Shown here in pieces: positions 1-50,930 of a stretch of 50,930 bases of DNA. Below the pieces are notes generated by a model that ran no database searches, was not told the DNA's origin, and was given only the letters and a program-made list of their open reading frames with translations. Numbering within the stretch: position 1 is the stretch's first letter; every line of letters begins with the position of its first letter. Position numbers and translations under genes: made by a program. This DNA is from Lachnoclostridium sp. An118 (lineage in GTDB: Bacteria; Bacillota; Clostridia; Lachnospirales; Lachnospiraceae): positions 1 to 50,930 of the forward strand of contig NZ_NFLQ01000022.1 of assembly GCF_002160985.1 (NCBI RefSeq), written 5' to 3'.

Positions 1-171
1 CTATAAACAGATAAGTAATTCGACAGCCAAAAAGCAGAAGTTCCGACAAGACAATTATACATATCTGTTTCTTATCAAAGAAGAATTTTTCCCATAGACA
101 CAGAAAATTTTATGCCCTCCAGAAAAGCAAAAATATGCAGATCATCTGGATATTTCTCTGAAATAAGCAAC

Positions 172-226
172 AAAAGAGGGGCATGCCACATGAGAAATTT
201 ACTTCCTCATGCGACAGCCCCTTTTC
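172..226 (-). terminator. Terminator downstream of the SMI1/KNR4 gene
   Basis: A long imperfect hairpin pairs GAGGGGC and CATGAG with CTCATG and GCCCCTTTT. Read on the minus strand it ends in a short T run just beyond the stop of the upstream gene at 233. A-rich and T-rich flanks on both sides would let it work in both directions. To its left (1-171) I see only short, unsupported reading frames running to the window edge. Confidence 0.6.
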
Positions 227-232
227 ATCCTG

Positions 233-760
233 TCAATCCTCGAACTCGAAATCATCTTCGTTTACAAGGCCACGGATAAATTCCTCAAAGCTATCTGCCA
301 AAGGAGTGATCTTGTAGTCCCACTCCTGGTCCACATGCACTACTTTGGGTTCCCCGTCCGGGCCGCACTCCCGGTAATCCAGAAAAATCATATCATGTCC
401 GGCACTGGGACAGTCACAAACAGCCACTCCGATAGCAGGGTACTCCCATTCTTCGATCATAAACCGACTCCCAAACTCTCCACATAACGAATAGGTTTTC
501 TCTCTTCCAATACCGAAAATACCTGTGATAGCTACGTGGTCATCTGCCCAACTGGTAGTTTGATCAGTAGGGAAACAGGTGTTGACAGGAATCCCTCCGT
601 TATGTTGCTTCATCAGCCAAATATAAGAAGCTGGCAACTTATAGCCTAATTCCTGCTCAACGCTGGCAATCAGTTCATCAGAAGGCAATTCGCTGACATA
701 TTCTTTCAGCGCATACTCACTGTCTTCCCAAAAGCTTGTAAGATCAAATCCTTCAAACAT
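233..760 (-). CDS. SMI1/KNR4 (SUKH) family protein
   Basis: This protein of about 175 residues has the SMI1/KNR4 layout: an N-terminal helix followed by a stretch reading ELGYKLPASYIWLMKQHNGG (residues about 36-55), then a WADDHVAITGIFGIG segment and a conserved acidic end. SUKH proteins often act as immunity proteins against polymorphic or contact-dependent toxins; whether this one does is inference, and no toxin gene is seen beside it. A GTG at 769 is in frame, but GGAGG lies only one base before it and ten bases before the ATG at 760, so I chose 760. It is the only intact gene seen in the leftmost cassette of the rlmH island. Confidence 0.82.
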   Translation of the reverse strand: MFEGFDLTSFWEDSEYALKEYVSELPSDELIASVEQELGYKLPASYIWLMKQHNGGIPVNTCFPTDQTTSWADDHVAITGIFGIGREKTYSLCGEFGSRFMIEEWEYPAIGVAVCDCPSAGHDMIFLDYRECGPDGEPKVVHVDQEWDYKITPLADSFEEFIRGLVNEDDFEFED

Positions 761-841
761 TCTCCGCACACCTCCAAATTCCGATCATCGTCTTCTGCAT
801 GAAACAAAAATGGTCCTGTCACCCTGGATATCGGTATTCCA

Positions 842-1030
842 TCAGAAGAATTCATCAGAAAAATATAAATTTGTTTCTTTTTCACCTATATAGTAACTGT
901 AATATTTGTTCTTTCCTTTAAGCAAAGCATTTATTTCGGAAACAGCATCGTCAATTTCTGATTTTCCGGTCAGCGACTTAGGATTTGCAATATTCTCAAA
1001 GAAGTTCCAACGTTCTTTTATACAATGGGT
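842..1030 (-). pseudogene. 5'-truncated gene fragment of unknown family
   Basis: About 62 codons read open with normal composition (for example KERWNFFENIANPKSLTG) and end in TGA. There is no start codon or ribosome site, and a stop codon closes the frame at 1031-1033, right where repeat copy 1 begins. A coding-like stretch in another frame follows at about 700-840 (it contains VTGPFLFHAEDDD), so the original gene may have been longer and frameshifted. I do not recognise the family. The break at the repeat edge suggests truncation by the recombination that built the array. Confidence 0.5.
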
Positions 1031-1049
1031 CTAATTCGCACCCACGATC

Positions 1050-1175
1050 ATTATACCATTCCTGTCATTTGATTTCTCGCTTATGTAAAAAGAGAGCAGT
1101 ACATCTCCTGTCCACTCTCTCCCAAACGGCCCTACTTGTGATATGGTTCCCCATAACATATCCAAGTGCGGTTTT
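1050..1175 (-). repeat. rlmH-tail repeat, copy 1 (cassette boundary B/C)
   Basis: In the minus direction this holds the motif CCGCACTT (1164-1172), then a sequence reading Gly-Glu-Pro-Tyr-His-Lys-stop as in the rlmH end (1132-1154), a terminator hairpin (1091-1120) and a promoter remnant. The promoter has ATGACA at 1063-1068 and TATAAT at 1050-1055, but only 7 bases lie between them where copies 2 and 3 have 17. About ten bases appear to have been deleted. Confidence 0.75.
1087..1120 (-). terminator. Terminator hairpin in repeat copy 1
   Basis: AGAGAG (1091-1096) pairs with CTCTCT (1115-1120) and is followed on the minus strand by a T run. It matches the hairpins in copies 2 and 3 and would stop transcription leaving cassette B. 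Confidence 0.55.
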
Positions 1176-1184
1176 CGGTTCCTT

Positions 1185-1655
1185 TTAAAATCCTCCATTA
1201 TTATAAGCTCTTGTGATCACATAAGACGGTTCATAATAGGCGCTGCTATTGTAATTATCAATCGTATCACATATTTCATCGTTATATACTCGGATCATTC
1301 CATCAATATAGTCTTCCTCCGACTGTAACGTTGACAGAATCAGCCTTGTATACACCTTTCCCATCTGTGTTTCTGATGGGATTTCATCTACCAGTTCTGA
1401 ATCTACATCCGTTATGTCAAAATTCCCCTTTGCCAACTTATACTCTTCAATCCATTGATCTTCAATTTTCAGAGGATTCTCACAGTGAAGTACATTGGCC
1501 AGGCTGATCAGACGCACCCACTCATCTTTCGGTATAGAATTAACAACATATTTATTCTTCTGATGTAATTTTCTTGCGACACGTTCTACCATATAGCACA
1601 AAAAATAAAGATCATTCTCGGATATTTGTTCTTCCGGAAAAAATTTATTTGTCAT
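1185..1655 (-). CDS. Partner protein of the DUF3990 gene, unknown function
   Basis: This acidic protein of about 156 residues has an N-terminal segment (ISENDLYFLCYMVERVARK, residues about 11-29) that resembles small DUF3791-like proteins often encoded beside DUF3990 genes. Its ATG overlaps the stop of the upstream DUF3990 gene by four bases (ATGA), so translation is probably coupled. The layout suggests a toxin-antitoxin or modifier-regulator pair with this gene as the second member; that is inference. It ends about 10 bases before the inverted motif at the cassette end. Confidence 0.68.
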   Translation of the reverse strand: MTNKFFPEEQISENDLYFLCYMVERVARKLHQKNKYVVNSIPKDEWVRLISLANVLHCENPLKIEDQWIEEYKLAKGNFDITDVDSELVDEIPSETQMGKVYTRLILSTLQSEEDYIDGMIRVYNDEICDTIDNYNSSAYYEPSYVITRAYNNGGF

Positions 1656-2104
1656 AGCGAATAACCCCCTTCGAATTTGATAGTCTGTAATGCTTTCTCT
1701 GTACAGAATACAATCTGATGCGTCGGATACTTAAACTTAACCAGTTCCCAGAACGCCTCTTTTGAAATTCGTTCAGCCATATAGTCCTCGACATAGTCCC
1801 AGATTGTATCATCTGCCATTGGTCCCTCGACAACATCATAATCATGTTTTAAACCAAGCCGGCAGTTTACGACAAATTGTAGCCACTCCTCTGTCATTTC
1901 GCTAAAATTTTTAATGTTCAGATTCTTATCAGGTGAATACTCATAAAAATTTACAATGTGCTTTCTGCGTTTTGTCAAAGCCCAGCGTTTTGCCTGCTTT
2001 TCTAAAATTGTACAATAAAATCCATAGCCAAAATCTTTGTAGAAACCATTTTCCAAGATTTGCGGTTCCTGGACTATGACATTGCTTCCATGATACAAAA
2101 TCAT
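1652..2104 (-). CDS. DUF3990 family protein, possible ADP-ribosyltransferase fold
   Basis: The 150-residue protein begins MILYHGSN and has DFGYGFYCT at residues about 25-33, then a conserved VVEGPMADD stretch and a C-terminal QIVFCTEKAL. These match the DUF3990 family, which has been grouped with ADP-ribosyltransferase-like folds; the HGS and GFY elements would correspond to the NAD-binding His and Tyr. Enzyme activity and toxicity are not shown by the sequence. The ribosome site is GGAG about 11 bases before the ATG. The downstream partner overlaps by four bases. Confidence 0.78.
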   Translation of the reverse strand: MILYHGSNVIVQEPQILENGFYKDFGYGFYCTILEKQAKRWALTKRRKHIVNFYEYSPDKNLNIKNFSEMTEEWLQFVVNCRLGLKHDYDVVEGPMADDTIWDYVEDYMAERISKEAFWELVKFKYPTHQIVFCTEKALQTIKFEGGYSL

Positions 2105-2125
2105 ATACTTTTTACTCCTTTAAAG

Positions 2126-2321
2126 TTATGGTTTATCAGCATTCCTTTTTGCTCTTTCCTTCTCTAATATTGTAATCGCAAATATAGCTATAAAAAATCC
2201 GATGATACAGATTACTGTTCCGCTAAATGAAATTGTTGAATTTATAAATCCTGTAACTTCGTTAATCACAGCTAAAACATATTACTAAAGCAATCTTAAA
2301 TATTGTCGTGTATTTCTTCAT
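2126..2321 (-). pseudogene. Frameshifted small membrane protein
   Basis: A good ribosome site (GGGTGATATAA) precedes an ATG at 2321 and a short frame reading MKKYTTIFKIALVICFSCD-stop. In the neighbouring frame the coding signal resumes (VINEVTGFINSTISF) and runs through a hydrophobic segment (TVICIIGFFIAIFAITILE) to a stop at 2126-2128. Joined, they would make a protein of about 65 residues with two membrane segments. The shift falls near 2270-2285 beside a TTTT run, so a real lesion, a slippery site and a sequencing error are all possible. Confidence 0.5.
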
Positions 2322-2380
2322 TTATATCACCCTTTCACTTAGCAAACTAAGCTTTTCTAGTTTATTGAAATGAACTACAA

Positions 2381-2662
2381 TCAAAATTTCCGCAAAATCA
2401 CATATGCTTCACTTAAGGATTTATGAAATATTTTTTCTCTTATTTCAGGAGTCAGACCGGGTTCATCAATATAGCACAAACAAGCATCTGCTACTGTATT
2501 TATAAAATATTCATGAAACAAAGGATTCTGATAAGTATCTGCATATTTAGAATAAAATGGCTCTGCTATTTCGTAATACTCCTCTTTTGTAATTTTACCA
2601 TCAAGATAATCTTTTATTTGATTTAATATAGTTTCTTTAAATATGACACTATTATTTTTCAT
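2381..2662 (-). CDS. Small acidic protein, unknown function
   Basis: This is a 93-residue helical protein without signal peptide or membrane segment. It contains LDGKITKEEYYEIAEPFY (residues about 20-37) and ADACLCYIDEPGLTPEIREK (about 58-77). Size, acidity and the company of toxin-antitoxin-like and SMI1/KNR4 genes recall small immunity proteins, but I do not recognise a named family and no cognate toxin is seen. AT-rich codon use fits the rest of the island. Confidence 0.6.
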   Translation of the reverse strand: MKNNSVIFKETILNQIKDYLDGKITKEEYYEIAEPFYSKYADTYQNPLFHEYFINTVADACLCYIDEPGLTPEIREKIFHKSLSEAYVILRKF

Positions 2663-2703
2663 TATTATTTTTCAGCCCTATTCTACTACATATTAGGATT
2701 AAT

Positions 2704-2988
2704 CTATTTATAAAATATAATATATCCTGCTTCTTTCGGATGGTCTACAATTAGACTATCGCGTTCCTTTAATACGTTAAAAGCAATAATCAAATCTACT
2801 CCTGCGGCAACAAGATTAACTATCATGGTAAGCAACAATATAGTGCCCGGATATATAAAAACAAACAGTACCCTACCTAAACCTAATATTACAAACGGTG
2901 TCAAAACACCTATTAAATATTGTTTCTTTTTCAATGTCACCCTACAAGCACAACTCGGCATTATTGCATCGATATTAAAGCGAACCAC
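2704..2988 (-). pseudogene. C-terminal remnant of a DUF3267-type membrane metalloprotease
   Basis: The frame encodes two hydrophobic segments (FVILGLGRVLFVFIYP and ILLLTMIVNLVAAGVDLIIA) and ends LIVDHPKEAGYIIFYK, which is how DUF3267 putative zincin peptidases end. The N-terminal part with the HExxH zinc site is missing: the frame is closed by a stop at 3010-3012, only a few bases from the promoter of repeat copy 2. A GTG at 2988 could start translation but lacks a convincing ribosome site. I read it as a remnant cut at the cassette boundary. Confidence 0.55.
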
Positions 2989-3017
2989 ATTCCAAAGTTG
3001 CCAAGTCGCTTAAGTTT

Positions 3018-3046
3018 ATTATAACACCCCCATATTCCCCTGTCAT
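3018..3046 (-). promoter_or_regulatory. Sigma-A-like promoter of cassette B
   Basis: ATGACA (3041-3046) and TATAAT (3018-3023) are separated by exactly 17 bases. The pair sits at the same place in repeat copy 3 and would drive the cassette B genes leftward. Confidence 0.65.
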
Positions 3047-3064
3047 TTTCTTTCTTGTATATAC

Positions 3065-3100
3065 AAAAAAAGAGAGCGGAACACTATCTGCCCACTCTCT
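3065..3100 (-). terminator. Terminator hairpin in repeat copy 2
   Basis: AGAGAGCGG (3071-3079) pairs with CCACTCTCT (3092-3100) with one G-T pair, followed on the minus strand by seven T residues. It would end transcripts leaving cassette A. Confidence 0.75.
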
Positions 3101-3163
3101 TCCAAACCAGATTTATTTATGATATGGCTCTCCATAACGTATCAAAGTGCGGTCCAATAAAAA

Positions 3164-3448
3164 TCAACAATAATAACTTATCTCTCTAAAATATGCAAAC
3201 CATTTCTGAATAATATCAGTACTACGTGCCTCAACCATTCTCATAATATTGCGCAACGTATGTGAAGGTATTCTTGAATTATTATTGCAGAGCAGACATT
3301 TCCCCGCACTGGTAATCCATACCTTTGTCGCATTTTCAGATGGCTTTCCTTTTGCGATATGTACGTGGATCGGTTCAACAGGTTTATTCTCATTTGTCCA
3401 GAAATAAATCCAGTATTCTCCCATTCTAAAGATTTGAGGCATTCTCAA
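3164..3448 (-). CDS. DUF4160 family protein
   Basis: This 94-residue protein shows the DUF4160 pattern: MPQIFRMGEYWIYFWTNE at residues 3-20, then EPIHVHIAKGKPS, then a C-terminal helix region (IMRMVEARSTDIIQKWFAYF). The family is of unknown biochemical function and is usually encoded with a small partner, in an arrangement resembling toxin-antitoxin modules. It overlaps the upstream 90-residue gene by 23 bases, so the two are probably translated together. It ends about 10 bases from the inverted motif at the end of cassette A. Confidence 0.8.
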   Translation of the reverse strand: MRMPQIFRMGEYWIYFWTNENKPVEPIHVHIAKGKPSENATKVWITSAGKCLLCNNNSRIPSHTLRNIMRMVEARSTDIIQKWFAYFREISYYC

Positions 3449-3698
3449 AGCCCCCTTCCTGAGAGAATTCGATAATAAGATGTGCCGTTGACCTTATTAT
3501 CTCTTCGAATTGCTTAATCTCTTCTTCTGAAAAATGGTAAATATCTTCCCATGTGTAATCGGGGAGCCAACATGCAGCATGTTTAAATCCATATTTTTCA
3601 TCTGGTCTCTCAATATACACTTTTACTCTTCCATCATTCTGCATATCAGAATGAACAATTTCTGTCTCATCATTCAATGTCATAAATGGATACATCAT
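3426..3698 (-). CDS. Small partner of the DUF4160 protein
   Basis: This 90-residue acidic protein contains LNDETEIVHSDM (residues about 8-19), CWLPDYTWEDIYHFSEEE (about 43-60) and HLIIEFSQEGGFENAS near the end. I have the impression of a protein commonly found before DUF4160 genes in Bacillota but cannot give it a family name from sequence alone. The 23-base overlap with the next gene and the small size suggest the first member of a two-gene module, possibly the antitoxin; that is inference. Confidence 0.72.
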   Translation of the reverse strand: MMYPFMTLNDETEIVHSDMQNDGRVKVYIERPDEKYGFKHAACWLPDYTWEDIYHFSEEEIKQFEEIIRSTAHLIIEFSQEGGFENASNL

Positions 3699-3790
3699 AT
3701 CATCATTCCTCCCTGCTTCTTATACGCTCTATTATATCCTATTAAGAATATTTTCAATTAGGATCTGCCATACAAACCGGAAAACGAAAA

Positions 3791-4207
3791 CTAAAACTCG
3801 TACTTTGTTCCATGTGAAAGCAACAGTCCATCGGTTAATTCTACACATAAAATTATAGTATTCTCATCTTCAAAATTATTATGTCCATTGTCGATCCACT
3901 CAGAAAATACATTTTTCAATTTCTCGGCAATCCAGTAATTTTCCTCTTTCCCGAAATATCCCAAATTGATACTCTTTCCATGTGCCGTGAACCATTCACC
4001 AGCTATTGCAACAGTAGAGTTGCTTTCCATATGCCTCATTTTATTTGAAAGTGCATATGTAATAATATAAAATGCACCATTCTCATAATATGCATTTACA
4101 TAACGTACAAAAGGCACCTCACTTTCTACTGTTGCCAATGCAATAATGGTATCTTTTCCAAATCGTTCCGACATTATTTTTTCAGCATCTTCACTTAATT
4201 TTTTCAC
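3791..4207 (-). CDS. Pyridoxamine 5'-phosphate oxidase-like (split-barrel flavin) protein
   Basis: This 138-residue protein reads like a short PPOX-fold protein: it starts with a helix (KLSEDAEKIMSERFG), then IALATVESEVPFVRYVNAYY, AFYIITYALSNKMRHMESN and a conserved VAIAGEWFTAHGKSINLG. The family binds FMN or F420 and includes many small reductases of unknown substrate. An intact beta-barrel pattern suggests a functional protein. It is separately transcribed or co-transcribed within cassette A; its link to the membrane genes upstream is not clear. Confidence 0.8.
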   Translation of the reverse strand: MKKLSEDAEKIMSERFGKDTIIALATVESEVPFVRYVNAYYENGAFYIITYALSNKMRHMESNSTVAIAGEWFTAHGKSINLGYFGKEENYWIAEKLKNVFSEWIDNGHNNFEDENTIILCVELTDGLLLSHGTKYEF

Positions 4208-4234
4208 AAAGTCATCTCCCTTACCAATTGTAAT

Positions 4235-4696
4235 TTATATAATAGCATTTTCCATTGATTTTTCTTTTGTAACTTTTTCACCTAAATAATTAGCAAGCTT
4301 TTCTGTAAAAAAGCTAAAGTAAGATACTCCGTTGTTTCTTTTATTTTGAAAATATGGCAAAAATCCCCATAGTGTTGATGGAATCCCCATTACTATTAAA
4401 TATAATGGTCCAAAAATAAGGGATTGAATTGTATGACCATATTCGTGAACTAAAAGCCTTTTACTTAATTCTTCATCTGGTATTTTATTTTTTGTTCTTT
4501 TATCTTTCATCGGATTAGTTGTTGTAAAGACGAACATTCCCAAAGATACACTTGAAGGAACATTTCTTTCAGTAATAATTGCACCGTGATAAAAATAATG
4601 TTTATTTTTTATATTAATTAAAAGTACTATAAATCCTAACAATGTTTGTGGCAATCCCCAAGTGCATTGAATTAATATATATATTACATTTTTCAT
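4235..4696 (-). CDS. Membrane protein with HEYGH zinc-protease-like motif
   Basis: The protein of about 153 residues has an N-terminal membrane segment (residues about 3-27), HEYGH at about 84-88, a second hydrophobic stretch (IFGPLYLIVMGIPSTLWGFL) and a C-terminal FFTEKLANYLGE that could supply a third metal ligand. HExxH is the zinc site of many metalloproteases; activity is inferred. A TTG at 4729 overlaps the upstream stop, but GGAG six bases before the ATG at 4696 fits much better. It follows a second membrane protein and the two are probably one operon. Confidence 0.72.
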   Translation of the reverse strand: MKNVIYILIQCTWGLPQTLLGFIVLLINIKNKHYFYHGAIITERNVPSSVSLGMFVFTTTNPMKDKRTKNKIPDEELSKRLLVHEYGHTIQSLIFGPLYLIVMGIPSTLWGFLPYFQNKRNNGVSYFSFFTEKLANYLGEKVTKEKSMENAII

Positions 4697-4725
4697 AACT
4701 AACTCCAATCTACAACTTAGGATTT

Positions 4726-5208
4726 TCAAACCATCTTACTCATTATTAAAGCAATAATTAAAGCAATTATTGCAAATCCAACTATGGTTCCCAGCCATTT
4801 AACTATTTTCATTTTTGTAGGAATATAAGGTTTTAATTCTTCTGTATTGGGTATATCCCACGCTTTTGTATGTTCTACCCAATACCAGTCAACAAAAAAT
4901 CTATCAAATAGTCCCATTATATACATTATTAATAAACTTTGAATAAAAATATCTCCAAACTCTCTTGCACCATTTATATAGCAAACCATCAATGGCACAA
5001 GAATAAAACAAGGCAAGTATAAAACTATAATTGATATAATGGTTTGTTTCTTTATTTCTTTTTGAGTAGTATATCCTAATTTTATTGCTTTTTCTTGAAC
5101 ATTCTTTTCGTAAAACACAGTAAATTTTTCAGGACCATTTGCTATACCAATAACACAAAACATTAAAAGTATAAAACATAATACTATACCTTCCATTAGA
5201 ATTAACAT
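4726..5208 (-). CDS. Four-helix membrane protein, unknown function
   Basis: Hydrophobic segments lie at about residues 2-24 (LILMEGIVLCFILLMFCVIG), 56-76, 85-102 and 138-157. Between them are a charged loop (FTVFYEKNVQEKAIKLGYTT) and a loop with DWYWVEHTKAWDIPNTEELK. I cannot name the family. The frame opens upstream with a TTG at 5250, but GAGGAG directly abuts it; the ATG at 5208 has GTGAG nine bases before it, so the start is uncertain. The next gene, with an HEYGH site, begins 30 bases downstream, suggesting the two act together. Confidence 0.62.
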   Translation of the reverse strand: MLILMEGIVLCFILLMFCVIGIANGPEKFTVFYEKNVQEKAIKLGYTTQKEIKKQTIISIIVLYLPCFILVPLMVCYINGAREFGDIFIQSLLIMYIMGLFDRFFVDWYWVEHTKAWDIPNTEELKPYIPTKMKIVKWLGTIVGFAIIALIIALIMSKMV

Positions 5209-5268
5209 TAAAATCAACTCACTTTCAAATTCCAATTTTGCACCGCTCAACTCCTCGATAAATTTTCT

Positions 5269-5964
5269 TTAGTCATTCTTCCTTAAAATCGAATTTTGAC
5301 TGCCTAGATTATACGGACAAATATCTCTACACTTATGACAAGCTATTCTCCAAACCTGCTCTTCTTCATCATCTCCAAATGCAAAATCCCAACAGGATTG
5401 CTGTTTTATTTCTGGATTTTCTAAAGCATTTACAGGACAAATATCAACACATAAGTTACAATTATTACAAAGAGGTTCTTTCATTTTATCAGGCTCAAGA
5501 TTCTGTTCGCATAACACTGCTCCTAACCAGACCATACTTCCAAACTCTGGCGTTATTAACAAAGAATGCCTCCCTATTGTTCCCAAGCCCGCCGCTTGAG
5601 CTATATGTTTTTGCGAAACAATAGAACGCCATCTGTTAGTATTTTTATCCCATTGGCTTTCATTTGTAGGAATAGGAACACATACTATCTGGTTCTTTTC
5701 CATTTCAATACAAAAATCCAGAGCTATCGCATCCATTTTTGACGTGATAGAATTTCTTACCCTTGTATATGGAATATTAGACTTGCAATTAAGTGTTCCT
5801 ACTGGAAATCTGCAACCAAAAGAAATTACCGATTTGCAAGTCGGAAGTGCATCTAAAGGATGATAGCCTTTCGGTGCATTATCAAACCTATCTATACTTG
5901 CTATACCACACAAATCTGCACCTAACGCAAACATTATTTCCTTTATCCTTTTACTATCCAACAT
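5269..5964 (-). CDS. Double 4Fe-4S protein related to epoxyqueuosine reductase
   Basis: The protein of about 231 residues has a C-terminal ferredoxin-like part with CNNCNLCVDICPVNAL and CHKCRDICPYNLG, enough cysteines for two 4Fe-4S clusters. The N-terminal part (FALGADLCGIASIDRF, then GTIGRHSLLITPEFGS) resembles QueG-type reductases. It is much shorter than QueG (about 380 residues) and lacks its C-terminal HEAT repeats, so the substrate may differ. GGAGGGG seven bases before the ATG at 5964 decides the start over the one at 5982. It is the first gene after the cassette A promoter. Confidence 0.82.
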   Translation of the reverse strand: MLDSKRIKEIMFALGADLCGIASIDRFDNAPKGYHPLDALPTCKSVISFGCRFPVGTLNCKSNIPYTRVRNSITSKMDAIALDFCIEMEKNQIVCVPIPTNESQWDKNTNRWRSIVSQKHIAQAAGLGTIGRHSLLITPEFGSMVWLGAVLCEQNLEPDKMKEPLCNNCNLCVDICPVNALENPEIKQQSCWDFAFGDDEEEQVWRIACHKCRDICPYNLGSQNSILRKND

Positions 5965-6011
5965 ACAATATCCCCTCCGCAAATCCCAATCTGTCGACCT
6001 AGTTTTACTTC

Positions 6012-6040
6012 ATTATACCATTCGTTTATTTCCCTGTCAT
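6012..6040 (-). promoter_or_regulatory. Sigma-A-like promoter of cassette A
   Basis: ATGACA (6035-6040), 17 bases, TATAAT (6012-6017). The first gene starts at 5964, giving a leader of about 40 bases. Confidence 0.7.
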
Positions 6041-6059
6041 TGTCTTTCTTACCCATACG

Positions 6060-6091
6060 AAAAGAGAGCGGAACATCATCTGTCCACTCCC
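6060..6091 (-). terminator. Terminator after rlmH
   Basis: GAGAGCGG (6064-6071) pairs with CCACTCCC (6084-6091) over eight pairs including two G-T pairs, followed on the minus strand by TTTT. It lies about 35 bases beyond the rlmH stop and insulates the island from rlmH. Confidence 0.65.
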
Positions 6092-6126
6092 TTTCAAATA
6101 CTCCACATACTTCATACCATACGCAC

Positions 6127-6606
6127 TTACTTGTGATATGGCTCCCCATTGATTATCCGGTAGCTCCTGTACACCTGCTCCAGCAGGATGACCCGCATGA
6201 GCTGGTGGGGAAAGGTCATCTTCGAAAAGCTGAGGGCAAAGTCAGACCTTTTAAGCACCTCTCTCCCAAGCCCTATGGAGCCGCCGATGACAAAAGCGAT
6301 GCTGCTCCTGCCGGACAGTCCAAGGGCATCTATCTTGTCCGCCAGCTCCTCAGAGGAGAGCATACTTCCTGCGATCTCCAGGGTGACCACATACATATCC
6401 TCCCTGATATGCCTCATGATACGCTCCCCCTCTTTTGCGCGGATACTCTCCTCCACAGCCTCGCTGGCCTGGTCCGGCGTCTTCTCATCCGCCACCTCTA
6501 TGATGTCCAGCTTACAGTAGCGGCCAAGCCGCTTGCTGTACTCGGCGATGGCATCCTTCAGATATTTTTCCTTTATCTTTCCCACTGTGATCAATGTGAC
6601 CTTCAC
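6127..6606 (-). CDS. rlmH: 23S rRNA (pseudouridine-1915-N3) methyltransferase RlmH
   Basis: This SPOUT-family enzyme methylates pseudouridine 1915 in helix 69 of 23S rRNA. Visible are [20 protein letters not shown] at the N-terminus, the SAM-knot [40 protein letters not shown] and the invariant tail NGEPYHK. A GTG start at 6606 gives the usual 159 residues and has AGGAGG upstream; the ATG at 6633 would include the ribosome site in the coding region. The gene's last codons are the attachment-like repeat of the adjoining island. It remains intact despite the insertion. Confidence 0.95.
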
Positions 6607-6647
6607 CTGTCCTGTTTCCTCCTGTTTACCCACTCAAAATAATACAG

Positions 6648-6688
6648 AAAAAAGGGAGAGGACCAGGCTAACCCCAATTGCTCTCCCT
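6648..6688 (-). terminator. Terminator of the nfnAB operon
   Basis: AGGGAGAG (6653-6660) pairs perfectly with CTCTCCCT (6681-6688), followed on the minus strand by six T residues. It lies about 30 bases beyond the nfnB stop. Confidence 0.8.
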
Positions 6689-6720
6689 ATCAGTTCACTT
6701 TTCAGTCTGCTCCTGTGCGT

Positions 6721-8109
6721 CTATTTCTGTGACAGCAGCTCGTGGATACCTTTGGCTCCTGCCTTTCCTGCACCCATGGCGAGGATGACTGTGGCGGCTC
6801 CTGTGACCGCGTCTCCGCCGGCAAATACGCAGGCCTTCGATGTCTGGCCGTTCTCCTCCTCAGCCACGATACATTTTCTCCTGTTTGTCTCCAGTCCCTC
6901 TGTAGTAGAAGCGATCAGCGGATTCGGGGATGTTCCAAGAGACATGATCACTGTATCTACCTCAATCTCATATTCGGATCCCGGGATCTCGATGGGGCGG
7001 CGTCTTCCAGATGCATCCGGCTCACCAAGCTCCATCTTGATCACGCGCATGCCCTTCACCCATCCGTTCTCGTCCACAAGGATTTCCTTCGGGTTGGTCA
7101 GCAGGTTGAAGATAACGCCCTCTTCTTTTGCGTGGTGGACTTCCTCCACTCTGGCGGGAAGCTCCGCCTCGCTCCTGCGGTATACGACATGTACTTCAGC
7201 ACCCAGGCGAAGGGCAGTCCTGGCTGCATCCATAGCCACGTTTCCACCGCCCACAACAGCCACTTTCTTGCCAGCCGCGATGGGGGTATCGTAGGAATCG
7301 TCAAAGGCCTTCATCAGGTTGCTCCTTGTCAGATACTCGTTGGCGGAGAAGACACCGTTGGCTGTCTCTCCCGGAATGCCCATAAACATGGGAAGACCCG
7401 CTCCGGAGCCGATGAATACTGCCTCGAATCCTTCCTCCTCCATCAGCTGGTCGATTGTCGTGGATTTCCCGATCACCACATTTGTCTCGAATTTAACTCC
7501 CAGTTCCTTTACCTTCTCAATCTCTTTCTTTACTACCTTCTCCTTTGGAAGACGGAATTCAGGGATACCGTACACAAGAACGCCTCCCAGTTCATGGAGG
7601 GCCTCAAAGACAGTCACCTCATATCCGAGCTTTGCCAGGTCTCCGGCGCAGGTAAGACCTGACGGGCCGGAACCGATGACCGCCACCTTGTGGCCGTTCA
7701 TCTTCTCCGCCTTCAGAGGTTTGATATCGTGCTCAAGAGCATAGTCAGCCACAAAGCGCTCCAGCTTTCCGATGGAGACCGGCTCACCCTTGATCCCGCG
7801 CACACATTTGCACTCGCACTGTGACTCCTGTGGACATACGCGCCCGCAGATAGCCGGCAGGGCGGAGGACTCTCCGATCACCTGGTAGGCCCCCTCTATG
7901 TCTCCGTCCTTTATCCTGGAGATAAATCCGGGGATATTGATGGACACCGGGCATCCCTGGATACACTTTGCGTTTTTACAGTTCAGACAGCGTGAAGCCT
8001 CCTCCATCGCCTCCTCTTTGTTATATCCATAGCAAACCTCGTCGAAATTTGTTGCTCTAACCTTTGCCTCCTGCTCTCTGACAGGAACTCTCTTAAACAT
8101 ATCTGCCAT
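6721..8109 (-). CDS. nfnB: NADH-dependent ferredoxin:NADP+ oxidoreductase, large subunit (NfnB; GltA-like)
   Basis: The 462-residue flavoprotein carries the N-terminal domain of glutamate-synthase small subunits with CLNCKNAKCIQGCP and CGRVCPQESQCECKC for two 4Fe-4S clusters, then a nucleotide motif VIGSGPSGLTCAGDLAKLG and a second one VVGGGNVAMDAARTA. Annotated alone it would be called homotetrameric glutamate synthase GltA. Adjacency to the FAD/2Fe-2S subunit, with a one-base TAATG overlap, makes NfnB the better reading: it couples NADH and reduced ferredoxin to make NADPH by electron bifurcation in the cytoplasm. It would supply NADPH for biosynthesis. Confidence 0.9.
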   Translation of the reverse strand: MADMFKRVPVREQEAKVRATNFDEVCYGYNKEEAMEEASRCLNCKNAKCIQGCPVSINIPGFISRIKDGDIEGAYQVIGESSALPAICGRVCPQESQCECKCVRGIKGEPVSIGKLERFVADYALEHDIKPLKAEKMNGHKVAVIGSGPSGLTCAGDLAKLGYEVTVFEALHELGGVLVYGIPEFRLPKEKVVKKEIEKVKELGVKFETNVVIGKSTTIDQLMEEEGFEAVFIGSGAGLPMFMGIPGETANGVFSANEYLTRSNLMKAFDDSYDTPIAAGKKVAVVGGGNVAMDAARTALRLGAEVHVVYRRSEAELPARVEEVHHAKEEGVIFNLLTNPKEILVDENGWVKGMRVIKMELGEPDASGRRRPIEIPGSEYEIEVDTVIMSLGTSPNPLIASTTEGLETNRRKCIVAEEENGQTSKACVFAGGDAVTGAATVILAMGAGKAGAKGIHELLSQK

Positions 8110-8996
8110 TATTCGTCACCTCCGCAGTTGCCGCATCCGCCGTGATGTGTATCGCCTTCCTGTAATTTCAGGAGAGCACGCCCCTCCTGGGTCTTGTACA
8201 TCTGCTGTCTCTTCATCGCCTCATCAAAGTTCACAAGATGTCCGTCAAATTCCGGGCCATCCACACAGGCAAACTTGATCTCATCGCCCACATGCAGACG
8301 GCAGGCGCCGCACATGCCGGTTCCGTCCACCATGATAGGATTCATGCTGACTACTGTCGGAATGCCAAGCTTTTTAGTGAGGAGACAGACGAACTTCATC
8401 ATGATCACCGGTCCGATAGCTACGCAGAGGTCATATTTCTGCCCGCCGTTCACAAGCTCCTCAACCATGCTCGTCACCATGCCTGCATGTCCGTATGTAC
8501 CGTCATCTGTACAGGGATAGTAATTTCCGGACACTGCCTTCATCTCATCCTCCAGGATCAGCATATCCTTTGTCTTGGCCCCGATGATGACATCCGCATC
8601 AACGCCGTGCTCCTTCAGCCATTTCACCTGCGGATACACAGGAGCAGAGCCCACGCCCCCGCCGACAAAAAGGATCTTCTTCTGCTTCAGGCTCTCAATA
8701 TCTTCATTCACCAATTCAGAGGGACGGCCGAGCGGCCCTGTAAAATCCTGAAAGGAATCGCCCTCCTTCAGGGCTGCAAATTTCTCTGTAGATGCTCCTA
8801 CTGTCTGGAACACGATCGTGATCGTCCCCTCTTTCCTGTCGTAATCACAGATTGTCAGAGGGATCCTCTCGCCTTTTTCATCCAATTTAACAATCACAAA
8901 CTGTCCCGGCTCACAATGCTTTGCAACACGGGGCGCTTCCACGTCCATAAGATAGATCTTGTCCGCCAGCTTCTCAGCCTTTCGTATCTTATACAT
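8109..8996 (-). CDS. nfnA: NADH-dependent ferredoxin:NADP+ oxidoreductase, small subunit (NfnA)
   Basis: The 295-residue protein has a ferredoxin-reductase-like FAD domain, an NAD-binding part (KILFVGGGVGSAPVYPQVKW) and a 2Fe-2S site with MCGACRLHV and FACVDGPEFDGH. It is the partner of NfnB in the bifurcating Nfn complex; homologues are often labelled sulfide dehydrogenase or dihydroorotate dehydrogenase electron-transfer subunits. A His/Gly/Cys tail (HHGGCGNCGGDE) extends the C-terminus and might bind metal, which is inference. AGGAGG precedes the ATG at 8996. The gene is first in a two-gene operon. Confidence 0.9.
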   Translation of the reverse strand: MYKIRKAEKLADKIYLMDVEAPRVAKHCEPGQFVIVKLDEKGERIPLTICDYDRKEGTITIVFQTVGASTEKFAALKEGDSFQDFTGPLGRPSELVNEDIESLKQKKILFVGGGVGSAPVYPQVKWLKEHGVDADVIIGAKTKDMLILEDEMKAVSGNYYPCTDDGTYGHAGMVTSMVEELVNGGQKYDLCVAIGPVIMMKFVCLLTKKLGIPTVVSMNPIMVDGTGMCGACRLHVGDEIKFACVDGPEFDGHLVNFDEAMKRQQMYKTQEGRALLKLQEGDTHHGGCGNCGGDE

Positions 8997-9027
8997 ATCG
9001 CATCCTCCTAATCATCAAACTTATTTA

Positions 9028-9056
9028 ATAATAATCCATAGACAGAAAAATAGCAA
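9028..9056 (-). promoter_or_regulatory. Predicted promoter of nfnAB
   Basis: TTGCTA (9051-9056), 17 bases, TATTAT (9028-9033), about 30 bases before the nfnA start. Confidence 0.5.
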
Positions 9057-9097
9057 TAATTTCTCCATGATTTCAGTCAGATAAATTTGAAATAAGA

Positions 9098-9138
9098 CAA
9101 AACGGGACAGACGCCCTTTGACAGGCGCCCGCCCGGTA
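9098..9138 (-). terminator. Terminator of the iron alcohol dehydrogenase gene
   Basis: CGGG and GGGCGCC pair with GGCGTCT and CCCG around one internal mismatch; TTTTG follows on the minus strand. It lies about 20 bases beyond the stop at 9158. Confidence 0.6.
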
Positions 9139-9157
9139 AAAAGTACTCTATAGGATT

Positions 9158-10339
9158 TTAGAAGTCCACTTCTGTTCCATAGTATGTACAGGTGAGGAGC
9201 TTCTCCATTGTGGCCGGGTCGATGGCGCGCGGGTTGGAGCCTGTACATGCGTCTCCCACCGCCAGCTCGGCGATCTTAGCAGCCTTCTCCTTGAACTCAT
9301 CCTCATTGATGCCGAAATCCTTCAGTGTCTTAGGAATGTTCAGTCTCACATTGAACTCGTCGATCTTCTCGCACAGGCTGTTGATGAGAGCCTGCTCGGA
9401 TGTTCCCGGAAGTCCCATCCTGCGGGCAATCTCGGCATATCTCTTGGCCGCTGTGGCATCCTTGGCATTGTATTTGATCACATAGGGCAGATAGATGGCG
9501 TTTGCGCAGCCGTGCGGGATATGCCCTGTTGAGAAGGCAGCGCCTGTCTTGTGGGCCATGGAGTGTACGATTCCCAGAAGGGCATTGGAGAATGCCATTC
9601 CTGCCAGGCACTGTGCGTAGTGCATCTGCTCTCTCGCCTCCATGTTGCAGTTGTAGGATGCAGGCAGATGATCCAGCACCATCTCAATGGCCTGCAGTGC
9701 AAGAGGATCCGTAAATGGTCCGTGGAGTGTGGACACATAGGCCTCGATGGCGTGTGTCAGCGCGTCCATTCCGGTGTATGCAACCTGCTTGACCGGAAGT
9801 CCCGCCACAAGGTCCGGATCAACAATAGCGATATCCGGTGTGATGTTGAAGTCAGCCAGCGGGTATTTCACGCCTGTCTCATAGTTTGTGATAACGGAAA
9901 ATGCCGTCACCTCTGTGGCTGTTCCCGATGTGGAGGGGATGGCCGCAAATTTTGCCTTCTGCCTCAGCTCCGGGAAATTGAAGGGCACGCACAGGTCCTC
10001 AAACGTGGTGTCCGGATACTCATAGAACGCCCACATGGCCTTGGCCGCATCGATAGGTGAGCCTCCGCCCATGGCAACAATCCAGTCCGGCTCAAAAGCC
10101 CTCATGGCCTCCGCTCCCCTCATGACAGTCTCAACGGATGGGTCCGGCTCCACGCCCTCAAAGGTCTGGACCTCCATGCCAGCCTCCTTCAGGTAATTGA
10201 CCGCCCTGTCAAGAAAGCCCTGGCGCTTCATGGAGCCTCCGCCTACAACGAGGATAGCTTTTTTGCCCTTCAGGTTTTTCAGCTCTTCCAGACACCCTTT
10301 TCCGTGGTAAATGTCTCTTGGTAAACAAAATCTGCTCAT
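9158..10339 (-). CDS. Iron-containing alcohol dehydrogenase
   Basis: The 393-residue enzyme is full length for the group III iron alcohol dehydrogenases. Visible are AILVVGGGSMKRQGFLD (NAD(P)-binding start), VAMGGGSPIDAAKAMWAFYE, FAAIPSTSGTATEVTAFSV and the metal ligands in YTGMDALTHAIEAYVS, GIVHSMAHKTGAAF and IPHGCANA. It interconverts alcohols and aldehydes with NAD(P)H; butanol, propanediol and other substrates are all possible. It stands alone with its own promoter and terminator, upstream of the Nfn genes that feed NADPH. Confidence 0.93.
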   Translation of the reverse strand: MSRFCLPRDIYHGKGCLEELKNLKGKKAILVVGGGSMKRQGFLDRAVNYLKEAGMEVQTFEGVEPDPSVETVMRGAEAMRAFEPDWIVAMGGGSPIDAAKAMWAFYEYPDTTFEDLCVPFNFPELRQKAKFAAIPSTSGTATEVTAFSVITNYETGVKYPLADFNITPDIAIVDPDLVAGLPVKQVAYTGMDALTHAIEAYVSTLHGPFTDPLALQAIEMVLDHLPASYNCNMEAREQMHYAQCLAGMAFSNALLGIVHSMAHKTGAAFSTGHIPHGCANAIYLPYVIKYNAKDATAAKRYAEIARRMGLPGTSEQALINSLCEKIDEFNVRLNIPKTLKDFGINEDEFKEKAAKIAELAVGDACTGSNPRAIDPATMEKLLTCTYYGTEVDF

Positions 10340-10404
10340 TGTTCCTGCATCTCCTTTTTGTGATATAGTCCGGGGAATCCCGTCCTTGTTAATTATTTAT
10401 CAAA

Positions 10405-10433
10405 ATTATACCTCTCTTTTTTCGTACATGCAA
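10405..10433 (-). promoter_or_regulatory. Predicted promoter of the iron alcohol dehydrogenase gene
   Basis: TTGCAT (10428-10433), 17 bases, TATAAT (10405-10410). The leader to the ATG at 10339 is about 60 bases. Confidence 0.65.
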
Positions 10434-10475
10434 CAGCTTTTCCGCAATTTCATGATTTTTTCAGAAAAACATAAT

Positions 10476-10501
10476 AAGACCGGCATCAGAGTGCCGGTCT
10501 T
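10476..10501 (-). terminator. Terminator of the xerD-like gene
   Basis: AAGACCGGCA (10476-10485) and TGCCGGTCTT (10492-10501) form a perfect ten-pair stem with a six-base loop. T-rich sequence follows in both directions, so it may also protect the alcohol dehydrogenase promoter from upstream reading. Confidence 0.75.
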
Positions 10502-10544
10502 GTTTCATTCATATAAAGTCTTCACTTCTTGCACGGAGGAATGA

Positions 10545-11282
10545 CTAGGAATGGCGCAGCATGCTGGGAGTAATGGTACCCTCGATGCCCGCCTTGGCCG
10601 CGTAGCCCTTCAGGATTTTCCAAAAGCCCTGCCTGCTCATCTTCCTGCCGCTGATATTGGGAAAGAGCACATCCGAGCCATGCCCCTTGAGGAGAGGTTC
10701 ACGCCCGTTTTTCAGATATGCCTTCATGGCCTTCAGCGCCTGCTTATCGATCGGATAGGCATTCTGGTTGCCCGGAAAATGACACTGGAGATAGCCTATC
10801 TCCAGATTGACATCCTGTATCTTGAGGCTGACAAGCTCCTCGACCATGATCCCCGTAGAATACAAAAGCTCGATCATGGCCTTGTCCCGGAGCAGCTTCG
10901 GCGTCTTCCCGCTGGGAATAGCCAGGACCTTCTCCACGTCCTCCTTGGAGGCGCTCTTCGGCTCTCTGCGCTCAATCTTCGGACTGGTCAGTCCCTCTGA
11001 CACATCCTCTTTTATATATTTCTTTTTGAAGAGATAATTAAAAAATCCCTTGATCGAAGCCACGTTTCTGGATATGGTCGTATTAGTCAGCTTCTGTTTC
11101 TCCATATGAAGCATATAGGAATTCAGGTTTGTCGCCGTGATCTGCGCCACCTCCTGGATCCCCTGCGCGTCAAGATAACGGACAAGCTTCATGAGGTCCC
11201 GTCTGTACGCCATCTCCGTGTTCAGAGAAATCCCCTTCACTTCTTTTAAATACTCTACATATTCTAACACTATTTTTTCCAT
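10545..11282 (-). CDS. Truncated, probably inactive XerD-like tyrosine recombinase
   Basis: The N-terminal core-binding domain (residues about 1-85) is complete. The catalytic domain begins normally, but the first catalytic Arg is replaced by Met (STGIMVEELVSL where Xer proteins have GLRVSEL), the beta-hairpin Lys region reads HFPGNQNAYPI, and the frame stops at MLRHS, exactly in the second catalytic box. The C-terminal His/Trp and nucleophile Tyr are therefore missing; about 50 residues are absent compared with XerD. It has its own promoter, ribosome site and terminator and lies beside spoIIM and a NUDIX gene, the usual xerD neighbourhood of Bacillota. It could bind DNA or a partner but should not cut. 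Confidence 0.85.
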   Translation of the reverse strand: MEKIVLEYVEYLKEVKGISLNTEMAYRRDLMKLVRYLDAQGIQEVAQITATNLNSYMLHMEKQKLTNTTISRNVASIKGFFNYLFKKKYIKEDVSEGLTSPKIERREPKSASKEDVEKVLAIPSGKTPKLLRDKAMIELLYSTGIMVEELVSLKIQDVNLEIGYLQCHFPGNQNAYPIDKQALKAMKAYLKNGREPLLKGHGSDVLFPNISGRKMSRQGFWKILKGYAAKAGIEGTITPSMLRHS

Positions 11283-11310
11283 ACTTTTTATCTCCCATCG
11301 TATACTCTAA

Positions 11311-11339
11311 ATTATACGAAGAAATAACGAAAAAATCAA
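11311..11339 (-). promoter_or_regulatory. Predicted promoter of the xerD-like gene
   Basis: TTGATT (11334-11339), 17 bases, TATAAT (11311-11316). The -35 overlaps the stop codon of spoIIM. Confidence 0.65.
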
Positions 11340-11872
11340 ATTGTTTTTAGAAATATTTTCAGAAAAATTGGATTTAAATAACTTTCCGATATAATTCCAA
11401 CCCCAATCGTCAGAATAGTACCTACCGTTTTTGAATAATTCCAGGATGACCTTGGATAGGAATAAAAAAACCAGAGCACGATCCCATATCCCGGGATATA
11501 AAACAGCGCCTGCGGAAGAACGGCGGCCAGACAGAACAGGATTCCTGCCGGCCCCAGCTTGATCACAGAGGCCGTAAAAAAGAGTCCGCCCAGGAAGCCT
11601 GTCCAGACCAGCACAGCGGCCACGATCCATCTGCGCACGCCCTTCATCTGGCCAAGGAGGGAAATGACTGCCAGCATCCCGGCCCGGACCCAAAGGATAT
11701 ACCAGAAGTAATCCTGCGTCTGTATCTCTGCCTGCGTATACTGTTCCAGAAAATAGTCGCTGAAGATCCCCGCCGCCAGTATATGGTCCCGTGCTCCCGT
11801 ATTGGCATACAGGATCCCGCCTATAAATCCTGCCAGGCAAAGTGCCAGGAAAATCCTCCCGTGACTGCGCAT
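11336..11872 (-). CDS. spoIIM: Stage II sporulation protein M
   Basis: The 178-residue protein has about five hydrophobic segments and the SpoIIM pattern: a short cytoplasmic start, FLALCLAGFIGGILYAN, then an extracytoplasmic loop, GMLAVISLLGQMKGVR, and LCLAAVLPQALFYIPGYG. SpoIIM belongs with SpoIID and SpoIIP to the peptidoglycan-degrading complex that drives engulfment. It implies that the organism, or its recent ancestors, makes endospores. It lies between the NUDIX hydrolase and the xerD-like gene, a conserved arrangement. Confidence 0.9.
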   Translation of the reverse strand: MRSHGRIFLALCLAGFIGGILYANTGARDHILAAGIFSDYFLEQYTQAEIQTQDYFWYILWVRAGMLAVISLLGQMKGVRRWIVAAVLVWTGFLGGLFFTASVIKLGPAGILFCLAAVLPQALFYIPGYGIVLWFFYSYPRSSWNYSKTVGTILTIGVGIISESYLNPIFLKIFLKTI

Positions 11873-11940
11873 ATCTGTTCTTCCTCCCGCCGCAAAGATA
11901 TTTCATTATATGCCGCCCGGAAAGAAATATACCCCCAGTC

Positions 11941-12483
11941 TTACTCCCTGTCGTACTTTACCGCATAGGCCAGGATTGCCGCCACTGTCTTGGAGTCCTG
12001 TATCTCCCCGCTGAAGATCTTCTCTTTTAACTCTGCCAGCGTGCAGGCCTGCAGCTCTATAAATTCGTCCTCGTCCAGATGCTGGCGGGAGGGGATCAGG
12101 TCTCTGGCCGCAAATACTTCTATCCTCTCATTGCAGAATGCGACCGTGGTCCGAAGTACAAGGAGCGGCTCCAGCCGCTCACAGCGATATCCTGTCTCCT
12201 CCTCCAGCTCCCTGGAGGCGCACACGATCCCCTCCTCCTTCGGGTCATCCAGCTTTCCGGCAGGAATCTCCAGCGTAAATCTGTCCAGCGCGTTTCTGTA
12301 CTGCTTAACCATCAGTATCCTGCCGTCAGGGAGTACAGGTATCACCGCCGCCGCTCCATCGTGATGGATGTAATCCCACTTTGCCGTGTGACCGTCCGGG
12401 AACTGGACCGTATCCTGGTAGACATTGATCACCGCCCCCTCATATGCCAGCTTCCTGTCTATTCTCTTTATCTCGTTGCTCAT
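11941..12483 (-). CDS. nudF: NUDIX hydrolase, ADP-ribose pyrophosphatase type
   Basis: The protein of about 180 residues contains the NUDIX box pattern GKLDDPKEEGIVCASRELEE followed by ETGY, and upstream AAAVIPVLPDGRILMVKQYR as in ADP-ribose pyrophosphatases. It would cleave ADP-ribose to AMP and ribose 5-phosphate using Mg ions. An upstream in-frame start at 12573 exists, but the ATG at 12483 has a purine-rich AGGGGAAGGG ribosome site and gives the typical length. It heads the nudF-spoIIM-xerD group. Confidence 0.88.
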   Translation of the reverse strand: MSNEIKRIDRKLAYEGAVINVYQDTVQFPDGHTAKWDYIHHDGAAAVIPVLPDGRILMVKQYRNALDRFTLEIPAGKLDDPKEEGIVCASRELEEETGYRCERLEPLLVLRTTVAFCNERIEVFAARDLIPSRQHLDEDEFIELQACTLAELKEKIFSGEIQDSKTVAAILAYAVKYDRE

Positions 12484-12571
12484 CTTGCTTTCCCTTCCCC
12501 TTTCACATGCTTTTTGATTTTTGTGTCTCTCTGAAAACAGCGGCGGTCTCACGCTCTGCCGCCATTTTTGC

Positions 12572-12600
12572 AAAAAAAGACCAGCCTTTTACGGCTGGTC
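12572..12600 (-). terminator. Terminator of rny
   Basis: GACCAGCC (12579-12586) and GGCTGGTC (12593-12600) form a perfect stem with a six-base loop, followed on the minus strand by seven T residues. Confidence 0.85.
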
Positions 12601-12619
12601 TTCTGCTTTCGGTTTACAT

Positions 12620-14173
12620 TTATTTGGCATAGTCTGTCACCCTGGATTCCCGGATAACATTAACCTTTATCTGTCCCGGATATTCCAGCTCGTACTCGAT
12701 CTGCTTGGAAATATCCCTTGCCAGTAATACCATATCTGCATCAGATACTTGCTCTGGAACTACCATAATACGAATCTCTCTACCTGCCTGAATAGCAAAA
12801 GATTTCTCAACACCCTTGAACTGGTTGCTGATATCTTCTAATTGTTTTAATCTGTTTGTGTATGTCTCGATCGTCTCTCTTCTCGCACCCGGCCTTGCCG
12901 CGGAAATCGTATCCGCTGCCTGGACGATACATGCGATCAGGGATTCCGGCTCGACATCCCCGTGATGTGCTTCCACTGCATTGATGACGATCGGCGTTTC
13001 CTTGTACTTTCTGCACAGCTCCACACCAATCTGGATATGTGACCCTTCCACATCGTGGTCGATGGATTTACCAATATCATGTAAAAGGCCTGCCCGTTTT
13101 GCGAGACGGACATCCAGTCCGATCTCCCCTGCAAGGAGACCCGACAGCTGCGCCACCTCGATTGAATGCTTCAGCGCATTCTGACCATAGCTGGTCCGGA
13201 ATTTCATTCTTCCCAGAAGCCGTATCAGCTCCGGATGGATCCCATGCACGCCGACCTCAAGTGCCGCCGCCTCTCCTTCCTCGCGTATCACTGCCTCTAC
13301 TTCTTTCTGGGCCTTTTCCACCATCTCCTCAATTCTTGCCGGATGGATACGCCCATCCACGATCAGCTTCTCCAGCGCGATCCTTGCGACTTCACGCCTG
13401 ATGGGGTCAAACCCTGATAATACGACCGCTTCGGGGGTATCGTCGATGATCAGCTCCACACCTGTGAGAGTCTCCAGCGTACGGATATTTCTTCCTTCAC
13501 GTCCGATGATCCGCCCTTTCATCTCGTCACTGGGAAGCTGAACGACTGAAATCGTAGTTTCTGCCACGTGATCAGCAGCGCATCTCTGGATAGCGGTAAC
13601 AACATATTCCTTTGCCTTCTTGTCCGCCTCTTCCTTCGCCTGCGCCTCCAGCTCCTTGATCATTTTTGCAGTGTCATGTTTAACATCTTCTTCAACAGTT
13701 TTTAACAGATATTCTTTTGCCTGTTCGGAGGTTAGTCCTGAGATTCTTTCTAGTTCCTGTACTCTTTGTCTGCTCAGCTCATCCACCTTTGCTTCACGAG
13801 CTTTGAGCTGTTCTTCCTTTGCCGTAAACCCTGCTTCTCGCTTTTCCATGGCATCGGATCGTTTGTCCAACGCCTCCTCCTTGGAGAGGACTCTCTTTTC
13901 ATAACGCTGTAACTCTGCTCTTCTCTCTTTTGTTTCCTTCTCGAGCTCATTCTTTGTTCTGATAGATTCTTCCTTAATTTCCAAGAGGGATTCCTTTTTC
14001 TTGGCCTCTGCTGTCTTGACCGCATCATCGATGATCTCGCGGGCCTTCGTCTCCGCACTTCCGATTTTTGACTCCGCATTTTTCTTCAGATTGGAAACTG
14101 TCGCGAAATGACTGATGATCGCTGCTGCTACCACGAGAACCACAGCCACAGCAATGATTATAACATTCGGCAC
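12620..14173 (-). CDS. rny: Ribonuclease Y
   Basis: The 517-residue endoribonuclease has one N-terminal membrane segment (residues about 3-23), a long charged coiled coil (about 30-200), a KH domain ([20 protein letters not shown]) and an HD domain with [12 protein letters not shown]. It starts mRNA decay at the inner membrane face and replaces RNase E in Bacillota. The start is GTG with AAGGAGG seven bases away; the ribosome site can pair with the following CTCCT (AGGAG-GTG-CTCCT), a small hairpin that may tune translation. It follows recX. Confidence 0.96.
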
Positions 14174-14220
14174 AGGAGCACCTCCTTATTAAATTTTCAT
14201 TGTACAAATACAACAGTTAA

Positions 14221-14249
14221 ATTTTATACTGTTTTCACAAAGATGTCAA
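14221..14249 (-). promoter_or_regulatory. Predicted promoter of rny
   Basis: TTGACA (14244-14249), 17 bases, TAAAAT (14221-14226). The -35 overlaps the recX stop codon, so rny can be transcribed apart from recA-recX. Confidence 0.6.
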
Positions 14250-14863
14250 GCATTCCTATCAGAAACTTGTATCACTTGACGGATGTCCTCATAACGGTAG
14301 CCTTTTCGCAGGAAATAGGCGCATAATTTCTGCTTTTCCGCAGGCGTGGCGCACCCGGGATCGAAGTGTTTTTTTTCTGCCAGGCGTCGTATCGCCTCCT
14401 TCGCATCGTCGCTGGTGTAGGCCTTTTCCAGCGCCTCCTCCGCCTGTTCTCTGGAAAGCCCTTTCCTCAGTAGGCAGGCCTGAAGCTCCGCCCTGCTCTT
14501 CTGTCCTTTACGGCTGTACACGATATGTTCTGCCAGGCGGCTGTCGTCCAGGTAGCCAAAGGACTTCACATAGGCAACGGCATTCTCCACAATGCCCGGG
14601 GAATACCCGCCCTCGGAGAGCTTCCTGCGCAGCGCCTCCTCTGACCGGTCGGAAATCTCCAGCAGCTTCATAGCCCGCAGCCTGGCCCTCTTTGTGAGCA
14701 TCTCCCGGATATCGCCGTAGTCCTTCTCTGCCAGCTCCCGGCCTTCCCGGATATGATAGCGGGACAGCTCTCCCCTGTATAGTACAAAGGCGGGCTGTCC
14801 GTCAAGGTACACTCTGTATTTGGACTTTGACCCGAACAGGGCCTCTACCTGTGTGACTGTCAT
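14246..14863 (-). CDS. recX: Regulatory protein RecX
   Basis: The 205-residue helical-repeat protein shows the RecX triple-repeat pattern (LLEISDRSEEALRRKLSEGGYS, FGYLDDSRLAEHIV, KGLSREQAEEALEKAY, YFLRKGYRYEDIRQVI; only partly quoted). RecX binds RecA filaments and limits or adjusts strand exchange. It starts three bases after the recA stop, so it should share the SOS-controlled transcript. Its length is on the short side of the Bacillota range but normal for clostridia. Confidence 0.9.
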   Translation of the reverse strand: MTVTQVEALFGSKSKYRVYLDGQPAFVLYRGELSRYHIREGRELAEKDYGDIREMLTKRARLRAMKLLEISDRSEEALRRKLSEGGYSPGIVENAVAYVKSFGYLDDSRLAEHIVYSRKGQKSRAELQACLLRKGLSREQAEEALEKAYTSDDAKEAIRRLAEKKHFDPGCATPAEKQKLCAYFLRKGYRYEDIRQVIQVSDRNA

Positions 14864-14866
14864 CCT

Positions 14867-15904
14867 CTACTCCTCTGTCCCGGCGCCGTCCTCCGCCTCA
14901 TCTGCGCTCCCGTCGATATGGTAGTAGGCTCTCACCTTTGACTCCAGCTCCTCCATGACCTCGGGATGCTCGGTCAGATAGCTCTTGGCATTCTCTCTTC
15001 CCTGGCCGATCTTATCCCCGTTGTAGGCATACCATGCGCCGCTCTTGCTGACGAGATTGATGCCCGTCGCCAGGTCCAGTATATCGCCCTCACGGGAGAT
15101 GCCTTTTCCGAACATGATATCGAACTCCGCCTCCTTGAAGGGCGGGGCGACCTTATTCTTCACGATCTTCACCCGCACATGGTTCCCGACAATCTCTCCG
15201 CCCTGCTTCAGGGTCTCTGTCCTTCTCACGTCCATTCTCACGGAAGCGTAAAATTTCAGCGCACGTCCTCCCGTGGTGGTCTCCGGATTTCCGAACATAA
15301 CGCCCACCTTCTCGCGGAGCTGGTTGATAAAGATCACGACGCAGTTGGACTTGCTGATAACAGGCGTCAGCTTTCTCAGAGCCTGGGACATCAGCCTGGC
15401 CTGCAGCCCCACATGGCTGTCCCCCATGTCCCCCTCTATCTCCTGCCGGGGCACAAGAGCCGCCACAGAGTCAATGACGATGATATCCATCGCTCCGGAG
15501 CGCACCATCGTCTCTGCGATCTCAAGCGCCTGGTCCCCGCTGTCAGGCTGGGAAATGTAGAGCTCATCAATATCCACGCCGATATTCTTAGCGTACACCG
15601 GGTCGAGGGCATGCTCGGCATCGATAAAGCCCGCTATGCCGCCCCGCTTCTGCACCTCCGCTATCACATGCAGAGCCACTGTCGTCTTACCGCTGGACTC
15701 CGGGCCGTAAATCTCCACAACGCGGCCTCTGGGCACGCCTCCCAGTCCCAGCGCCAGATCCAGGCTCAGAGAACCTGTGGGGATGGTCTCCACGTGGACA
15801 TGAGACTTGGGGTCGCCAAGCTTCATGACCGTGCCCTTTCCAAAATCCTTCTCCAGCTTCGCTATAGCCGCATCCAATGCCTTCTTCTTATCTTCACTAG
15901 CCAT
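14867..15904 (-). CDS. recA: Recombinase RecA
   Basis: The 345-residue protein has [20 protein letters not shown] (Walker A), the MAW region, [10 protein letters not shown] (Walker B), QALRKLT in loop L1 and an acidic C-terminal tail. It forms ATP-dependent filaments on single-stranded DNA for recombination and triggers LexA self-cleavage. The frame is open upstream to 16084, but [19 protein letters not shown] at 15904, after AAGGAGAAAG, is the standard start. A perfect SOS box and a promoter lie 25-80 bases upstream. recX follows three bases downstream. Confidence 0.98.
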
Positions 15905-15928
15905 AATCTCTTTCTCCTTACCAAAATA

Positions 15929-15942
15929 CGAACGGATGTTCG
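15929..15942 (-). promoter_or_regulatory. LexA (SOS) operator of recA
   Basis: CGAACGGATGTTCG has perfect CGAAC/GTTCG arms separated by four bases, matching the Gram-positive LexA box. It sits about 14 bases after the -10 of the proximal promoter, so LexA would cover the transcription start. Confidence 0.9.
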
Positions 15943-15956
15943 CTCCTATGTACAAT

Positions 15957-15985
15957 ATAGTAGTATAGTTGCCCTTAAATGTCAA
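15957..15985 (-). promoter_or_regulatory. Proximal recA promoter
   Basis: TTGACA (15980-15985), 17 bases, TACTAT (15957-15962), directly before the LexA box. Confidence 0.75.
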
Positions 15986-16140
15986 TAAACTTTTGTCTTT
16001 TTCTTTTCTGGTACCGTACCAGTCCTCTCCTGTCTTCTGTCCCGGGGATATGAGCCGCATGATCGAGCGCGGATGCGGCAGCACTGTACTGCCTGTTCAG
16101 AATTCGCCTTGCCGCCGGCAGGAACCTCCGGCTGAATTTC
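15986..16140 (-). ncRNA. Possible structured leader or small RNA upstream of recA
   Basis: This stretch follows a consensus promoter at 16147-16175 and lacks a convincing gene. On the minus strand it can fold into several perfect hairpins: GCCGG/CCGGC, GGCAG/CTGCC, GCCGCAT/ATGCGGC and CTGGTAC-G-GTACCAG. A 55-codon frame starting GTG exists but has no ribosome site. It may be a long recA leader or a separate small RNA; no known RNA family was recognised and there is no T-run terminator. Confidence 0.3.
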
Positions 16141-16146
16141 ACACTC

Positions 16147-16175
16147 AGTATACCATAGCCCTATCCATATGTCAA
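16147..16175 (-). promoter_or_regulatory. Distal promoter upstream of recA
   Basis: TTGACA (16170-16175), 17 bases, TATACT (16147-16152). It is a near-consensus promoter about 240 bases before the recA start and would read through the hairpin-rich stretch. Confidence 0.65.
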
Positions 16176-16211
16176 CTCTTTTCTCCTACTCAGCCCGTAC
16201 AGGGCGGGCAG

Positions 16212-16248
16212 GTGCGGCGGAAACCCCCGCGCCCCCGCCCCGCCGCAC
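16212..16248. repeat. GC-rich inverted repeat after the GH25 gene
   Basis: GTGCGGCGG (16212-16220) and CCGCCGCAC (16240-16248) pair perfectly around a GC-rich loop, directly after the lysozyme stop. No T run follows on the minus strand, so it is a weak intrinsic terminator at best and may serve as a 3'-end stabiliser. Confidence 0.5.
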
Positions 16249-17262
16249 TCAGTGGGAATTCAGCCAGGACTGCCAGGCCGAGACTGTCTCCGGTCCCATG
16301 CTGGCATCCTGTGTGACACCCAGAAAGGCCTGCATGTGGAGGACTGTGTCGCGCCCCGCCCAACCGTCCACGGCTGCGCCGAATTTTCTCTGCATGGCCC
16401 GGACCATATCTGAACCGGGGCCGTACCCGGTCTCCATGAACTGCCAGCAGCCCGGGTATGCCCCATAGAGATACCTCCGGTTGGACTCCGGCTGGAAGCT
16501 GACAGTCCCGTCCACCACTGTGCCAAAAAAGGACTGTGTCCTCCGGACCGTGGCCGGGCCGAAGGAACCGTCCACAGCCAGCTTCTCCGGAGCCGCCGGA
16601 GGCACTGTCACAGGGATGGAAGGGCCCTCTGCCCCGCCGCCCGGGTTGGCATACCGGTCCCAGGCCGCCCTGTCCATATAGGCGATATTCAGGTCAAGAT
16701 TGCCGCCATAGCCGGCCAGCCGACCTGTTGAGCTGTACTGGTATACGGCCATTGCAGGAAAATCTCCGGTCCCGCCGTCATCTGTCCAGGGAGAGGACTG
16801 ATAGCCCGTGGGGCTGCTGTCTGCATACTGGGCACACCAAAGTCCATAGTCCCCCGCGGCGACGCGGCTCCAGTCATAAGCCCTGCACACACTCTTGCTC
16901 ATGTAGATCAGGGCCTTTACCCCTGTCAGCTCCCTCAAGCGCTCCAGAAAAGCCAGCGCATAGGCCGGCCCCTGCTCTACGGTGCCGCCCTCCCAGTCCA
17001 GGGCAAGCAGGGAAGTGCCCACATATCCTTTGATATTCTCGTAGAAGTACTCCGCCTCCGCCTTACCGGAGCTCCTGCCTGTAGCGTAGTGGTATACGCC
17101 TGTCTTTTTTCCCAGACCTGCCGCGGTCCGGATAAATCCATCGCAGTATCGGTCCACAAAGCCGGTCCCCTCCGTGGCCTTGCAGATGACAAAGTCAAAG
17201 GGAACACCGGCCAGGTCAATACCCGCCTGATGATTGCTGATATCGATGCCGTTCATGCTCAT
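16249..17262 (-). CDS. GH25 lysozyme with C-terminal peptidoglycan-binding repeats
   Basis: The glycoside hydrolase 25 domain (residues about 4-205) has GIDISNHQ at the start, the catalytic acids in LLALDWEGG and the closing YQYSSTGRLAGYGG and LDLNIAYM. Two peptidoglycan-binding-like repeats follow (LAVDGSFGPATVRRTQSFFG and AAVDGWAGRDTVLHMQAFLG). It cuts the glycan backbone of peptidoglycan. There is no signal peptide, as in phage endolysins, yet no other phage genes are near; export may rely on lysis or a holin elsewhere. The ribosome site is weak (GAGAG). Confidence 0.88.
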   Translation of the reverse strand: MSMNGIDISNHQAGIDLAGVPFDFVICKATEGTGFVDRYCDGFIRTAAGLGKKTGVYHYATGRSSGKAEAEYFYENIKGYVGTSLLALDWEGGTVEQGPAYALAFLERLRELTGVKALIYMSKSVCRAYDWSRVAAGDYGLWCAQYADSSPTGYQSSPWTDDGGTGDFPAMAVYQYSSTGRLAGYGGNLDLNIAYMDRAAWDRYANPGGGAEGPSIPVTVPPAAPEKLAVDGSFGPATVRRTQSFFGTVVDGTVSFQPESNRRYLYGAYPGCWQFMETGYGPGSDMVRAMQRKFGAAVDGWAGRDTVLHMQAFLGVTQDASMGPETVSAWQSWLNSH

Positions 17263-17293
17263 AGGATCAGCTCTCTTTTTATCTCGTCACTTT

Positions 17294-17323
17294 ATCTTAT
17301 GCTGTTTCGCCTGTTTTTGACAA
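17294..17323 (-). promoter_or_regulatory. Possible promoter of the GH25 gene
   Basis: TTGTCA (17318-17323), 18 bases, TAAGAT (17294-17299), about 35 bases before the start codon. Confidence 0.35.
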
Positions 17324-17347
17324 ACCGGGACAGTGGCTGACAGACAG

Positions 17348-17387
17348 AAAAAACAGCGGCTCCGGCCTTGCCCGCCGTCACCGCTGT
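17348..17387 (-). terminator. Terminator of the zinc-ribbon/TPR gene
   Basis: ACAGCGG (17381-17387 read on the minus strand) pairs with CCGCTGT (17353-17359) across a GC-rich inner part, followed by six T residues. Confidence 0.7.
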
Positions 17388-17419
17388 CAGCTTTCCGAGG
17401 ACCTGCCGGTCCATATGCA

Positions 17420-18772
17420 CTACTCCAGCACAAGCTCATAGTTTCTCGTGGTAACCCCTGTCAGCCTGCCCTTGCCGTTGACCAGCACAGCCTTGAAGAT
17501 GGTATTCCCCTCCGGCATGTCAATGGGTCCCGTATACTTTGTGGACTCCTCCGTCGGGTCACTCCTGTCTGTCGTGTAGTAGGCCGTATACCCCTCCGGC
17601 ACCTGGATCACGATCTGTGTGGGCTGGTCGTACTGCCCCGTGGAAGGAGTCACTGCGGGGGCATCCTCCAGCGGGAACTCCACCGTGTACTCCTTTGTCA
17701 CAGGGAGGCTGGGGATGCCGGCCTTATTCACGGAGATGGCAGAGACCGTGGTCGTCCCCTCCCCGATCTGGATGGGCTCTGCGTACTTCTGGCTGGACGT
17801 ATCCGGCTCGCTGCCGTCCGTGGTGTAATAGATGGCCTCCCCGTCAGACTCTAAAGAGAGCTGCTGCACATCCTCGAAGACCTCGTTGTCATCCAGGCTG
17901 AAGACAGGCCCCTCCGACACGTACTCACTCAACTCACCACGCACGTCATCAGGGGCATCCTCCAGGATCGCGGACACCTCCTGTGGCTGCTCTGTATCCA
18001 GGTAAAACGCGATACAGGCCTCGTAGATGGGCACCTCGTCCGGATAGGACTCCAGGGCATCCAGGAACATCTGGTCCGCACTGTCCTCCTCATCCCTGGC
18101 AAGGTACACTTTAGCGAGGGCTGTGTATGCCTCTCCCCGCCTCGGCGCCTTCTGGATGGCTCTGTTATAATAGTCTGCGGCCCGGTCATAGCTTCCCTCG
18201 GAATAAGCTCTGTCTCCCTGACTGATCTGTCCTGCGTAGGAATTCCGGTACAGGAAAAAGACCGCAGCGGCTATGACCGCGATCAGGATGATAAGTCCGA
18301 GAAGGAGCCGCCTTCTCAGCTTCTTTTTTTTCTCTCTCTTTTTCTCTGCCATCCTGCGGCGTCTCTCCCGTTCAGGATCCACCGTCCCCGTCATGCGGGA
18401 GGTGCCGCCCCGCCTTCCGCCGCTCCCGGTGCTGCGGGAAACTCGTCCGGTCCCCTGCCCGCGGGATATATGTCCGGTCCCCTGCCCGCGGGAGGATCTT
18501 CCTCCCGCGGCGGATGTATTTCTCAGGGTCCTTGTCTCCTCTTTCCTCCGCTCCGCTCTCTGCCCTTCTCCCCTGCGCAGATCCGAAGTGTAGGATTTCT
18601 CATAGTCGTAATCGTCCAGAGGCCTTTCGCCTCCGTCTATCCCTCCCTTTACCTGGGCTGCCAGGACATCGTCGAGAGGATTATAGTCAGGCACGATGCG
18701 TATCTCGTTCCCGCACCTCTTACAGTATAACTGGCCGTCTGGTATCTCGCATCCGCAGTTCGTGCATCTCAT
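17420..18772 (-). CDS. Zinc-ribbon, TPR and chitobiase-like-domain membrane protein
   Basis: The 450-residue protein is modular. A zinc ribbon (CTNCGCEIPDGQLYCKRCG, residues 3-21) is followed by a basic, Gly/Arg-rich linker with short repeats (about 60-155), one membrane segment (LLLGLIILIAVIAAAVFFLY), TPR-like repeats (AYSEGSYDRAADYYNRAIQK and the next two helix pairs, about 188-290) and two copies of a chitobiase/beta-hexosaminidase C-terminal-like module, each with the signature IYYTTDGSEPD or AYYTTDRSDPT. The zinc ribbon would face the cytoplasm and the repeats the cell surface. Function is unknown; a role in envelope sensing is inference. It is not an enzyme by sequence. Confidence 0.8.
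   Translation of the reverse strand: MRCTNCGCEIPDGQLYCKRCGNEIRIVPDYNPLDDVLAAQVKGGIDGGERPLDDYDYEKSYTSDLRRGEGQRAERRKEETRTLRNTSAAGGRSSRGQGTGHISRGQGTGRVSRSTGSGGRRGGTSRMTGTVDPERERRRRMAEKKREKKKKLRRRLLLGLIILIAVIAAAVFFLYRNSYAGQISQGDRAYSEGSYDRAADYYNRAIQKAPRRGEAYTALAKVYLARDEEDSADQMFLDALESYPDEVPIYEACIAFYLDTEQPQEVSAILEDAPDDVRGELSEYVSEGPVFSLDDNEVFEDVQQLSLESDGEAIYYTTDGSEPDTSSQKYAEPIQIGEGTTTVSAISVNKAGIPSLPVTKEYTVEFPLEDAPAVTPSTGQYDQPTQIVIQVPEGYTAYYTTDRSDPTEESTKYTGPIDMPEGNTIFKAVLVNGKGRLTGVTTRNYELVLE
18447..18500. repeat. 27-base tandem duplication inside the linker
   Basis: CCGGTCCCCTGCCCGCGGGA occurs at 18447 and again at 18474, a period of 27 bases that keeps the frame. It encodes the repeated SRGQGTG units of the basic linker and is a likely site of length variation between strains. 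Confidence 0.8.
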
Positions 18773-18829
18773 CGTCCGATACCCCCTATTATCATGCCGC
18801 TTTCCCTCTGGGGCATTTTCTATCTCTCC

Positions 18830-20500
18830 TTAAAACAATCCTGTGATGTGCCCGTCCTCTGAGACGTCGATCCCGTTGGCCGCAGGTACCCTCGGAAGCC
18901 CCGGCATGGTCATGACAGCGCCTGTGAGCGCAACCACAAATCCGGCGCCCGCATTTACATACACTTCCCTGATGTGGATGTCAAAATCCGCAGGGCGGCC
19001 CAGCCTTGTGGCGTCGTCAGACAGGGAGTACTGGTTCTTCGCCATGCAGACAGGCAGATTGCCAAAGCCCATGCCCTCTATCTTGGCCAGCTGCTTTTCC
19101 GCCGCCGGCTCGTAGACCACGCCTCTCGCGCCGTATATTTCTTTTGAGATGGCCTCGATCTTGGCTTTCAGGCAGAGGTCATCTTCGTACAGTGTATGGA
19201 AATGGCTCTCCCTGCTCTCCAGAGTGTCAAGGACCTTCTCGGCCAGGGCAATGCCGCCCTCACCGCCCTTCTCCCAGACCTCTGACAGGGCGAACTCGCA
19301 TCCTCTCTCCTCGCAGAAGCTGCGGACATAGGCAATCTCCGCCTCTGTGTCTGTGACAAAGGAGTTGAGCGTCACTATGACAGGTACATCATATTTCTGT
19401 ACATTTTCTATATGCTTCTCAAGATTTACAATTCCTTTTGCGAGGGCTTCCACGTTCTCCTGGGAGAGCTGATCCTTCGCAACTCCTCCATTATACTTCA
19501 AAGCGCGGACGGTTGCAACTAAAACTACTGCATCCGGCTTAAAACCTGCCATGCGGCACTTGATATCCATGAATTTTTCAGCTCCCAGGTCCGCGCCGAA
19601 GCCCGCCTCTGTGATCGTGATATCGCTCAGCTTCAGGGCCATCCTTGTAGCCCGCACGCTGTTGCATCCGTGGGCAATGTTGGCGAAGGGGCCGCCGTGC
19701 ACCAGAGCCGGTGTGTGCTCCAGCGTCTGGATGAGGTTGGGCTTGATAGCGTCCTTCAGGAGGGCTGCCATGGCTCCCGTGGCGTGAAGGTCATCTGCGG
19801 TCACCGGCTCACCCTTGAAATTGTAGGCCACGATGATCCTGCCCAGTCTCTCCTTCAGGTCTCTGATATCGTCCGCCAGACAGAGGATCGCCATGATCTC
19901 GGAGGCAACAGTGATGACAAAGTGGTCCTCTCTGACCATGCCGTCGGCCTTTCTGCCAAGCCCGATGACGATGTTCCGAAGGCTCCTGTCGTTCATGTCC
20001 AGGCACCGCTTCCAGACAACCTGTCTCGGATCGATGCCCAGCTCATTTCCCTGCTGGATATGGTTGTCCAGAAGGGCTGCCAGCAGATTGTTGGCGGAGG
20101 TGATGGCATGGAAATCCCCCGTAAAGTGCAGGTTCAGGTCCTCCATGGGGACTACCTGGGCATAGCCGCCCCCGGCCGCTCCCCCTTTGATGCCGAAGCA
20201 GGGGCCAAGGGAGGGCTCCCTGAGGGCGATGATAGCCTTCCGCCCCAGCTTTGCCATGGCCTGCCCCAGCCCCACGGTGGTAGTCGTCTTCCCCTCTCCG
20301 GCGGGAGTGGGGTTGATGGCTGTCACAAGGACCAGCTTCCCGTCCTCTCTGTCCTTGATGTCCTCCCAGAGCTCATCGGAGAGCTTTGCCTTGTACTTTC
20401 CGTAGAATTCCAGGTCCTCCTCCGGGATGCCGATGGAGGCGGCCACGTCCCTGATGTGCATCATTTCTGCTTCCTGTGCGATCTGAATATCTGATTTCAT
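18830..20500 (-). CDS. fhs: Formate--tetrahydrofolate ligase
   Basis: The 556-residue enzyme ATP-dependently makes 10-formyl-tetrahydrofolate from formate, feeding purine synthesis and one-carbon or acetogenic metabolism. Visible are ATP loop [57 protein letters not shown] and the C-terminal [20 protein letters not shown]. In-frame starts exist at 20560 and 20509; the ATG at 20500 gives the family length and has GGAAAGGA upstream. It follows ftsK closely. Confidence 0.96.
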
Positions 20501-20556
20501 ACTGTCCATTCCTTTCCTTTTGTATTTTATTTTCAAAGACGCTCCCGCGTCTTCTC

Positions 20557-23025
20557 TCACATGCTTTCTTCCAGGTACTTCTCGAACTCCTCCATGGTCA
20601 TCAGCACCTTCCTGGGCTTTGTCCCCTCCTCAGGACCCACAACTCCGGCCTCGCAGAGCTGGTCCATAATGCGGGCTGCCCGGTTGAAACCGATCCGGAA
20701 CATGCGCTGCAGCATGCCGATGGAGGCCTTCTCCTTCTCTATGATGAATTTCCCTGCCTCGGCAAAGTAGGCATCCCTTCCGCCGCTGTCGCCGGACGCC
20801 TCGCCGGCGGTGCCGCTTCCAAGCCCGGAGGCGGTGGAGTTGACCTCGCTGACGATCTCCTCGCTGTAGGAGGCCTCGCCGTTCTGCTTCTTCAGGTATT
20901 CCACCACAGCCTGGACCTCCTTGTCAGAGACGAAAGCCCCCTGGACACGGGCCGGCTTCTGGTAGCCGGAGGGATAAAAGAGCATATCTCCCTTGCCCAG
21001 CAGCTTCTCCGCTCCGTTCATGTCTATGATGGTCCGCGAGTCCACACCCGAGGTGACGGAAAAGGCAATCCTGGAGGGCATGTTTGCCTTGATAAGGCCC
21101 GTGATAACGTTCACGGACGGCCTCTGGGTAGCCACCACCAGGTGGATGCCAGCCGCTCTGGCAAGCTGGGCCAGACGGCAGATAGCCTCCTCCACCTCGC
21201 CGGGAGCCACCATCATCAGGTCCGCCAGCTCGTCCACGATGATGACGATCTGGGGCATCTTCCCTGGCTTACCCTCCCTCTCCCCGGGAGTCATGCTCTC
21301 GGTCTTCTCGTTAAAGCCCTTGATGTCCCTGACGTTGTATTTGGCGAACAGCTCGTACCGCTTCATCATCTCCGCCACGGCCCAGTTCAGGGCGCCGGCC
21401 GCCTTCTTCGGGTCTGTCACCACCGGGATCATAAGGTGGGGGATACCATTGTAGACGCTCAGCTCCACCACCTTGGGGTCTATCATGATGAGCTTTACAT
21501 CCTCCGGCGAGGCCTTGTAGAGGATGCTGATGATCATGGTGTTGATGCAGACGGATTTTCCCGACCCGGTAGCTCCCGCCACCAGAAGGTGGGGCATCCT
21601 GGCGATGTCCGCCACTACCGGCTTGCCGGCAATGTCCCGGCCCGCCGCAAAGGCGATGGCTGAAGAGCTGTTTTTAAATTCTCCTGACTCCAGCAGGTCC
21701 CGCAGGTGGACCACCGCATTCTCCTTGTTGGGCACCTCGATGCCCACAGCCGCCTTTCCCGGGATGGGGGCCTCGATGCGGATGTCCGCCGCTGCCAGGT
21801 TCAGCTTGATGTCGTCCGTGAGCCCCACGATCTTGCTGACCTTCACTCCCTGCTCGGGCTGCAGCTCATACCGGGTCACGGCAGGGCCGCAACTGACATT
21901 TGTGATGGTCACGTTGACGCCGAAATTGTGGAGCGTCTCCTGCAGCTTCCTGGCTGTCTCCCGCAGATGGGCATCCGAGTCTCCCCCCGCCTTTTTCCCC
22001 TTTGTCAGAAGGGAGAGGGGAGGTATCCTGTACTCCTTTCTGGGAACCGCTTCCGCCCGGGCTGCCATCTCTCCCACCTGGGCTGCCTCCATGGCCACGG
22101 CCTCGGCCCCCAGCCTGGTCTTGCGGGACTTCTTCTCCTCCGCGTCCTCCACGGGGGCATCGCTCTCTTCCGGCTCCTCCTCCGGCACCTGCGCCCGGTT
22201 GATGACAAAGCCGGGCTCCTCCGGAGCCGACACGTCTGATCCGTCCTCCCTGTCCTCCCCGGCTGAGGACAGCTCCTCCACGCCAGGGGCGGTGAGCTCC
22301 TGCACATCCGGTGACTTTCCTCTCTCACCCAGAGTGGTGTCAAAGGAGACGCCGGACACATGCCGGTCTTTGCGCTTTCCTCTGGCTTTTTCTTCCTTTT
22401 CCAGAGCCTGCGCCTCCTTCTTCGCTTCTTCCAGCTCCTTTTCCGCCTCCTTCCGGCGGATGAGCCTCCTTGTCTCGGCCAGCTCCCTGCGCCTGGCGGC
22501 GTCCTCCCTGGCTCTTCCATATGCCTCCGTGCCTCTCTCCCTCACGCCCTTAATGGCGGATTTCCCGGTGATGATGACTGCGCAGACGATCATCAGGATC
22601 ACAACCACCACATAGGTGCCCGCGGTCCCTATGGAGGGCACGAGGATTCCTGTCACCGCTCCCCCGAGCAGTCCTCCCTCCTCCAGGAGGAGCTCGAGAA
22701 AGGTAGTGATAAGGACAAACAGCAGGATGGCCGCCCCCGCTTTAACATAGGCCGCCCTGTTGCCCCTGTTGGATATGAGAAATGTCACCGTTCCAAACAG
22801 CAGGAAGGGGACAAGATATGTACTGTACCCGAAAAGGTCCGCCAGAAGGGCTGACACCGCGTTTCCGGCTGCCCCTCCGAGCCCGAAGGCACTGAGCAGG
22901 AGAAGGATGCTCACCGCCAGCGTCAGCCAGATGACGATCTCATCTGCCACAAAGCTCTGCTGAGCGCCGGTCTTCTTTCTCCCCGACTTTCTTTTTCTTC
23001 TTCCGGTCCCTGACCTAGATGCCAT
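20557..23025 (-). CDS. ftsK: DNA translocase FtsK/SpoIIIE
   Basis: The 822-residue protein has four N-terminal membrane segments (residues about 30-170), a charged low-complexity linker (about 170-330), the motor with [17 protein letters not shown] (Walker A) and [13 protein letters not shown] (Walker B), and a winged-helix gamma domain ([20 protein letters not shown]) that reads chromosome polarity. It pumps chromosomal DNA through the division or sporulation septum. Placement after tepA matches spoIIIE of bacilli. Its promoter lies in the gap behind tepA. Confidence 0.95.
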
Positions 23026-23102
23026 TTTATTTCCCCCTTATTGTTGTTTCTTCTCTGTAAGTAATGCCGCAGGCCGTCCCCCCTGCCGCTGGCCCGCCGC
23101 AG

Positions 23103-23131
23103 AAAAAGCCGGGCCGCGCTTTCAGGCGGCC
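23103..23131 (-). terminator. Hairpin with T run between tepA and ftsK
   Basis: GGCCGC (23112-23117) and GCGGCC (23126-23131) form a six-pair stem; TTTTT (23103-23107) follows four bases later on the minus strand. Because it lies after the ftsK promoter it could be an attenuator for ftsK as well as the end of the tepA transcript. Confidence 0.45.
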
Positions 23132-23155
23132 GACTATATAAGCATACACAGTACT

Positions 23156-23184
23156 AGTATATCATTTCCACAAAAAACTGTCAT
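23156..23184 (-). promoter_or_regulatory. Predicted promoter of ftsK
   Basis: ATGACA (23179-23184), 17 bases, TATACT (23156-23161). The leader to the ftsK start is about 125 bases and contains a GC-rich hairpin. Confidence 0.6.
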
Positions 23185-23201
23185 CAGCAATTTTCACGGT
23201 T

Positions 23202-23921
23202 TCATCTGCCGGAGCGTCTCTCATCTATCATCTCATGCAGTTTTCCCAGGGCGTCAGAGAGCCCTCCCACCTGGTCAATGAGCCCCTCTCTCACTGCCTC
23301 CTCCCCCTCCAGGAGCGTCCCCACATCCTTCACCAGCTGGGTGGGATCGAGCATCAGCTCCTCAATCCTCTCCCGGCTCATGTGGGAGTGCCTGGCAAGA
23401 AACCCTGTGATGCGGTCCTGGGTCCTCTCCATGTTCCGGAAGCTCTGCATGACACCGATGAACATGCCGTTGGACCTTACCGGATGGATGATCATGGTGC
23501 CGCTGGGCACGATAAAGGAGTAGTCCGCCGCCACGGCCAGGGGCCCGCCGATGGAGTGGCTTCCCCCCAGCACCAGGGATACGGTGGGCTTGCTCAGGGA
23601 GGCGATCACCTCCGCGATGGAGAGTCCCGCCTCCACATCTCCTCCCAGTGTGTTCAGGAGGATGAGCAGTCCGTCGATGCAGGAACTGTCCTCTATCTCC
23701 GCCAGCATGGGAAGCAGATGCTCATATTTTGTGGCCTTGGTGTTCCCCGACACCGACTCATGCCCCTCTATCTCTCCTATGATGGTGATGAGCTTGATCC
23801 TGTGGGGATCTTCGTCTTTCCCGCCCCCCTCCTCCAGGTCCATCGTGCCCATCTCCCTGATTTCTTCCTGTTTCTCCTCCTGGCTCTTCCCCGGTCCACT
23901 TTCCTGTCTCTTCATCTCCAT
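23202..23921 (-). CDS. tepA: ClpP-like protease TepA
   Basis: The 239-residue protein has the ClpP/crotonase fold pattern: ITIIGEIEGHE, LLILLNTLGGDVEAGLSIAE, the nucleophile region LGGSHSIGGPLAVAADYSF (Ser between GSH and IGG) and the His in MIIHPVRSNG. TepA-type proteins are cytosolic peptidases tied to protein export and signal-peptide turnover, encoded next to spoIIIE in bacilli, as here. An acidic N-terminal tail (about 40 residues) is extra to ClpP. Its ribosome site GGAGG lies inside the terminator stem of the upstream gene. Confidence 0.88.
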   Translation of the reverse strand: MEMKRQESGPGKSQEEKQEEIREMGTMDLEEGGGKDEDPHRIKLITIIGEIEGHESVSGNTKATKYEHLLPMLAEIEDSSCIDGLLILLNTLGGDVEAGLSIAEVIASLSKPTVSLVLGGSHSIGGPLAVAADYSFIVPSGTMIIHPVRSNGMFIGVMQSFRNMERTQDRITGFLARHSHMSRERIEELMLDPTQLVKDVGTLLEGEEAVREGLIDQVGGLSDALGKLHEMIDERRSGR

Positions 23922-23956
23922 AAAAAAGCACCTCCATAGTGTTAGTATGGAAGTGC
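23922..23956 (-). terminator. Terminator of the sulfhydrylase gene, containing the tepA ribosome site
   Basis: GCACCTCCATA (23928-23938) pairs with TATGGAAGTGC (23946-23956) along eleven pairs including one G-T, followed on the minus strand by six T residues and immediately by the tepA ATG. The descending arm holds GGAGG, the tepA ribosome site. Confidence 0.8.
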
Positions 23957-23973
23957 CTCTGGTTTTTTATGCA

Positions 23974-25254
23974 TTAAATCTGTGCGAGAGCCTGCTCGAT
24001 ATCCGCAATGATGTCATCCGCGTTCTCGATCCCCACACTGAAGCGGATCAGCTCAGGCTGCACGCCGGCCTCCCGAAGCTCTTGGTCGTTCATCTGCCTG
24101 TGGGTGTGGCTTGCCGGGTGAAGGACACAGGTCCTTGCGTCCGCCACATGGGTCACGATGGCCGCCAGCTTCAGATGGTCCATCATCTTCTCCGCCGCGC
24201 TCCTTCCGCCCTTCAGTCCGAACGTGATGACACCGCAGGTGCCGCCGGGCATATATTTCCGGGCCAGCTCATAGTAGGGGTCCCCGTCCAGGGAGGGGCA
24301 GTGTACCCAGTCCACCTTCTCGTGTCCCTGCAGGTAGCGGGCCACCTTCAGGGCGTTCTCGCAGTGTCTGGGCATGCGCAGGTGCAGTGTCTCCAGTCCG
24401 ATGTTCAGGAGGAACGCGTTCTGGGGAGACTGGATGGAGCCCAGGTCCCTCATGAGCTGGGCCGTCGCCTTTGTGATGTAGGCTCCCTTTCCGAATTTCT
24501 GCGTATACACGATGCCGTGGTATGTCTCGTCCGGCGTGGTGAGTCCCGGGAATTTCTCCGCATGGGCCTCCCAGTCAAAGTTTCCGCTGTCAATGATGGC
24601 GCCGCCCACGCAGGAAGCATGTCCGTCCATATACTTTGTGGTAGAGTGTGTCACAATGTCCGCTCCCCACTCAAAGGGCCTGCAATTGATAGGAGTCGCA
24701 AATGTATTGTCCACAATGAGCGGAACTCCGTGGGCGTGGGCCGCCTTTGCGAACTTCTCAATGTCAAGGACAACAAGAGCCGGGTTGGCGATCGTCTCTC
24801 CAAAGACGGCCTTCGTATTATCCTGGAACGCTGCGTTCAGCTCCTCCTCGCTACAGTCCGGGTCCACGAAGGTGGCTTCCACTCCCATCTTCCTGATCGT
24901 GTGGGCGTACAGGTTGTATGTACCTCCGTAGAGGGCGGATGCGCACACGATGTGGTCGCCCTGCTGGGCAATGTTCATGACAGCGTAGAAGCTGGCTGCC
25001 TGTCCGGAGGAGGTCAGCATGCCCGCGTATCCTCCCTCCAGGTCACAGATCTTGGCCGCCACGGCATCGTTGGTTGGGTTCTGGAGGCGTGTGTAGAAAT
25101 AGCCTGATTCCTCCAGGTCAAAAAGCCGCCCCATCTGCTCGCTTGTCTCATATTTGAATGTCGTGCTCTGATAAATGGGAAGAACTCTCGGCTCCCCGTT
25201 CTTCGGTGTGTATCCGGACTGGATACACTTTGTCTCTATCCTGTAATCGCTCAT
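23974..25254 (-). CDS. metY: O-acetylhomoserine sulfhydrylase (homocysteine synthase)
   Basis: The 426-residue PLP enzyme belongs to the Cys/Met metabolism family. Visible are YTRLQNPTNDAVAAKICDLE, MLTSSGQAASFYAVMNIAQQ (partly), PLIVDNTFATP with the PLP-binding Asp, and the Schiff-base Lys in THSTTKYMDGH. It makes homocysteine from O-acetylhomoserine and sulfide, releasing acetate. No SAM riboswitch or T-box precedes it; the short gap to the upstream gene suggests co-transcription. It could also act on O-phosphohomoserine or run as a gamma-lyase. Confidence 0.92.
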   Translation of the reverse strand: MSDYRIETKCIQSGYTPKNGEPRVLPIYQSTTFKYETSEQMGRLFDLEESGYFYTRLQNPTNDAVAAKICDLEGGYAGMLTSSGQAASFYAVMNIAQQGDHIVCASALYGGTYNLYAHTIRKMGVEATFVDPDCSEEELNAAFQDNTKAVFGETIANPALVVLDIEKFAKAAHAHGVPLIVDNTFATPINCRPFEWGADIVTHSTTKYMDGHASCVGGAIIDSGNFDWEAHAEKFPGLTTPDETYHGIVYTQKFGKGAYITKATAQLMRDLGSIQSPQNAFLLNIGLETLHLRMPRHCENALKVARYLQGHEKVDWVHCPSLDGDPYYELARKYMPGGTCGVITFGLKGGRSAAEKMMDHLKLAAIVTHVADARTCVLHPASHTHRQMNDQELREAGVQPELIRFSVGIENADDIIADIEQALAQI

Positions 25255-25276
25255 GTTTCCTTCCTTTCCCGTTCCT

Positions 25277-26041
25277 CTATGAGAACAGATATTTTTTCTC
25301 CAGGTCCTCCACCATGGACGCGTACACCCTTCTGCACTCCTCCAGCCTGTCCGCCTGGATCAGCTCGATGCAGCGCCTCAGATAGGAGCTGTATATGTCG
25401 TCGTATATCCGTGCCGCATCAGCCTGCCTGTTGATGCGGTTAACGATAGTGGGAGCCACATTGTAGTACTCCTCCACGATCCTCTCCCCCTCCTTCGAGG
25501 AAGTCAGGTAATGGTCTCTGTAGTCCCGCAGGAGGTTCAGCTCATAGCAGTCGTCCCCCTGGTCCCTGCTGGCACAGACAGCAGTAGTAATGTAACAGGG
25601 ATGGGACTTAAAGCCGTCTTTCAGGCTCTCAAAATCAGAGCGGCTTATCTTCATTGTCACCGGGGGCTCGTTCCACCTCTCCACCATCCGGTCGATGATC
25701 CTGCTGCAGTACTCATTTTTATCATAGCCCAGCACGGGAATGACAAAGGTCACCATAGCCATATTGTAGTCGATCATCAGTCCCTCTCTCTTGTTTTTGC
25801 TCTTCACGCTCCCCAACTGACTGTGAGCGTAATCCGGGATGGCGCCTGCCAGCGCCTCCACCGCCTGCTCCTCGTCCTCAGCCTGCTTGCAGGCCTCGCT
25901 CAAGGCCGCCACGAGCTCTCTGTTCTTCTCCCAGCATTTCGCAAAGGCATCCGCATAGAGCTTTCTTTTAAAAAACTGGCGGTAGTCCTGCATCTCCACA
26001 AAAAAATCGATCAGCTTCTGCTGTAATGCTTCCAGTTCCAT
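25277..26041 (-). CDS. CFI-box-like protein of unknown function
   Basis: The 254-residue, mostly helical protein contains CYITTAVCAS, then CYELNLLRDYRDHYL, GERIVEEYYNVAPTIVNRIN: this Cys-Tyr-Ile-Thr-Thr-Ala plus RDYRD pattern is the conserved CFI-box-CTERM-like domain, here internal and with a C-terminal extension. There is no signal peptide. The biochemical role is unknown. It lies between yebC and the sulfhydrylase gene with short gaps and is probably part of the same transcript. Confidence 0.72.
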   Translation of the reverse strand: MELEALQQKLIDFFVEMQDYRQFFKRKLYADAFAKCWEKNRELVAALSEACKQAEDEEQAVEALAGAIPDYAHSQLGSVKSKNKREGLMIDYNMAMVTFVIPVLGYDKNEYCSRIIDRMVERWNEPPVTMKISRSDFESLKDGFKSHPCYITTAVCASRDQGDDCYELNLLRDYRDHYLTSSKEGERIVEEYYNVAPTIVNRINRQADAARIYDDIYSSYLRRCIELIQADRLEECRRVYASMVEDLEKKYLFS

Positions 26042-26053
26042 AGTATATCCCGC

Positions 26054-26785
26054 CTACATATCCCAGTTGTGGTAGACATCCTGCACATCGTCATCATCAT
26101 CCAGCAGGTCCAGTGTCTTCTGGATGTTCTGGATGTCCTTCTCGTCAGAGAGCTCCACCCATGTCTGAGGGATCATGGTCACCTCTGCCTGGGCCATAGG
26201 GATTCCCGCCTCCTCCAGGGCGAGGCGCACGCCGCTGAAGTCATCCGGATCCGTGATGATCTCATAGCTGTCCTCCTCCTCGGCGAAGTCCTCGGCGCCC
26301 GCATCCAGAGCCTGCATCATCAGCTCGTCCGGGTCTCCCTCGTACTCTTCTTTTGCCACAAGGATCTGTCCCTTTCTGTCAAACATGAAGGACACGCACC
26401 CCGGGGTCCCCACGTTTCCGCTGCCCTTTGTAAATGCGCTCTTTACGTTGGAGGCGGTACGGTTCTTGTTGTCCGTCAGCGTCTCCACGATGATGGCCGT
26501 GCCGCCGGGGCCGTAGCCCTCGTATGTAATGTGCTCATAGTTGGAAGCGTCCGCGTCTCCTGCCGCCTTCTTTATATTTCTCTCAATGGTGTCGTTGGGC
26601 ATGTTGTTGGCCTTCGCCTTGGCGATCACATCCCGCAGCCTGCTGTTGTTGGCCGGGTCCGCGCTTCCGCCCTCCTTGATGGCAACCACGAGCTCCTTTC
26701 CTATCTTTGTAAATATCTTTCCTTTTGCCGCGTCATTTTTCTCTTTCTTATGTTTGATATTGGCAAACTTTGAATGTCCTGACAT
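26054..26785 (-). CDS. yebC: YebC/PmpR family regulator
   Basis: The 243-residue protein begins [20 protein letters not shown] and has the family's [15 protein letters not shown] and [16 protein letters not shown], ending in the acidic [18 protein letters not shown]. YebC-type proteins bind DNA as regulators, and some members relieve ribosome stalling at proline stretches; the sequence alone does not decide between these. It is full length. The downstream neighbour is 12 bases away. Confidence 0.95.
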
Positions 26786-26831
26786 TTTTCTCTCTCCTTG
26801 TATCTTCTATATTCACACTTTTTTTATTCTA

Positions 26832-27632
26832 TCACTCCCCGTCTATTTTTTCAATCCTGACTGACTGGATGGCGTTGTTATCAACCTTCAGCACAGTAAA
26901 TCTGTATCCCTCAGACTCCACCACGCAGTGCTCGTCCTCCCCGGGGATCCGGTCAAGCTGCCCGGTCAGGAAGCCGTTTAAGGTCTCGTACTCCTCTGTG
27001 TCCAGAGAAATGCCCAGCAGGTCCTCCAGGTCCTCCAGGTCCGCAAAGCCGCTTGCTGTCACCGAGCCGTCCGCCTGTCTGACAATAGTCTCCTCCTCCT
27101 CGTCGTACTCGTCCAGGATGTTGCCCATGATCTCCTCCAGGATATCCTCCATGGCCACCAGCCCTGATGTCTGGCCGTACTCGTCCAGCACGATGACCAC
27201 ATGCTTCTTTTTCGCCTGCATCTCCTTAAAGAGAGTGTCGATGCTCTTGGACTCCGGTATAAAGGTGACCGGACGTATGTACTCCTTCAGCTCACTGACC
27301 GGCTTATCCCGCAGCTCCTCGTTCATGTAGCAGACCATAGCCTCCCTAAGGTGCATGGTGCCGATGATCTCATCGATATCCTCATGGTAAATGGGGAAGC
27401 GGGAGTGGTTCTCCTCCAGCATGAACTTCAGCGCATCCTCCAGCGTCTCCTCCCCGTCAATGGCCACGATGTCTCTTCTGTGGGTCATGATGTCCCTGGC
27501 ATCCTTGTCCATATACCGGAAAATATTCCGGATGAGCTCCGTGGCCTCCTGGCCAAGCTCAGGCTTTTCCCTCAGGTCCTCATCCTCCTGAAACATCTGC
27601 TTCATCCTCTGAAACAAGCTTCCTTCTTCCAT
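26832..27632 (-). CDS. CorC/HlyC-like CBS-domain protein without membrane domain
   Basis: The 266-residue protein has two CBS domains (RDIMTHRRDIVAIDGEETLE to about residue 110, then PVTFIPESKSIDTLFKEMQ to about 180) and a C-terminal transporter-associated domain (TASGFADLEDLEDLLGI to the end). Most clostridial relatives carry an N-terminal DUF21 membrane domain; this one is soluble, like CorC of enterobacteria. It may bind adenine nucleotides and act with a Mg or Co transporter; corA is encoded at 33676, which is suggestive only. GAGGAGAGATT precedes the ATG. Confidence 0.85.
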   Translation of the reverse strand: MEEGSLFQRMKQMFQEDEDLREKPELGQEATELIRNIFRYMDKDARDIMTHRRDIVAIDGEETLEDALKFMLEENHSRFPIYHEDIDEIIGTMHLREAMVCYMNEELRDKPVSELKEYIRPVTFIPESKSIDTLFKEMQAKKKHVVIVLDEYGQTSGLVAMEDILEEIMGNILDEYDEEEETIVRQADGSVTASGFADLEDLEDLLGISLDTEEYETLNGFLTGQLDRIPGEDEHCVVESEGYRFTVLKVDNNAIQSVRIEKIDGE

Positions 27633-27662
27633 AATCTCTCCTCTATCGCTCCTTTTTCGTGT

Positions 27663-28010
27663 CTATGTATGAAGCTCAAAGCTGATCCTGAGCGCTTCAT
27701 CTACCTTATCCATCAGTTCTCTGTCCAGGTGACAGACCATATCCTTCAGTCTCCGCTTGTCGATAGTGCGGATCTGCTCCAGCAGGATGACCGAGTTCTT
27801 TACGATCCGGTATCTGCGGGCGTCAATCTCCACATGGGTGGGCAGCTTTGCCTTATTCATGCGGGATGTGATAGCCGCACAGATGACTGTGGGGCTGTGT
27901 CTGTTCCCGACATTGTTCTGTATGATCAGCACCGGGCGGACGCCGCCCTGCTCAGACCCCACAACGGGGCTTAAATCTGCATAATATATATCACCGCGTT
28001 TTACCTGCAC
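27663..28010 (-). CDS. MazF/PemK-type endoribonuclease (NdoA-like)
   Basis: The 115-residue protein is a close match to the chromosomal MazF of Bacillota: [20 protein letters not shown] at the start, [28 protein letters not shown] and [13 protein letters not shown]. These toxins cut single-stranded mRNA at short motifs. In bacilli the order is alr, antitoxin endoAI, toxin ndoA. Here only 81 bases separate it from the alr stop, too few for an antitoxin gene. The start is GTG with GGAG 11 bases before it. Confidence 0.9.
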
Positions 28011-28091
28011 TTTTTGTCACACTCCGATTTACTCAAGATACTGATAGTATTTCCATCTTTCTCGGATGTATTCCAAAACAGTGCGCGGATG

Positions 28092-29261
28092 CTATTCGAA
28101 ATAGTCCATCTGCTCTGCGACCTGACCGCCGCGGATGTATTCCCTGGGCACGCGTTTGTTGATATCACAGACAAACTCGTAATTGAACCGGCCGGACAGG
28201 TTCGCCAGGGTGTCTACTGAAACCACGGCACCGCTCTCCTCCCCTGCCAGGATGATCCGGTCCCCGAACTGTACGTCCTCTATGTCCGTTGCGTCCACCA
28301 TGAACTGGTCCATGCACACACGCCCCAGTATGGGGGCCTTTTTCCCGTGTATCAGCACATACCCTTTGTTTGACAGGCTTCTCGGATAGCCGTCGCCGTA
28401 TCCCACGGGCACTGTGACGATCTTTGTCCTGCGGTCTGTGACATAGGTCCCGCCGTAGCTGACACTGGTCCCCGGCTCCACCCATTTCACGTGGGATACA
28501 TGGCTTATGAGCTCCAGGGCCGGCCTTAAGGGCACAAGGTCCTTCTGCACCTCCCCGGAGGGGTAGAGCCCGTACATGGCAATGCCGGCCCGCACAAGGT
28601 CCATGGCAGCCTCCGGCATATCGATGATGCCGGCGCTGTTGGAGCAGTGACAGAATCTGAAGGTGACGCCCCTGTCCGCGAGCCGGGATCTCATCCACAG
28701 ATATTTTTCCATCTGCCCCCGGGTAAATGATTTATCCGTCTCGTCAGCCTTGGAAAAATGGGTGAACATTCCCTCTGCCTCCACACCGGGAAGCCTGGTG
28801 ATCTGGGCAATAGTGTCCGCATTCGCCTCGTTGATGAGAAACCCAAGCCTGGACATGCCTGTGTCCAGCTTGACGTGGATGTAGGCGGTCTTCCCAAGCC
28901 TCTGAGCCCTCTCGGAAACGTCCTTTGCCATCTCCCGGGTATAACAGGTCATTCGTATCTCCTGCATGATCATATCATCCCTCTGCTCCGGGAACGTGCA
29001 TCCCAGCACAAGGATGGGCTTTCGTATCCCCTTTTTCCTGAGCAGAGCCGCCTCATCGGGAGTGGCGGCGGCGTAGCCCCAGATATAGTCCTTCTCCTCC
29101 ATCACAAGCCTTGCGATCTGGGCTGCCCCGTGACCGTAGCCGTCCATCTTGATGACGCCGATCATCTTCGTGTCAGAGGGGATCCTTCTACGCATCATCT
29201 CCAGATTGTATTCGACTGCATCCAGGTCTATCCTGGCACATATCCTGGTGTACTTCTTCAT
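28092..29261 (-). CDS. alr: Alanine racemase
   Basis: The 389-residue PLP enzyme makes D-alanine for peptidoglycan. Visible are ARIDLDAVEYNLEMMRRRI, the PLP Lys in MIGVIKMDGYGHGA, HVKLDTGMSRLGF, GIAMYGLYPSGE and the catalytic Tyr in TSVSYGGTYVTD. It begins three bases after the nnr stop, so the two genes are one operon. The frame would continue after the TAG stop for 20 coding-like codons (including EYIRERWKYYQYLE) before another stop; this may be chance or the trace of an older C-terminus. Confidence 0.95.
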   Translation of the reverse strand: MKKYTRICARIDLDAVEYNLEMMRRRIPSDTKMIGVIKMDGYGHGAAQIARLVMEEKDYIWGYAAATPDEAALLRKKGIRKPILVLGCTFPEQRDDMIMQEIRMTCYTREMAKDVSERAQRLGKTAYIHVKLDTGMSRLGFLINEANADTIAQITRLPGVEAEGMFTHFSKADETDKSFTRGQMEKYLWMRSRLADRGVTFRFCHCSNSAGIIDMPEAAMDLVRAGIAMYGLYPSGEVQKDLVPLRPALELISHVSHVKWVEPGTSVSYGGTYVTDRRTKIVTVPVGYGDGYPRSLSNKGYVLIHGKKAPILGRVCMDQFMVDATDIEDVQFGDRIILAGEESGAVVSVDTLANLSGRFNYEFVCDINKRVPREYIRGGQVAEQMDYFE

Positions 29262-29264
29262 GCT

Positions 29265-30761
29265 CTATCCCTCCAGTCTTTTCAATACCGCTCCCAACGC
29301 GTCTGTCAGGTCTCTTGCCAGCACACTGTATGCGCCCTTCTCCTCCCGGGCCGCGTCCCCCGCAAGCCCGTGCAGGTAAACGCCCAGCACAGCGCCGTCA
29401 AAGCAGGGCATTCCCTGCGCCAGGAGCCCTGTAATGACTCCCGCCAGCACATCGCCGCTGCCGGCCTTTGCCATGGCCGCGTTCCCTGAGAGATTCACAA
29501 AGGGATGCTCCCCCTGCCTGCACACGCAGGTCCTGGCATCCTTCAGCACGCAGGTGACCCGGTTCTCCCCCGTGAACTGTGACAGGATCTCCATCCTGTC
29601 CCTCTGGAGCTCCTCCACAGTCCGCCGGACGATCCTGGACATCTCCTTCATGTGGGGGGTGAAGACGAAATTTTCATGGGGCAGCCTGTCAAGATAGCGG
29701 CTGTGCTCCGCCAGCAGGTTCAGTCCGTCCGCGTCCACCACACAGGGGACATGCACGTTCTCCAGCGTTGTCTGCAGGATGCGCCTTGACTTGTCACTGG
29801 TCCCCAGGCCGGACCCGATGCTGACCACGTCCGCCCAGTCGAGGAGACGAAGGAGCTCCCGCTCGTCAAAGAAGTCGTAGCAGCGGATGATGGCCTCCGG
29901 CAGCAGGGTCTGCAGGATGGTCCGGTTTTCCTCCGGCGTGTAGATCTGTACAAGCCCCGCCCCTGTCCTGTAGGCAGCCAGGGCAGCCAGGTAAGCGGCT
30001 CCCGCCATTCCCCGGCTCCCCGCAATGATAAGGGCCTTCCCGTAATCCCCCTTGTGGGAGTTGGGGCGTCTTCCGGGGAGCATGCCCCTTGCATCCTTCT
30101 CCTCCAGGGCGTAGGCCACCTCCCTGTCACCTTCCAGCCCCGATACATCCACGCCGATATCCGCGACCACCACCTCTCCGGCGTAATCCCGTCCCGGATA
30201 GAGGACACATCCCAGCTTGGCGCACTGGAAGCTCACTGTCAGGTCCGCTTTAAAAGCACTTGTGGCCACTTCCCCGGTGGTGGTAGAGACGCCTGAGGGC
30301 ACATCCACCGCCAGCTTTACGCCGCCGGACCGGTTCATGGCCTGGATGCAGGCGAGATAGCCTCCCTCCACCCGGCGGCTCAAGCCGGCTCCAAAAACAG
30401 CGTCTATCAGTATACTATATTCTCCTTCTTCAAAAGAGTTTCCCACGACGCCCCCGGCCTCTCTGAAAAGCTCGATCTGGCGCAGCGTCTCCTCTGTGCA
30501 GTGTTCCGGATTGCCCGCCATCACCGCGGTCACGCGGGCCCCCTTCTCAAGCAGCAGCCTTGCGATGGCAAAGCCGTCTCCCCCGTTGTTGCCGGATCCG
30601 CACACCACGCAGACACGGGACAGGTCAAAGCCTCTGTCCAGCACTGTCTCCACAAAGGTGCGGGCCGCCCGCTCCATCAGTATCAGCGACGGGATTTTTT
30701 TCTCCCGTATCGTATAGCTGTCCGCCGCCTTCATCTGTCTTCCATCCGGTAAAAATAGCAT
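29265..30761 (-). CDS. nnr: Bifunctional NAD(P)H-hydrate repair enzyme (epimerase and dehydratase)
   Basis: The protein of about 498 residues fuses an N-terminal NnrE epimerase (residues about 1-215; VVCGSGNNGGDGFAIARLLL) to a C-terminal ADP-dependent NnrD dehydratase (about 225-495; NSHKGDYGKALIIAGSRGMA and KAGSGDVLAGVITGLLAQG). Together they repair damaged NADHX and NADPHX. An upstream start at 30812 is in frame, but the ATG at 30761 has AAGGAAGGTGA and starts the conserved MLFLPDGRQMKAADSYT. It heads the nnr-alr-mazF group. Confidence 0.93.
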   Translation of the reverse strand: MLFLPDGRQMKAADSYTIREKKIPSLILMERAARTFVETVLDRGFDLSRVCVVCGSGNNGGDGFAIARLLLEKGARVTAVMAGNPEHCTEETLRQIELFREAGGVVGNSFEEGEYSILIDAVFGAGLSRRVEGGYLACIQAMNRSGGVKLAVDVPSGVSTTTGEVATSAFKADLTVSFQCAKLGCVLYPGRDYAGEVVVADIGVDVSGLEGDREVAYALEEKDARGMLPGRRPNSHKGDYGKALIIAGSRGMAGAAYLAALAAYRTGAGLVQIYTPEENRTILQTLLPEAIIRCYDFFDERELLRLLDWADVVSIGSGLGTSDKSRRILQTTLENVHVPCVVDADGLNLLAEHSRYLDRLPHENFVFTPHMKEMSRIVRRTVEELQRDRMEILSQFTGENRVTCVLKDARTCVCRQGEHPFVNLSGNAAMAKAGSGDVLAGVITGLLAQGMPCFDGAVLGVYLHGLAGDAAREEKGAYSVLARDLTDALGAVLKRLEG

Positions 30762-30823
30762 AATATCACCTTCCTTCCCCAGGGCGTGAGCAGGACCTGC
30801 CGGTCGCCGCATCGCAGCAACAC

Positions 30824-30872
30824 AAAAGACGTGTAAAGAAGGCCTGCCTTACACACGCCGGCTTTACACGTC
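30824..30872 (-). terminator. Terminator of rex
   Basis: GACGTGTAAAG (30828-30838) and CTTTACACGTC (30862-30872) form a perfect eleven-pair stem with a GC-rich inner loop; TTTTG follows on the minus strand. Confidence 0.75.
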
Positions 30873-30883
30873 ACAAAGTCCTG

Positions 30884-31537
30884 TTACTTCTCTGATTTTT
30901 TCTGTTCCTCATTGTATCGGCTGATATTGTAGGACAGCCGCATCAGGCTCTCTGACAGGTGGACATTTTCAACGATCACATCATCCGGAAGATTAAGATC
31001 CGTATGCGCAAAGTTCCATATTGCCTTCACTCCGTACGCCACCAGCTGGTTGGCAACCTCAATCGCCTTTGTCTTCGGGATTGTCAGAATACCGATCTCT
31101 ATGTCATTGTTCTTAACAAAGTCCTCCAGCTCGTCCATCATATGGATGGGAACGCCCCGGATCGTCATTCCTTTTAATGTGGGATTGACATCAAAGATTC
31201 CTTTGAGTACAAATCCCCGCTTTTCAAACGCCGCGTAATTCGCCAATGCGTGTCCGAGATTACCGGCCCCGATGATGATCATGTCATGGTCCTCTTCAAG
31301 GCCAAGTATCTTTCCTATCTCCGTATAGAGATATTTTACATTATATCCATACCCCTGCTGGCCGAAGCCGCCGAAGTTGTTCAGGTCCTGCCGTATCTGG
31401 GATGCTGTCACATGCATTTTTTTGCTGAGATCGTTGGAGGAAATGCGCTCCACACCATTTTCCAGCAGCTCTCCTAAATAGCGGTAATATCTGGGAAGTC
31501 TACGTATGACTGCCTGCGAAATTTCTCTGCCTTCCAC
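30884..31537 (-). CDS. rex: Redox-sensing transcriptional repressor Rex
   Basis: The protein of about 217 residues has an N-terminal winged helix (AVIRRLPRYYRYLGELLENG and SQIRQDLNNFGGFGQQGYGY), a Rossmann domain (DMIIIGAGNLGHALANYAAF) and a C-terminal swapped helix. Rex senses the NADH/NAD ratio and represses fermentation genes. A GTG at 31537 preceded by AAGGTGG is preferred to the ATG at 31588, which lies inside the promoter. It is divergent from the ABC-F gene. Plausible targets in this window are nfnAB and the alcohol dehydrogenase; no clear Rex operator was found by eye. Confidence 0.94.
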   Translation of the reverse strand: MEGREISQAVIRRLPRYYRYLGELLENGVERISSNDLSKKMHVTASQIRQDLNNFGGFGQQGYGYNVKYLYTEIGKILGLEEDHDMIIIGAGNLGHALANYAAFEKRGFVLKGIFDVNPTLKGMTIRGVPIHMMDELEDFVKNNDIEIGILTIPKTKAIEVANQLVAYGVKAIWNFAHTDLNLPDDVIVENVHLSESLMRLSYNISRYNEEQKKSEK

Positions 31538-31570
31538 TTTATCCACCTTCCATTTCAGTTTCTCAGATTT

Positions 31571-31599
31571 ATTATATAGAATTGTCACAGCAAAGTCAA
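31571..31599 (-). promoter_or_regulatory. Predicted promoter of rex
   Basis: TTGACT (31594-31599), 17 bases, TATAAT (31571-31576), about 35 bases before the GTG start. Confidence 0.7.
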
Positions 31600-31650
31600 T
31601 TTATTGTTCTCAAAAGTTCCTCAAATCGACCCGGGCGGCCTTTCTGGAAA

Positions 31651-31679
31651 TTGACATGCCGCAGGTTCCCCGATATAAT
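31651..31679 (+). promoter_or_regulatory. Predicted promoter of the ABC-F gene
   Basis: TTGACA (31651-31656), 17 bases, TATAAT (31674-31679). This is a full consensus sigma-A promoter, the only strong plus-strand one seen. Confidence 0.8.
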
Positions 31680-31722
31680 AGTTAAGGCTGTAAAATGCAC
31701 GGTTTTGCGCAGGAGGTACAAC

Positions 31723-33645
31723 ATGATACTGGCATGTCACAATATAGAAAAGGCATTCGGGGAGGAGGTCATCGTGCGTGACGGCTCCTTCCACATTGAA
31801 GACCATGAAAAGGCGGCCCTTGTTGGCATCAACGGGGCCGGGAAATCCACCATTTTAAAAATGATCGTCGGGGAGCTCCCAGCGGACAGCGGCTCGGTCA
31901 CCCTGGCAAAGGGCCGCACCCTGGGGTATCTGGCACAGCACCAGGACCTGACAGGGGGGAACACCATATACGAGGAGGTGAAGACCGCCAAGGCGCGGAT
32001 CATTTCCATCGAGAGCGAGATACGGCAGATAGAAAGGGACCTCCCCACTCTCCAGGGGGAGGCGCTGACAGAGCGGCTGAACACCTACCACCGCCTCACA
32101 GAGCAGTTTGAGAGGGAGAACGGCTACGCCTATGAGAGTGAGATCACCGGCGTACTGAAGGGCCTGGGCTTCGGGGAGGAGGATTTCACCAAGGCCGTTG
32201 ACACCCTCTCCGGAGGCCAGAAAACCCGGGTCTCTCTGGGAAAGCTGCTCCTCACCAGACCGGACGTGCTGCTCCTTGACGAGCCCACCAACCATCTGGA
32301 CCTAAACTCCATCTCCTGGCTGGAGACATATCTCCTGAACTATCCGGGCGCTGTGCTCATCGTGTCCCACGATCGGTATTTCCTGAACCGGGTGGTGACA
32401 AAGGTGATCGAGATCGAGCAGGGGCGGCTCACCACATATCTGGGAAATTACACTGCCTATGCAGAGAAGAAAAAGCAGGTCCGGGAGGCCCGCCTGAAGG
32501 AGTACATGAACCAGCAGCAGGAGATACGCCACCAGGAGGCAGTCATCGAGAAGCTCCGCTCCTTCAACCGGGAAAAATCCATCAAGCGGGCAGAGAGCAG
32601 GGAAAAGCTGCTGGACAAGATGGAGCGGATCGAGAAGCCGGCTGAGCTGAAGACGGATATCCACCTGACGCTGGAACCCTCCTGCGTCAGCGGGAACGAT
32701 GTCCTCTCGGTAGAGCACCTGAGCAAAGCCTTCCCGGACCAGACTCTCTTTACCGACGTGAGCTTTGACATCCGCCGGGGCGAGCACGTGGCTGTCATCG
32801 GGGACAACGGCACGGGAAAGACCACACTCCTCAAGATCCTGAACGATGTGCTCCCTGCGGACAGCGGCTGCTTCACTCTGGGGGCCAATGTGCATGTGGG
32901 CTACTACGACCAGGAGCACCATGTGCTCCATATGGACAAGACTGTATTTGAGGAAATCTCGGATGACTACCCCGACCTGACGGGCACCCGGATACGCAAC
33001 ATGCTGGCCGCCTTCCTCTTTACCGGGGACGATGTGTTCAAGCGCATCGGAGACTTGAGCGGCGGGGAGAGGGGACGTGTGTCACTGGCAAAGCTGATGC
33101 TCTCGGAGGCCAACTTTCTGATCCTTGACGAGCCCACCAACCATCTGGATATCGCCTCAAAGGAGATACTGGAAAACGCTCTCAACAATTACACCGGCAC
33201 GGTCCTCTACGTGTCACACGACCGGTATTTCATCAATCAGACGGCCACCCGCATCCTGGAGCTGGTGAACCGCACCTTTGTCAACTACATCGGCAACTAC
33301 GACTACTACCTGGAAAAACGCGAGGAGCTGACTGCCGCCTACGCGGCCCCCTCTCCCGCCTCAGCCAAAGACCAGCGGCCCGCAGCCGAGACCGTATCTG
33401 AGGCCAAGCTGAGCTGGCAGGAGCAGAAGGAGGCGCAGGCCAGGGAGCGCAAGAGACAGAGCGACCTGAAAAAGACGGAGGAGCTCATCACCAGCCTGGA
33501 GGAGCGGGATGCGCAGATTGACGAGCTCATGGCCACGGAGGAGGTGTACACCAACTCGGTGAAATGCCAGGAGCTGGCGAAAGAAAAGGCGGACATAGCC
33601 TCCCGCCTGGAGGAACTGTATGAAAAATGGGAGGAGCTTGCGTAA
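31723..33645 (+). CDS. ABC-F family ATPase (YdiF-type)
   Basis: The protein of about 640 residues holds two ABC ATPase domains: GINGAGKSTILKMIVGELPA and LSGGQKTRVSLGKLLL with DEPTNHLDLNS, then GDNGTGKTTLLKILNDVLPA and LSGGERGRVSLAKLML with DEPTNHLDIAS. An interdomain linker and a charged C-terminal coiled coil (about residues 555-640) complete the layout; there is no membrane domain. ABC-F proteins act on ribosomes, as translation factors or resistance factors; this general type is housekeeping-like. AGGAGG precedes the ATG at 31723. It is the only clear plus-strand gene here. Confidence 0.93.
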   Translation: MILACHNIEKAFGEEVIVRDGSFHIEDHEKAALVGINGAGKSTILKMIVGELPADSGSVTLAKGRTLGYLAQHQDLTGGNTIYEEVKTAKARIISIESEIRQIERDLPTLQGEALTERLNTYHRLTEQFERENGYAYESEITGVLKGLGFGEEDFTKAVDTLSGGQKTRVSLGKLLLTRPDVLLLDEPTNHLDLNSISWLETYLLNYPGAVLIVSHDRYFLNRVVTKVIEIEQGRLTTYLGNYTAYAEKKKQVREARLKEYMNQQQEIRHQEAVIEKLRSFNREKSIKRAESREKLLDKMERIEKPAELKTDIHLTLEPSCVSGNDVLSVEHLSKAFPDQTLFTDVSFDIRRGEHVAVIGDNGTGKTTLLKILNDVLPADSGCFTLGANVHVGYYDQEHHVLHMDKTVFEEISDDYPDLTGTRIRNMLAAFLFTGDDVFKRIGDLSGGERGRVSLAKLMLSEANFLILDEPTNHLDIASKEILENALNNYTGTVLYVSHDRYFINQTATRILELVNRTFVNYIGNYDYYLEKREELTAAYAAPSPASAKDQRPAAETVSEAKLSWQEQKEAQARERKRQSDLKKTEELITSLEERDAQIDELMATEEVYTNSVKCQELAKEKADIASRLEELYEKWEELA

Positions 33646-33666
33646 GGCAGGCTCCTCCCTCTTTTT
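33629..33666 (+). terminator. Terminator overlapping the end of the ABC-F gene
   Basis: GGGAGGAGC (33629-33637) and GCTCCTCCC (33651-33659) pair perfectly, followed by TCTTTTT. The ascending arm encodes the last residues and the TAA stop lies in the loop. It also faces the convergent corA stop. Confidence 0.85.
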
Positions 33667-33675
33667 CTGTCACTG

Positions 33676-34587
33676 TCACAATATTTTCTTCTTTTTGAAT
33701 ATCAGGATACAGACGATGATAACGACCAGGCTCAGCACGATAACACCAGGATAACCGTTTTTCAGCTCCGGCATATTCTGAAAGTTCATGCCATACCAGC
33801 CGGTGATCAGCGTCAGCGGGAAAAAGATGGTGGACAGGACTGTGAGGAACTGCATATTGCTGTTCTGTCTCGCATCCACCTGTGCCTGGTACACGTCCCG
33901 CACCTGCTGGGCGTACTCCAGCAGGTGGGAGGTGCGGCTCATGAGCCGGTCTGCCCGGTCTGAAAGAGTCCCGAAGTATTTGAGCTGCTTCTTGGCGAAA
34001 AAGCCGTTCTCATTCTCCTCCAGCTCCCGCCCCATGTCCATCATCTCGTCGTAGTAGCTGCGCAGGTTCAGGAGCTTTCTCCTGATAGGCATCAGCTCCT
34101 GCTGGAATTTCTCGATCTTCCCCTGCATGGCGTCCTCCTCCATGTGCATCAGCGTCTTCTCATACTGCAGCAGGAGCTCCTGGTCCCTGCTCATGAACTC
34201 GGCTATGTAGTTGTAGATAAACCGCTCCTTTGTCTCTCCCTGATGGGTCTTTTTCCTCTTGATCCTGCGGATCAGGCGCATGGAGAAATCCTCGTCATCC
34301 ACAAGGACAACATGGTTCTGGTTGATAAAAAAATATATCCGGTAGCGGCTCCCCAGCACGTCCAGCAGCTTGGGGATGCACAGAGTGCCCGCCAGGCACT
34401 CCTGCTGCGTCTCCAGCTTGCAGAAGCCGATCTGTCCAAGCTGTATATCATTTTCATACTGGATTCCCGCCATGTCGAGAACCCGCCTGGAATTCCGGGA
34501 GTCGGTGAGGAAGACCGCGGGGCACTGCTCCTGCCTCCACGCTTCCTCGTCCATCTTTTCCATCCTCTCTCCCATCTTCCATATCAT
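33676..34587 (-). CDS. corA: CorA-like divalent cation transporter
   Basis: The protein of about 303 residues has a long cytoplasmic N-terminal part with helices and ends in two membrane segments around the YGMNF signature (TVLSTIFFPLTLITGWYGMN, then VIVLSLVVIIVCILIF). The GMN motif marks Mg-selective CorA channels, which assemble as pentamers. A GTG at 34599 is in frame but without a ribosome site; AAGGTG nine bases before the ATG at 34587 favours that start. It follows ppk1, whose polyphosphate product chelates Mg; a shared transcript is possible. Confidence 0.92.
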   Translation of the reverse strand: MIWKMGERMEKMDEEAWRQEQCPAVFLTDSRNSRRVLDMAGIQYENDIQLGQIGFCKLETQQECLAGTLCIPKLLDVLGSRYRIYFFINQNHVVLVDDEDFSMRLIRRIKRKKTHQGETKERFIYNYIAEFMSRDQELLLQYEKTLMHMEEDAMQGKIEKFQQELMPIRRKLLNLRSYYDEMMDMGRELEENENGFFAKKQLKYFGTLSDRADRLMSRTSHLLEYAQQVRDVYQAQVDARQNSNMQFLTVLSTIFFPLTLITGWYGMNFQNMPELKNGYPGVIVLSLVVIIVCILIFKKKKIL

Positions 34588-34659
34588 GCTTCTCAACACC
34601 TTTTCTATCTATACTCTGCTTTTTCCGCCTTCTGCGCCAGGGCTCTCCCCTCTTTTGCG

Positions 34660-36732
34660 CTACGCTCTTCCCGCCTTCTCATAGGCCTCCTGGTAAAAGT
34701 ACTCCTGGGAGTTCAAAGGCTCCGCACCGGGCTCCGGGGATACATGCCTGTACTCCCCGTCGCTGCAGGCCTCTCTCGCCTTCTGGTTGTCCCCCAGCAT
34801 AGTATCAAAGATGGACTGCAGCCGCTGCTTTAAATCCTCCTGCAGGACAGGGGCAGCCACCTCCACCCTGCGGACCGTATTCCTTGTCATAAAGTCCGCG
34901 GAGGCGATGTAGTACTTCGCCCTCTCGCCGCGGCCAAAGATGTATATCCTGGAGTGCTCCAGGAACCTGCCCACAATGCTGATGATACGGATGTTCTCCG
35001 TGCGTCCCTCCACGCCCGGGATGAGGCAGGCAATGCCCCGGATGATCATGTCGACCTTCACGCCCGCGCAGGAGGCCTCAATGAGCTTGTCGATGATCTT
35101 CTTGTCTGTCAGGGAATTGAGCTTCAGTCCGATGTAGGCATCCTCCCCGTTCTGCGCCCGGCTTATCTCCCCGTCGATCATATCCAGCACTCTGTTCTGG
35201 AGGCACTTGGGCGCTACGAGGAGCTTGTCTGACCGCTCCACTACCTCTCCCTTTGAGAGAGCCTGGAACACGGCCGAGGCCTCCAGCCCGATGTCCACAT
35301 TTGCCGTCATCAGGGACAGGTCCGTGTAGAGCCGGGATGTCTTCTCATTGTAGTTCCCGGTCCCGATCTGGGTGATGTATTCCACCCGGCCCTCCGCTTT
35401 TCTGGTGATGAGGCAGAGCTTGGAGTGGACCTTGCATCCCTCCAGTCCGTATATCACCTGGCAGCCGGCCGCCTCCAGGCGCCTGGACCACTCAATGTTG
35501 TTTTCCTCGTCAAAGCGGGCCCGCAGCTCCACAAGCACCACTACCTCCTTGCCGTTCTCAGCCGCCTCGATAAGGGCCTCCACCACCTTGCTCTGTTTCG
35601 CCAGCCGGTAAAGAGTCATTTTGATGGAGATGACGTTCTCGTCCTCGGACGCCTCGCTGAGGAGGCGCAGGAAGGGGCGGATGGACTCGTACGGGTAGGA
35701 GAGCATTTTGTCCTCCTCCTTTATCTGCTCTATGAGGCTCCTCCCTTCCTGGAGCGAAGGTGACTTCTGAGGCACTCTCTTCTCGTAGAAGAGCTCGGGG
35801 TTTTTCCGCAGGATATCCTGTATCTGGAAGACAAAGGACAGGTCCAGAGGAGCCTGGCTGCGGAACACATGGGTGGAATCAAGGTCCAGGTATTTGCAGA
35901 GTGTCTCTACCACATCGCCGTCCATCTCCCTTGAGAGCTCCAGTCGGACGGGGGAGAGCTTCTTTCTCCTCTTGATCAAATCTGCCATGAACTCGCGGTA
36001 ATCCAGGTCCTCGTCGTAGAGGGCGTCTGCGTCGATATCCGCATTCCTTGTCACCCGTATCAGAGATTTAGCCTTGATCTGATATCCGTTGAAGACACGG
36101 GGGATGTAGTGGAGTATGAGCTCCTCCGCCAGCATGTAGCTTCCCTCCTGCCCCCGCACGGGGATCAGTCTCTCCACCATATTATTGGTACAGGGTATGA
36201 TGCCAAGTCTCTCCTTCCTGTTTTTTGTCTCAAGGACAGCCACCGCGTAAATCTCCTTGTTGCGCAGGAAGGGGAAAGGCTGTCTCTTTCCTACGACTGT
36301 GGGGGAGATCAAGGGAGCTATCTCCATCTGGAAAAACCTGGACAGGCTGTCCTTCTCCTCGTCAGAGAGGCGTCCGAAGTCTGTCAGGCGCACGCCATAG
36401 GGCTCCAGCTTTTCCATCAGTGTGTTGTACGCCCTGTCTCTTCTCCCGCTGAGCTCCCTCACTTTTTTCAGGATCTCGGTAATCTGCTCCCCGGGGGTCA
36501 TGTTTGTCTTATTGTCCCGTATCTTCTTCCCCAGCAGCATCTGGTCCTGCAGGGACCCTACGCGGACCATAAAAAACTCATCCAGATTGCTCTGATAGAT
36601 GGACGCAAAGCTGAGCCGTTCGCACAGGGGCACCCTCTCATCCTCGGCCTCCTCCAGCACGCGCTCGTTGAATTTCAGCCAGGAGAGCTCTCTGTTCATA
36701 AAGACCTGTTTCTTTTCCTTATTTTTTTCCAT
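34660..36732 (-). CDS. ppk1: Polyphosphate kinase 1
   Basis: The protein of about 690 residues reversibly makes polyphosphate from ATP. Visible are NRELSWLKFNERVLEEAEDE, SNLDEFFMVRVGSL, the catalytic His region CKVHSKLCLITRK and the second phospholipase-D-like half with GRFLEHSRIYIFGRG. All domains are present. An in-frame start at 36771 overlaps the pstS-like stop; AAGGAGGATACT before the ATG at 36732 decides the start. The gene follows the PstS-like lipoprotein by 14 bases, tying polyphosphate storage to phosphate sensing or supply. Confidence 0.95.
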   Translation of the reverse strand: MEKNKEKKQVFMNRELSWLKFNERVLEEAEDERVPLCERLSFASIYQSNLDEFFMVRVGSLQDQMLLGKKIRDNKTNMTPGEQITEILKKVRELSGRRDRAYNTLMEKLEPYGVRLTDFGRLSDEEKDSLSRFFQMEIAPLISPTVVGKRQPFPFLRNKEIYAVAVLETKNRKERLGIIPCTNNMVERLIPVRGQEGSYMLAEELILHYIPRVFNGYQIKAKSLIRVTRNADIDADALYDEDLDYREFMADLIKRRKKLSPVRLELSREMDGDVVETLCKYLDLDSTHVFRSQAPLDLSFVFQIQDILRKNPELFYEKRVPQKSPSLQEGRSLIEQIKEEDKMLSYPYESIRPFLRLLSEASEDENVISIKMTLYRLAKQSKVVEALIEAAENGKEVVVLVELRARFDEENNIEWSRRLEAAGCQVIYGLEGCKVHSKLCLITRKAEGRVEYITQIGTGNYNEKTSRLYTDLSLMTANVDIGLEASAVFQALSKGEVVERSDKLLVAPKCLQNRVLDMIDGEISRAQNGEDAYIGLKLNSLTDKKIIDKLIEASCAGVKVDMIIRGIACLIPGVEGRTENIRIISIVGRFLEHSRIYIFGRGERAKYYIASADFMTRNTVRRVEVAAPVLQEDLKQRLQSIFDTMLGDNQKAREACSDGEYRHVSPEPGAEPLNSQEYFYQEAYEKAGRA

Positions 36733-36746
36733 AGTATCCTCCTTGA

Positions 36747-37643
36747 TCAATCTTCTTCTGCATCCGCCCACCGGGCAGTGTCTCCTCTGTAGATATCCGC
36801 CAGCGTGCCAGCCGCCACATCCTCAAGGGGATTGGATGCCTGCACGATGATGCGGATACCGTCCTTTGCCACCGGGACCGGCTCCAGCACATCTCTCTCG
36901 TAGTCGTACAGCTCCCGGGAAACCATGGCCATATCACAGTCTCCTGTCAGGGTGTCAGTGATCCCCTGGGAGGAATCCGAGGCCGTCACCTGGATGTCCG
37001 CATTGGGGTTGGCCTCCTCGTATGCCTCCGCCAGAGCCTCCACCACCGGAGCCAGGCTGGTGGAGCCGTGGATCCGAAGCGTTCCCGACGGCTGGGACGA
37101 GAGGAACACTTCCTTTCCCTCCTCTGCCGGCACAAAGAACTCTCCCACGATTTCCTGCCCCTTTCCTGTCACATAGGTCAGGAAATCCTCCTTCAGGGCA
37201 TTCTGGTCATCCTGGCTGGCAAGGTAGAGCGTGCGGTCCAGCGGATACTGTCCGCTCCCGATCGTCTGCTCGTCCGCCTGCACTCCGTCCACGGACAGCT
37301 CCTTCACATCCTCATTTCCGGAAATATCTGTTCCCCAGCTCACATAGCCGACAGCGCTCTTATCACCGGCCACCGCTGAGACCACCTCCTCGCCGGAGGT
37401 CACTGTCTCCGCAGCCTCCGAAATGTAGTCCTGATCGTCCACGCCCTCCTCGCTAAGACCCAGCGTCTGGGCAAAGCTGCTCCGGGTGCCGGACCCGCTC
37501 TCTCTCGTGATCACCTTGATCTCTCCCAGGGCTTCCAGCTCCTCATCCATCCCATCGCCCGCCGGCTCACTGCCGCCGCAGGCCATAAGGAGGCAGGCCG
37601 CCCCCGCTGCCGCCGCAAAACATTTCCACTTTTTCATTCGCAT
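36747..37643 (-). CDS. PstS-like phosphate-binding lipoprotein with halves in swapped order
   Basis: A lipoprotein signal peptide with lipobox LLMAC (Cys22) starts this 298-residue protein. The motif ITRESGSGTRSSF, which in PstS lies in the second half, is at residues 45-57 here. The motifs that open a normal PstS (GSTSLAPVVEALAEAYEEA, then DSSQGITDTLTGDCDMAM and VSRELYDYE) come at about 193-250, and the protein ends at IYRGDTARW, where an ordinary PstS would join to the GSGTR half. This is the layout of a circular permutation. It probably binds phosphate outside the membrane. No PstC, PstA or PstB is nearby. ppk1 follows in the same operon. Confidence 0.85.
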   Translation of the reverse strand: MRMKKWKCFAAAAGAACLLMACGGSEPAGDGMDEELEALGEIKVITRESGSGTRSSFAQTLGLSEEGVDDQDYISEAAETVTSGEEVVSAVAGDKSAVGYVSWGTDISGNEDVKELSVDGVQADEQTIGSGQYPLDRTLYLASQDDQNALKEDFLTYVTGKGQEIVGEFFVPAEEGKEVFLSSQPSGTLRIHGSTSLAPVVEALAEAYEEANPNADIQVTASDSSQGITDTLTGDCDMAMVSRELYDYERDVLEPVPVAKDGIRIIVQASNPLEDVAAGTLADIYRGDTARWADAEED

Positions 37644-37679
37644 ACATTCCTGTCCTTTTTATAATACATATTCTTCCCT

Positions 37680-37707
37680 ATTATAAATGGTTTTGATGAA
37701 TTTGTAA
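37680..37707 (-). promoter_or_regulatory. Predicted promoter of the pstS-like/ppk1 operon
   Basis: TTACAA (37702-37707), 16 bases, TATAAT (37680-37685). The poor -35 would fit an activator-dependent promoter. Confidence 0.55.
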
Positions 37708-37717
37708 TCCGAATTTA

Positions 37718-37734
37718 TGTTAAATCTATGTAAA
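37718..37734 (-). promoter_or_regulatory. PhoP-like box upstream of the pstS-like/ppk1 operon
   Basis: TTTACA, five bases, TTAACA: two direct repeats in the 11-base phasing of PhoP sites of Bacillota, ending 10 bases before the -35. A further ATTACA overlaps the -35 but is out of phase. Control by phosphate starvation is inferred. Confidence 0.55.
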
Positions 37735-37820
37735 ATCAATTCCAGCTACATAAAATCCTCTCTGGTCGTTTCAATTGTATCCGCTTCCCCTAAAATAAAA
37801 CTTATTGCCTAAATAGTGTT

Positions 37821-37854
37821 ACCGGCTGCATGCGCCGGAGGCGCAGCAGCCGGT
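37821..37854. repeat. GC-rich inverted repeat between pstS-like gene and icd
   Basis: ACCGGCTGC (37821-37829) and GCAGCCGGT (37846-37854) pair perfectly and enclose a second stem, TGCGCC with GGCGCA. No T run lies next to it, and the flanks are AT-rich. It does not look like an ordinary terminator. Confidence 0.6.
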
Positions 37855-37894
37855 AATTGTTCGTGTATGCTGACACAATTTTGCACCAGTTACA

Positions 37895-37941
37895 TTAATT
37901 GGGGACGTAATACTTCTGCAAAGTATTACGTCCCCAATTAA
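37895..37941. repeat. Perfect 21-base inverted repeat after icd
   Basis: Arms at 37895-37915 and 37921-37941 are exact reverse complements (beginning TTAATTGGGGACG) around a five-base loop, two bases after the icd stop. It can end or protect the icd transcript but lacks a T run and is far longer than the other terminators here. It resembles repetitive palindromic (REP/MITE-like) units in form. Confidence 0.8.
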
Positions 37942-37942
37942 A

Positions 37943-39142
37943 CTACGCCAGCTTTTCTGCAATTGCCAGAATAAACTCTTCGCTGTTGAGCACAGTGGGG
38001 TTCTCCAGCGTGGTGATCAGCGCCAGGTCCTTCGTCATCTTGCCCTCCTCGATGGTGTCGATGGTAGCCTTCTCCAGCTTATCAGCAAATTCCATAAGCT
38101 CCTTGTTACCGTCCAGCTCGCCGCGCTTTCTCAGTGCGCCGGTCCATGCAAAGATAGTGGCCACGGAGTTGGTGGATGTCTCCTCGCCCTTCAGGTGCTT
38201 GTAGTAGTGGCGCTGCACCGTTCCGTGGGCCGCCTCGTACTCGTAATACCCCTCCGGGGAGACGAGCACGGAAGTCATCATGGCCAGGGAGCCGAAGGCG
38301 GAAGATACCATATCGCTCATGACATCCCCGTCATAGTTCTTGCAGGCCCAGATGTAGCCGCCCTCGGATTTCATGACCCGGGCCACCGCGTCGTCGATGA
38401 GGGTGTAGAAGTACACGATGCCCGCCTTCTCAAATCTCTCAGCGTACTCTTTATCGTAGATCTCCTGGAAAATATCCTTGAATGTGTGGTCATACTTTTT
38501 GGAGATAGTGTCCTTTGTGGCAAACCACAGGTCCTGCTTTGTGTCCAGGGCATAATTGAAGCAGCTCCTTGCAAAGCTTGCGATGGAGTCGTTCACATTG
38601 TGCATGCCCTGCACGATGCCTGCTCCTGTGAAATCATGCACAAGCTCTCTCTCCTCGTGTCCGTCCTCTGCCGTGTAGACAAGCTCCACCTTGCCGGCTC
38701 CCGGAATCTTCATCTCGGTTCCCTTGTACACATCCCCGTAGGCGTGCCTTGCGATGGTGATGGGCTTCTTCCAGTTCTTCACGCAGGGCTCGATCCCCTT
38801 CACAACGATGGGAGCCCGGAACACGGTTCCGTCCAGGATGGCACGGATGGTCCCGTTGGGGCTCTTCCACATTTCCTTTAAATCATACTCGGTCATGCGG
38901 GCCGCGTTGGGCGTGATCGTGGCACATTTTACAGCCACCTTGTATTTCTTTGTAGCGTTTGCGGAGTCAATAGTCACCTGGTCGTTTGTCTCATTGCGGT
39001 GCTCCAGTCCCAGGTCGTAGTACTCTGTGTTGAGTTCGATAAACGGCTCCAGAAGGTGCTCTTTGATCATCTTCCAGAGGATCCTTGTCATCTCGTCTCC
39101 GTCCATCTCTACGATCGGGGTGGTCATCTTGATCTTTTCCAT
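37943..39142 (-). CDS. icd: NADP-dependent isocitrate dehydrogenase
   Basis: The 399-residue enzyme is of the homodimeric type shared with eukaryotes: [20 protein letters not shown], the substrate loop [39 protein letters not shown] and [20 protein letters not shown] (family motifs). It oxidises isocitrate to 2-oxoglutarate, making NADPH. With the upstream Re-citrate synthase it forms the oxidative arm that supplies glutamate; aconitase must be encoded elsewhere. It is the last gene of a three-gene group with a GntR regulator. Confidence 0.96.
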
Positions 39143-39187
39143 GTTCGTATTCTCCTTTTCTTTTATAAAATGTTATTATCAGCTTTC

Positions 39188-39856
39188 CTACTCTTCTATA
39201 TGAAGATTTTCCATGACTTTCATGATATGCTCATTGGCCAGCCGCTCTGCCAGCTCTTCATCTCTGGCCTTGATGGCCTCCAGGATGGCCCGGTGCTCCC
39301 CGATGGATCGCTCTGCCCGGTGCTCCTCCTCCACGGACATAGTCCTTGCCGTCTTCACATACTTGTGAAAATCCGACAGTACATGTTCCAGTATACGACT
39401 ATTGGAGGCGTGATACAAGACTTTGTGAAATTTTCCGTCCAGCTCCGACACCTGCTGGGCCTTCTCGGCGCCCTTTTTGTCCGCGCTCTTTCTCTTCAGG
39501 TGGAACTCGGAGAGAAGGATCACCTCCTCCAGCTCCTCGATCTGCTCCTCCGTGATATACCTGGTTGCCCACCTGGCGCAGAGCCCCTCCAGCATGGACC
39601 GGATCATGTAGATATCGTGCACGTCCTTCAGGGAAATGCCGGTCACGTAGGCTCCCTTGTTGGGGATGATGGTCACAAGTCCCTCCAGCTCCAGCTGGCG
39701 GAGAGCCTCCCGCACCGGGGTCCTGCTGACCCCCAGCTCCTCCCCTATGCCTGCCTCCCGCAGCTCGTCATTTTCCTTATAGACACCGGAGAGTATGTCC
39801 TCCCGCAGCCTGCGGAACACCCTTCCCCGGAGAGATTGGTCCTGGTACTCTTCCAT
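39188..39856 (-). CDS. GntR-family (FCD) transcriptional regulator
   Basis: The protein of about 222 residues has an N-terminal winged helix (VFRRLREDILSGVYKENDEL, then GVSRTPVREALRQLELEGLV) and an all-helical FCD domain (MIRSMLEGLCARWATRYI and a His-containing SELDGKFHKVLYHAS) that binds a small carboxylate, usually with a metal. The ATG at 39856 follows AGGAGG; the frame also opens upstream at 39904. It sits between Re-citrate synthase and icd, five bases after the former, and probably controls that operon, perhaps sensing citrate or 2-oxoglutarate; that is inference. Confidence 0.88.
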   Translation of the reverse strand: MEEYQDQSLRGRVFRRLREDILSGVYKENDELREAGIGEELGVSRTPVREALRQLELEGLVTIIPNKGAYVTGISLKDVHDIYMIRSMLEGLCARWATRYITEEQIEELEEVILLSEFHLKRKSADKKGAEKAQQVSELDGKFHKVLYHASNSRILEHVLSDFHKYVKTARTMSVEEEHRAERSIGEHRAILEAIKARDEELAERLANEHIMKVMENLHIEE

Positions 39857-39861
39857 TGTCT

Positions 39862-41265
39862 TTAGTCCTCCTGTGCAGTCAGTGTCACACCTGTCCTGCG
39901 GCATGCGTCGTCAATGACCTTCAGGAGCTCCTCGTCCGTCAGCACGGTGACGCGCCCGCTCTCGTACTCCTGGTCCACCCAGTCCTTGACGATAGACACT
40001 AGCTCTGTGTTTTTATCCACCTGCCTTCCCTCCGGCAGATGGAAGTAGGTGTTGATCCAGTGGGCGATGCCCGCCAGCCCGGATGTGTTGGACACAGCCA
40101 CAAGGGGCGGTCTGTTGAGGAATTTATCCGTGTCAAATATGTTGTATATCTCCTCATTCTTCAAAAGCCCGTCCGCGTGGATGCCGGCTCTTGTGACGTT
40201 GAAGTTCTTTCCCACAAAGGGCGTCCTGGATGGGATGTGGTATCCGATCTCCCTCTCATAGTACTCCGCCAGCTCTGTGATCACTGTGGTGTCCATGCCG
40301 TCCAGGGTACCTCTCAGCTGGGCGTACTCAAAGACCATGGCCTCCAGGGGCGTATTCCCCGTCCTCTCCCCGATGCCGAAAATGGAGCAGTTCACGCCGC
40401 TGGCCCCGTAGAGCCAGGCTGTGGAGGAGTTGCTGACCGCCTTGTAAAAATCATTGTGTCCGTGGAACTCGATGAGCTCGCTGGGCACACCTGCATGGAC
40501 TCTTAGCCCGTAAATGATGCCCGGGATGGACCTGGGTATCACGGCTCCCGGATAGTTGACCCCGTATCCCATAGTGTCGCACACGCGGATCTTCACCGGT
40601 ATCTGATATTCCTTCATCAGGTTCATGAGCTCCAGGCAGAAAGGAATGACAAACCCGTAAATGTCCGACCTGGTGATGTCCTCCAGATGACACCTGGGGC
40701 TGACGCCGGTCTCAAGGCACTCCCTTATGACAGAGAGGTAATGCTCCATGGCCTGCTTTCTCGTCATTTTCAGCTTATAAAAGATATGGTAGTCCGAGCA
40801 GCTCACAAGGATGCCCGTCTCCTTCATGCCAATCTCCTTCACAAGCTCAAAGTCTTTCTTGCTGGCCCGTATCCAGCTTGTGATCTCCGGGAACTGGTAT
40901 CCCTTCTCCATGCACTGGTACACAGCGTCCCTGTCCTTTTTGCTGTACAGGAAAAATTCGCACTGGCGTATCTTGCCCTTTGGGCCGCCCAGCCTGTGGA
41001 AATAGTCGTAAATATCCACGATCTGCTTTGTGCTGTAGGGCGCCCTGGACTGCTGTCCGTCCCGGAATGTGGTGTCTGTTATCCATATCTCGTCCGGCAT
41101 GCTGTGGGGCACGATCCTGTCGTTAAAGGCAATCTTCGGTATCTCGTCATAGTGGAAAAGATTCCTGAATACATTCGGCTCACTTACATCCACAAGAGGA
41201 TACATGTGCTCCTCCAGCTGAAGCAGATTTGTGTGTTCATCAAGGTAAACCTTCCGGTCCTGCAT
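39862..41265 (-). CDS. Citrate (Re)-synthase
   Basis: The 467-residue protein belongs to the isopropylmalate/homocitrate synthase superfamily: DEIWITDTTFRDGQQSRAPY, RCHLEDITRSDIYGFV, ELIEFHGHNDFYKAVSNSS and VNCSIFGIGERTGNTPLEAM. It lacks the C-terminal regulatory domain of isopropylmalate synthase. Its overall pattern and its neighbours (icd) match Re-citrate synthase of clostridia, which condenses acetyl-CoA and oxaloacetate with the opposite stereochemistry to GltA-type citrate synthase and is oxygen-sensitive. Homocitrate synthase is the alternative. No Si-citrate synthase is seen. AAGGAGAG precedes the ATG. Confidence 0.85.
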   Translation of the reverse strand: MQDRKVYLDEHTNLLQLEEHMYPLVDVSEPNVFRNLFHYDEIPKIAFNDRIVPHSMPDEIWITDTTFRDGQQSRAPYSTKQIVDIYDYFHRLGGPKGKIRQCEFFLYSKKDRDAVYQCMEKGYQFPEITSWIRASKKDFELVKEIGMKETGILVSCSDYHIFYKLKMTRKQAMEHYLSVIRECLETGVSPRCHLEDITRSDIYGFVIPFCLELMNLMKEYQIPVKIRVCDTMGYGVNYPGAVIPRSIPGIIYGLRVHAGVPSELIEFHGHNDFYKAVSNSSTAWLYGASGVNCSIFGIGERTGNTPLEAMVFEYAQLRGTLDGMDTTVITELAEYYEREIGYHIPSRTPFVGKNFNVTRAGIHADGLLKNEEIYNIFDTDKFLNRPPLVAVSNTSGLAGIAHWINTYFHLPEGRQVDKNTELVSIVKDWVDQEYESGRVTVLTDEELLKVIDDACRRTGVTLTAQED

Positions 41266-41290
41266 GTGTCATCTCTCCTTTAGAATATTC

Positions 41291-41326
41291 TTGTATAATT
41301 GTATACAATCATACAAAATGTGTCAA
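41291..41326 (-). promoter_or_regulatory. Promoter and palindromic operator of the citrate synthase-gntR-icd operon
   Basis: TTGACA (41321-41326), 17 bases, TACAAT (41298-41303). A 26-base palindrome with one mismatch (41291-41316) centred on TTGTATACAA covers the -10. TTGTATACAA-like sites are typical for FCD-type GntR regulators, so the regulator encoded in the operon is the likely ligand-controlled repressor. Confidence 0.7.
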
Positions 41327-41381
41327 CATGAAATTTGACCAAAAACCGGAAAAAACTCCAGATGCAGGTTGCATATATATG

Positions 41382-41411
41382 AAAAACGGACCGTCTGCAC
41401 AAGACGGCCCG
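41382..41411 (-). terminator. Terminator of the ilvA/lipoprotein transcript
   Basis: CGGACCGTCT (41387-41396) pairs with AGACGGCCCG (41402-41411) with one G-T pair, followed on the minus strand by TTTTTC. Confidence 0.75.
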
Positions 41412-41434
41412 AAAAATCCCGGGAAGATCCCTTT

Positions 41435-41932
41435 CTATTCTGTTGCGATATAGTAGACGGCGCTTTTCTCCTGCCTGCCGTCCTCTCCCAGCCAGACAGA
41501 CTGCACTTCATAATATCTGTCCTTTCTCAGCTGGACAAGCCGGCTTGGGCCGCCGCACTCCTGCACAAAGAGGCGGTCCGCCTCCTGCCGACTGTCAAAG
41601 CCGCCCTCCCGAGGGGCATTCCACTCGCAGACAGTGACCTGATCCGGGAAATCCTCCTCTCCCTCTCCGGCCGATATCCGGTACGGCACACTGTCCTGCT
41701 GATAATCCTGCAGCTTCAGGGTGGTGAACTCCGGCCCGGAGAGCGGCTCCTCCCACTGGTCCACCTCACGGGCAGAGGGCTCCACGCGTTCCCCGTTCAT
41801 CCGGGACGAGAGGGTATCCTGAAAGATGAGCGCCGGCGCGTCCCCGGCCGATAGGCCGGAGGCCTGACAGCCGGCGAGCAGGACCGCAGTTCCTGCTGTC
41901 AGAAGGGTGCAGACCCATGTTTTTCGCTTCAT
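41435..41932 (-). CDS. Small lipoprotein, unknown function
   Basis: The protein of about 165 residues starts with a lipoprotein signal (MKRKTWVCTLLTAGTAVLLAG then Cys; partly quoted region ends in the LLAGC lipobox), so it is anchored outside the membrane. The mature part is acidic and contains EFTTLKLQDYQQDSVPYRIS and RYYEVQSVWLGEDGRQEKSA. I do not recognise a family. The frame opens upstream to 42097 within ilvA, but GGGGGAGAAGAT before the ATG at 41932 marks the start. It follows ilvA by about 43 bases. Confidence 0.72.
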   Translation of the reverse strand: MKRKTWVCTLLTAGTAVLLAGCQASGLSAGDAPALIFQDTLSSRMNGERVEPSAREVDQWEEPLSGPEFTTLKLQDYQQDSVPYRISAGEGEEDFPDQVTVCEWNAPREGGFDSRQEADRLFVQECGGPSRLVQLRKDRYYEVQSVWLGEDGRQEKSAVYYIATE

Positions 41933-41975
41933 ATCTTCTCCCCCTGTCTGTTTTAGGTAGCTTCGCTCCAATGTT

Positions 41976-43199
41976 TTAGTACAGCTTCGCCCCAATCTCC
42001 CTGGGCTCATATCCAACATCCCGCAGGGCCTGCATGATCTGGTGCTTGTGCTCCGTGCCGAAGGCCTCCAGCGTGATGCGAAGCTCCACTGCCGCATTGC
42101 GGTTGGTGCTTACAAACTGGTTGTGCTCCAGCTTGATGACATTGCCCTGGGCGTTCGCCACGGCTGACGCCACGCGGACAAGCTCGCCCGGCTTGTCGGG
42201 CATGAGCACAGAGAGGGAGAAGATACGGTCTCTCTGGATAAGGCCATGCTGCACGATGGAGGACATGGTGATCACGTCCATATTCCCGCCGCTCAGGATG
42301 CAGACTACTTTTTTCTTCTTTACATCCAGCTGCTTGAGCGCCGCCACAGTGAGAAGGCCCGAGTTCTCCACCACCATCTTGTGATTCTCTACCATATCAA
42401 GGAAGGCGCCTACCAGGTCGTCGTCCTCCACGGTGATGATGTCGTCCACATTTTCCTTCACATAGGGGAACACCTTGTCTCCCACCCTCTTCACAGCCGT
42501 ACCGTCCGCAATGGTATTGGCGCTGGGAAGCGTAACGGGCTCTCCTGCCTCGAGAGCTGCCTTCATGCTGGCAGCCGCTGCCGGCTCCACGCCGATCACC
42601 TTGATCTTGGGATTCAGCATCTTAGCCAGTGTGGCTACGCCTGTGATCAGGCCGCCTCCGCCGATAGGTGCAAGGATGTAATCCACTGTGGGGAGCTCCT
42701 GCACAATCTCCATGGCAATCGTACCCTGCCCGGTCGCCACATCCAGGTCGTCAAAGGGGTGGACGAAGGTCATCCCCTGCTCCTCAGCCAGCTTCAGCGC
42801 ATAGGCGCAGGCATCATCGTACACATCTCCGTGGAGGATCACGTTCGCTCCATAGCTCTTTGTGCGGTTCACTTTGATAAGAGGGGTGACTGTGGGCATG
42901 ACGATGGTGGCCTTGCAGCCGAACTTCTGGGCCGCAAAAGCGACGCCCTGGGCATGGTTGCCGGCAGAAGCCGTGATGAGCCCCTTCTCCCGCTCTTCCT
43001 CTGTCATGGTGCTGATCTTGTAGTAGGCTCCTCTCACCTTGTAGGCGCCTGTGTACTGCATGTTCTCCGGCTTCAGGTATACCTTGCCCCCTGTCTGGGA
43101 GCTGAAGTACTCACTGTAAACAAGATCTGTGGGAAGAGTCACCTTCTTTACAAGTTCGCTTGCCTGTTCAAAATTTTCCAGTGTCAGTTTGTCCATCAT
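41976..43199 (-). CDS. ilvA: Threonine ammonia-lyase with ACT domain
   Basis: The 407-residue PLP enzyme deaminates threonine to 2-oxobutyrate, for isoleucine synthesis or propionate formation. Visible are the Lys motif YTGAYKVRGAYYKIS, SAGNHAQGVAFAAQKFG, the phosphate loop PIGGGGLITG and a single C-terminal ACT domain from about residue 325 (LSVLMPDKPGELVRVASAVA). One ACT domain and the length fit the short clostridial form. The start is ATGATG after AGGAGATC, so 43199 and 43196 are both possible. It follows ftsY by 27 bases. Confidence 0.94.
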   Translation of the reverse strand: MMDKLTLENFEQASELVKKVTLPTDLVYSEYFSSQTGGKVYLKPENMQYTGAYKVRGAYYKISTMTEEEREKGLITASAGNHAQGVAFAAQKFGCKATIVMPTVTPLIKVNRTKSYGANVILHGDVYDDACAYALKLAEEQGMTFVHPFDDLDVATGQGTIAMEIVQELPTVDYILAPIGGGGLITGVATLAKMLNPKIKVIGVEPAAAASMKAALEAGEPVTLPSANTIADGTAVKRVGDKVFPYVKENVDDIITVEDDDLVGAFLDMVENHKMVVENSGLLTVAALKQLDVKKKKVVCILSGGNMDVITMSSIVQHGLIQRDRIFSLSVLMPDKPGELVRVASAVANAQGNVIKLEHNQFVSTNRNAAVELRITLEAFGTEHKHQIMQALRDVGYEPREIGAKLY

Positions 43200-43226
43200 G
43201 ATCTCCTGCCTTTCTTTTTCTTCATT

Positions 43227-44168
43227 TTATTCTTCTTTTTCCTCCGGAACTGCAAAAAGTGCATCTACAAACGTATCCGCATCAAACTTCTGCAGATCGT
43301 CGATCGTCTCTCCCACGCCGATATATTTCACCGGGATACCAAGCTCGGCCTGTATGGCTACCGCAATGCCTCCCTTGGCTGTACCGTCCATCTTTGTCAG
43401 GATGATGCCTGTAATGTCAGCCACATCTTTGAATTCCTTTGCCTGCTGGAGAGCGTTCTGCCCGGTAGTGGCGTCCAGCACCACCAGCGTCTCCCGGAAT
43501 GCCTCCGGGTACTCCCGGTCGATGATCCGGTTCATCTTCCGCAGCTCCTCCATCAGGTTCTTTTTATTGTGAAGTCTGCCGGCTGTGTCACACAGCAGCA
43601 CATCTGCATGGCGGGCCTTCGCAGCCTGCACTGCATCGTACACCACGGCAGCCGGGTCGGACCCTTCCTGCCCGCCGATGAGCTCTGCCTGGGCTCTGTT
43701 GGCCCACTCCCTGAGCTGTTCTCCCGCAGCCGCCCGGAAGGTGTCCGCAGCCGCCAGGATGACCTTCTTATTCTGGGCCCGCAGCTTGCCTGCCAGCTTT
43801 CCGATGGTAGTCGTCTTTCCCACTCCGTTGACGCCCACTACCATGACCACTGAAGTCCGCTCCTCAAACTCGTAGGCCGTCTCTCCCACATCCATCTGCT
43901 CCTTGATGCTGTCTATGAGGATCTGCCGGCAGTCGGCAGGCTCCTTGATATGCCTCTCCTTCACCTTCGCCCGCAGGTCGTCCAGGATGTCCTCCGTGGC
44001 CTGAACGCCCAGATCTCCCATGATGAGGACCTCCTCCAGCTCCTCGTAAAAGTCCTCGTCAATGCGGGAAAAGCCGTGAAAAATGCTGTCCATGCCGGAC
44101 ACGATATTGTCCCTTGTCTTTGTAAGGCCCGAGACGAGCCTTCTGAAAAATCCTTTTTCCTCTGCCAT
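43227..44168 (-). CDS. ftsY: Signal recognition particle receptor FtsY
   Basis: The 313-residue GTPase has a short N-terminal helical N domain and a G domain with VVGVNGVGKTTTIGKLAGKL, DTAGRLHNKKNLMEEL and TKMDGTAKGG. It receives ribosome-nascent-chain/SRP complexes at the membrane. The long acidic A domain of enterobacteria is absent, as usual in Bacillota. It begins 14 bases after the smc stop, part of the rnc-smc-ftsY group. Confidence 0.96.
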   Translation of the reverse strand: MAEEKGFFRRLVSGLTKTRDNIVSGMDSIFHGFSRIDEDFYEELEEVLIMGDLGVQATEDILDDLRAKVKERHIKEPADCRQILIDSIKEQMDVGETAYEFEERTSVVMVVGVNGVGKTTTIGKLAGKLRAQNKKVILAAADTFRAAAGEQLREWANRAQAELIGGQEGSDPAAVVYDAVQAAKARHADVLLCDTAGRLHNKKNLMEELRKMNRIIDREYPEAFRETLVVLDATTGQNALQQAKEFKDVADITGIILTKMDGTAKGGIAVAIQAELGIPVKYIGVGETIDDLQKFDADTFVDALFAVPEEKEE

Positions 44169-44182
44169 AATCCTGCTCCTTT

Positions 44183-47100
44183 TTATTTTTGGTGCTGCTT
44201 CTCCATCTCATCCAGCTCATTTTCCAGGAGGCTGACAGAAACCATAGTGGAGACTCCCTTCTCCTGCATGGTGATACCGTACAGCCTGTCTGCCGCTGTC
44301 ATAGTCCCCCGCCTGTGGGTGATGACAATGAACTGGGTGTTCTTTGTCAGCTTGTGGAGATACTGTGCGAACCGGGTCACGTTGGAGTCGTCCAGGGCCG
44401 CCTCGATCTCATCCAGCAGGCAGAATGGGGAGGGCTTCAGGTTCTGGATAGCAAACAGGAGGGAAATAGCGGTCAGCGCCTTCTCTCCACCGGAGAGCTG
44501 CATCATATTCTGCAGCTTCTTTCCCGGCGGCTGGGCGATGATGCGGATGCCCGCCTCCAGGATATCCTCGTCCTCCATCAGCTCCAGCGTTCCCTTTCCG
44601 CCGCCGAAGAGCTCCTTGAACACTTTGTCAAACTCCCCGGCAATCCTTGCGAACTGCTCGGTGAACTGCCTGCGCATAGCCTCGTCCAGCTCCGCGATGA
44701 TCTTCTCCAGGGTGGCCTCCGCCTCCACCAGGTCCTCGTGCTGCCCCTTCAGGAACTCGTACCGCTCGGACACATCTTTGTAGTCCTCAATGGCGTTCAC
44801 ATTGACAGAGCCAAGGCCCCTGATATCGCTCTTCAGTGTCTGTATCTGCCTGCGCATGTAGGCCAGGTCTGTGAGATTTTTGTCCCGCAGCTCCAGAGCG
44901 TGGCTGTAGGTGATCTCATACTCCTCCCACATGTAGTTGATCTGCTTTTCCGATGCCTCCTCGCAGCTCTCTTTCCTGCTCTCCAGCCGGAAGATTTCCT
45001 TATCGAGGTCAGCCATGTGTCTGGACAGCTCTTCCCTCTTCCCGAGGAAGGCTCTGTGTCTCTGGCTCAGCTCCTCCCTCTGCTCCACGCTCTCCTGTAT
45101 CTGTTCCTCTATCTCCTGGAACAGCTCCTTCGAGTCCTCTATCGTCTGGCGTATCCCGCGTATCTGCTCCTCCTTCTCCTGGATTTCCCGGGAGGCATCC
45201 TCTTTGCTCTCGCCCAGCTCCTGCTGCTCTTCCTCAAATTTGGAGATCTCCTCCTGGATACGCTCTTCATTCTCCAGGATGAAGGTATGTCTCTGTTCCA
45301 GTCCCGCAAAGGCAAGCTGTGCCTCCTCGGAGGCCTTCTGGCAGCGAAGTTCCTCTTCCTTTTCCCCCTCCAGGAGCCTCTGGTCCTCCTCAGTCCTCCG
45401 CGTGATCTCCTGCTCCAGGGCTGTGGAGGTATCCAGCTCCACTGTGATGGACTCCTGGTTATTGCTGATGTCCGTGATCTGCTGATCCAGCTCCTGGCTC
45501 TCCTTCTGGATGGACCGGGCGGTCTCCAGAGAGGTCTGTATCCTCTCCTGACACTGGTCCAGGTTCATCTTCGCCGTGTTTTGGATGATATAGGCCTTCT
45601 GCAGCTCCTGCTGGATCTCGTCCATAGACTCGTAGCAGGCAGCCCTCTCTCTTCGGAGGCTGTCTGCCGAGGCCTCCATCTCCTCCATCTCCTTTTTCAG
45701 ATGGCGGACGGTCCTTTCAAATTCTTCGATCTCTCTGCGCCGGCTCAAAAGATTGCTGGAATTCTTGAACGCTCCTCCTGTCATGGAGCCTCCCGGGTTC
45801 AGCAGCTCTCCCTCAAGAGTCACCAGACGCAGGGTCTGCCTGTATTTGCGGGCAATGGCGATCCCGTGGTCGATGTTGTCCACCACGATCGTCCTGCCCA
45901 GCAGGTTCTCCGCCAGCTCCCGGTACTGCTCCTCCACCTTCACGAGAGTGTTGGCGAGGCCCACGACGCCCTTCTCTCTCAGCGCCTCCGGTCTGGATAT
46001 GCCCCGTCCTCCGCCTATGCCGGTGAGCGGGAGGAAGGTGGCTCTTCCGTACCGATTCTTCTTGAGGAAATCGATCATCCTCTTGGCCGTCTCCTCCGTA
46101 TCCGTAACAATGTTCTGGATGCTGCCGCCAAGAGCGGTCTCAATGGCGATCTCATACTCTTTGTCCACCTTGACGATATCCGCCACCACGCCCAGGATAC
46201 CCTTCTCCTTCTCCCTCTGCTCCATGACCCTGCGGATGCTGCCGCCGTAGCCGTCATACCGCTCTGTGATGTTTTTCAGAGACTCCAGACGGGATTCCTC
46301 CCTGTGGTAGGCAGTCTGCCCTACCCGCAGCTTTTCTGTCTGCCCGGAAAGCTCCCTTTGGAGGCGCTCTATCCTCTGCTCGCAGGCTTTGTTCTCATCG
46401 GTCAGGCTGCGTATCTTCTCCGATATCTCCTCCAGCCGCTCCCTGTGCTCCAGGGCGCTCCTCTGCTCCTCCTCGGCCTCGCTCCTGGCCTTGATGAGCC
46501 GCTGGTTCATCTGGGATTTCCGCACCTGGATCTGCTCCATCATGGTATCGTAGCGCTGGATCTTAGCCTGGGTGGAGGCCCTGTTGTTGAGGATATCAAT
46601 GATGTCGTTCTTGCTCTTTTCCACCTGGTCTGTCAGAGCGGCGATGCGGCTCTGCACCTCGATGAGACGCTCCCTGGCCTTCTCCCTGGCAGCGGATTTC
46701 TCCCGCAGCTCCCCGGCGATCTCCTCCTTCTCCTTCTGAAACTGGAGGAGCTGCTCCTTCCTCTCCCGGATTTCGCTTTGGATGGTCTGATACCGCTGCC
46801 CGAAATGCTCATCTGTCATCCGGGCACTGTTGATCTGCTCCTTCAGGAGCTCTATCTGGTTCTCAAGCTGCTGCTTCAGGAGATTGGTCTCATTCAACTG
46901 GCTTTTGGCCCTCTCGATAGAGTCGTCAATTTCATCCACCTGTGCCTCGATGGACTCATACTCCTCCTTCATGGAGCCATAGGCGGTGTCCGCCTCCCTG
47001 AGCTCCTCCCTGGAGACATTCAGCCTGTCCTCGATCTCGCCGGCCTGCTCCTTCAGCCTCTCGGTCTCCAGAAGGAACATATTGATGTCAAAGGTCTTCA

Positions 47101-47764
47101 GCTGCTCCTTCTTCTGCAGATACTCCCTGGCCACCTCAGCCTGCTTCTTTAAAGGTCCGATCTGTCTCTCCAGCTCGGACAGGATATCGTTCACCCGCAG
47201 GAGGTTCTGCCTCTCATCCTCCAGCTTTTTGACAGACATGTTTTTTCTCCGCTTAAATTTCACGATGCCCGCCGCCTCGTCAAAGAGCTCCCGTTTCTCC
47301 TCCGGCTTGCCGCTCAATATTTTATCGATCTGCCCCTGGCCGATGATAGAGTAGCCCTCCTTGCCGATACCAGTGTCGTAGAACAGCTCGTTGATGTCCT
47401 TCAGACGGCAGGGGCTGCCGTTCAGGAGATACTCACTCTCTCCTGAGCGGTACAGTTTTCTTGTGACAGTGACCTCCTCGTAATCCACAGAGAGCTGATG
47501 GTCAGAGTTGTCCAGGGTGATGGCCACAGAGGCGTAGCTCAGAGGCCGCCTGTTCTCCGTGCCGGAGAAGATGACATCCTGCATGCTTCCGCCCCGCAGC
47601 TGCTTGACCCGCTGCTCCCCCAGGACCCAGCGCACAGCGTCCGCCACATTGCTCTTACCGCTCCCGTTGGGACCCACGATCCCGGTGATACCATTGTGAA
47701 AATCAAACACGATCTTATTTGCAAAAGATTTAAAGCCCTGTATCTCTATACTTTTTAAATACAT
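44183..47764 (-). CDS. smc: Chromosome segregation protein SMC
   Basis: The 1193-residue protein is full length. The head has GIVGPNGSGKSNVADAVRWV (Walker A), two long coiled coils (about 170-500 and 680-1020) flank a hinge rich in Gly (GGSIQNIVTD to NPGGSMTGGAFKNSSN), and the C-terminal head carries LSGGEKALTAISLLFAI and the Walker B DEIEAALDDSN. With ScpA and ScpB it compacts and separates chromosomes. Its start lies seven bases after the rnc stop. The long plus-strand frame opposite it is a shadow. Confidence 0.97.
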   Translation of the reverse strand: MYLKSIEIQGFKSFANKIVFDFHNGITGIVGPNGSGKSNVADAVRWVLGEQRVKQLRGGSMQDVIFSGTENRRPLSYASVAITLDNSDHQLSVDYEEVTVTRKLYRSGESEYLLNGSPCRLKDINELFYDTGIGKEGYSIIGQGQIDKILSGKPEEKRELFDEAAGIVKFKRRKNMSVKKLEDERQNLLRVNDILSELERQIGPLKKQAEVAREYLQKKEQLKTFDINMFLLETERLKEQAGEIEDRLNVSREELREADTAYGSMKEEYESIEAQVDEIDDSIERAKSQLNETNLLKQQLENQIELLKEQINSARMTDEHFGQRYQTIQSEIRERKEQLLQFQKEKEEIAGELREKSAAREKARERLIEVQSRIAALTDQVEKSKNDIIDILNNRASTQAKIQRYDTMMEQIQVRKSQMNQRLIKARSEAEEEQRSALEHRERLEEISEKIRSLTDENKACEQRIERLQRELSGQTEKLRVGQTAYHREESRLESLKNITERYDGYGGSIRRVMEQREKEKGILGVVADIVKVDKEYEIAIETALGGSIQNIVTDTEETAKRMIDFLKKNRYGRATFLPLTGIGGGRGISRPEALREKGVVGLANTLVKVEEQYRELAENLLGRTIVVDNIDHGIAIARKYRQTLRLVTLEGELLNPGGSMTGGAFKNSSNLLSRRREIEEFERTVRHLKKEMEEMEASADSLRRERAACYESMDEIQQELQKAYIIQNTAKMNLDQCQERIQTSLETARSIQKESQELDQQITDISNNQESITVELDTSTALEQEITRRTEEDQRLLEGEKEEELRCQKASEEAQLAFAGLEQRHTFILENEERIQEEISKFEEEQQELGESKEDASREIQEKEEQIRGIRQTIEDSKELFQEIEEQIQESVEQREELSQRHRAFLGKREELSRHMADLDKEIFRLESRKESCEEASEKQINYMWEEYEITYSHALELRDKNLTDLAYMRRQIQTLKSDIRGLGSVNVNAIEDYKDVSERYEFLKGQHEDLVEAEATLEKIIAELDEAMRRQFTEQFARIAGEFDKVFKELFGGGKGTLELMEDEDILEAGIRIIAQPPGKKLQNMMQLSGGEKALTAISLLFAIQNLKPSPFCLLDEIEAALDDSNVTRFAQYLHKLTKNTQFIVITHRRGTMTAADRLYGITMQEKGVSTMVSVSLLENELDEMEKQHQK

Positions 47765-47771
47765 GTAACAC

Positions 47772-48467
47772 CTACTTTATATTCCTCTCGTGCAGGAGCA
47801 GGATGGTCCTGTAGGCCGCCTCCTGCTCGGCAGCCTTCTTTGTCCTTCCGCTCCCTGCACCGTATACATCTCCTCCGATGTGTACCTCCACATGGAAGGT
47901 CTTGTCGTGGTCAGGCCCCTCCTCCCCGGTGAGCTCATAGGCCACCGGCTCTTCAAAAGCGGCCTGCACCAGCTCCTGCAGGATAGTCTTGCTATCGTAA
48001 AAGAGCTTTTTGTGTTCCAGGTCGTTCAGCACAAACCTGTGTATAAACTCTTTTGCATTAGCAAAACCACCATCTGAATATATAGCCCCGATCAGCGCCT
48101 CCATGGCATCCGATGTGACGGAGTCCCTCTCTCTTCCGCCTGTCAGGTCCTCGCCCTTCCCCAGGAGAAGATACTCGCCCAGGCGGATCTGGCGGGCACA
48201 GTAGGCCAGCGCCTGCTCGCAGACCATGGACGCCCTTGTCTTTGTCAGTTCTCCCTCAGGCATTTTCTCATTTTCGTGGAACAGGAACTCACTGGACACC
48301 AGTTCAAGGACGGCGTCGCCAAGAAATTCCAGCCTCTCATTGCACTCGTACTTGGGCAGATGCTTTTCGTTCACATAGGAGCTGTGCATCATGGCCCTTC
48401 GGAGCAGTCTGGGATCCTGAAAGGTGTATCCGATCTGTTCCTCCAGTTCTTTTAATTTCCGACTCAT
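47772..48467 (-). CDS. rnc: Ribonuclease III
   Basis: The protein of about 231 residues has the RNase III signature ECNERLEFLGDAVLELVSSE, catalytic acids in the second helix (MEALIGAIYSDGG) and a C-terminal double-stranded-RNA-binding domain (ILQELVQAAFEEPVAYELTG onward, GSGRTKKAAEQEAAYRTIL). It processes rRNA and double-stranded RNA. The ATG at 48467 with GAGGG upstream is preferred over 48497, which overlaps the acpP terminator. Confidence 0.96.
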   Translation of the reverse strand: MSRKLKELEEQIGYTFQDPRLLRRAMMHSSYVNEKHLPKYECNERLEFLGDAVLELVSSEFLFHENEKMPEGELTKTRASMVCEQALAYCARQIRLGEYLLLGKGEDLTGGRERDSVTSDAMEALIGAIYSDGGFANAKEFIHRFVLNDLEHKKLFYDSKTILQELVQAAFEEPVAYELTGEEGPDHDKTFHVEVHIGGDVYGAGSGRTKKAAEQEAAYRTILLLHERNIK

Positions 48468-48484
48468 ATAAACCCTCATAAAAG

Positions 48485-48508
48485 AAAAAGCCCGCATCCG
48501 GGCTTTTT
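48485..48508 (-). terminator. Terminator of acpP
   Basis: AAAAAGCCCG (48485-48494) and CGGGCTTTTT (48499-48508) form a ten-pair hairpin with a four-base loop. It separates plsX-acpP from rnc-smc-ftsY, at least in part. Confidence 0.8.
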
Positions 48509-48519
48509 CTCCTTTCTGC

Positions 48520-48750
48520 CTAGTTTGTTGCGTTTTTGATCTGCTCTACAGCGTCGCCCACTGTCACGATCTTCTCTGCGTCATCATTGTCGATCTCAAT
48601 GTCAAACGCTTCCTCGATGCCCATGATGATCTGGAAAATATCCAGGGAGTCCGCTCCCAGGTCATCCACGAACTTTGTCTCCATTGTGATCTCATCTGCG
48701 TTTACATTCAGCACGTCAGCTATAATTTCCTGCAATTTTTCGAATTCCAT
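48520..48750 (-). CDS. acpP: Acyl carrier protein
   Basis: The 76-residue acidic carrier has the phosphopantetheine site in [20 protein letters not shown] (Ser of DSL). It carries fatty-acyl intermediates. An ATG at 48759 abuts GGAG with no spacing, while the ATG at 48750 lies nine bases from it and gives the usual length, so I chose the latter. It follows plsX by about 30 bases. Confidence 0.95.
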
Positions 48751-48780
48751 TTTCTTCATCTCCTTTATATTGCTTTGTAT

Positions 48781-49803
48781 CTATTCATCGGACGAGTCAT
48801 CCGCCTGAATACACTCCTGTATCTTCTCATTGATCCTCTGCTCCCGGAAGGTCAGGCACTGGAGGATAGAGTTGGATACCTCTCTTGCCCTGGAGCTCCC
48901 GTGTGTCTTTACCACAAGCCCCTTCAGTCCCAGCAGCGGAGCTCCGCCGTACTCGCTCGTGTCAAAGCTTTTCAAAGTCTCCTTGAGTGCGGGCTTTACA
49001 AGAAGGGCCCCTATCTTGCTGCGGAGGCTGCTCATCATTCCCTCCTTCACCTTGCTTATCAGCACTGCGCCCACGCCCTCGAAGAGCTTCAGGATGATAT
49101 TTCCCGCAAACGCCTCACAGACGATGACGTCCGCCTGCCCGTGGGGGATCTCCCGTGCCTCTATGCTCCCGGTAAAGTTGATGCCCTTCGCCTCTTTCAG
49201 GAGGGGAAACGTCTCCTTCACAAGAGCGTTGCCTTTCTCCTCCTCGGCTCCTATATTGACGATCGCCACTTTGGGATTTTTCACTCCCATCACATGCTCC
49301 ATATAGATGGACCCCATCTTGGCAAACTGGACCAGATGAGAGGGGCGTGCATCCACATTGGCGCCGCAGTCGATCAGCAGGGATACCCCCTTCTCTGTAG
49401 GGATAAGCGGGGCAAGGGGCGGCCTCTCCACTCCCTTGATCCTGCCAACGATGGTCTGTCCTCCCACGAGGATAGCTCCTGAGCTTCCGGCAGATACGAA
49501 GGCATCCGCCTCCCCGGCTCTGACCATCTTCATGCCCACCACGATGGAAGAATCCTTCTTCCTGCGGATGGCATTGACCGGAGGCTCCGCTGTCTCGATG
49601 ACCTCCGTGGCGTTCACGATCTCTATCCTGTCGCTGTCATACGTATACTTTTCCAGCTCTTTCCTGACAACCTCTTCCCGTCCTACAACATACACCTTGA
49701 TGCTCTTCTCCCTGGAGACCGCATCAACCGCACCCTTGACCATCTCCGCCGGGGCGTTGTCGCCGCCCATGGCGTCAAGGGCTATTTTTGTAAGTTCTGC
49801 CAT
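48781..49803 (-). CDS. plsX: Phosphate acyltransferase PlsX
   Basis: The protein of about 340 residues begins IALDAMGGDNAPAEMVKGAV and has FVSAGSSGAILVGG, LIDCGANVDARPSHLVQFA and VCEAFAGNIILKLFEG. It converts acyl-ACP to acyl-phosphate, the first step of phospholipid synthesis with PlsY. The frame opens at 49860, but GGAGGAAAG before the ATG at 49803 gives the family start. It leads the plsX-acpP pair, standard in Bacillota. Confidence 0.95.
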   Translation of the reverse strand: MAELTKIALDAMGGDNAPAEMVKGAVDAVSREKSIKVYVVGREEVVRKELEKYTYDSDRIEIVNATEVIETAEPPVNAIRRKKDSSIVVGMKMVRAGEADAFVSAGSSGAILVGGQTIVGRIKGVERPPLAPLIPTEKGVSLLIDCGANVDARPSHLVQFAKMGSIYMEHVMGVKNPKVAIVNIGAEEEKGNALVKETFPLLKEAKGINFTGSIEAREIPHGQADVIVCEAFAGNIILKLFEGVGAVLISKVKEGMMSSLRSKIGALLVKPALKETLKSFDTSEYGGAPLLGLKGLVVKTHGSSRAREVSNSILQCLTFREQRINEKIQECIQADDSSDE

Positions 49804-49820
49804 TTTTCTTTCCTCCATAA

Positions 49821-49842
49821 CTACTAGAAATATTCTACTAGA
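49821..49842 (-). promoter_or_regulatory. Direct repeat at the plsX transcription start
   Basis: TCTAGTAG occurs twice (49835-49842 and 49821-49828), 14 bases apart, the first overlapping the -10. It is a candidate operator for a lipid-synthesis regulator; it does not match the FapR consensus. Confidence 0.4.
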
Positions 49843-49860
49843 CATTATCCCAAAAATCAA
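49832..49860 (-). promoter_or_regulatory. Predicted promoter of plsX-acpP
   Basis: TTGATT (49855-49860), 17 bases, TAGAAT (49832-49837), about 25 bases before the plsX start. Confidence 0.5.
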
Positions 49861-49888
49861 TAATTTGTTTTCCGGAAGGGAAAAACAC

Positions 49889-50788
49889 CTACAGCGGCTT
49901 TTCCACCCTGATCTTCACAAGGCTCCCGGCCGCTCTTGACAGCTCCTCCTTGTAGGCCAGCTTCCTGTACCGCTTCACGTGGGTGTCTGTGATCCCCATC
50001 TGGGCCGCCACCTGCCCCGGGGTGGCCTCGTAGGAAAAGAGATTGTAGGCGCAGGTATTGCGGAGCATCTGGCTGCTGTAGCCAGGTATGCCCGCAAGGG
50101 CAGTGTACTTTTTCATCATCCTGGAAATATACATCGTGTTCAGCGGGCCGCCCCTCCTGTTGTAGAACAGTGTGGGCCTCTCCTCCCTCTGCCCCATATA
50201 GCTCTCCAGCACGGCCAGGGCGTCGTCCGGGACATAGACGCCGGCCTGTCTGCCCTCCGGTACAGCGAATGTCCCGTTCTCATAGACCCCTATGTCCTCC
50301 GGGCAGAGCGCGCATATCTCTGTGGAGGAAAGGCCCGCCCGATACATGAGCACAAGGATGGTGTACGCCATCCGGTCCTCCTCAGCGGCCTTAAGGAGCT
50401 TATCCACGTCCTCCACGGGGATGACCCGGGCGTATTTCTCCTGCCTGGCAAGGCGCGGCAGATAAGGGTAAAAATTGTCCTGAAAGGTATCCGGCAGGCC
50501 GTATCTCTCCCTCTCCCTGCACAGGAAATCCGCAAAGGAATGGAGCTCCCGGAACTTCTTTGCCGGTGTCCCGGGCTGCAGCTCTCCCCTCTTTGTCTTC
50601 TCCGTCATGATGCCGTAGTATCTCTGCACATCCGCCGCTCCGGCCTCCGTGATGTCCTTCCCGGTGAGCCGTGTGAACTCGCAAAGATCGCTCCAGTAGG
50701 AGGCCCGGCTCGCGGCGCTCTTAAAGTGGGCTGCAAAATCGGGCCATAGAATTGTCTTTGTCTTTTCAGATACACATCTGCTGTCCAT
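49889..50788 (-). CDS. Tyrosine-recombinase-like protein with altered catalytic residues
   Basis: The 299-residue protein has a core-binding domain (about 10-105) and a phage-integrase catalytic fold. The first catalytic Arg is replaced (MYRAGLSSTEICAL, where GLR is expected), the second box reads LRNTCAYNLF (Asn for His), and the GH of the third box is MGI. A Tyr is present near the end (THVKRYRKL). It is therefore probably a poor or inactive recombinase, perhaps a DNA-binding relative. GGGAGGACAGGAT precedes the ATG. No attachment sites or other mobile genes are seen beside it. From 50789 to the right edge I see only a short GGTAGT/ACTACC hairpin. Confidence 0.78.
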   Translation of the reverse strand: MDSRCVSEKTKTILWPDFAAHFKSAASRASYWSDLCEFTRLTGKDITEAGAADVQRYYGIMTEKTKRGELQPGTPAKKFRELHSFADFLCRERERYGLPDTFQDNFYPYLPRLARQEKYARVIPVEDVDKLLKAAEEDRMAYTILVLMYRAGLSSTEICALCPEDIGVYENGTFAVPEGRQAGVYVPDDALAVLESYMGQREERPTLFYNRRGGPLNTMYISRMMKKYTALAGIPGYSSQMLRNTCAYNLFSYEATPGQVAAQMGITDTHVKRYRKLAYKEELSRAAGSLVKIRVEKPL

Positions 50789-50930
50789 ATCCTGTCCTCC
50801 CGCCTTGTCTGGGTAGTGTCAAAAACTACCATGCTTTTTATTGTTTAAAGTTACGTTTTACCTTGATCTTTTGGAGGTTTGCAAATAAAAAGAGCATTGA
50901 CCTCCCTTTTCGTGTATAATGTCATCGACC

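Follow-up and report, generated by a model that had tools for sequence, protein, structure and literature searches.

A probable tandem array of recombinase-less, SCC-like cassettes at the 3' end of rlmH in a Lachnospiraceae genome

The window analyzed here (50,930 nucleotides) is the whole of contig 15 in a 3.47-Mb draft genome. Toward its left end lies the open reading frame of rlmH, the 23S rRNA methyltransferase gene that hosts the attachment site (6127–6633, on the minus strand, as are all features of the array described below). An rlmH match was found in 10 of the 11 genomes of the genus, the window's genome counted in. The tail of the gene, which encodes GEPYHK and the stop codon, provides the first copy of the attachment core (6128–6150). 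A 23-mer pattern of this tail, with up to three mismatches, occurs three times in the entire draft genome (its reversed control, not once): in rlmH itself, at 3114–3136 and at 1133–1155. This confirms the original prediction that the tail recurs twice in the same orientation, with its coordinates corrected by one base. A site-profile search of the same genome gave a fourth match only at E = 2. All three tails read GEPYHK-stop, and the differences within codons are silent, apart from the stop codon, in keeping with the mostly silent divergence that had been anticipated.

The rlmH tail forms the central part of a longer repeat, which also comprises a left arm and a terminator-like hairpin; two of the three copies add a promoter near consensus. 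The extension of the repeat, about 100 bases past the tail and inclusive of hairpin and promoter, had been overlooked previously. The right arm AAGTGCG runs from the rlmH stop onward (6122–6128). It is altered in one relative (G004) and missing from four others (G006, G008, G009 and G010), and it is therefore probably derived from the element. The left arm CCGCACTT is present on copies 2 and 3 only (3145–3152 and 1164–1171), within attachment sites delimited by pattern and profile at 3114–3154 and 1133–1174; the rlmH site has no left arm. With AAGTGCG at the rlmH stop and CCGCACTT before copy 2, cassette 1 is bounded by both. The proposal of inverted arms inside direct repeats thus holds for this cassette, but copies 2 and 3 have imperfect right arms (AAATCTGG and AGGGCCGT). 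The site modules are approximately 75–89% alike over 64–192 bases. Copy 2 carries the core TATCATAA, while rlmH and copy 3 carry TATCACAA, one base off; the C named essential in the excerpted text of PMC6222049 is kept in the window cores. Folding places terminator-like hairpins at 6060–6091 (–18.9 kcal/mol for 6054–6096), 3066–3100 (–18.4 kcal/mol for 3061–3103) and 1087–1120 (–16.1 kcal/mol for 1083–1124), the first of which was not picked up by a simple terminator scan. Promoter-like ATGACA-N17-TATAAT elements are seen at 6012–6040 (11/12, with TG before the –10) and at 3018–3046. Copy 3 retains a promoter remnant (1050–1068), with a 7-base spacer versus 17.

Between the tails are the two AT-rich blocks that had been described, of 3.0 kb (cassette 1, 3137–6127, 33% GC) and 2.0 kb (cassette 2, 1156–3113, 34% GC), compared with 55% GC for positions 6128–50930. 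The genes of the array share one orientation. Cassette 1 encodes a QueG-like ferredoxin-type protein whose match is below the cut-off (5269–5982), two proteins that look hydrophobic (4726–5250 and 4235–4729), a protein with a weak PNPOx match (3791–4207), a 90-amino-acid protein (3426–3698) and a DUF4160 protein (3164–3448). Cassette 2 encodes a DUF3267 match (2704–2988), an open reading frame with no assigned family (2381–2662) and a DUF3990 protein with its partner (1652–2104 and 1185–1655), the latter two being the PADLOC candidate pair PDC-M10A/B. A third block, also overlooked previously, is incomplete and runs into the contig end (cassette 3, 1–1132); it contains a SUKH/SMI1-KNR4 immunity-like gene (233–769). 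The shared orientation of the tails behind rlmH would be expected also if a local rearrangement had simply duplicated the rlmH 3' end in tandem. However, the repeat of rlmH is limited to approximately 22 bases, CCGCACTT arms replace the rlmH sequence to the left, and the blocks differ in gene content, have a GC content unlike the rest and are found in another genus. We judge duplication to be already refuted by these data, and it is the least probable of the readings weighed here.

Structural comparison within the genus (11 genomes) reveals other cassettes, in other orders, next to rlmH, and the site profile finds nothing in six of the 11. Neither a fixed gene order lacking an empty site nor tails at chance similarity, the two outcomes that the original prediction had named against itself, was found. 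Four internal sites lie behind rlmH in G001 and three in G002, the third of the latter detected by the profile only. A single 3.7-kb unit, with its ends precisely on two repeats, distinguishes these sister genomes. In G002 one site takes the place of the unit and combines the sequences of the two sites that flank it in G001; the switch falls within seven bases (GGGAACC), immediately to the left of the TATCATAA motif known from SCC and ECC and outside that motif. The DUF4160 and PDC-M10 cassettes are in reversed order in the window and G001. Between the window and G001, identity is 73% in the rlmH region, as opposed to 95% and 91% in the cassettes. For G077, a member of another genus, the values are 67% for rlmH and 91% and 87% for the cassettes. 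In near relatives the contrast is weak (G003, 93% for the SUKH gene versus 91% for rlmH; G005, 88% for a cassette versus 79%). In G003 the SUKH gene follows rlmH directly and lacks the spacer present in the window. By these comparisons the cassettes have moved recently. Decay, one of two descriptions offered for them, fits less well given this movement, though the window arms and one promoter are worn; the other, non-autonomy, stands. Within the family, at one genome per genus, 23 of 200 genomes match the site profile. One unit is free of genes and measures 142 bp. In G151 the sites are on a contig separate from its rlmH, and not at the end of that contig. A profile match in G230 was rejected as false, as it falls inside a response-regulator-like open frame on a contig other than that of its rlmH.

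Could the repeats be old SCC scars, at which RecA exchange alone adds and removes units? The modules, at 64–192 bases and ~75–89% identity, would offer substrate for homologous recombination, and the genus sample holds no close relative of the recombinase discussed below. Moreover, the left-side homology of common cassettes often begins in the interior of a cassette (positions 2405 and 4514, rlmH-forward numbering). As left ends are not always on the site, other recombination acts too. Against exchange by RecA only, the G001/G002 switch is confined to seven bases between closely spaced mismatches, and common cassettes end on the right at or just past the core (window versus G001, G002 and G077), G005 being the exception, where the match continues into the hairpin. 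On balance we consider homologous recombination an unlikely sole explanation and favor site-specific insertion at rlmH.

The recombinase that might perform this insertion is of a class found elsewhere with the same type of site. Sites with the rlmH tail accompany large serine recombinases in other Lachnospiraceae, Clostridium and Bacilli. Among 70 linked loci, 56 had a tail copy with at most one mismatch no more than 6.5 kb downstream, versus 0 of 9 controls, three of which end within that distance; a copy on the opposite strand was seen in one of the 70. Arms matching at six or more of seven bases occur in 37/72 internal sites, 0/14 rlmH sites and 314/3000 random places. The linked recombinases group with S. 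aureus CcrB (SH-aLRT 98) in a quick tree of 57 of the 70 linked loci, 8 of the 9 controls and 28 further recombinases, from which 13 linked loci without an open frame of at least 470 residues were left out; the unlinked control L229 also falls inside the Ccr-like group. The CcrB model scored 333–433 bits for eight recombinases of the rlmH-tail group and 112–262 bits for four others. One such case is G186 (Lachnospiraceae), in which rlmH is followed by a 9.2-kb element and a site. The element encodes DUF1643, an 831-amino-acid protein (no solved-structure match at E up to 0.01), the recombinase and a nuclease. This recombinase attains at best 388 bits, below the NCBIfam cut-offs of 700–900 bits for CcrA/B/C, and by these scores is Ccr-like but no orthologue. 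The G186 element, which is complete and combines this site type with a CcrB-like recombinase, lends support to the SCC-like character first proposed for the window. Within the 11 genus genomes no close relative was found; the best has 30% identity, so the mover of the window cassettes was not seen in this sample. A candidate mover, the recombinase encoded by a neighboring element in G001, was rejected (112 bits to CcrB, grouping elsewhere). G001/G002 homology breaks around a helix-turn-helix gene near that element, which suggests that it sits in this gene, away from rlmH. As for carriers, the internal-site pattern, which recovers 32 of 252 loci (many overlapping), was found in 0 viral contigs; viral contigs also gave no relative of the G186 recombinase, and the end of cassette 2 matched no plasmid.

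That no recombinase resides in the window is correct for the serine type (none of the genome's six PF07508 matches is on this contig), but a truncated XerD-like open frame is present (10545–11282). Integron cassettes form one-way arrays of small gene packets, exchanged through site-specific recombination at one fixed location of the chromosome, and the window array likewise consists of small one-way packets at such a place. A tyrosine recombinase as the mover of an integron-like array would be compatible with the small tandem cassettes, their common gene direction and the XerD-like frame some 4 kb off. That frame stops early, presumably before the catalytic end of XerD, the following 200 bases do not contain the remainder, and the site type pairs with serine recombinases in the 56 of 70 loci noted above. 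The array differs from integrons also in a site inside a coding gene, relatives of the serine-recombinase type and promoters within cassettes. We hold the tyrosine-recombinase reading to be very improbable.

The likeness to SCC extends to several properties. The attachment place is the rlmH 3' end, and the final codons recur as direct repeats, for which excerpts of PMC10581047 give the SCC form GAAGC(A/G)TATCATAA(G/A)TGA. Tandem composites and recombinase-less members (ccr-less, pseudo-SCC) exist in SCC; inverted arms are on the distal, attR-type sites, and the rlmH site lacks a left arm. DUF1643 and DUF960 occur beside ccr, recurring in the G186 and Clostridiaceae 14S0207 elements. In contrast, the window cassettes are 2–3 kb, with their own hairpin and promoter at two of three sites; no close ccr relative was found in the genus (11 genomes); and the G186 element has one CcrB-like recombinase versus the CcrA and CcrB pair of SCC. 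As the window contig has no ccr gene, the array is classed as a recombinase-less relative, like pseudo-SCC, and not as a full SCC. ECC shares the rlmH site and inverted arms in attR/attECC and has the TATCATAA core, which copy 2 of the window matches exactly and the other two copies to within one base, but averages 42 ORFs plus ccrAB (excerpts of PMC6222049), whereas the units here have one to six genes and no recombinase. SCC-like Bacillota islands with Pol-SSB pairs, for example in P. pinistramenti, have a large serine recombinase, rlmH, end repeats and tandem composites; their C. difficile and C. perfringens examples sit in ssrA, and Lachnospiraceae and promoter-bearing mini-cassettes go unmentioned in the excerpted text (PMC10061031). 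Open-licence PMC yielded no work on rlmH-site integrative elements in Lachnospiraceae, the matches being limited to a taxonomy review. SCC-like islands at rlmH across Bacillota are already published; the promoter-bearing mini-cassettes, the gene-free 142-bp unit and the Lachnospiraceae setting are new.

Taken together, we think it highly likely that recombinase-less, SCC-like cassettes, no fewer than two of them complete and a further one cut off, are docked in tandem at the 3' end of rlmH and moved in trans by a Ccr-type recombinase. Sequence comparison directly supports the repeat anatomy, the presence of the same cassettes in different surroundings, their transfer between genera, a single exact indel of one unit and a Ccr-like recombinase at the same site type in other species. 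For the window cassettes themselves, we infer movement by the Ccr-like class through circular forms. A circular cassette would have a single site (left arm, rlmH-tail core, right arm), and a Ccr-type large serine recombinase of an autonomous element would join the circle, in trans, to the rlmH tail or to a tail copy of the array. The sequence right of the crossover at the new rlmH end would come from the incoming element, which must therefore carry its own version of the final rlmH codons, and this would account for the purely silent differences among tails. With every insertion one extra tail copy would be left, and hence units would stack. The predicted hairpin would terminate rlmH transcription, and the predicted promoter behind it would drive the cassette genes.

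Staphylococcal methicillin resistance is carried by an element that docks at this same gene end. Our findings would place the attachment system of methicillin-resistance cassettes in commensal gut anaerobes, with smallest forms that hold hardly anything besides the site, its terminator-like hairpin and its promoter, or that have no gene. The origin and movement of recombinase-less SCC elements would become testable in non-pathogens, and the rlmH end suggests itself as a native landing place for genes to be inserted into these bacteria. More tentatively, and with the chances somewhat against it, gut Lachnospiraceae may sustain a distributed cassette exchange at rlmH, wherein tiny cassettes, bearing a promoter or even free of genes (142 bp) and in some cases loaded with candidate defence genes, would be shuffled and passed between genera by Ccr-type serine recombinases in trans: a serine-recombinase counterpart of the integron whose cassettes would supply their own promoter and reconstitute the host gene's end.

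The window is complete contig 15 of 57 in a draft genome of 3.47 Mb. rlmH ends at 6127 on the minus strand, and its last 22-23 bases recur on the same strand at 3114-3136 and 1133-1155. The original prediction, that the rlmH tail returns twice with GEPYHK-stop kept, is borne out. Within GEPYHK the three copies vary only silently, and their stop codons differ. The rest of the window's genome holds no further tail copy at up to three mismatches, and a search of the genome with a profile of the cassette-type attachment site (left arm, core, right arm) down to E = 10 gives one additional match, with E = 2. The arms predicted around the tails are there in part. The left arms ACCGCACTT at the ends of cassettes 1 and 2 replace the upstream rlmH sequence, and AAGTGCG at rlmH starts with its stop codon; the right arms at the two cassette ends are imperfect.

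The cargo genes run in the same direction as rlmH. Cassette 1 (33% GC) encodes a QueG-like protein (75 bits, below the cut-off of 200), two proteins that look hydrophobic, a weak match to PNPOx, a 90-aa protein and DUF4160. In cassette 2 (34% GC), two small genes accompany those for a DUF3990 protein and its partner, which match PDC-M10A/B, a candidate pair of PADLOC (E 5e-78 and 2e-87). Cassette 3, cut by the contig end, has a SUKH gene. Elsewhere in the window, a XerD-like tyrosine recombinase open frame at 10545-11282 (minus strand) ends directly after MLRHS, and its missing remainder is absent from the next 200 bases in every frame of that strand.

Hairpins with T-runs (-16 to -19 kcal/mol, z -4 to -5) stand behind all three tail copies; a simple terminator scan flagged none of them. 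Behind the hairpin at rlmH and at the end of cassette 1 lies ATGACA-N17-TATAAT; these are the top two of 24 promoter-like matches in 7 kb, for a chance expectation of 25.6 lax-type matches. At the end of cassette 2 the promoter spacer is shortened by 10 bases. The hairpin-promoter module hardly occurs outside the rlmH locus: 14 of its 18 matches in the 11 genomes of the genus are downstream of rlmH (two being the halves of an intron-split copy) and four are elsewhere. Partial copies away from rlmH occur in three genus members, at L250 (G000:C44:150506, the window's genome), G003:C31:106159 and G005:C12:123628. At locus L025 of G001, an Rfam group II intron with a reverse-transcriptase-like frame (7831-9597, minus strand) separates hairpin and promoter of one site module.

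Comparison of the rlmH downstream regions within the genus finds other cassettes and orders, and genomes with no profile match (6/11). Among the five matched genus genomes, the window's, G001 and G002 have internal sites, that is, sites downstream of the one at rlmH, and G003 and G005 have the rlmH site only. At rlmH, G004 has a modified right arm and G006, G008, G009 and G010 have none; G007 gave no rlmH match. G001 and G002, whose first 4.6 kb are 98.5% identical, have four and three internal sites, respectively. A 3.7-kb unit between two sites of G001 is extra relative to G002, whose corresponding site joins the left half of one G001 site to the right half of the other, with the switch within GGGAACC. 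The window and G001 have the DUF4160 and PDC-M10 cassettes in reversed order relative to each other, at 95% and 91% identity, far above the 73% of the rlmH region; against G077, in another genus, the values are 91% and 87%, and 67% for rlmH. The contrast is weak in nearer relatives (93% versus 91% for rlmH in G003; 88% versus 79% in G005). The right boundary of cassette homology with G001, G002 and G077 is at the core or slightly beyond. The left boundary is often inside a cassette, and therefore some other recombination has acted too.

In the wider family (200 genomes, one per genus), the profile matched 23, in 12 of which the match starts in the left arm, as in an internal site. The match in G230 was dropped as false; 11/200 remain, the window's genome counted. 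Several of the matches outside these 12 are the rlmH site itself. G186 (Lachnospiraceae bacterium B84_9_MI_BP) carries a 9.2-kb element between rlmH site and internal site, encoding DUF1643, an 831-aa protein, a 560-aa large serine recombinase and, at the position occupied in G023 by a PD-(D/E)XK nuclease, a protein whose sequence starts alike. The recombinase scores 388 bits with the CcrB model, below the 900-bit cut-off, and that of a neighbouring element in G001 scores 112 bits. Close relatives (E up to 1e-70) occur in 5/397 family genomes and in none of the 11 sampled from the window's genus. In G293 (L157) the element's recombinase gene is broken by stop codons and has sites on either side. 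L074 (G151 contig 45) has three cassette-type sites on a contig without rlmH, away from the contig end, which may mark a secondary site of insertion.

Scanning 84,980 species genomes for the G186 recombinase gave 79 loci, from the best 80 of 169 stretches. In that set, 56 of the 70 loci with at least 41% identity have a same-strand tail copy (at most one mismatch) within 6.5 kb downstream, and one has a copy on the opposite strand; eight of the 14 loci without the same-strand copy run out of contig. None of the nine control recombinase loci has a downstream copy (three run out of contig), and none has rlmH upstream. With a reach of at most 10 kb, 20 of the 70 have rlmH upstream in the same orientation; at L225 it is upstream on the other strand, and it is absent from the stretch examined in [Clostridium] fimetarium (G309). 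In a quick tree, 57 of the linked recombinases form a group with S. aureus CcrB (SH-aLRT 98), which also takes in control L229, on a long branch; outside it lie CcrA and the recombinases sampled from the window's genus. Bit scores against CcrB overlap slightly (226-372 for these 57, 66-244 for the 36 others). Dyad arms matching in at least 6/7 positions mark 37/72 internal sites, 0/14 rlmH sites and 314/3000 random places; arms on internal sites but not on rlmH sites are the SCC/ECC pattern given in PMC6222049.

Units range from a 9-10 kb element via a single-gene unit (rlmH - nuclease - site, in G023) to one of 142 bp, site to site, which is too short to hold a usual gene. The latter is conserved in five loci (L165 13364, L168 1916, L173 828, L209 933, L079 47). 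At L209 it lies directly behind rlmH, whose tail reads GQPYHK, the CAG being common to tail and unit. In CAJTGE010000002 (L222, L173) it stands between two tandem elements with Ccr-like recombinases, of which the second has its frame broken.

The region is best read as an SCC-type array of cassettes that lack a recombinase, as proposed; site repeats and the cassettes shared with G001 and G077 uphold this reading. For Bacillota, PMC10061031 describes SCC-like islands that sit at rlmH, carry repeats of the gene's end and form tandem composites, and PMC10581047 lists rlmH islands in several genera, naming Clostridioides difficile; in open-licence PMC we found no literature on such cassettes in Lachnospiraceae. 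The differences from these islands are the size, the hairpin-promoter module, the 142-bp unit of other loci and the lack of a close recombinase relative in the sample of the window's genus. No enzyme was seen for the sites of the window itself, and we therefore infer that a recombinase may act in trans on its cassettes. The one mapped junction (G001/G002) suggests a crossover left of the last codons; an incoming unit would then provide the rlmH end, which would account for the conserved codons with their silent differences.
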